This document shows, one piece after another, positions 1 to 23,059 of a stretch of 23,059 bases of DNA. The notes under the pieces were generated by a model. It saw only the letters and a program-made list of their open reading frames with translations. It searched no databases and was not told the origin of the DNA. Source of the stretch: a virus. The DNA lies in the IMG/VR virus record IMGVR_UViG_3300028920_000278, positions 1-23,059 of that record; one strand, 5' to 3'. Positions within the stretch are counted from its first letter, which is position 1; every line of letters starts with the position of its first letter. The position numbers and the translations under genes were made by a program.

Positions 1-2270
1 TCGGTGCTGTTGTCGCAGCTGCCAACGAATGACAGCCCGGCCATGAACTGAGACGGCCCGGTGGGCATGGTGAAGGTCACCACCGTCGTGGCCGTCGCGT
101 CGGTGACACCTGTTTTCGACCCGTTCATGACCTGCTGCCTGGTCGGCAGCTCGATGCCGAGGTCATCAAGCACGGCCATGGCGTCGGCCACGTCGCTTGA
201 TCCAGACAGCAGCCCAGTGTGAGAGCCGCTCAGCTCGACATCGTCATCCTGGGGAAAATCAATCTCCCAGTCTGAGCCGGTGTAACGCTGCACCATCCCG
301 GCCGACCTTGTCGGTGGGGCTGGGTTGAATGAGGTGCTCGAGGTCTCGCTCATGGTGCGACGGTCGGCCCGGCCTTTTTCTTTGATGACTAGCCGATAGT
401 CGCTGATCCCCTCGGTGCTGCCGAGCAGCTGGCGGCCGATGATGTCAGACGGGGCCTCACCGACCACCCCGAGCTGGGCAAAGCCCTGTGTAAATTCGAC
501 GGTCATTAGATCAATCCAGGGCTGGCTTGAGTCTGAGTACACGCTGCCAGCGTCATAGCCCTGAACCACCACCTCATAACGGCCGGGGTAACTGACCGAG
601 CTGACCTCGCTTTCCCAGTTGAACAGCTCGGTTTTTTCACCGTCACCCCACTTGTCGGGCACGTCGTTGCTGACCCTGGTGTAATCGAGGTCAGGCAGGT
701 CGAGCGGAAAGTAAGGCGAGTCTAGCTGGCTCGGCCTGAGCTGGGTGCTGTCACTGTATGCGGCCATGTTGAACTGGCGCAGCTTGAGCTTGATGGCCCC
801 AGACTTGAGGTGCTCGACCGGGGGCACAACCCTGACCGCCTGGTTGGTCAGCACATCATCGGTGAAGAACAAGACATCGCCGGGCTCGACCGGTGCCGCC
901 ATTCCGTCAGCCGCTACAGACCAGTAAAAAGGCTGCAGCCGGTCGATGTCCCGGCGTGTCTCAGAGTGCCGCCTCGCCATGCCCGCCTCGGTACAGCCAT
1001 ACAGCTGCACCTCTCGACGCTTGACCATCGAGTCGGACACGGTCTCAGGGTATTGAATCGAGCCCCACTCATCGGGGTCGGTGTATTTCACGATGACGGT
1101 ATCGGCCACTGAGCCCAGCTCGATCTCATCGGCCGTCGGCACGTTGACGTAGTTGTTGAGGCTCAGCTCGATGCCCGAGGGATAGCGCAACGTTGCGGCC
1201 GTCAGGGTGATGGCCTCATCAACCGTGACCTGGCCGGCGTCGACAACCTCGACAATCTGCCGGTGCTCGTTATCGAAAAACACCCGCTTTCCCTCGAAGT
1301 CATCGTCAAAATCATCACCGGCCCCGTCACGGGTTACGGTGGTGCTCGAGCCCGAGGTCGACCAGGTGCCAACAGCCGCCACTGGCCGCCGCTCCTGCCA
1401 GAGCTTGAGCTTGCCGCTGACATCGGTGTAGATGTAGGCCAGGCCGTGCATCAGCGCTTCGGCGGCTGCCCGCTCGGGGTTGCGGTCGGTGACCTTGGCC
1501 CGGTAGCTGTAACGGTCCTCACCGCTGACCTGCTCATCACAGTGCTGAGCAGCCGCCAGCCAGCTGGCCGCGTCGATGTTGCTGGCGTCAATGCCCTTCC
1601 ACGCAACAGCCTCGGTGAGAATGTCGTTGGCCACCAGCACCGGGTTGGTGGTGGCCACTTTGGTGCCGCCCGTGGCCCCGGCCACCGGCTCGACCTTACG
1701 GCCGCCGAGCACGGCCGACACGTTGAGGGCACCCGGCAGGCTCAGCTCGCTCAGCCTGATGGTGAAGGTTACATAACAGTAGCGACGCATCCGGGCGTCA
1801 CTGGGCAGTTTGCTGCTGATGTGGGTAGGCACCAGCTCGGCGGCCGTGCCCAGCCGATAGTTGATGTTGAACAGCGCCCCGGCAAGCTCGGGGTCGGTGA
1901 TGGGGGTGTCATTGATTTCGAGATCGCTGATGCTGGCCTGCTCTCCATAGCTGAACACGTAGCAACAATCCAGCCAGCCGCCCGCCCCTGCAAATTCCTT
2001 GAGAGCTGCGCAGAGTCCACTGACCTTGCGCTCACCGTAGACCACCGGAATGGTGGCGTCGAGAATGGTGGTTGAGAATGAAACCGTTGACTCACTGACC
2101 GAGCTGCGACCGCCAGCGCCACCTGACCAGACCTTCCGGCCGTAGTTGTAGCCCTCGCCATCGGTGGCCGCCTGTTGGCCTGGGCCTGGGTGCTGAGTGT
2201 GTCCACCGGGGCCGCTCGAGCCGTCAGGCATCCCCTGGCTGGCGTTGGGGTCAGGGAATCGCTCAGGCAT
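1..2270 (-). CDS. Tail tip hub or host-specificity (J-like) protein, C-terminus outside window
   Basis: The reading frame is open from ATG 2270 to the left edge (about 756 codons). GGAGGAG (2287-2281) lies 10 nt upstream, and the ATG overlaps the previous stop by 8 nt. A Pro/Gly/Gln-rich N terminus carrying GGHTQHPGPGQQ leads into TILDATIPVVYGERKVSGLC (the PVVYGxRxV pattern of J-like tail hub proteins). Then come repeated beta-rich domains with EAVAWKGIDASNIDAASWLA, DVSGKLKLWQERRP, a DSMVKRREVQLYGCTEAGMA segment and VEPGDVLFFTDDVL. Later segments include PDKWGDGEKTELFNWESEVS. Such proteins form the central hub that contacts the host and often end in receptor-binding domains, which here lie beyond the window. 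Confidence 0.75.
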   Translation of the reverse strand, partial: MPERFPDPNASQGMPDGSSGPGGHTQHPGPGQQAATDGEGYNYGRKVWSGGAGGRSSVSESTVSFSTTILDATIPVVYGERKVSGLCAALKEFAGAGGWLDCCYVFSYGEQASISDLEINDTPITDPELAGALFNINYRLGTAAELVPTHISSKLPSDARMRRYCYVTFTIRLSELSLPGALNVSAVLGGRKVEPVAGATGGTKVATTNPVLVANDILTEAVAWKGIDASNIDAASWLAAAQHCDEQVSGEDRYSYRAKVTDRNPERAAAEALMHGLAYIYTDVSGKLKLWQERRPVAAVGTWSTSGSSTTVTRDGAGDDFDDDFEGKRVFFDNEHRQIVEVVDAGQVTVDEAITLTAATLRYPSGIELSLNNYVNVPTADEIELGSVADTVIVKYTDPDEWGSIQYPETVSDSMVKRREVQLYGCTEAGMARRHSETRRDIDRLQPFYWSVAADGMAAPVEPGDVLFFTDDVLTNQAVRVVPPVEHLKSGAIKLKLRQFNMAAYSDSTQLRPSQLDSPYFPLDLPDLDYTRVSNDVPDKWGDGEKTELFNWESEVSSVSYPGRYEVVVQGYDAGSVYSDSSQPWIDLMTVEFTQGFAQLGVVGEAPSDIIGRQLLGSTEGISDYRLVIKEKGRADRRTMSETSSTSFNPAPPTRSAGMVQRYTGSDWEIDFPQDDDVELSGSHTGLLSGSSDVADAMAVLDDLGIELPTRQQVMNGSKTGVTDATATTVVTFTMPTGPSQFMAGLSFVGSCDNST

Positions 2271-3366
2271 CGCCCGGCAGCTCCTCCACCACATCGAGGC
2301 CGTCGGGCACCCCTCTGCCGGTGGCCAGGGCGGCCCAGGCGGCCCCCTGCCTGCTCGCACGCACCAGGCTGGCCCGATACCCTACCCCATGGGCTCGGAG
2401 CGACACACCGGCCGCTGGGGCCGTCAGCAGCTCGATCCCGAACATCGGCGCTCGAGGGTCAGTCCATGCCGGGGCGTCAGCGGTCGTGATGAATGGCGCG
2501 TCAATCATCATGACGTTGGGGGTAGAGTCGAGGTGGGTGAGTGTGAGCTTGGCCTGGTCAATGTAGCCGGTCGAGTTGTTGACCGTCGTGCTCACCAGCG
2601 ACCAGACACCATCAGTGACGGTGACATCGGTAAAGCCGCTATCCTCTGGGGTGCCGCTGGTGAACAGCTCAAGGTTGGCTCGGAAGTCACCCGAGCCCAT
2701 GACCCAGGCCCCGGCCATGATGTTGTAATTGATGTGCACCAGGTCGGTGATGTCGACGTTGCTGGGGTTCTCGATGCCGTGGCCCGGTGCAGGGGCCGAC
2801 TTGTCGAGCAGAACCCCCCGCTTGCCGACCAGGGCGGCAGCGGCCAGGGCCTTGAACGTGTTAGTTGAGCCGAGCGCGGAATCCCAGACCCCGCTGAGGC
2901 TGTCGCTGTCATCGTCTGGGGTGCAAATCGCTTGCTCAGCGCTCAGGGCGTTGGTCTGGGTGAACGCGCTGGGCACCGTCTGGCCCAACGACTGGGGCAC
3001 CCCGTCGGCCGTGACAATCAGCTCATCGACGGTGTTGATGGGGGCATAGAAAAAGGTCCGGCTGCCGTCGGGCAGGGGGTAGAGCGGCAGGTCATGGTGC
3101 ACCCGCTTGACGGGCTCGACCACAATGAACGGGTCAATGCCGTTGCGGGTGTTGCGCAGGAATGCGGCCCAGTCATCGACACCGGGCACCAGGCCCTCGA
3201 TGTACAGCTCGAGGCTGTAGGTCTGACGGCCGAACCCCCCCGACCAGTCGCGCACCAACCTTGGGCCGGTGTCAAAATCACTGATTTGCACCCCAGGCCG
3301 ACCGTGCCCGAATTCGGTGCCCTCGATCATGAACGCTCGGGCTGGTAGTGCTGGCCACCTCTGCAT
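2263..3366 (-). CDS. Distal tail-like protein with possible carbohydrate-binding insertion
   Basis: Two ATG codons lie in tandem (3369, 3366). The AGGGGGA site ends only 1 nt before the first, so I prefer the second (367 aa). Residues about 20-90 follow a pattern seen in Dit-type proteins, which form the ring at the end of the tail tube: VQISDFDTGPRLVRDWSGGF, QTYSLELYIEGLVPGVDDWA, AFLRNTRNGIDPFIVVEP. A long strand-rich region (about 165-300, with YNIMAGAWVMGSGDFRANLE and a TTVNNSTGYIDQAKLTLTHL segment) looks like an inserted sandwich of the carbohydrate-binding type. The C terminus returns to a tail-like segment (YRASLVRASRQGAAWAALAT). It overlaps the next gene by 8 nt. Function is inferred from order and pattern. 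Confidence 0.65.
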   Translation of the reverse strand: MQRWPALPARAFMIEGTEFGHGRPGVQISDFDTGPRLVRDWSGGFGRQTYSLELYIEGLVPGVDDWAAFLRNTRNGIDPFIVVEPVKRVHHDLPLYPLPDGSRTFFYAPINTVDELIVTADGVPQSLGQTVPSAFTQTNALSAEQAICTPDDDSDSLSGVWDSALGSTNTFKALAAAALVGKRGVLLDKSAPAPGHGIENPSNVDITDLVHINYNIMAGAWVMGSGDFRANLELFTSGTPEDSGFTDVTVTDGVWSLVSTTVNNSTGYIDQAKLTLTHLDSTPNVMMIDAPFITTADAPAWTDPRAPMFGIELLTAPAAGVSLRAHGVGYRASLVRASRQGAAWAALATGRGVPDGLDVVEELPGDA

Positions 3367-3375
3367 CATCTCCCC

Positions 3376-4020
3376 CTAGTCCAACGTCATCGGTTGGCCG
3401 CTCGGGTTCTGCGCCTGAGTGTGCCCGCCGCCGCCGGTTGTGCCGCCGCCCCCACCGCCCCCGGTGCCGCCCCCGCCCATGGGTGGGGTGTCATAGCCCT
3501 CTGGCATGGTGAAGCCCCCATTCTGGTATCTGATCTGCAGGCCGGGCTCGGGGGCAGCGAAAAACTCGGCCCGCTGCCCGGTCTGCAGCCCGGCCCTTGG
3601 CTTGAGGGTCGAGATCCCGAGCAGCTCGATGCGGAAACGGCCCCGACGGTCGACGCGGCACGCCCGGCAGCGCCATGGAATTTCGATGACATCGGCGTCA
3701 TTGACCTCGAGCACCACCGTAAGGGTGTTGCCCGACCAGGCCGCGCTGGTGAGGCCCATGCGCTCCTCATACCATGCTGACCTGACCTCACCGTCGAGGT
3801 CATCGAGGCTGACAGCCATGCGGCTGCGCTGGGGGTCATCGAGCACCATGCTGTCGATGGTCATGCCTCGAGGGTCGTAAACGTCGCCGCCATAGGTTAC
3901 CGGTCGGTCACCGGTGCAATACCGCAACGCACCGCTGGTGAGCGTTAGCTCGATGAGTGCCGTGCAGTCCTGATACCTCGAGGCAAGGGCCGCTAGTTGG
4001 TCATCGGTGTAGCCGTACAC
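3376..4020 (-). CDS. Tail-tip protein, DUF2163-like (214 aa)
   Basis: The start is GTG at 4020 with GAGGGGG 6 nt upstream. The N-terminal 160 residues fit the pattern of DUF2163-type tail proteins, also found in gene transfer agents: ALIELTLTSGALRYCTGDRP, VTYGGDVYDPRGMTIDSM, LDDPQRSRMAVSLDDLDGEV and WSGNTLTVVLEV. A WRCRACRVDRRGRFRIEL segment holds two cysteines. The last 33 residues are a Gly-rich tail (GGGGTGGGGGGGTTGGGG, then HTQAQNPSGQ). Similar proteins sit between the tape measure and the host-recognition proteins, as here. The tail shares the GGHTQ motif with the hub protein two genes later. Confidence 0.72.
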   Translation of the reverse strand: MYGYTDDQLAALASRYQDCTALIELTLTSGALRYCTGDRPVTYGGDVYDPRGMTIDSMVLDDPQRSRMAVSLDDLDGEVRSAWYEERMGLTSAAWSGNTLTVVLEVNDADVIEIPWRCRACRVDRRGRFRIELLGISTLKPRAGLQTGQRAEFFAAPEPGLQIRYQNGGFTMPEGYDTPPMGGGGTGGGGGGGTTGGGGHTQAQNPSGQPMTLD

Positions 4021-4030
4021 TCATGCCCCC

Positions 4031-7000
4031 TCACTGCATCCCCTGGCCATCGGCCAGCATTTCCTCGACAACCGCCCGCACAATGGTCACCAGCGGTACC
4101 TCGGTGTTGTTCTCGACGGTGACGTTGATGGTCGGGTCAAACTGCACGTTCATCTCGACGTTGCCGTCGGTCATGTTTTTCAACATCTCATCAAACCCGG
4201 CCAGACTGTCGCGGGCTTCCTGCACCTGAGCTGTCAGCGATTCCCATTCCTCGCGCACCGAGGTCTCGACCTCATTGAGCTGAGTGTTGGCCAGGGTCTG
4301 GGCCTGGTTGATGAGATCCTCGAGGTGCTCACCCCAGGTTTGACCGCCCCATATTGACGTTGACGCCTCGAGATCCACCAGCCCGGCCAGGCTCTGAATG
4401 TAGCGCTGCAGCTCAGCGTTGATCTGCCCGACCTCGCTTGGGTCGGTGGCCTCACTCAACGCCTGCATCAATTCCATGATGCGGGTGCTGAAGTAATTGA
4501 TCTGCTGGCCCTCGCTCATCTGGTCGAGCTGCACACTTTCGCGCAACCGGTCCCAGCCCTGATTGATGCTCTGGCGCATGGCGTCAATCTGGGCCATGAG
4601 CTGCAGTGTGCCCTGCAGGGCTTGCTGATAGGTCTGATTGATCTGCAGCATTTCGGCGGCCCGGTCGGGCAGGCTCATGCGATCCCAGCCCACCCTGAGC
4701 AGCTCGATCTGGCCGCTGGCGTCACCGATGAAATCACGCCACCGGTCAAGTGGGGTTTTCGCAATGTCGGCCATGATTGCATCCCACTCACCCGAGGCCA
4801 GCAGGTCGGCCGAGTCGACAAGGGCCTGCACGAAGGTCTGCAGGGCCTCGAGCCCGGCCTCGGCCCCCATGTCGCCCCAGGCCGACCAGAACTCAGCCAT
4901 CACCCCCTCGGCCACCCCGAGGTCACTGAGTCCCTGGTCGATGGCTGGTCTGAACCTGCGCTCAAATTCCTCAGGGAAAATAACATCGGCCAGGTACTCA
5001 GCCATGGCGTCGGCATCGAGGTCGAGCATTCCGGTGTCGATGACGCCCTCGGCCAGCACCAGGTCGAACAGGTCAACGTCACCGAACGAGAGCAGGCTGT
5101 CACGCCAGGCGTTGGCCGTCGACCGATACAGCTCACCGATCTGCAGGTTGAACAGGCGCATTTCCTCGGCACCAGCCCCCTGGTCGCGCAGCTGCGACCC
5201 GAACGCACCGGGGCGGCCTGATTGCATATACACCCTCGAGCTGGGGTCGTCGTTGCCACCACCGAATAGGCTGCTAATGGCCCCGACCACCGCGCCGATC
5301 CCGGCCCCGATGGCCGTGCCCATGCCGGGCAGGATCATGGTGCCGATCCCGGCCCCGGCTATCATGCCGCCGAGCACCGACTGCCCGAGGCTGCCCTCAG
5401 CCGTGGCCATCATGCCGGTGCCGATGCCGACCCCGGCCGTTGCGGCCATTTGGGTGATGTCGATGCCGCCACCCATGAGACCTTGCATCACCTGCTGGCT
5501 GAGACTGTCGGCCGCCATGCTGGCGATGTCATCGAACAACCCATTAAATGCCTCGATGATGCCGTCGAAATCACCAGTGAATGCCTCGAAAAGCACGTCA
5601 CCGATGCGGGTCTGCAGCACGGCCCCGAACGCTGGCATCACGTCGATGATGTCATTGAGCGCCATCTCGAACGCGGTCACCTCGCGGGTTGCATCCTGCC
5701 AGGCTGTCACCTGCTGCCCGACAATGGGCACCAGGTTGGCGCTGCTCATGGTCAGCCCAATAACACTCAGGCTCACGCCCTGATACTTGGCCGCCTGCTC
5801 AGCGAGTGTGTCGGCAGCGAGCTGCTGCAGCCGGGTCAGCTCGCTGACCTCACCTTGCTGGTCGACCAGGTCATTGGTCAATGCCCCAACTTCCTGGGCA
5901 GCCATCGCGGCCGCCTCGCTCACCCCGAGGCTGAGGGCCTTGCCGAACGAGATAGCCGCATCATCGGCGGGCTTGATGGCACTATCCTCGGTCTCACGAA
6001 TCACGTCACCGAGCTTTTCAATGTCCTGGGTCAGCCCGTCGATTGAATCGCTGAGGTCATCGGCCAGGTCAGCCATGCCGCCGAACCCGCCCGGTAGCCG
6101 GGCAAACTCATCGACGATGACCTTGAGCTGCCCGAGAACGCTGCGCACCACCTTGAGCCAGACCTGCTCGATTTTCAAAAACTGGGCCACCACCAGGTCG
6201 GACCACCGCAGGCTGGCAAACCAGACGAATGAGGTAGCCACCTCATTGACCCAGCCGACCAGGCTCTCGAGACTGCCCCTCATGCCCTCGGTGCCACCCC
6301 TGGCCTCGAGCAGCGTGATGATGGCCTGGCCCATGCTCTCGCGGGCGTCACCCCAGTAATTGCCGAGCTGCTGAACCTGGGCGGCATAGCCCTGCAGCTC
6401 GGCCTGCGACGCACCACCGAACTGGTCGGCCAGCTTGGCCGCCAGAATTTGGGCCCGTTCCATCTCGTCAGCGTTGGCCAGCTGCTTGCGGGTGGCCTCA
6501 TCGAGCACAATGCCGTAGCGGCTGAGGGTGCCGGTGTTGCCCGCCAGGGCCTTGCCCATGGTCTCGGCCATGATGGCCAGGTCGCTGCCGGTGGCCGAGG
6601 CTGCGTCGAGGGTTGGAATCAGCACCGTCATGGCAGCGTCGAAACTGCCGCTCAGGGTGGTGAGTTTTTCGAGGGCGGCCGCCGTGTCGGTGTCACCGTA
6701 TTTTGTGAACCTCTGAACCTCAGAGAAAAGGCCCTGCAGGCTCTCAGCGTTCTCGGTGTATGACTCACCAGCCCGAGCCATGCTCGAGGCCAGGTCAATG
6801 AAAATGGCCTCTTGCTCGGCGGCCATGTTGAGGTTTTCGCCCATGAACCTGGCCATGCCCCGAACCGCGACAGCCAGCCCGGCGATGGCGGCCACCGCGA
6901 CGGCAGCGCTGGCCTTGATGCCGCCGCCCATGGTGTCGAATTTGCGCCCGGTCCTGGTGGCCTCATCGCCCGATTCTTTGACCTCGCGCTCGAGCTTGTC

Positions 7001-7060
7001 GACCTGCTTGATGGCCCCCGTATTGTCGACAACAAACGTCAGCAGCAGCCGCTCAGCCAT
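4031..7060 (-). CDS. Tail tape measure protein (1009 aa)
   Basis: The longest gene in the tail block sits directly after the chaperone pair. Its product sets tail length; using about 0.15 nm per residue (known from other siphophages), the tail would be near 150 nm. The N terminus has a charged coiled coil (VDKLEREVKESGDEATRTGR) and a hydrophobic helix (about residues 50-67). A tape-measure-like block follows, with MARAGESYTENAESLQGLFS and the TMGKALAGNTGTLSRYGIVL pattern. A second Gly/Ala-rich hydrophobic region lies at about 555-598 and could insert in the host membrane during DNA entry. The C-terminal third is helical with long heptad stretches (QGTLQLMAQIDAMRQSINQG). No peptidase or lysozyme motif is visible. 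GGAGG precedes the ATG. Confidence 0.93.
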   Translation of the reverse strand: MAERLLLTFVVDNTGAIKQVDKLEREVKESGDEATRTGRKFDTMGGGIKASAAVAVAAIAGLAVAVRGMARFMGENLNMAAEQEAIFIDLASSMARAGESYTENAESLQGLFSEVQRFTKYGDTDTAAALEKLTTLSGSFDAAMTVLIPTLDAASATGSDLAIMAETMGKALAGNTGTLSRYGIVLDEATRKQLANADEMERAQILAAKLADQFGGASQAELQGYAAQVQQLGNYWGDARESMGQAIITLLEARGGTEGMRGSLESLVGWVNEVATSFVWFASLRWSDLVVAQFLKIEQVWLKVVRSVLGQLKVIVDEFARLPGGFGGMADLADDLSDSIDGLTQDIEKLGDVIRETEDSAIKPADDAAISFGKALSLGVSEAAAMAAQEVGALTNDLVDQQGEVSELTRLQQLAADTLAEQAAKYQGVSLSVIGLTMSSANLVPIVGQQVTAWQDATREVTAFEMALNDIIDVMPAFGAVLQTRIGDVLFEAFTGDFDGIIEAFNGLFDDIASMAADSLSQQVMQGLMGGGIDITQMAATAGVGIGTGMMATAEGSLGQSVLGGMIAGAGIGTMILPGMGTAIGAGIGAVVGAISSLFGGGNDDPSSRVYMQSGRPGAFGSQLRDQGAGAEEMRLFNLQIGELYRSTANAWRDSLLSFGDVDLFDLVLAEGVIDTGMLDLDADAMAEYLADVIFPEEFERRFRPAIDQGLSDLGVAEGVMAEFWSAWGDMGAEAGLEALQTFVQALVDSADLLASGEWDAIMADIAKTPLDRWRDFIGDASGQIELLRVGWDRMSLPDRAAEMLQINQTYQQALQGTLQLMAQIDAMRQSINQGWDRLRESVQLDQMSEGQQINYFSTRIMELMQALSEATDPSEVGQINAELQRYIQSLAGLVDLEASTSIWGGQTWGEHLEDLINQAQTLANTQLNEVETSVREEWESLTAQVQEARDSLAGFDEMLKNMTDGNVEMNVQFDPTINVTVENNTEVPLVTIVRAVVEEMLADGQGMQ

Positions 7061-7067
7061 CGTTTAC

Positions 7068-7858
7068 CTACCTCCGACCCCTGGCCCTTGGCCTGATGCT
7101 GCCGCGCCCCCTGACGCGCTGCTTGGCCTTTTCCTGGGCCTGCTTTTCAGCACGGGCTGCCGAGTCGATGCGCATGACCTCGTTAAAACAGGTGCCGAGC
7201 TGGCGCTGTATCGTCGGGCCCCAGTCACCCCAGACCTCGAGCACGGCCTTGATGTCGGCCCAGCAGGGCCCCAGGTAGCCGTTGAGCCCGGCGTGCCTGC
7301 AGCTGTACACCCGCATGAACGCTGACCAGGCCCGAGCGGTCGACGGCAGCGGCCGGGGCATGGTGACCCCGGCCTCTCTGGTGACCTCGGCAATTGTTGC
7401 CTGTTTTGCACCTGCTACCACCCGCCAGTAATCGAGTGAGCTGGGGCCGGTCCCGAAATAGAACCGCACCAGCTCGGTCAGTTTTTTTCTTCGACCTCAA
7501 CCGCTTTCGAGGCCAGGTCGGTGGCCGCTGTCCAGAGCAGCTTGCTGAGCGCTGGCACCGTGGCCAACGTGTCGCGGTTTTCGGGGGTGAACGGCACCGG
7601 GTTGCCCGCCGCATCCAGCAGGTTTTCCCAACCCTCGACCAACTCACTGAGCACCCGCTTGCCGACCTTGAGGGCTCGGGCCGTATCCTGCTCGAGCCCC
7701 TCGAACTTGACGCCCTCGGCCTGCAGCTTGGCCATCAGCTCAGGGGTCAGCGGCCTCATCTTGAAAACCGCAACACTGTCGGCAAACTCGACCTCAACAT
7801 CAACCGCGTTGGGTGAAAACAGCCCCTCACCCACCATGACATCACTTTTGATTTTCAT
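7068..7858 (-). CDS. Tail assembly chaperone, long form by -1 frameshift (gpGT-like)
   Basis: A -1 slip on A AAA AAC (7487-7481) joins the 126-aa frame to an open frame that runs to 7068. The predicted fusion has 263 aa with joint EEKKLTELVRFYFG. The extension (about 137 aa) contains SLDYWRVVAGAKQATIAEVTRE, a middle segment with WSAFMRVYSCRHAGLNGY, and an Arg/Lys-rich tail (ERS-like EKQAQEKAKQRVRGRGSIRPR). No ribosome binding site of its own is needed: the only start-like codon in that frame is GTG 7469 and lacks a good site. In lambda-like phages the long form binds tail tube subunits to the tape measure complex. The -1 signal, order and lengths all fit. Confidence 0.85.
7438..7487 (-). promoter_or_regulatory. 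Programmed -1 ribosomal frameshift signal
   Basis: The slippery heptamer A AAA AAC (7487-7481) is in the correct frame, immediately before the TGA stop (7480-7478). After a 5-nt spacer (TGACC, 7480-7476) a stem forms between GAGCTGG (7475-7469) and CCAGCTC (7444-7438). A second 4-bp helix lies inside (CGGT/ACCG). This gives the usual slippery site, spacer and stimulator set. The seven-A run is striking in otherwise GC-rich DNA. Confidence 0.88.
7478..7858 (-). CDS. Tail assembly chaperone, short form (gpG-like)
   Basis: The 126-aa acidic protein lies between tail tube and tape measure genes, where siphophage tail assembly chaperones are always found. It coats the tape measure during tail assembly and is not part of the finished virion. 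Features are MKIKSDVMVGEGLF, a VEVEFADSVAVFKMRPLTPE segment, and helices (LMAKLQAEGVKFEGLEQD, RALKVGKRVLSELVEGWENL, VPALSKLLWTAATDLASKAV). The start ATG has GGAGGTG 5 nt upstream. The 3' end reads GAA GAA AAA AAC TGA; this contains a slippery heptamer at which part of the ribosomes shift to make the longer form. Confidence 0.88.
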   Translation of the reverse strand: MKIKSDVMVGEGLFSPNAVDVEVEFADSVAVFKMRPLTPELMAKLQAEGVKFEGLEQDTARALKVGKRVLSELVEGWENLLDAAGNPVPFTPENRDTLATVPALSKLLWTAATDLASKAVEVEEKN

Positions 7859-7884
7859 GCGGCACCTCCATGCAATGTGTTATG

Positions 7885-7954
7885 GGTGCCCCTCGAGCGG
7901 ATTGAACCGCCCAGCCCTGGGGCATGAACCAGGGCCGCCACCGGCAGGGGCACC
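7885..7954 (-). ncRNA. Cloverleaf-like (tRNA-like) intergenic RNA structure
   Basis: Read on the minus strand, 70 nt fold into nested helices with almost no free junction bases. P1 is GGTGCCCCT with AGGGGCACC (9 bp). A small GCC-GGT-GGC hairpin follows. Then a 7-bp arm GCCCTGG/CCAGGGC has loop TTCATGCC, and a 7-bp arm TGGGCGG/CCGCTCG (two wobble pairs) has loop TTCAAT. The last arm resembles a tRNA T arm and directly abuts P1, as in tRNA. The middle loop contains CAT like a methionine anticodon, and a C plus CCA follows the 7-bp core of P1. The D-like arm is too short, the middle loop has 8 and the T-like loop 6 nt, so a normal tRNA is unlikely. No T tract follows, so it is not a standard terminator. 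Confidence 0.45.
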
Positions 7955-7974
7955 AGAGTCATCATGCCGCCGCC

Positions 7975-8973
7975 TCAGTAGCTCGTTACGTCATTGACCA
8001 GGGTGGCCACCAGCGAGCTGTTGTCGGCGTCATCCTGCCAGTAACCGGTGAAATCGAGCGACACCTGCACGCCCTGGGGCCCGTCGACCGGAGGGCTCGA
8101 GGGGCTGTAAATCAGCTCGTTGACCTCGAGGCTGAGGGTTTCGGGGGTGCCAGCACCGTCAGACCAGCTCAGCTTGAGGCTTGACTCGGTGTTGGCCAGC
8201 GCTTTCTCGAACAAGGCCGCCGATGCAAACAACGCCGTCAGGCTGCCGTTGACCATGGCAATGCCCTCGGGCAGGCAACCCAGCTCTCCCTGGGTGCCGA
8301 TGGCATAGATTTGCTCGAGCACGTTGTCGAGGGTCAGGCTGACGTTGGTGATGTTGGCGGCCGTGACCCCGCCTTCCTCGATGGTCAGGCTGAACTGGTC
8401 AATGGTGCTCTCGGTGTAGATGTTGGTCGGGGGGTCATCGAGGGGGTCGGTGGGGATCGGGTCGGTCATGCCCTTGCCCATGATGCCAAACTCGAAAATC
8501 ACGACGCCCTCGCTGGTGGCGTTGATGCTCATGGTGCCGACTTTGCAACCGTAGTATTGCAGCACCTCGCTCACGTCCTGATAGTCAACGTCAACGGTCA
8601 TGCCCTCGGGCAGCGACCCGAGGCTGGCCCCGTTGAAACCGACCTTGAACGTATGAGTGTTCTGGCCGGCTCCAGGGGTGTCGGCCTGAGTGACGGGCAC
8701 CCCGATGGCGTGCTTGAGCAGGTGCCCCACTGACTTGAGGTGCAGAGGGAACATGATGCTGCCGTCGACCATCACGTTGCCCCTGACCGGTGCGGCCGGG
8801 TTGCGGTTGCCCCTGAGCACCGGGTTCTCGAGCAGGTTGCGCTGGAACCACGCCCCGCCGAGCCCGCTGACCGGGATAAGTGAGCCCACCGGGGTGCCCG
8901 GTGGCGTGCCCCAGGTGGTCTCGTCGTAAACGATGACCCGAACCTGGCTGCCGAGTGCTGTACAGGTTGCCAT
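7975..8973 (-). CDS. Major tail tube protein
   Basis: The start is placed at ATG 8973 (332 aa, MATCTALGSQV). It follows GAGAGGAC by a proper distance and lies 5 nt after the previous stop; an earlier in-frame ATG (9015) lies inside the upstream gene. The N-terminal part shows the pattern of phage tail tube proteins: VRVIVYDETTWGTPPGTPVG (a typical T.G..P...G loop), SLIPVSGLGGAWFQRN, VRGNVMVDGSIMFPLHLKSV and VGHLLKHAIGV. Then come VSEVLQYYGCKVGTMSINAT and a repeat-like second domain (EEGGVTAANITNVSLTLDNV, VNGSLTALF). The protein would stack as hexamer rings to build the tail lumen. It is followed by the 116-bp non-coding region. Confidence 0.87.
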   Translation of the reverse strand: MATCTALGSQVRVIVYDETTWGTPPGTPVGSLIPVSGLGGAWFQRNLLENPVLRGNRNPAAPVRGNVMVDGSIMFPLHLKSVGHLLKHAIGVPVTQADTPGAGQNTHTFKVGFNGASLGSLPEGMTVDVDYQDVSEVLQYYGCKVGTMSINATSEGVVIFEFGIMGKGMTDPIPTDPLDDPPTNIYTESTIDQFSLTIEEGGVTAANITNVSLTLDNVLEQIYAIGTQGELGCLPEGIAMVNGSLTALFASAALFEKALANTESSLKLSWSDGAGTPETLSLEVNELIYSPSSPPVDGPQGVQVSLDFTGYWQDDADNSSLVATLVNDVTSY

Positions 8974-8978
8974 GATGT

Positions 8979-9425
8979 CTAGTCCTCTCTGCAGGGCAGG
9001 CGTGAGTGTCGCCACCTCTGCACGTACATGACCCCGGTGCCGTGCGGCCCCTCATAGGTCTCATCAATGAGTTGCAGCGGCCCGCACCTGGTGCTCAACC
9101 GTTGAGCGCTCAGGCCCTCGCGCAGCTGCTCGAGCAGCAGGTCAACGCTTCCCCCTCGGTCGGTCGGCCGACGGCCGCCGCCGCCACCAATGACGTAGAG
9201 GCCCCAAGTCCAAGTCTCAGGCTGGTCGATGGCCCCTGGGGTCGGGTTAATCTGCCTAAACGGTTCAAAACTGATTGATTCTCGGATGATGAAAACGGCC
9301 ACGGCCAAGCGGTCAAACTGGGCCTCAGTGACCTCGAGGGCTGCCAGCACCGGGGCCGGTTCGATGATTGAGCTGGCCAGTCTCTCAAGCTCGGCCTGCA
9401 GGTCATAGTGATAGCCCACCGTCAC
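8979..9425 (-). CDS. Tail terminator-like protein (gp37-like)
   Basis: The start is GTG at 9425 (GTGA overlap with the previous stop); the product is 148 aa. It fits the gp37-like family placed just before the tail tube gene, where tail terminators that cap the tube are encoded. Visible features are an N-terminal helix (LQAELERLASSIIEP), a QFDRLAVAVFIIRESIS segment, a central WTWGLYVIGGGGGRRPTDRG loop and a C-terminal helix (VDLLLEQLREGLSAQRLS), ending in GVMYVQRWRHSRLPCRED. Family assignment rests on position, length and the helix-strand order. Confidence 0.6.
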   Translation of the reverse strand: MTVGYHYDLQAELERLASSIIEPAPVLAALEVTEAQFDRLAVAVFIIRESISFEPFRQINPTPGAIDQPETWTWGLYVIGGGGGRRPTDRGGSVDLLLEQLREGLSAQRLSTRCGPLQLIDETYEGPHGTGVMYVQRWRHSRLPCRED

Positions 9426-9910
9426 CCCCTCACGCCGCGCCTGAGCAGCTGCTCACCCTTGGCCGTGATGAGGGCCTGGGCGGCTTTGGACAGCCCGACA
9501 AACGGCCTCGGCGGCATCGGCCGCCACCGGCTGCCTGATTTGTTCCCAGCCTGGCCACGACCGAACTGAGCGACCCCTGCCTTGATCGCATCCCGCTGAT
9601 TGCTTGCGTTGACCCCGGTGACCACCGCCAGCTGCCGCTGAGACTTCCGCAGGAATGCCCGAGCCATCACCGAGCCCGCCAGGGCCCCGGTGCGTCGGAG
9701 TGGCGGCCAGCCCTGGCCACCCTTGCGGGCGGCCCAGGGTCGGCCCGAGGGTGAAATGCCCGAGGCTATAGACTGACGGGCTGCAGCAGTGAGGGCCGTG
9801 TCGGCCGTCCTGCCCAGCTCGCGCAGGCCCTTGGCCCCGAGCTGGTCGGCCACTTTGCCGAGCCTGCCGAGCACGGCCGTGGCGTCAACGAGAATCCCTG
9901 AGCGCGGCAT
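9422..9910 (-). CDS. Tail completion or virion morphogenesis protein (Mu gpG / HK97 gp10-like)
   Basis: The 162-aa basic protein has the typical order of this family. An N-terminal helix (VLGRLGKVADQLGAKGLRE) is followed by ISPSGRPWAARKGGQGWPPL (about residues 51-70, the family's SPDGxPWxxLK-like signature), LRRTGALAGSVMA, FGRGQAG and RPFVGLSKAAQALI near the end. Proteins of this kind join tail to head or help finish the tail. The gene overlaps its neighbours by 1 and 4 nt. A separate head-closure (stopper) gene is not seen on either side. Confidence 0.8.
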   Translation of the reverse strand: MPRSGILVDATAVLGRLGKVADQLGAKGLRELGRTADTALTAAARQSIASGISPSGRPWAARKGGQGWPPLRRTGALAGSVMARAFLRKSQRQLAVVTGVNASNQRDAIKAGVAQFGRGQAGNKSGSRWRPMPPRPFVGLSKAAQALITAKGEQLLRRGVRG

Positions 9911-10536
9911 CAGACCGGCCTGACGCGCAGCTCGTTGAGCTGGTCTCGATACTGTTGTGGAATGCTCACCAGCTGGCCGGTGACGGTAGCCTGATAGCCC
10001 ACGCCCTTGGTCTGGTACTGGTGCAACACCAGGCCCTTGACCAGCATCAGAATGTCATCGTCGGTGATGGCACCGGACGCGCCATAGCCCACCGAGGCCG
10101 TGACCTTGACAGCATCGAACCGCCTGAGCGTGCCCAGGCTGGTGAAGTGCACCATTGGATAGTCGCCCACCCTGGCGTCATAGTCATCGGTGGTGAGCAC
10201 CGTCTCGGTACCGTCACTGTCGAACGAACTGACCCCGGTGATGCTCACCAGGGGATAGAGTGGCACCCGCACCAGGTCGGGGCTCTGGCCCCAGCTCGGC
10301 CCGGCCGCACCATCAAGGTCATACACCTCGAGGTCGGCCTCATCGAACCATGCCGCCCAGGTCTGGGTCACCAGCTTGCGGTTGGTTTTGCGCTCGATGA
10401 GCATGGTGACCTCATTGATGACATCCTCGAGCACCTGGTCATCATCGCGCACGGTCTCAGCGAATGCCAGCCAGTCGCGCACCTGGTCGAGTGTGACCGG
10501 TGGCCCGTTGGGTGCAGTGACCAGCTCGGTGCGCAT
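9910..10536 (-). CDS. Head-tail connector (adaptor) protein, HK97 gp6-like
   Basis: The 208-aa product matches the pattern of phage connector proteins that sit under the portal ring. It opens with VTLDQVRDWLAF (residues 14-25). A DQVLEDVINEVTMLIERKTNRKLVTQTW helical pair follows (about 34-61), as in gp6-like proteins, then beta segments (VRVPLYPLVSITGVSSFDSDG, VHFTSLGTLRRFDAVKVTASVGYG). It ends with ITDDDILMLVKGLVLHQYQ and a short basic tail. Translation is coupled to the upstream gene (TGATG) and to the downstream gene (one-base overlap). Confidence 0.8.
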   Translation of the reverse strand: MRTELVTAPNGPPVTLDQVRDWLAFAETVRDDDQVLEDVINEVTMLIERKTNRKLVTQTWAAWFDEADLEVYDLDGAAGPSWGQSPDLVRVPLYPLVSITGVSSFDSDGTETVLTTDDYDARVGDYPMVHFTSLGTLRRFDAVKVTASVGYGASGAITDDDILMLVKGLVLHQYQTKGVGYQATVTGQLVSIPQQYRDQLNELRVRPV

Positions 10537-10784
10537 CAGCTGGCCTTTGGCTTGCGCTTGGCCGGTGCCCGCTTGCGCGCCTTGGGCTTGGGCTTGGCTT
10601 CGGCCGTTTCGCCCTCTGGCTTGGCCTCAGCGGTCTCGACGGTGGGGCCCTTGCCGCCCACCAGTTTGGCCGCCTTGAGCAGCAGCAGGGTGCGCACGTC
10701 GGCATCGGGCAGGTCATCCCTGACCTCACCGACCCAGACGGCCCCAACGCTGGTGCGAACGTTTCGGAGAATCTCGACTGTCAC
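10536..10784 (-). CDS. Small head-associated protein with a basic C-terminal tail (82 aa)
   Basis: The start is GTG at 10784 with GCGAGGTG 5 nt upstream, just after the capsid terminator. Residues 1-45 look like a small folded domain (VEILRNVRTSVGAVWVGEVR, then a short helix TLLLLKAAKLVGG). The last 35 residues alternate Glu-Ala-Lys with Lys/Arg-rich stretches (KPKPKARKRAPAKRKPKAS) and resemble a histone-like nucleic-acid-binding tail. The next start overlaps its stop by one base. Placement between capsid and connector genes suggests a head protein, for example one in contact with packaged DNA. Exact function unknown. Confidence 0.7.
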   Translation of the reverse strand: MTVEILRNVRTSVGAVWVGEVRDDLPDADVRTLLLLKAAKLVGGKGPTVETAEAKPEGETAEAKPKPKARKRAPAKRKPKAS

Positions 10785-10800
10785 AGTGCACCTCGCTAGT

Positions 10801-10827
10801 TAAAACCGGGGGCCCCGCAGGGCCCCC
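10801..10827 (-). terminator. Intrinsic terminator after the capsid gene
   Basis: On the minus strand a perfect 8-bp GC stem (GGGGGCCC, loop TGCG, GGGCCCCC; 10827-10808) is followed by GG and four T residues (10805-10802). It lies 12 nt after the capsid stop codon. The T tract is short, so read-through is likely. It would lower expression of the downstream genes relative to capsid and protect the capsid mRNA 3' end. Confidence 0.75.
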
Positions 10828-10839
10828 AGCAGGTTGACG

Positions 10840-12153
10840 TTAGTGAGTGAGACCACCGGCAAACGAGAACGAGCCGCCATGCCGCACGGCCACGTCGCAG
10901 GTCTGGAACCCGACAATCCGCACCCGACCGCGCTGGGCTTGGGTGTAGGGGTCGATGAGCATATCGAGCCCGCCCCACATCCCGATGAGCAGGTCATTCC
11001 AGTTGCCGAAGAAAACGCCGCTCTGAGTGTTGGTGGAATAGGTCGCTTTGACCTGGTTGGACTTGAGCACCCGGTAGCCGTTCATGGTGCCATCGGGGGC
11101 CATGAGGTACTCAGGGTGGCCCGATTCCTTGACGGTGGTTTTCAGCTTGCCGACCATCTTGGCGTTGGTGATGTAGGCCAGAGAGCCGATGTCGGCGTTG
11201 CCGACGGCCACGTCGGTCTCAAACTCGACAATCTTGGCCCAGGTCGGAGCACCGGCCGTCACCGCACCCACGCCCGTCTGAATCTCGACCCCGACGGGCT
11301 CGTTGGTGCCTGCACCGTGCAATGCTCCGAAGTCCACCGCCAGCGCCAGGGTGCGGGTGATGTCATCCATGATGATGCCCTGAATGCTCGGGTCACTCTG
11401 CTTGAGCATCGAACGGGTGGCGGCCGAGTGGGCCCCGACGTTGCGGGCCGTGAGGGTCACCGCGTCGATGACCGGGTTGGCCTCGGTGACCTGGCCATCT
11501 TCGGCCACCCAGTAGCCGGTGGTGCCGCTGGCCAGCCTCGGAATGCTGAGATCACCGACCAGGCCGGTGAGCATCCTGGCTCCGGCAGCCCCGACCACCG
11601 CACGGTTGCGCAGCAGGTCGATGAATGAACCCGCCATGTGCTCGGTGCCCACCAGGTCGGCGCCGTCGCCCGCTTTGGTGATCTGCCGCATTTCCGGCCG
11701 GGGCACCGCCAGCACCTCGGTCGGTACGAAAAACGAACGCGGCCCATAGCCGAGTGAGTCGGCCACGGCCTGGCTGCACTCCCGCTCGAATTCGGCACCT
11801 CTCCAGTCGCCGTCGATGGTGGCCTGTACGGCCTTCAGAATGTTGAACTGACGCGCCTGCTTGACGGTCAGGCCGATGGTGCCGGGCACCGTCTCGACGG
11901 GCAACTCGCCGCCCTGGGGGTCACCGGCAGCCGGTTGCGGATCGGTGGCCGGGGTGAGGCCGCGCAGGGCCTCGAGCTGCCGGGCACGCTCGATGCGGTT
12001 GGTGATCTCACCGACCGCGTCATGCTCGGTGTTGTACCGCTCGACTTCCTCGGGGGTCATATCGCGGCCGTCGGCCTCGATGGTGCCCACCCATGCCTCG
12101 AGCTTTTCGATGGCCTGGGTGCGCTCGTTGATGAGCTGATTGATGTCTCTCAC
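10840..12153 (-). CDS. Major capsid protein, HK97 fold
   Basis: The 437-aa protein starts at GTG 12153 behind GGGAGGA. Residues 1 to about 65 form a charged coiled coil, the delta domain that acts as internal scaffold and is removed by the protease; cleavage probably falls near residues 100-115, after the low-complexity TDPQPAAGDPQGGELPVE stretch. The rest shows HK97 core motifs: the VPTEVLAVPRPEMRQI segment, a SIPRLASGTTGYWVAEDGQV P-domain strand, TARNVGAHSAATRSML, LHGAGTNEPVGV, and a C-terminal FGNWNDLLIGMWGGLDMLID with VRIVGFQTCDVAVRHGGSF. This is the standard order of the family. An intrinsic terminator follows 12 nt after the stop. Confidence 0.95.
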   Translation of the reverse strand: MRDINQLINERTQAIEKLEAWVGTIEADGRDMTPEEVERYNTEHDAVGEITNRIERARQLEALRGLTPATDPQPAAGDPQGGELPVETVPGTIGLTVKQARQFNILKAVQATIDGDWRGAEFERECSQAVADSLGYGPRSFFVPTEVLAVPRPEMRQITKAGDGADLVGTEHMAGSFIDLLRNRAVVGAAGARMLTGLVGDLSIPRLASGTTGYWVAEDGQVTEANPVIDAVTLTARNVGAHSAATRSMLKQSDPSIQGIIMDDITRTLALAVDFGALHGAGTNEPVGVEIQTGVGAVTAGAPTWAKIVEFETDVAVGNADIGSLAYITNAKMVGKLKTTVKESGHPEYLMAPDGTMNGYRVLKSNQVKATYSTNTQSGVFFGNWNDLLIGMWGGLDMLIDPYTQAQRGRVRIVGFQTCDVAVRHGGSFSFAGGLTH

Positions 12154-12171
12154 TTTGGAATCCTCCCGGCC

Positions 12172-12786
12172 CTACAGGGCCTTGAGTTTGAGCTTAGCCA
12201 GGTCGAGACGATGCCTCGGTTGGGGCTCGGTGTTTTCGGATGAGGGCTCTGCCCCCTTGCTCTCATGATACGCCAGCACCTCGGCGGCCGACCTGTAACC
12301 GACCTCGACCTCGGTCTGTTTGAATGCGCCATAGGTTGCCACCGTCACGTCAAACAGCTCACCGATCTCGGTGATGGTGCGCTTGGGCACCTCGCCGCTC
12401 GAGTCCATCTCATCGGCGGCCACGGTGAACGCATAGCTCATTTCGTCAACGTCACCACGGTCGATGAGCACAACCAGGTCACGGGCCACCTGGGTGTCGG
12501 GCAGATCGACCTCGACCTTGAGGCCGTGTTCATCCTGCTCGAGCCGCAGCGTTTTTGGGGTGCGGCCGAGCACCAGGTTCGGGTCATGGTTGACCAGGGC
12601 CCTGGTGTCGGGCTCGGCCTCGAGCACGTTGGTGAACGCACCAGGGGCCACGGTCTCGATGAATGCCCCGCCGATGTTGGCCTCAACGTTGAACACGGCC
12701 GCATAGCCGACCAGGCCGGGGCCGCTGTCGCCCTCGGCCCTGACGGCCCGCAGCTCGGTAATGGTGCGCTGTTCTCTCATGGTCAT
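12172..12786 (-). CDS. HK97-type prohead maturation protease
   Basis: The 204-aa serine protease would cleave the scaffolding part of the capsid protein inside the prohead. It has the fold pattern of the family: GLVGYAAVFN (residues 24-33), a FIETVAPGAF segment, the catalytic histidine in LVNHDPNLVLGRT (H67), and the catalytic serine in DEMSYAF (S117). A downstream ITEIGELFDVTVATYGAF segment carries the likely third active-site acidic residue. In most relatives the last motif ends in PAY; here it is GAF. The ATG at 12786 has GGGGAGGTAG just upstream. A second in-frame ATG lies two codons later. The gene sits between portal and capsid genes, as usual. Confidence 0.94.
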   Translation of the reverse strand: MTMREQRTITELRAVRAEGDSGPGLVGYAAVFNVEANIGGAFIETVAPGAFTNVLEAEPDTRALVNHDPNLVLGRTPKTLRLEQDEHGLKVEVDLPDTQVARDLVVLIDRGDVDEMSYAFTVAADEMDSSGEVPKRTITEIGELFDVTVATYGAFKQTEVEVGYRSAAEVLAYHESKGAEPSSENTEPQPRHRLDLAKLKLKAL

Positions 12787-12789
12787 GGG

Positions 12790-14874
12790 CTACCTCCCCG
12801 CGATAATGCCACAGTCGCACCCTGGGTGCGCCGGTGGGTGGTATACGTCGGTCGAGGGCGTCAGGGCGCTGCCTGCCCCCTCGGGCTGATAGTTTGCACC
12901 GGCCCCGATGAATCCCTCGGTGACCCCGACAACCTTGCCGTGCAGGTCGAGACAATAGGGGCAGCTGTCGCCATACGCCTGCCAGACCACCGTGGCCACC
13001 CCGAGGCTGACCCAGACGGTGCGGCTGAACCCCTGCCCGAACTTGACCGGCTGGGCCGCTGCCGTCTTGTTTGCACGGCTGCGGCCTGCCGGTCCTCCAT
13101 CAGTCCACTCGGTCAGCCGCTCATCGAGCAGCTCAAGCAAGTCGGCATCGGCGGCCGCCTCGCTGAGCAGCTTGATGATCTGGGTTTTGCTCCGGTTGGC
13201 GTAGACCTCGGCAAACTGGGCCACGTAGCCGTTGACCCACCGCTGCAGCTGAGGGCTCATCTCGAAAACATCGGCAATCTCATCGGCGGCCGCGCCACCG
13301 ATGGCCTCGGCCATCGACTCGAACACCGGCCCGAGCTGGGTGCGGGCGTAACTGGTGTCACTGTAGAAATCGGTCAGCCATTCCTCAAAGGTCTGATCTG
13401 ACCTGGTGCCGAGGTGCCGCTTGGCCGCTGCCCTGATGGCCTCTACCTCGCGCCTGACAATGCGGCCCATGGCCTGCTCGAGCACCAAGCGGTAACTGCG
13501 CTCAATGCGCTTGCGGGTCAGGCCGACCCTGGCCCGGTTCTCACCACCTGGCTCGAGTTGAGACGGCCGCCGGCTGCTTGGCGCCGGCGCTTGTAAACCG
13601 TTGCAGTCACACCTATTTACGCCACCGGTCGGCACTGGCTGGCCACCCTCGGCCGGTGGCTCAGTCTCAGTTGCCACCAGCTCGAGCGGCACGTAGTTGA
13701 GCGGCACCATGTGCACGTCACCGTTGTCGATGGGGTTGAGGTTCTCGAGGGCTCGCACCTCATTGATGCTGAGTACCCCTCGGTCGAGCAGCGTTGAGTA
13801 GCTTTCAAACCTGGTAGCCGGATCGGCCCGCAGCAGGTTGTTGGTGTTGAATTCGACGTAAACCTGGCCCCATAGCTGCTCGGGGATGAGCACCCTGGTG
13901 ATGGCCTGCTCGAACCGCTCGAGCCAGGGCACCATGGTGTAGGTCAAAAACTCGAGCGACTGCTCGGTGATATTCGAGAACGTCGCCCCCTCAAGGTCAC
14001 CGATGAGATGCGCCGGCACCCGGAATGCGCCGGCGATCTCCGACCGGCTGAGCTTACGTGACTCGATGAACTGGGCATCATCCGGGTTGATGCTGATGGT
14101 CTGCCAGGCAAGCCCTTCCTCGAGGATCGCGGGAGCGTGCTGCTTGTCGCCCCCATGGTCACGGGCCCAGCTGTCTCTGATGCGGTCATGGGCCTCGGTG
14201 GTCAGCCGCTCGGGGTAGGTCAGCACGCCCGAGGCCGTGGCGCTGTTGCGGAAAAACCGGTTGCCATAGGCATCGACCGCAATGGCCCGGCTGAACCCCT
14301 CGCGCATGACCTTGATGGGGTTGTAGCCCACCACCCCGTCACCACCCAGGCCCTTGACGTGCACAATGTCTCGAGCTGGATACACCATCACGCCACCGCC
14401 TGGCGGCTGGTAACGGTACACCCGGCCATTGTTGGGCTCGGTGACAATCTGCACCCGGTCGGGCTCGAGGGGATAGAGGGCAGTCGGCACGGCCTGGCCG
14501 TCACGCTGCACCCGCCAGTAACCGTTGCCGCGCAGGCAGAGGTGCCCCATGGTCACCTCGAACAACTCGAAAGGGGTCAGGTTGGGGGCGGCCTCGAACG
14601 TCAGCAGCCTGGCCAGGGGCACGTCGGTGAGCTTGTCGCGGCCGCCGTCCGGTCGGCGCTGGTACAGGTTGCAAGGGAATGAGCCCATGGCCTCGCTCAG
14701 CACCCTGGTGCAGCTGTAGACCGCCATAAGCCCGATGACGTTTGAGAACGTGGCAGCGGCCCCGGCCTCACCGACGTTGATTCTGAGCGCTTTGAGGGCG
14801 GCCGGTGTGGCCTCGATGTCGCGGGTTTCGGGCCCGAGCCCGAACCAGCTGCGCAGCTTGTCATTCCAGCTCAT
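12790..14874 (-). CDS. HK97-type portal protein fused to a Mu gpF-like domain (694 aa)
   Basis: The first 400 or so residues are an HK97-family portal, which forms the ring through which DNA enters and leaves the head. Marks are AVYSCTRVLSEAMGSFPCNLY near residue 50, the central LGGDGVVGYNPI segment, and FRVPAHLIGDLEGATFSNIT followed by FLTYTMVPWLERFEQAITR. A linker with NRCDCNG (about 420) leads to a second, helical part. That part ends with CPYCLDLHGKVV (about 637) and HPPAHPGCDCG (679-689), the cysteine/histidine end typical of Mu gpF-like minor head proteins. Usual portals are 400-500 aa and gpF is usually a separate gene. The fusion means each portal subunit carries one gpF domain. No frameshift is seen at the joint. 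Confidence 0.92.
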   Translation of the reverse strand: MSWNDKLRSWFGLGPETRDIEATPAALKALRINVGEAGAAATFSNVIGLMAVYSCTRVLSEAMGSFPCNLYQRRPDGGRDKLTDVPLARLLTFEAAPNLTPFELFEVTMGHLCLRGNGYWRVQRDGQAVPTALYPLEPDRVQIVTEPNNGRVYRYQPPGGGVMVYPARDIVHVKGLGGDGVVGYNPIKVMREGFSRAIAVDAYGNRFFRNSATASGVLTYPERLTTEAHDRIRDSWARDHGGDKQHAPAILEEGLAWQTISINPDDAQFIESRKLSRSEIAGAFRVPAHLIGDLEGATFSNITEQSLEFLTYTMVPWLERFEQAITRVLIPEQLWGQVYVEFNTNNLLRADPATRFESYSTLLDRGVLSINEVRALENLNPIDNGDVHMVPLNYVPLELVATETEPPAEGGQPVPTGGVNRCDCNGLQAPAPSSRRPSQLEPGGENRARVGLTRKRIERSYRLVLEQAMGRIVRREVEAIRAAAKRHLGTRSDQTFEEWLTDFYSDTSYARTQLGPVFESMAEAIGGAAADEIADVFEMSPQLQRWVNGYVAQFAEVYANRSKTQIIKLLSEAAADADLLELLDERLTEWTDGGPAGRSRANKTAAAQPVKFGQGFSRTVWVSLGVATVVWQAYGDSCPYCLDLHGKVVGVTEGFIGAGANYQPEGAGSALTPSTDVYHPPAHPGCDCGIIAGR

Positions 14875-16412
14875 AGCCTTCTAATCCCTTCCCCGCCATA
14901 GTCGCTGACCCGCATCTCGGTCGGCACCACCATACCCCTGCCCAGGGCCATGATGAGAGCCACGGCCCCGTCGATGCGTTCGGTGCTCCGGTTCTTGGCG
15001 GGTTTGAGGTTGCCAGCTGCATCAGACTCGACCACCAGGTTGCTGATGTTCCACGCCAGCACCGGGTTTCCGTCATGGGTCAGCTGCTCACCGATGACGA
15101 TTTTCTCAAGTTCTTTTGTCGGTGGGTTCATTGATTTATAGCCCTGGCCGAACGGCACCACCGTCATGCCCTCATTCTGCAGCTGGGTAGTAATCTGGGT
15201 TGCGTTCCATCGGTCGATGGCCAGCTCGGCCACGTTGAACCGCTCAGCCACCTCGAGCACGTCATCCCTGATGCGGTCATAATCGAGGATATTGCCCGAT
15301 GTCGTGCTGATGAGCCCCTGCCTGACCCAAACGTCATAAGGCACCCGATCACGCTTGACACGCTGCCTGACGCTGTCCTCTGGCACCCAGAACCAGGCTC
15401 GGGTGTAGTAGCCACCACCAGGGCGCACCCAGACCAGGCTGAGGGCCGCCAGGTCGGTGGTGGTGCTCAGGTCGAGCCCTCCATAGCAGGGCAGCTCAGC
15501 AAGCTGCTCATAGGGCGGCAAGGTGCCGCTGCAGGCGTTCCAGTCTTCAGTGCCCAGCCAGGTCACGGCCACATCGACCCACTGGTTGAGGTGCAGCCGC
15601 CGAAACGCTGACTCACCGGACGGCAGCTCGATGGCGTCTCGACACTTCCGCTCAAGGTACTCCATGCGGACGCTGACGCCCAGGTTGGGGTTTGCCTTGG
15701 CCCAGACATCGGGGTCAGTCCAGTCATCCTCTGGTTCGGCGGCATAAATCACCGGCAGAAACGTCGGATCATCAATCACCCCATCACGCACCTTGACGGC
15801 ATAATCCCAAAGCTCAAAGCAGATTGACTGCCGGTCGACCCCGGCAGTTGTCAGGTAGATGGTGAGCGGCTGCCGCCTCGAGGCCGTCGAGGTTTCCATC
15901 ACGTCGACCAGGTCGCGGTTGGGCTGGGCGTGCAGCTCATCAAACACGATCCCGCTGGCGTTGAGCCCGTGCTTGCTGTAAGCCTCGGCGCTGAGCACCT
16001 TGAGGGTTGAGCTGCTGTGCGGCACCTTGATCTCGCGCCGGTAGGTCTGGCACCGGCTGCTCAGCGGCACGCTGTCTTCGATGAACTCCCGGCCGCATTG
16101 AAACACGATGGCCGCCTGGTCGCGGTCGCTGGCGCAGCAGTAGACCTCGGCCCCAGGCTCACCGTCGGCCATGAGCAGCAGCAGCCCGAGCCCGGCCGCC
16201 CAGGTTGATTTGCCATTCTTCCGGGGCACCGCGATGAACACCGTGCGGGTGACCCGGTTGCCGTGCTCATCGACCCTGCCCCAGACCTCGCGCACAATGT
16301 CGCGCTGCCAGGGCTCGAGGCTGAAAACCTCACCGGCGTGTTCACCCTTCCAATGCTTGAGCAGTGTGAAAAACTGCTCAGCCTGGTCAGCACGTTGGTG
16401 GTCAAACGGCAT
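14871..16412 (-). CDS. terL: Terminase large subunit (ATPase and nuclease)
   Basis: This is the packaging motor and DNA-cutting subunit, acting at the portal vertex. The N-terminal ATPase shows the family Walker A AVPRKNGKST (residues 61-70), Walker B with catalytic glutamate GIVFDEL (154-160) and a coupling motif TIYLTTAG (184-191). The C-terminal RNase H-like nuclease shows its acidic residues in GGLDLSTTTDLAAL (D314), ELAIDRW (D400) and ERIDGAVALIMALGR (D481). The length of 513 aa is normal, and all key residues are present, so it should be active. The start has GGGGTGA 4 nt upstream. The stop overlaps the portal start as ATGA. The pattern fits the P27/HK97-like terminase group. Confidence 0.96.
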   Translation of the reverse strand: MPFDHQRADQAEQFFTLLKHWKGEHAGEVFSLEPWQRDIVREVWGRVDEHGNRVTRTVFIAVPRKNGKSTWAAGLGLLLLMADGEPGAEVYCCASDRDQAAIVFQCGREFIEDSVPLSSRCQTYRREIKVPHSSSTLKVLSAEAYSKHGLNASGIVFDELHAQPNRDLVDVMETSTASRRQPLTIYLTTAGVDRQSICFELWDYAVKVRDGVIDDPTFLPVIYAAEPEDDWTDPDVWAKANPNLGVSVRMEYLERKCRDAIELPSGESAFRRLHLNQWVDVAVTWLGTEDWNACSGTLPPYEQLAELPCYGGLDLSTTTDLAALSLVWVRPGGGYYTRAWFWVPEDSVRQRVKRDRVPYDVWVRQGLISTTSGNILDYDRIRDDVLEVAERFNVAELAIDRWNATQITTQLQNEGMTVVPFGQGYKSMNPPTKELEKIVIGEQLTHDGNPVLAWNISNLVVESDAAGNLKPAKNRSTERIDGAVALIMALGRGMVVPTEMRVSDYGGEGIRRL

Positions 16413-16415
16413 CGG

Positions 16416-17444
16416 TCACCCCGTGTAACGCCGCTGCCGTACCGTGCTCAGGGCCACCACGTCACCGTCACCGGTCGGGGTGAATCGCAGCTCTGGCACC
16501 AGAGGGAAAGCCCAGTCAGGAATGGTGAACGCGAGTGATAGCTCAGCGTCAGGCGATTCTGTATCAATGTCCCAGCAATTCTCAAGGCCGCCTAAACCTG
16601 ACTCTTGAATGTAGACTGTCAACCCGCTCGAGTCGAGAATGATCCTGGTGCAAAGGTTTGCCCCGGCATTGATGAAACCCGAAACGCTATCGGTCACGGT
16701 TGTCGGGATGTTGTTCGAGCCGTAGTCGCTGACGGTGATGTCGAGGTCGCCCGAGCCCCTGCTGCCCGGCGCTATGGTGACAAGAATCTCATACTCACTT
16801 CCATGGGTCAGGGCAAACTCGAAAACACCCAGGTCACACAAAAACCTGGCGGCCCACTCATAGCCCACTGAGCTGTAGAAAAGCGGCATCACGTCATCGG
16901 TCGGCATGAGTACCCGAGCCTCGGCAGAATCGGACAGGTCAAGCTCGGCACCGAGCCAGCTGCCACCGACCGGCACCGGCCCCGGTGGAATGTTATAGAC
17001 CCACTCATCATCAGCATGACGGTTGATGATGAACAGCCCGCCAGAGCCGTCGATGGGGTAGGGGTCGAACGCTGTCCCGCTTTCCGGTGACCATTCCGTC
17101 TCGAGGTTTTTGGTGATGTCCTGGGCAATCAGAAACGGCCCCCCGACTGGGGTGCGGATTGCGCCGGCCGGGCTGGTGATTTCGAGGTCATACCAGAACG
17201 CACCAACGCGGTCGGTGTCTGTAGCTGATGGGGTGATTCTGACCAGGCCCGGCGAAACAATGGTGCCGGCGCAAGTGAATTCGGGATCATCAGCCGGGCC
17301 TGGCTCTTTTTTCGAGTTGACCGACATAAGTGCCGAGTAACCGGTCAGGTCGAGTAGGTTGCCGTCGGAGTCTGACAGCAAAAAATCGAGGTCGTAACTG
17401 TCACCCCTCACCATCTGAATGGGCTGCTGAACTCGCTTTGCCAT
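16416..17444 (-). CDS. Putative structural protein with BppU-like N-terminal domain (342 aa)
   Basis: Residues about 5-110 follow the pattern of the BppU-type N-terminal beta-sandwich of phage baseplate and appendage proteins: a GDSYDLDFLLSDSDGN segment, then LDLTGYSALMSV, then a TDTDRVGAFWYDLEI segment, then GGPFLIAQDITK. The remaining 230 residues are strand-rich with several aromatic residues, including WLGAELDLSD, YEWAARFLCDLGVFEFALTH and LCTRIILDSSGLTVYIQESG. They may form a lectin-like or LamG-like sandwich; that is an inference from pattern only. The ATG at 17444 is one base after the preceding stop, with a GAGG upstream. The gene ends 3 nt before the large terminase start. Confidence 0.55.
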   Translation of the reverse strand: MAKRVQQPIQMVRGDSYDLDFLLSDSDGNLLDLTGYSALMSVNSKKEPGPADDPEFTCAGTIVSPGLVRITPSATDTDRVGAFWYDLEITSPAGAIRTPVGGPFLIAQDITKNLETEWSPESGTAFDPYPIDGSGGLFIINRHADDEWVYNIPPGPVPVGGSWLGAELDLSDSAEARVLMPTDDVMPLFYSSVGYEWAARFLCDLGVFEFALTHGSEYEILVTIAPGSRGSGDLDITVSDYGSNNIPTTVTDSVSGFINAGANLCTRIILDSSGLTVYIQESGLGGLENCWDIDTESPDAELSLAFTIPDWAFPLVPELRFTPTGDGDVVALSTVRQRRYTG

Positions 17445-17445
17445 C

Positions 17446-17706
17446 CTAAACCTCGACTTTCAAACGGTCATTGATTTTGACGTTGATGCCGCCGTCCTGC
17501 TCGACATCAATGCCCCTCACCACTGTAACCTCGATCTCATCATTGGCCAGCTCGATTCTGAAACCGGGCTCAATCTGAACATCAACAGAGTCAACAATGA
17601 TTGTCTCGCCAGGCCCAGACCCGGCAGTAATTGCCAGCAGGTGCTCGAGCGCCGTGCCCGTTGACAGGCTCGAAAGCGAAACGAGCTGCTCGCCGGTGGT
17701 GGTCAC
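17446..17706 (-). CDS. Small hypothetical protein (86 aa) of the appendage cluster
   Basis: The frame could begin at a TTG (17724), but the better start is GTG at 17706. It overlaps the preceding stop as GTGA and has GAAGGTG about 5 nt upstream, giving 86 aa beginning MTTTGEQLVSLSSLSTGTAL. The product is acidic and appears all-beta, with alternating hydrophobic strands (ETIIVDSVDVQIEPGFRIEL, DEIEVTVVRGIDVE, GGINVKINDRLKVEV). It has no cysteine, signal peptide or membrane segment. It may be a small trimerising or capping structural protein partnered with its neighbours, but no family is recognised. Confidence 0.5.
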   Translation of the reverse strand: MTTTGEQLVSLSSLSTGTALEHLLAITAGSGPGETIIVDSVDVQIEPGFRIELANDEIEVTVVRGIDVEQDGGINVKINDRLKVEV

Positions 17707-18191
17707 GGTAACACCTTCGACCAAACGGCCTCAGCCGCCTGGGCCGCCGACAAGTCATTGAGCGCATCAACCGCAGACTGAATTTCATTGACAGCCAGCA
17801 GGGCGTCAGATTCCTCGGGCGTCAGCCCGCTCTGCCCGACCTCGACCACAGTCGAGGCCGCCGACTGAATCAGTAGCACCTGCACCCCGGCACTGTACGC
17901 GATGGGGTCGCCGCCAGGACCACCGACAAGATTGCCGCCCCTGACTGTGGCGATATAGGCCCCGGTTTCAAAGTGCAGCTGCCAGTCATCTTGCAGCTCG
18001 ACGGTGATGCCGACACCAACGCCACCGCCGAGCGATTCCTTGCCTGATGCTGTTGCTATTTGACTGTATGCCATGCCGGTCTGACTGGCCTCGGCCTCGC
18101 GGATTGCGTCGATGAGATCCTGCACCTCGACCTCGGTCTGACCACCGCCGACCTCGATGAATGAGTCGAGAAAATCGAAGGTAAAACTCAT
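17703..18191 (-). CDS. Hypothetical virion-associated protein (162 aa)
   Basis: The ATG at 18191 overlaps the previous stop codon as ATGA, so translation is probably coupled; no strong ribosome binding site is seen. The product begins with an acidic helical stretch (residues 13-45, VGGGQTEVEVQDLIDAIREA). A Gly-rich strand region follows (SLGGGVGVGITVELQDDWQL, about 51-70, then an IATVRGGNLVGGPGGDP segment). It ends with a helical region containing LTPEESDALLAVNEIQ and AAEAVWSKVLP. This arrangement of a beta segment plus a helical tail suggests a small oligomeric structural or linker protein rather than an enzyme. I do not recognise a family. Its position inside the appendage cluster suggests it assembles with the two large proteins before it. 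Confidence 0.55.
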   Translation of the reverse strand: MSFTFDFLDSFIEVGGGQTEVEVQDLIDAIREAEASQTGMAYSQIATASGKESLGGGVGVGITVELQDDWQLHFETGAYIATVRGGNLVGGPGGDPIAYSAGVQVLLIQSAASTVVEVGQSGLTPEESDALLAVNEIQSAVDALNDLSAAQAAEAVWSKVLP

Positions 18192-21070
18192 GCGACAATC
18201 GTATCTTCAACCATCTGCACCTGAACAGCGAGCCCGGCTGACGTGATGGTCGCAGGCTGCCTGATGGGCAGATAGCCGTAGAGTCTGACAATGATGAACA
18301 CCGGGGTGTCGCTTCCATAGTTGTAGCTGTCTGAATACTCCCCGCCCGACTCTGTACCGTCGCTGATGAGGGTGCCGTCTGTTTCCTCGATGCGTACCCT
18401 GGCGCCAGTCTCAAGGCCAGTGACCTCAAGCGTCACCGCATTCTGCACAGTGGTCGAGGCTCCCGATCCATTGCGGACTGTTGGTGACTGCCCACCGCCT
18501 GTGACGTTAATCGTGACCGAGCCGCCCGAGTTGTTGAACAGGGCAGCAGTGTCGGTCCCGTTCGCACCGAAGCCGGTGAACGTCAGGGAATCGAATGTGT
18601 AGGTTCCCGGTGTCTCGATGATGATCGCATGACCATCCACAAGATCGTCTGCTGCCTCAAACGCGCAGCCCGAGATGTCTGTGCTGCTTCTCCACGTTAT
18701 CATCCCATCGTCGGCAGGAACGTCTACGTTGACGATGAGGGTGGAGTTGCGGACCTCGGCACCGTTGTCGATGATGCCGTTTCCCCCGACGAAAAGCTGG
18801 CGGCTGAACGTATCGTCCACGTCAAGATTTACGTTTCCGAAGACGTAAGTGTTGCCGTCGAAGTTGTGCGTCGCCAATCCACTGAGAGTGTAGTCGACGC
18901 GGAACGGACCCGATGCCCCGATCTGCGAGTTCTTCAGCGTCAGCTCATCACCGGACTGCGAGAGGAAGTCAAATCCAACAACCTCACGATAAGTAGCTAA
19001 CCTTGTGGTTCCGTTTGCCAATGGTGGAAATGCAACCGACTTTTCTGAATCTGAAAAGAAAGTTGATTCTCCAGTTGCGCCAATCTGAAGAGAGCCGAGG
19101 TAGGTGAACTGAAGGTCCGATGGCTGTGATGCAAGTGCCGGAGCAAGTCTCGCAAAGAGTGCTGTCACTTGAGCAAGATCTACCGGAGCCGTAGAGAGTC
19201 CCCCGTATATTTTTAGCGGGTTAATAAGCCCAGGGGAGCCAATCTGGTTGACGTTACCGTCACTAACCTGCTTATTATTACCAATGTTCATATTGACTAT
19301 GTGGCTTACCGATGCCGCATTAAATGTCCCGAAAGACGAGTAGGCCATTTCCTGAACTGCCGTTGATCCCGGCTCGATCTGAGTGAACCTGTTAATGAGA
19401 TTTTTACCGTCAACATCAATATCGACCACTCTCCAAGCTATCCAGTCCCCGTCCGAGTCGATGAACACGATCAGAGATCGCTGGTAGTGAGACACATCGC
19501 TATCAATCTCAAAAGTGAGTATCTCGCTGGACATATCCCTTGGAGTTGAGAAGTAGGCGCTCACACCCTCGTAGTTCTGGTTAAATCCATTGTCACCTTT
19601 GTATAGGCCAAACCCGAAAGAGGTTGAGCCATGCTGACCCGAATCAGCCATCCCTGTGAAAGTTCCGTCGTCAGCAAAGACTCCAAAGTCCACGATGTAG
19701 CACGTCCCGCTTCCATCCTTGGTTAGCTGCAATGGGTCTTTAAAATCATCGCGACCAGAAGGGCCGGCAGTGAAAAACCAATTTTTATTATTAGTCATCT
19801 TCCCGTCAGTGGCAGTTCCAGCTCCGCACGGCACAAGCTGGAGCTTGGTATCACTCACGACCCATGCCCAATAGAACCCACCATCAGTGAGTGCAGAGTC
19901 GAGCGATCCGGTGTTCTCATCGAGGAACACTACCCTTGATCGAGTGATTCCGTGCGCGGCAGTCGTTGTGACAGTGCAAGGATCGAGGTAGTGAGTCTCA
20001 CCCGATCCAGCTGTGAGGTCCATCGGAGTGTAAAGAGTGAACTGCTGCAAGTCTTGGGTCCACTGCCACAGCTTAATCGTGTTGGCGTCGATCACTTCAA
20101 CGGTATAGAAAGTTGAGTCAGTCAGGCCGATGTTGTCACTTCCACCTGACTTCTCATACTTCACTTTTTGCCACTTCACAAACGGGTGACTCGTGATCGT
20201 GATCTCGTCGGTCGTGCCATTCACCGCACTGGAAGTGTTGAAGGACAGCCGTGCGTCCTCACCGCTAATCGTGGCCTGTGGGAACGCATCTCCTTCCATA
20301 TTCACGCCACTGTCACGCAGTGCGGTCAGCCATGAAATGTTGCCGTTGGTGTAGGAGAAAGTCTCGGTCGGATAATCGAGCGCTGCCGGTGGTGCCGTGT
20401 TCCCGTTCGTGAATATCTCCATCGTGAGAGCAACGTAGTCGTCACCCGTTGCCTCCCAGTCCACCCCGGATATCACCGTGCTGGCCGATTCATAAGTGAA
20501 CTCAATACCTGCAACTGTAGTATGGTCCTCACCCTCATTGCTACCAGTGGATTGCCGATAATCAGAGAACACGATGAAGTTCGGGCCGGGGTCAACATCG
20601 GGATTGAGTGGTGTTGCGTCTTCTGCCCACATCATCGAGAGAATCCACGAGTTTGCCTTTTCTGTTGTGATGTCAGGGTTATCTGTGTAGGTGCCGTCAA
20701 CTGTTCTTTGAGTAACAGCCGTTGCTCCTATCGAAAACGTATCAGTGGTCGTGTCCGTATCCGTGAACACAAACCCACCGATGGTCCACTCAGAGTCCGT
20801 TCCAGTCATAACTATGTCTGGATAGGTCTCACCGTCAGCTGTGGCAATCCTCTTAAAGCATACAACACGAAGGTCGTTGTCTTGTTTTGAGAACTCTACC
20901 GTCCACCCGCTCGGAGTCGTCGGAGTGGCAGGGCTGCTACTGACCTCGGTGGTGCCGACAAACAGAAGCATGAGATTACCAGTATCGGCACTCAGACCAA
21001 GCGCCGGAATCTCTAACGACTTCCCAACCCCCTCAGTGGTGGAGTTGTTTGACTCGTAGGTGTAGGCCAC
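18188..21070 (-). CDS. Large putative appendage or adhesin protein (960 aa)
   Basis: The gene starts with GTG at 21070 behind a six-G ribosome binding site 4 nt upstream, matching the layout of the preceding gene. The product is 960 aa, acidic and Thr/Ser/Asp/Gly-rich, and looks like a long all-beta extracellular protein. The N-terminal 200 residues resemble a jelly-roll-like module (PSGWTVEF, FVFTDTDTTTDTFSIGATAV). The middle contains strand-rich and NNS/GG repeats of the kind found in solenoids (about residues 700-880). The last 55 residues form a domain shared with the 470-aa neighbour (SDTPVFIIVRLYGYLP near the end). DNA from about 18600 to 21060 is visibly less GC-rich than the flanks, which points to an imported central part. 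It is most likely a receptor-binding or head/tail fibre protein. No enzymatic motif is seen. Confidence 0.6.
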   Translation of the reverse strand: MAYTYESNNSTTEGVGKSLEIPALGLSADTGNLMLLFVGTTEVSSSPATPTTPSGWTVEFSKQDNDLRVVCFKRIATADGETYPDIVMTGTDSEWTIGGFVFTDTDTTTDTFSIGATAVTQRTVDGTYTDNPDITTEKANSWILSMMWAEDATPLNPDVDPGPNFIVFSDYRQSTGSNEGEDHTTVAGIEFTYESASTVISGVDWEATGDDYVALTMEIFTNGNTAPPAALDYPTETFSYTNGNISWLTALRDSGVNMEGDAFPQATISGEDARLSFNTSSAVNGTTDEITITSHPFVKWQKVKYEKSGGSDNIGLTDSTFYTVEVIDANTIKLWQWTQDLQQFTLYTPMDLTAGSGETHYLDPCTVTTTAAHGITRSRVVFLDENTGSLDSALTDGGFYWAWVVSDTKLQLVPCGAGTATDGKMTNNKNWFFTAGPSGRDDFKDPLQLTKDGSGTCYIVDFGVFADDGTFTGMADSGQHGSTSFGFGLYKGDNGFNQNYEGVSAYFSTPRDMSSEILTFEIDSDVSHYQRSLIVFIDSDGDWIAWRVVDIDVDGKNLINRFTQIEPGSTAVQEMAYSSFGTFNAASVSHIVNMNIGNNKQVSDGNVNQIGSPGLINPLKIYGGLSTAPVDLAQVTALFARLAPALASQPSDLQFTYLGSLQIGATGESTFFSDSEKSVAFPPLANGTTRLATYREVVGFDFLSQSGDELTLKNSQIGASGPFRVDYTLSGLATHNFDGNTYVFGNVNLDVDDTFSRQLFVGGNGIIDNGAEVRNSTLIVNVDVPADDGMITWRSSTDISGCAFEAADDLVDGHAIIIETPGTYTFDSLTFTGFGANGTDTAALFNNSGGSVTINVTGGGQSPTVRNGSGASTTVQNAVTLEVTGLETGARVRIEETDGTLISDGTESGGEYSDSYNYGSDTPVFIIVRLYGYLPIRQPATITSAGLAVQVQMVEDTIVA

Positions 21071-21081
21071 GGTGCCCCCCG

Positions 21082-22494
21082 CTACGTCACGATGTTGTCG
21101 ACGGTCCTGATTGCAGCCTGAGACAGCCCGGTGCTCGAAACCGTGCCGTCAATCTCGAATGGAATGATGCCTTTCTTCCGCACCCGGATGCGCACCGGAA
21201 TGTCGGTGCTGTAAATGAGCGAGTTGCTCTCAGCGGTGGAATCGGCCACAAGGTCGAGCAGCGGCACCCATACGTCCTCCGCGCTGTTGTAGGTACGTCC
21301 CAGCCCACCAGGGTGCTCGGTGGCGTTGAGGGTGAACGTTGAGCCCGTCCACGATGAATAACTGTACCTGTCCTCGGTGCCGTCGCCGTTGTCCACCCGG
21401 AACCACCCAGCTGATGGCGTGTCGCCTGCGATGGATTCCTGCACAACAAAGTCAGGGTCACCGCTGCCGTTGCCGCTTGCCGCCCCGGTGTAGGTGTCTT
21501 TCTCGATGTCACCGGCTGGCGCATCGAGCACCGCCACCATCACGCTGTCGCCAGACACCAGCGACGTGACCTCGACATAAACCAGGTTGGGTGGGTTCTG
21601 GGTGTCACCGTCGGCGTCGGTGAGCTGAAATGTCTGGTTTGCGGCGTAGTTGGTGAGCCATACACCTCGAGCACCAAAGAACGTGCCGCCAGCAAACGTG
21701 CCGAACGGTGCAACCTTGATGGGTGTATACGGTGTCACCTCATCTGCCGACTGATAGAACTCGGCCGGGTTGCCGTTGAGGCTGCCGCTGGCGTTATGGC
21801 GGCAGGCCCACTTGAGCCGCTCGTAAACCTGAGCCATTGTGCGACCACCGCAGTCGATTTCAACGTCATACGGTTGCGGCCCGTTGCCGTTGTTCAGGTC
21901 TCGGCTGATCGAGCCGAAGGTAATCGTAACGTCGGTCCAGGTGGCGATGGTGCCCTCTGCGGTCTGGTTGTTTGCGTCTGTCGCGGTCGCCAACGGCACC
22001 GCGTTTCGGCCACCAGCCGTCAGGTCAATCTCGAAGAAATCGAACGCGCTGCCGAGGTCACGAATATAGACAGTGATAACGCTGCTGTCGATTTCGACCC
22101 CGGACGCTTTGACCTTGATGAGAACGTCGATGTGGTCGGTGCTCCACCAGGGGGTAATCTCTGCACCGTCCTGCTCGATGTAGATTTGAGATCCGGCGAC
22201 GATTGTGCCCAGGGTGTAGATGTTGGCCCATAAGTCATCATTGGTGGTGTCGTTGATGGCGCCGCCGCTCAAGTATTCATAATCCGAGTCGGAGCTAAAC
22301 GCCCAGCCGTTGATGAGCGAGTAGGCCGTCGGAGTCTGAGCCGACATCGGCACGTCATCGTCAAGCTGCCCCAGTTCATCGAAGGTATCCATAAGCCAGG
22401 AGTACATCTCATTACAGGTGTACACCGTGCTGCCGCTGGTGTGGCTGATCTCCTGGGTGCCGTAGTTGATTGTCCAGTCATCAGCGATTGCCAT
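21082..22494 (-). CDS. Putative virion appendage protein (470 aa)
   Basis: I do not recognise a named family with certainty. The protein is acidic, rich in Thr, Ser, Asp and Gly and predicted to be mostly beta-strand, as expected of an extracellular phage structural protein. An early segment (about residues 25-45, MYSWLMDTFDELGQLDDDVP) looks helical. A mid region carries repeated short strands with DPDFVVQ and DRYSYSSW. The last 43 residues (YSTDIPVRIRVRKKGIIPFE onward) align clearly with the end of the next gene's product, so both share a C-terminal domain. There is no signal peptide. The ribosome binding site is a six-G run 4 nt before the ATG at 22494. Its place directly after the small terminase is unusual for a virion gene. 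It could be a head fibre, decoration or tail fibre protein. Confidence 0.6.
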   Translation of the reverse strand: MAIADDWTINYGTQEISHTSGSTVYTCNEMYSWLMDTFDELGQLDDDVPMSAQTPTAYSLINGWAFSSDSDYEYLSGGAINDTTNDDLWANIYTLGTIVAGSQIYIEQDGAEITPWWSTDHIDVLIKVKASGVEIDSSVITVYIRDLGSAFDFFEIDLTAGGRNAVPLATATDANNQTAEGTIATWTDVTITFGSISRDLNNGNGPQPYDVEIDCGGRTMAQVYERLKWACRHNASGSLNGNPAEFYQSADEVTPYTPIKVAPFGTFAGGTFFGARGVWLTNYAANQTFQLTDADGDTQNPPNLVYVEVTSLVSGDSVMVAVLDAPAGDIEKDTYTGAASGNGSGDPDFVVQESIAGDTPSAGWFRVDNGDGTEDRYSYSSWTGSTFTLNATEHPGGLGRTYNSAEDVWVPLLDLVADSTAESNSLIYSTDIPVRIRVRKKGIIPFEIDGTVSSTGLSQAAIRTVDNIVT

Positions 22495-22508
22495 ATCACC
22501 CCCCGTGC

Positions 22509-22985
22509 TTAGTTGGCCACCTGGCCGGTGACGGTTGACTTGCCGAGGTTGTCGATAAGCGCCCGAGCTTTGGCCTCATCAGACTCGACCTCGGAGTTGA
22601 CCGGGTTGGTGGGCGCGGCGCCGGCGCTGGCCGGGGTCAGCCCGAATTCCTTGAACATTCTGAGCATAATACGCTCGGCCTCGGCCCTGATGTTGGTGGC
22701 CGGGTTGCGCTTGGGTTCGCCTTTGTCGTTATAGACCAGTAGGCCCCTGACGGCCACGTTGGCCTCGGCCTGGGCAACTACGTCGAACTGCCGACACAGT
22801 ATCTCGAGGGCCGGCAGGTCACCCCTTGTCAGTGTGCCCCTCGAGCACAACTCACCACCGATGTCGCGCCATGCCTTGCGGCCTGGCGGCCCCATGCCCT
22901 TGGGTGCTCGAGGTAGCTGCTTCGGCAGCAGGGTGGTGCGAGCGGCAATTGTTGCCGTGCCTGGTTTGCGTTGGTTACCGGCCAT
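22509..22985 (-). CDS. terS: Terminase small subunit, P27-like
   Basis: The 158-aa product would recognise phage DNA and load it onto the large terminase for packaging into the prohead. The N terminus is basic and proline-rich (KPGTATIAARTTLLPKQLPRAP). It is followed by the family pattern of an alpha-helical core: a KAWRDIGGELCSRGTLTRGD segment (about residues 36-56), a helix with LEILCRQFDVVAQAE, and a late LRMFKEFGLTPASA segment (about 109-122). The last pattern and the overall length are typical of the P27 family. The start ATG at 22985 has a purine-rich GGGAAGGG about 8 nt upstream. Unusually, the large subunit gene does not follow directly but lies about 6 kb downstream. Confidence 0.85.
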   Translation of the reverse strand: MAGNQRKPGTATIAARTTLLPKQLPRAPKGMGPPGRKAWRDIGGELCSRGTLTRGDLPALEILCRQFDVVAQAEANVAVRGLLVYNDKGEPKRNPATNIRAEAERIMLRMFKEFGLTPASAGAAPTNPVNSEVESDEAKARALIDNLGKSTVTGQVAN

Positions 22986-23058
22986 CGCGGCCGCCCTTCC
23001 CTGGTGTGTAAATCATGACACCAGACTTTGATTTAGACCGGCCGCCGTGTGCGTCTTG
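22975..23058 (-). CDS. C-terminal end of an unidentified upstream gene (partial)
   Basis: A minus-strand frame is open from the right edge of the window and stops at TAA (22977-22975), giving about 27 residues that include DAHGGR and end GGRDGR. It overlaps the start of the small terminase gene by 11 nt, the kind of junction seen throughout this operon. In many phages an HNH endonuclease gene lies just upstream of a P27-type small terminase. The fragment is too short to show an HNH motif, so that identity is only a guess. A second frame from 23057 (starting KTHTAAG) is also open at the edge and stops after about 14 residues, so the choice of frame is uncertain. Confidence 0.3.
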   Translation of the reverse strand, partial: QDAHGGRSKSKSGVMIYTPGKGGRDGR

Positions 23059-23059
23059 C
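22986..23059. other. Short non-annotated right edge
   Basis: These 74 bases hold the probable end of an upstream gene and the small terminase ribosome binding site (GGGAAGGG on the minus strand). I see no promoter or terminator here. Confidence 0.5.

What the first reader, a model, noticed from the sequence alone, without database searches (positions are those of the whole stretch)
7885..7954. Compact tRNA-like RNA fold in the tail tube / chaperone intergenic gap
One of only two real non-coding gaps in a packed operon holds a 70-nt element with a 9-bp closing stem, two 7-bp arms and a mini-hairpin, joined with almost no free bases. The last arm stacks on P1 and has a T-arm-like loop, the middle loop carries CAT, and C plus CCA follows the stem. 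Loop and D-arm sizes are wrong for a normal tRNA. It could be a tRNA remnant, a tRNA mimic, an RNase P or RNase III processing site that separates the tube mRNA from downstream messages, or a partial transcription block.
Basis: partly seen in the sequence, partly recalled or inferred. Interest (0 to 1): 0.7.

Follow-up and report, generated by a model that had tools for sequence, protein, structure and literature searches.

The report
tRNA-like RNA between two phage tail genes
Between the tail-tube gene and the tail-chaperone gene of an uncultured phage lies a 70-base stretch whose transcript should fold into a miniature transfer-RNA shape, probably descended from a tRNA gene and most likely used to mark off or process the tail-tube message, although that use is inferred and untested.

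Summary
At 7954-7885 the RNA is predicted to form a 70-nt cloverleaf: 9-bp P1, 3-bp mini D-arm with GGU loop, 8-bp arm with UUCAUGCC loop, and 6-bp arm with T-loop-like UUCAAU. It is the second most stable 70-nt locus of the window and the only compact strong cloverleaf. A descriptor scan of 678 kb finds only this element, its copy in one relative, five tRNA or tRNA-like hits and one weak chance hit; controls give none. The anticodon arm matches a recurrent phage tRNA-Met(CAT) with one extra C. It is not a canonical tRNA (ARAGORN and Rfam reject it); its architecture is closest to mascRNA/menRNA. Only one relative (about 92% identical) has it; there the three changes spare every pair, but the CCA is lost. 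The gap is not cleanly non-coding: a 36-codon ORF with non-coding-like codon usage spans it. Most likely it is a tRNA-derived, cis-acting element that punctuates the tube/chaperone junction as a stable 3' end or processing site, with RNase P the natural but unproven enzyme. A translational-coupling switch on the chaperone Shine-Dalgarno site is a real rival. Two sequences are too few for a covariation test.

The parts
7885..7954 (-). tRNA-like cloverleaf RNA element (whole)
   Evidence: MFE -46.6, z -4.15; rank 4 of 22,989 windows on the strand; copy in L002 3804-3873 with the same MFE structure, z -4.00
7946..7954 (-). P1 (acceptor-like) 5' strand GGUGCCCCU; pairs with 7893-7885
   Evidence: identical in L002
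7885..7893 (-). P1 3' strand AGGGGCACC; its GGCACC can also pair with GGUGCC at the chaperone Shine-Dalgarno site
7937..7945 (-). P2 mini D-arm GCC-GGU-GGC with two G in the triloop
   Evidence: identical in L002
7913..7936 (-). P3 anticodon-like arm, 8 bp, loop UUCAUGCC (7928-7921) with CAU at 7926-7924
   Evidence: CCTGGTTCATGCC-CAGG is the anticodon arm of phage tRNA-Met(cat) genes in 8 of 27 exact-match contigs
7895..7912 (-). P4 T-arm-like arm, 6 bp, loop UUCAAU (7906-7901)
   Evidence: R57-like position 7903 is A here and G in L002
7855..7965 (-). 36-codon ORF spanning the gap: ATG 7965, TGA overlapping the chaperone ATG (ATGA); doubtful as a gene
   Evidence: codon log-odds -0.7 against 16.9 +/- 7.3 for real gene segments; still open in L002
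7975..9015 (-). upstream gene: tail tube (phrog_290, annotated 'minor tail protein')
   Evidence: E 3.7e-55
7478..7858 (-). downstream gene: tail assembly chaperone, Shine-Dalgarno GGAGG just upstream
   Evidence: phrog_313, E 1.8e-4; -1 slippery site at its 3' end

Best explanation
It is a tRNA-like RNA element on the sense strand of the late structural operon, probably descended from a phage tRNA-Met(CAT) gene that lost its linkers, shrank its D-arm and gained perfect stems. It acts in cis as operon punctuation. The cloverleaf forms at the end of the abundant tail-tube message, gives it a protected, structured 3' boundary (exonuclease block and, through the tRNA-like elbow, a candidate RNase P or RNase Z cut), and separates it from the chaperone and tape-measure message, which are needed in far smaller amounts. 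Supported by computation: the fold, its rarity, its tRNA hallmarks, its strand and place, and its persistence in a relative. Inferred: descent from a tRNA, processing, 3'-end protection and the expression step-down.
For: The fold is exceptional on the transcribed strand and in the relative. Synonymous recoding of the overlapping ORF reaches the observed energy in 1 of 2,000 cases. A descriptor (UUCRA loop closed by G-C, T stem of 4 bp or more, acceptor of 7 bp or more, MFE cloverleaf) finds 8 places in 678 kb on both strands: this element, its relative, three tRNA loci in L074 and L075, two tRNA-like loci in L049 and L072, and one weak chance hit in L073; reversed and complemented controls give 0. 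The anticodon arm CCTGGTTCATGCC-CAGG recurs in ARAGORN tRNA-Met(cat) genes of 8 phage contigs. The three changes in the relative keep all pairs: G.U to A-U at 7936, U to C at the position-32 equivalent, A to G at the position-57 equivalent. Stems changed at 1 of 52 sites against 49 of 347 third codon positions of the tube gene, p 0.012. Only two gaps exceed 20 nt; they lie just after the capsid gene and just after the tube gene, normally the most abundant structural proteins, and both hold strong structures. RNase P is reported to cut phage M3 RNA, C4 RNA and T4 gene 32 mRNA (PMC11143913). mascRNA, with the same linker-free plan, is an RNase P and RNase Z substrate (PMC11693755).
Against: No RNA data exist. 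Only two sequences carry the element, so covariation is untested. P1 plus P4 is 15 bp, longer than the 12-bp acceptor/T stack of a normal tRNA, and G7954-G7953 pair with the would-be C73-C74, which should hinder RNase P. CCA is not conserved. With 30 nt or more of tube 3' end included (window) or 60-100 nt (relative), P1 is predicted to be lost in most folds that also include the chaperone start. Distant relatives have 0-30 nt here and no element, so it is not needed by tail operons in general.
Confidence: 0.42

Rival explanations
1. Translational-coupling switch. P1 of the cloverleaf and a helix over the chaperone Shine-Dalgarno site compete for the same GGCACC. While ribosomes cover the tube 3' end, the cloverleaf forms and the site is free; without tube translation, P1 opens and the site is sequestered.
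For: The GGUGCC of P1 recurs at the Shine-Dalgarno site (GGAGGUGCC). In both phages predicted ensembles flip from P1 0.97-0.99 (short upstream context) to GGCACC:Shine-Dalgarno pairing of about 0.7-0.96 (long upstream context), while P3 and P4 stay formed.
Against: The flip needs different lengths of upstream sequence in the two phages, and the Shine-Dalgarno site is only 58-78% paired. Energies at this scale are unreliable and folding during transcription would favour the cloverleaf. It does not explain the tRNA hallmarks.
Confidence: 0.17
2. tRNA-gene relic without a present function: a tRNA gene dropped into the junction and is decaying.
For: The anticodon arm matches phage tRNA-Met; D-arm, linkers and variable loop are gone; CCA is not conserved; it is absent from distant relatives.
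Against: Stems are perfect and stronger than in a real tRNA. Changes avoid stems (1 of 52 against 14% at third codon positions, p 0.012). Decay would break pairs rather than improve them.
Confidence: 0.16
3. Unusual working tRNA or tRNA decoy: a CAT tRNA with an 8-nt anticodon loop that survives, or soaks up, host tRNA-cutting defence enzymes.
For: The anticodon loop has the tRNA-Met sequence plus one C. Phage tRNAs are proposed to escape anticodon nucleases through changed anticodon loops (PMC10264068).
Against: Not called by ARAGORN at default or relaxed -ps settings (only -ps50 gives a poor, different fold). The Rfam tRNA family is not among matches up to E 10. No U8, variable loop or normal D-loop; the would-be discriminator is C, not A. 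It sits in a late structural operon rather than a tRNA cluster.
Confidence: 0.13
4. Small coding gene: the 36-codon ORF (ATG 7965 to TGA 7855) is translated, perhaps as a coupling leader peptide, and the fold is a by-product of GC-rich coding.
For: ATGA overlap with the chaperone, GAGG 7 nt upstream of the ATG, still open in the relative, 5 of 8 changes synonymous at third positions.
Against: Codon log-odds -0.7 against 16.9 +/- 7.3 for real segments; only 1.7% of real segments score lower. No meaningful homologue in phages. Third-position excess p 0.11. Synonymous recoding almost never reaches this fold (1 of 2,000). In the relative a 6-nt deletion puts GAGG 1 nt from the ATG.
Confidence: 0.1

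Closest known systems
mascRNA / menRNA (Rfam RF01684), tRNA-like RNAs cut from MALAT1 and MEN beta
   Same: Cloverleaf without the eight tRNA linker residues, shortened D stem-loop with two G, long anticodon-equivalent stem, T-loop UUCRA (PMC11693755; sub-threshold alignment)
   Different: Scores 22.3 and 18.2 bits against a gathering score of 42.5 (E 1.8 over the whole window); P1 9 and P4 6 bp instead of 7 and 5; 8-nt CAT loop; phage operon rather than vertebrate long non-coding RNA. Probably convergent shape, not kinship.
Phage tRNA-Met(CAT) genes (e.g. L074 7097-7171, L084 8651-8726)
   Same: Anticodon arm CCTGG-TTCATGC-CCAGG apart from one extra C; T-arm core GGTTCAATCC (L074); GTGGC at the D-loop of L074
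   Different: The element has no linkers or variable loop, a mini D-arm, a 6-nt T-loop and a longer acceptor, and is not accepted as a tRNA
RNase P substrates in phage and operon RNAs (M3 RNA, C4 RNA, T4 gene 32 mRNA)
   Same: Structured element inside a longer phage transcript that could guide RNase P (PMC11143913)
   Different: Cleavage here is untested; no conserved CCA; longer acceptor/T stack
Intrinsic-terminator-like hairpin after the capsid gene of the same operon (10830-10805)
   Same: Strong structure just after an abundantly needed structural gene
   Different: Simple hairpin with a U-run there; a cloverleaf without a U-run here

Membership tests
Canonical tRNA | Called by a tRNA finder / matches the tRNA covariance model | tested here: not met
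   ARAGORN default none, -ps none, only a poor different fold at -ps50; RF00005 not among matches up to E 10
Canonical tRNA | 7-bp acceptor, 4-bp D-stem with 8-11-nt loop, 7-nt anticodon loop, variable loop, 5-bp T-stem with 7-nt loop | tested here: not met
   9 bp; 3 bp with triloop; 8-nt loop; no variable loop; 6 bp with 6-nt loop
Canonical tRNA | T-loop UUCRA closed by G-C; YU before the anticodon; GG in the D-loop | tested here: met
   UUCAA / UUCGA, UU-CAU / CU-CAU, GGU in the window and in L002
Canonical tRNA | CCA end, aminoacylation | tested here: not met
   The CCA in the window is CCC in the relative; charging is not testable here
mascRNA / menRNA | Match above the Rfam gathering score | tested here: not met
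   22.3 and 18.2 bits against 42.5
mascRNA / menRNA | Linker-free four-way junction, small D-arm with two G, T-loop | tested here: met
   Predicted structure compared with the published description
RNase P processing site | Cleavage at the base of the acceptor-like stem | not testable with these tools
   Needs an enzyme assay or RNA end mapping
Intrinsic terminator | GC-rich hairpin followed by a U-run | tested here: not met
   The stem is followed by CAUAACACAUUG; none called there
Protein-coding small ORF | Codon usage and conservation like the neighbouring genes | tested here: not met
   Codon log-odds -0.7; third-position excess p 0.11
Conserved structured RNA | Compensatory base changes across relatives | tested here: inconclusive
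   One relative only: one compatible change (G.U to A-U), none disruptive

The most novel reading that the evidence does not exclude
A tRNA-derived, linker-free cloverleaf of mascRNA architecture working inside a bacteriophage late mRNA. It would be, to my knowledge, the first phage example of this minimal tRNA mimic, used either as an RNase P punctuation mark or as a nuclease-resistant tRNA decoy with an 8-nt CAT loop.
Probability: 0.2. Interest if true: 0.75.

Novelty: new variant of a known kind. Interest (0 to 1): 0.5.

Why it matters
If it is processed, it would show a phage turning a tRNA into mRNA punctuation between two tail genes that must be made in very different amounts. It would also give a bacterial, genetically accessible counterpart of the linker-free tRNA mimics known from MALAT1 and MEN beta, and it would test how far RNase P tolerates a stripped tRNA shape.

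Tried and rejected
DNA similarity in phages and plasmids: the 1,538-nt tube-to-chaperone stretch had no match in phages; the 116-nt gap gave only chance-level hits. The tube protein found one close relative in IMG/VR and none in genome contigs; the capsid protein found only distant loci in genomes. The exact 19-mer hit L022 is an unrelated AT-rich contig, a chance match. An alignment of tubes from distant phages was too diverged to search with. Model R1 over 72 loci found only the window and its relative with significance; one weak match in 398 genomes (L078) is a chance-level hairpin, not a cloverleaf. Intrinsic terminator rejected (no U-run). Transposon with the 9-bp P1 as terminal inverted repeats considered: no target duplication seen by eye and no other copies. 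Known ribozymes and Rfam motifs: none at gathering score. On the whole window the mascRNA match (E 1.8) ranks with unrelated weak matches, so family kinship is not claimed. The pattern was built from the element's own loops, so finding tRNAs with it is not independent evidence; the descriptor scan and the anticodon-arm search are the better tests, though about 30 of the loci scanned came from that pattern search, which enriches them for tRNAs.

Full report
What was checked. The window is a 23,059-base virus record whose large structural genes (terminase, portal, capsid, tail) all lie on the minus strand. The finding lies between the tail-tube gene (9015-7975, phrog_290) and the tail chaperone gene (7858-7478). 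The gap is 116 nt; the next largest gap is 55 nt and the others are 18 nt or less. The RNA that matters is therefore the minus strand, 7954 to 7885.

The fold. The minus strand folds at -46.6 kcal/mol, z -4.15, with no shuffle as good in 200; the plus strand folds less well. The structure is a near-perfect four-way junction: P1 9 bp (7954-7946 / 7893-7885), P2 3 bp with a GGU triloop, P3 8 bp with loop UUCAUGCC, P4 6 bp with loop UUCAAU, and one free G before the P1 3' strand. Folding every 70-nt window of both strands puts it second among distinct loci. It is the only closed three-armed cloverleaf below -32 apart from its own reverse strand. Synonymous recoding of the reading frame that overlaps it reaches this energy in 1 of 2,000 trials.

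tRNA likeness. The hallmarks sit in the right arms: GG in the first loop, UU before CAU in the second, UUCRA closed by G-C in the third. I scanned 678 kb of held viral and bacterial DNA, both strands, for a UUCRA arm joined to an acceptor stem of 7 bp or more that folds into a closed cloverleaf. The eight hits are this element, its relative, phage tRNAs in L074 (two) and L075, two tRNA-like hits in L049 and L072, and one weak chance hit in L073. Reversed and complemented controls gave none. An exact search for the anticodon arm without the extra C (CCTGGYTCATGCCCAGG) in IMG/VR hit 27 contigs, and in 8 of them the site is the anticodon arm of an ARAGORN tRNA-Met(cat) gene. The version with the extra C occurs only in the relative. 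So descent from a phage tRNA-Met gene is likely but not proven; global alignments are too gapped to show it.

What it is not. ARAGORN does not call it at default or with -ps. Rfam's tRNA family does not match at E 10. The best sub-threshold match is mascRNA-menRNA at 22.3 bits against a gathering score of 42.5, and over the whole window that match is at chance level (E 1.8). The relative gives 18.2 bits and a weak tRNA-Sec match. There is no U-run, so it is not an intrinsic terminator. Membership in any of these families is therefore not claimed. The architectural match to mascRNA and menRNA is close, however: no linkers, small D-arm with two G that contact the T-loop in the crystal structures, long anticodon-equivalent stem (PMC11693755).

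Comparative evidence. One close relative exists in IMG/VR (L002/L021, tube 99% identical, DNA about 92% identical). It keeps the element with three changes in 70 bases: G.U to A-U at the base of P3, U to C at the position-32 equivalent, A to G at the position-57 equivalent. None breaks a pair. Stems changed at 1 of 52 sites, against 14% of third codon positions in the tube gene (p 0.012), while paired against unpaired sites in the gap give p 0.064. These are suggestive, not proof. The CCA of the window reads CCC in the relative, so an encoded CCA end is not maintained. Distant phages with phrog_290 tubes have 0-30 nt at this place where the following gene is annotated, so the element is specific to this lineage.

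A reading frame across the gap. An ORF of 36 codons runs from ATG 7965 to a TGA that overlaps the chaperone ATG. Its codon log-odds are -0.7 against 16.9 +/- 7.3 for real segments of these genes, no meaningful homologue was found, and its synonymous excess is not significant. It may still be translated as a leader, so the gap should not be called cleanly non-coding.

How it most likely works. The only two gaps above 20 nt follow the capsid gene and the tube gene, and both hold strong structures: a terminator-like hairpin after the capsid gene (10830-10805) and this cloverleaf after the tube gene. Capsid and tube proteins are normally the most abundant structural products (general knowledge). 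I therefore favour a 3'-boundary or processing element that separates an abundant message from a scarce one, with RNase P as the natural enzyme, given that it is reported to cut phage M3 RNA, C4 RNA and T4 gene 32 mRNA (PMC11143913). Points against it are the 15-bp P1/P4 stack, the paired would-be leader bases and the missing CCA in the relative.

The main rival mechanism. The 3' strand of P1 (GGCACC) can pair instead with GGUGCC at the chaperone Shine-Dalgarno site. Predicted ensembles of both phages contain a P1 state with a largely free Shine-Dalgarno site, and a state in which P1 is lost and the site is partly paired. Which wins depends on how much tube 3' end is available. This could couple chaperone translation to tube translation. 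It needs compensatory-mutant reporters to settle.

Verdict. The structure is real by computation and tRNA-like (about 0.85). Descent from a tRNA is probable (about 0.6). The punctuation role is the best guess (0.42). It is a new variant of a known kind, of moderate interest, limited by the lack of relatives and of RNA data.

Noticed in passing
window 7487-7478, minus strand: A canonical -1 slippery heptamer A AAA AAC directly before the chaperone stop TGA; the -1 frame continues into the 7469-7068 ORF, as expected for the G/GT-type chaperone frameshift.
   Followed up: partly
window 10830-10802, minus strand: 11-bp GC-rich hairpin followed by UUUU in the 55-nt gap after the major capsid gene; terminator-like and kept in the relative with one change, in the loop. 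PaMx28 has an annotated terminator at the same place.
   Followed up: partly
window 7890-7885 and 7869-7856: GGUGCC occurs both in P1 and at the chaperone Shine-Dalgarno site, so the same GGCACC can pair with either; conserved in the relative.
   Followed up: yes
L074, L082, L084, L086, L087, L092, L096, L101: A recurrent phage tRNA-Met(cat) with anticodon arm CCTGG-TTCATGC-CCAGG (G37, C38) in eight IMG/VR contigs, some near-identical.
   Followed up: no
window 7974-7966 against L002 3787-3792 region: The relative lacks 6 nt (GGCGGC-type repeat) between the tube stop and the element; this removes an upstream competitor that weakens P1 in the window.
   Followed up: partly
window 9015-8979: The listed GTG start of the tube gene overlaps the upstream gene (9425-8979) by 37 nt; its true start may lie further downstream.
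   Followed up: no

Follow-up and report, generated by a model that had tools for sequence, protein, structure and literature searches.

A gene block between the terminase genes

What kind of structure is encoded by five genes that separate the small from the large terminase gene of an uncultured phage, and how did these genes come to lie in the packaging operon? The window, i.e. the whole stretch of DNA analysed, corresponds to one complete entry of a public virus database (23,059 bases); the entry is classed as linear and as a probable fragment, and all phage genes lie on the minus strand. In the direction of transcription, terS, g470, g960, g162, g92, g342 and terL (Table 1) are followed by genes for the portal (PF04860, 5e-108, with a weak C-terminal Mu-F match of 0.004, below cut-off), protease, major capsid protein, head-tail connectors, a tube-like protein (phrog_290, family name 'minor tail protein') and the tape measure, a gene content from which a long tail and an HK97-type head are predicted. 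The separation of terS and terL by the five cassette genes, pointed out in an earlier sequence-only reading, holds with respect to both coordinates and order, and the bordering genes are genuine terS and terL. Such a split is unusual, as terS and terL are located within ~130 bp of each other in seven of the eight terL relatives in which terS was detected; the exception, L009, carries one 439-aa open reading frame between the two genes (L-numbers designate relative loci or contigs, mainly from IMG/VR and in some cases from bacterial genomes).

Table 1. Position and proposed identity of the cassette genes and the bordering terminase genes in the window
Gene	Product or proposed role	Coordinates	Strand	Length and basis
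terS	terminase small subunit, upstream border	22509..22985	-	158 aa; Pfam Terminase_4 8.9e-19; phrog_83 3.8e-26
g470	putative conserved core ('shaft') protein, Syn5 gp53 relative	21082..22494	-	470 aa; beta-rich
g960	putative exchangeable fibre/adhesin, probable Syn5 gp54 counterpart	18188..21070	-	960 aa
g162	small conserved partner, probable Syn5 gp55 relative	17703..18191	-	162 aa
g92	small, beta-rich-looking protein, TTG start	17446..17724	-	92 aa; position alone
g342	BppU/LtfC-like N-terminal sandwich; proposed anchor or assembly protein	16416..17444	-	342 aa; phrog_1084
terL	terminase large subunit, downstream border	14871..16412	-	513 aa; phrog_9 8.7e-169; TerL_nuclease 1.7e-45; TerL_ATPase 1.2e-25

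From terS to the portal gene the intergenic gaps amount to 14, 11, -4, -22, 1, 3 and -4 nt, and the starts are thus coupled, as had been proposed from the sequence. A consensus scan around the cassette, which yielded 5 promoter-like and 3 terminator-like sites against shuffle averages of 3.1 and 6.2, revealed no excess of either, and nothing clearly interrupts this operon-like block. The cassette genes possess a GC content of 0.53-0.60 and a GC3 of 0.60-0.75, compared with 0.60-0.70 and 0.75-0.84 for the remaining 16 genes, which is as expected of a later arrival. The shift in composition at the cassette borders, together with the origin of the window as a single 23 kb metagenomic record, might alternatively indicate that the order terS-cassette-terL is an assembly chimera; this explanation is hardly credible, as the borders comprise just 14 and 3 nt with purine-rich stretches that resemble ribosome-binding sites, and as the module is located beside terminase genes in the independent contigs L019, L021, L052, L053, L111 and L127.

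Homology to the horn proteins of phage Syn5

The core of the cassette has a counterpart in the cyanophage Syn5, which, like S-TIP28, is a phage of Synechococcus. A tblastn search of 50,697 phage records with g470 found only Syn5 (two records of one phage) and S-TIP28, in both cases at the gp53 gene annotated 'structural protein', with an E-value of 4e-11 for Syn5 gp53, and profile alignment by HHalign confirms the relationship (98.5%, 2.2e-15 over 265 columns). A g470 family profile built from the IMG/VR relatives alone, without Syn5, recovers gp53 at 7e-21 (small database). With the IMG/VR representative L053 as query, homologues of g470 and g162 in cultured phages were not found. For g162 the HHalign profile comparison with gp55 gives 86.6% and 4.5e-6, and a hidden Markov model, likewise built without Syn5, matches gp55 at 2e-9 and, with it, proteins of S-TIP28 and Rctr197k at 2e-9 to 6e-10 (small databases), which suggests a link of moderate strength. 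The probable link of g960 to gp54 is equally moderate and runs solely via family profiles and intermediates: the two family profiles align with 94.6% and 7e-8, essentially in the C-terminal part, g960 matches Rctr197k R179 at 1e-22, R179 matches gp54 at 6e-11, and the g960 profile built from IMG/VR relatives without Syn5 recovers R179 at 3e-17 (small database).

The order gp53-gp54-gp55 in Syn5 is the same as that of g470-g960-g162, and in both phages the module is located shortly upstream of terL. As in the window's family, the body of the gp54-type gene varies and its C-terminal end is conserved (Syn5 compared with S-TIP28). On the other hand, Syn5 belongs to the T7-like podoviruses, and a distance of about 1.4 kb separates gp53-gp54-gp55 from the terL further downstream. 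The window differs in its genes for a tape measure and a tube-like protein, in the extra genes g92 and g342 (the latter BppU-like), in the location of the module between terS and terL, and in a similarity to gp54 that is mainly C-terminal. The core is thus known from Syn5; new are the different phage type, the BppU-like partner, the slot between terS and terL and the rule by which fibres are exchanged.

Syn5 gp53 and gp54, both annotated 'structural protein' in the records, are reported to form the horn, a capsid appendage on the vertex that faces away from the tail, and antibodies against the horn proteins are said not to have blocked infection. Passages of one paper (PMC10575957) describe for Syn5 a horn-like structure opposite the tail, in addition to knob-like proteins. 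The homology to gp53 and gp54 supports the prediction of the sequence-only reading that the cassette products are structural, virion-type proteins, and links a set of genes that previously lacked an explanation with one of the rare phage appendages reported for the capsid and not the tail.

Relatives of gp53 are present in 6 of the 50,697 phage records, namely Syn5 (twice), S-TIP28, Maribacter phage Panino, Rctr197k and the siphovirus ctPCi537, and all six contain gp53-, gp54- and gp55-type genes together. Panino (CDS0100-0097) and ctPCi537 share this set with the window; unlike the window, Panino has two gp54-type genes, and the gp53-type proteins of both phages are nearer to Syn5 than to g470. 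The sole functional label in the two records is 'structural protein' in ctPCi537. Panino is described as an ordinary podovirus in passages of its paper from which the words 'protrusion' and 'appendage' are absent, and according to the same passages its plaques have halos, attributed by the authors to a depolymerase. As a cultured phage, Panino offers a second system besides Syn5 in which the role of the horn can be put to the test. Horn-type modules outside Syn5 were not encountered in a literature search of titles and abstract starts, a weak negative with most subscription papers beyond its scope.

Domain structure of the core protein and the putative fibre

The AF2 model of g470 is of moderate quality (pLDDT 74.8, pTM 0.50), with the C-terminal third mainly above 85. 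It consists of a C-terminal sandwich (about residues 300-330 and 420-465) into which a small domain (about 331-415) is inserted; a relative in L111 is shortened after residue 330. With the model, built without Syn5 sequences, as the query, Foldseek returned as best viral match a 622-aa Syn5 structural protein (E 7.8e-6, TM 0.16-0.19), which equals the length of gp54 (622 aa); as the TM-scores are low, this represents a local domain match. Whole-chain comparisons with the PDB mostly covered g470 302-465 and g960 877-958 and barely probed the other parts. No solved structure related by sequence to the g470 family, the g162 family or g342 was found (one g470 row with E 0.36 is taken as chance). 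As a side observation, g470 and g162 show no more than a hint of N-terminal homology (27%, 6.6e-4).

The C-terminal domain that the sequence-only reading had assigned to both the 470-aa and the 960-aa protein is evident at two levels, as direct comparison of g470 415-469 with g960 901-959 (36% identity, E 5e-4) and profile-profile alignment (96.3%, E 1.5e-9) agree. In the g960 model, which has a mean pLDDT of 44.6 and is unreliable outside about 700-957, residues 877-957 adopt a transthyretin-like fold with a VIA-align Z of 11.3 to an S-layer protein (81 residues, 1.4 A). In the same model, which is mostly below pLDDT 50, the preceding region (about 700-880) resembles beta-helical tailspikes and fibres such as Kp9 gp42 and CBA120 TSP2 (VIA-align Z about 9). 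Tailspikes usually carry a constant N-terminal and a variable C-terminal part; the plan of g960 is the reverse, with the variable part N-terminal and a constant, docking-like domain at the C-terminus.

The resemblance to beta-helix tailspikes and depolymerases, together with the plaque halos of Panino, could also suggest that the proteins are made but act outside the particle, for example as a secreted depolymerase set. We consider this very unlikely, as both Syn5 gp53 and gp54 carry the annotation 'structural protein' and as g470, the constant part of the cassette, is beta-rich and has no enzyme family match in Pfam and PHROG scans.

The BppU-like protein and the small partners

Residues 6-114 of g342 match phrog_1084 (3e-15), which agrees with the earlier assignment of a BppU-like part to one of the cassette proteins, and a 116-aa protein of L066 by blastp (4e-10). 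A Pfam match in g342 was not obtained; a full-length relative was sought and not found, and the C-terminal part is without known relatives. A phrog_1084/BppU-like gene accompanies the cassette in L021, L024, L027, L053, L066 and L072. Among these, a 112-aa protein of L024 passes the Pfam cut-off for BppU_N, L053 and L027 show weak matches to LtfC, and phrog_3304 ('L-shaped tail fiber protein assembly') matches in L053 and L066. BppU/LtfC-like domains are known from tail organelles, in difference to which g342 itself lacks a Pfam match and is encoded beside terL.

The domain matches of the relatives would fit with a tail-attached fibre or receptor-binding apparatus, composed of a BppU/LtfC-type anchor and a beta-helical adhesin and only by chance encoded among the packaging genes. 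The domain inserted into g470 (331-415) points in the same direction, as its fold is similar to that of small domains in phage tail tips and in a tailspike with Z 8-9, up to 9.1 (74 residues, 2.0 A). Direct homology to proteins reported as components of the Syn5 horn argues against such an apparatus, and further evidence on both sides comes from the genomic position considered below.

With respect to the small genes, a scan with g162 retrieved 77 IMG/VR loci. A sequence relative of g92 was not found; a small open reading frame (56-156 aa) adjoins the BppU-like gene in the relatives inspected, a positional parallel, and g92 is the least certain gene of the cassette. The recurrence of the same kinds of genes together in other phages agrees with the proposal that the five genes serve one assembly.

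Genomic position of the cassette

Neighbouring genes, picked by eye after a PHROG scan, locate the cassette between terL and portal in L053, just upstream of terS-terL in L052, just downstream of terL in L021 and upstream of terL and portal in L019. Capsid-protease and decoration genes (L028) or scaffold and capsid genes (L047) lie upstream of it, a T4-like prohead protease and capsid (L035) or a T4-like portal and protease (L037) are near it, a portal is located upstream and a capsid gene downstream in L062, and a capsid gene (L049, L080) or a portal gene (L067) is found nearby. Comparison with labelled genes by blastp adds L111 (terL, then the cassette), L168 (the whole terS-to-capsid block, then the cassette), L165 (T4-like), L119 (capsid upstream) and L127 (terL downstream). 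The cassette occurs with tape measure and tail tip in L024, with the tail tip in L027 and with a tail protein in L083, and the long-flank cassettes closest to that of the window (L024/L106, L104) are located between tape measure and tail tip; unlike in L024 and L027, no tail-tip genes lie alongside the cassette of the window. The neighbourhood is mixed or without usable neighbour in L023, L038, L041, L046, L048, L061, L064, L072, L084, L091, L098 and L105.

A test with fixed markers, comprising two head and two tail marker kinds and thus missing capsid and protease genes, detected a head marker in 30 of 50 cassette records (within 5 kb in 8) and a tail marker in 15 (within 5 kb in 2). In the 11 records with both marker kinds, the head marker is nearer in 4 and the tail marker in 7. 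The strong statement that the cassette is nearly always beside head genes, based on neighbours picked by eye, was withdrawn after this test.

As the position of the cassette differs among phages, it does not discriminate between head and tail. The location at the tail tip in L024, L104, L106 and L027 and the nearer tail marker in 7 of 11 records favour the tail-attached apparatus; its counterweight is the presence of cassettes in T4-like head operons (L035, L037, L165), between terL and portal (L053) and beside terminase (L052, L111), and overall we regard a tail apparatus as rather unlikely. The concern raised with the sequence-only reading, that the genes are found solely at the tail end of related genomes and the order in the window is an artefact, fails, as many contigs of independent origin have relatives next to genes for terminase, portal or capsid, and some relatives are located at the tail tip. 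The guess of a head fibre made in that reading gains support from gp53 and gp54 as the reported horn proteins; in the window's own phage such a fibre would be a candidate head structure.

Exchange of the putative fibre

The g470 of the window is 52% identical to that of L024 and 34-40% identical to those of a group comprising L035/L036, L053, L062, L049, L047 and L080, within which the g470-type proteins are 78-85% identical to each other. The major capsid PHROGs beside these are phrog_138 (T4-like) for L035/L036, where the capsid gene was scanned in L035, phrog_10 for L053, phrog_283 for L062, phrog_9953 for L049, phrog_212 for L047 and phrog_133/371 for L080. Core proteins of about 80% identity are thus surrounded by T4-like, HK97-type, P22-like and other capsid families.

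The g960-type gene is the cassette's only hypervariable member, its body being replaced and its C-terminal domain kept. Among 300 pairs from 25 complete cassettes, incomplete loci and loci failing length rules being left out, pairs with g470 of 80-90% identity have a median of 5% identical residues in the g960 slot and of 57% in g162, and the C-terminal 90 aa are still detectably related in 176 of the 194 pairs with fibre bodies less than 10% identical. L067 and L094 share a portal of 99.8%, g162 of 97% and g470 of 84% identity and fibres related only in the last 87 aa, and, along its length, the L067 fibre shares 87% identity with the fibre of L047. In the Desulfarculales prophages L104 and L106 most neighbouring genes are about 80-95% identical and the g960-type slot differs. 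Syn5 and S-TIP28 follow the same pattern (gp53 87%, gp55 96%, gp54 related only over the last 87 aa), as does the window, where g960 has only the last 82-87 residues in common with its L024 counterpart.

The exchange pattern across the 25 cassettes, L067/L094/L047 and Syn5/S-TIP28 supports the earlier suggestion that the cassette is exchanged as a unit. Overlooked at that stage were the single hypervariable member of g960 type and the nature of the core as a widespread gene family. An adaptation of the variable part of the fibre to the capsid was also considered and dropped, as fibre bodies differ at 99.8% identical portals and are shared across different head genes.

A proposed virion appendage

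Cumulatively, these comparisons suggest that the product of the cassette is probably an accessory appendage of the virion, comparable to the Syn5 horn, and that the cassette was inserted as a unit into the packaging operon. The gp53-like g470 would form the conserved shaft and the gp54-like g960 a long, swappable and partly beta-helical fibre, with the C-terminal domains of the two proteins holding the appendage together, so that fibre bodies could be replaced and the shaft left unchanged. The gp55-like g162 may act as a conserved small partner or assembly protein, and g342 and g92 are proposed as anchors. Presumably co-transcribed with the packaging genes, the module would be made during head filling. 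It would move between phages as a unit, with the fibre body exchanged separately and faster.

For such an appendage in the virion of the window's phage, a horn-like placement on the head is favoured slightly over placement on the tail. The variable fibre suggests a changing contact with cell surfaces or polymers and a tail-independent route of phage-cell contact. If the horn antibodies of Syn5 are, as reported, not neutralising, the appendage need not be the primary receptor-binding device.

Distribution and significance

The conservation of the shaft at about 80% identity across capsid families, combined with an independently changing fibre, looks like a natural plug-and-play system. As a tentative generalization, somewhat more doubtful than not, horn-type capsid appendages might represent a general, horizontally moving organ across all three tail types, in which a near-constant shaft serves different capsid families and interchangeable fibres are plugged in C-terminally, and which is rarely visible since cultured phages seldom carry it. 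The gene family is common in uncultured phages, yet restricted to the six of 50,697 phage records mentioned above: a scan of IMG/VR with the g470 alignment identified at least 252 stretches that encode g470 relatives, 80 of these 252 confirmed stretches being returned for analysis. A scan of bacterial genomes added three loci, located in two Desulfarculales MAGs and one Isosphaeraceae MAG.

In the window, the terminase genes terS and terL are parted by the five-gene cassette, and since a single ORF separates them in L009, another contig with a related terL, the split is also found elsewhere, with other cargo. In a third contig, L111, a weakly terS-like ORF is followed by a large ORF, terL and then the cassette; this large ORF is, as judged by eye, a candidate ThyX-like protein.

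In L104 and L106, contigs of Desulfarculales metagenome-assembled genomes with twins in IMG/VR (L109 for L104; L024 and L108 for L106), the cassette is located between the tape measure and the tail-tip genes of prophages, related to each other, which both combine a Mu-type head with a lambda-type tail. A candidate selA-like (bacterial) ORF, the likeness again judged by eye, adjoins the L106 copy.

Relatives of the cassette genes, named after Syn5 gp53 to gp55, are also carried by a cultured podovirus, the Maribacter phage Panino, which forms plaques with halos.

Within the window itself, the weak C-terminal Mu-F match of the portal protein (E 0.004), which falls below the cut-off, suggests a portal-MuF fusion. 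The two small ORFs before the tape measure gene might be a tail-assembly chaperone pair.

Features in the window and in related contigs and phages
Feature	Location	Remark
Small ORFs of 126 aa and 133 aa	window 7068-7975	ahead of tape measure, after 116-nt gap
Portal gene, 694 aa	window 12790-14874	weak Mu-F match at C-terminal end
439-aa ORF	L009 781-2100	between terS and terL
652-aa ORF	L111 394-2352	between weakly terS-like ORF and terL
2503-aa ORF	L096 1008-8519	after g162-type gene
1315-aa protein	L064 12263-16210	DarB-like phrog_10089 match
gp53-type, two gp54-type and gp55-type genes	Panino, PP540027 CDS0100-0097	annotated as hypothetical
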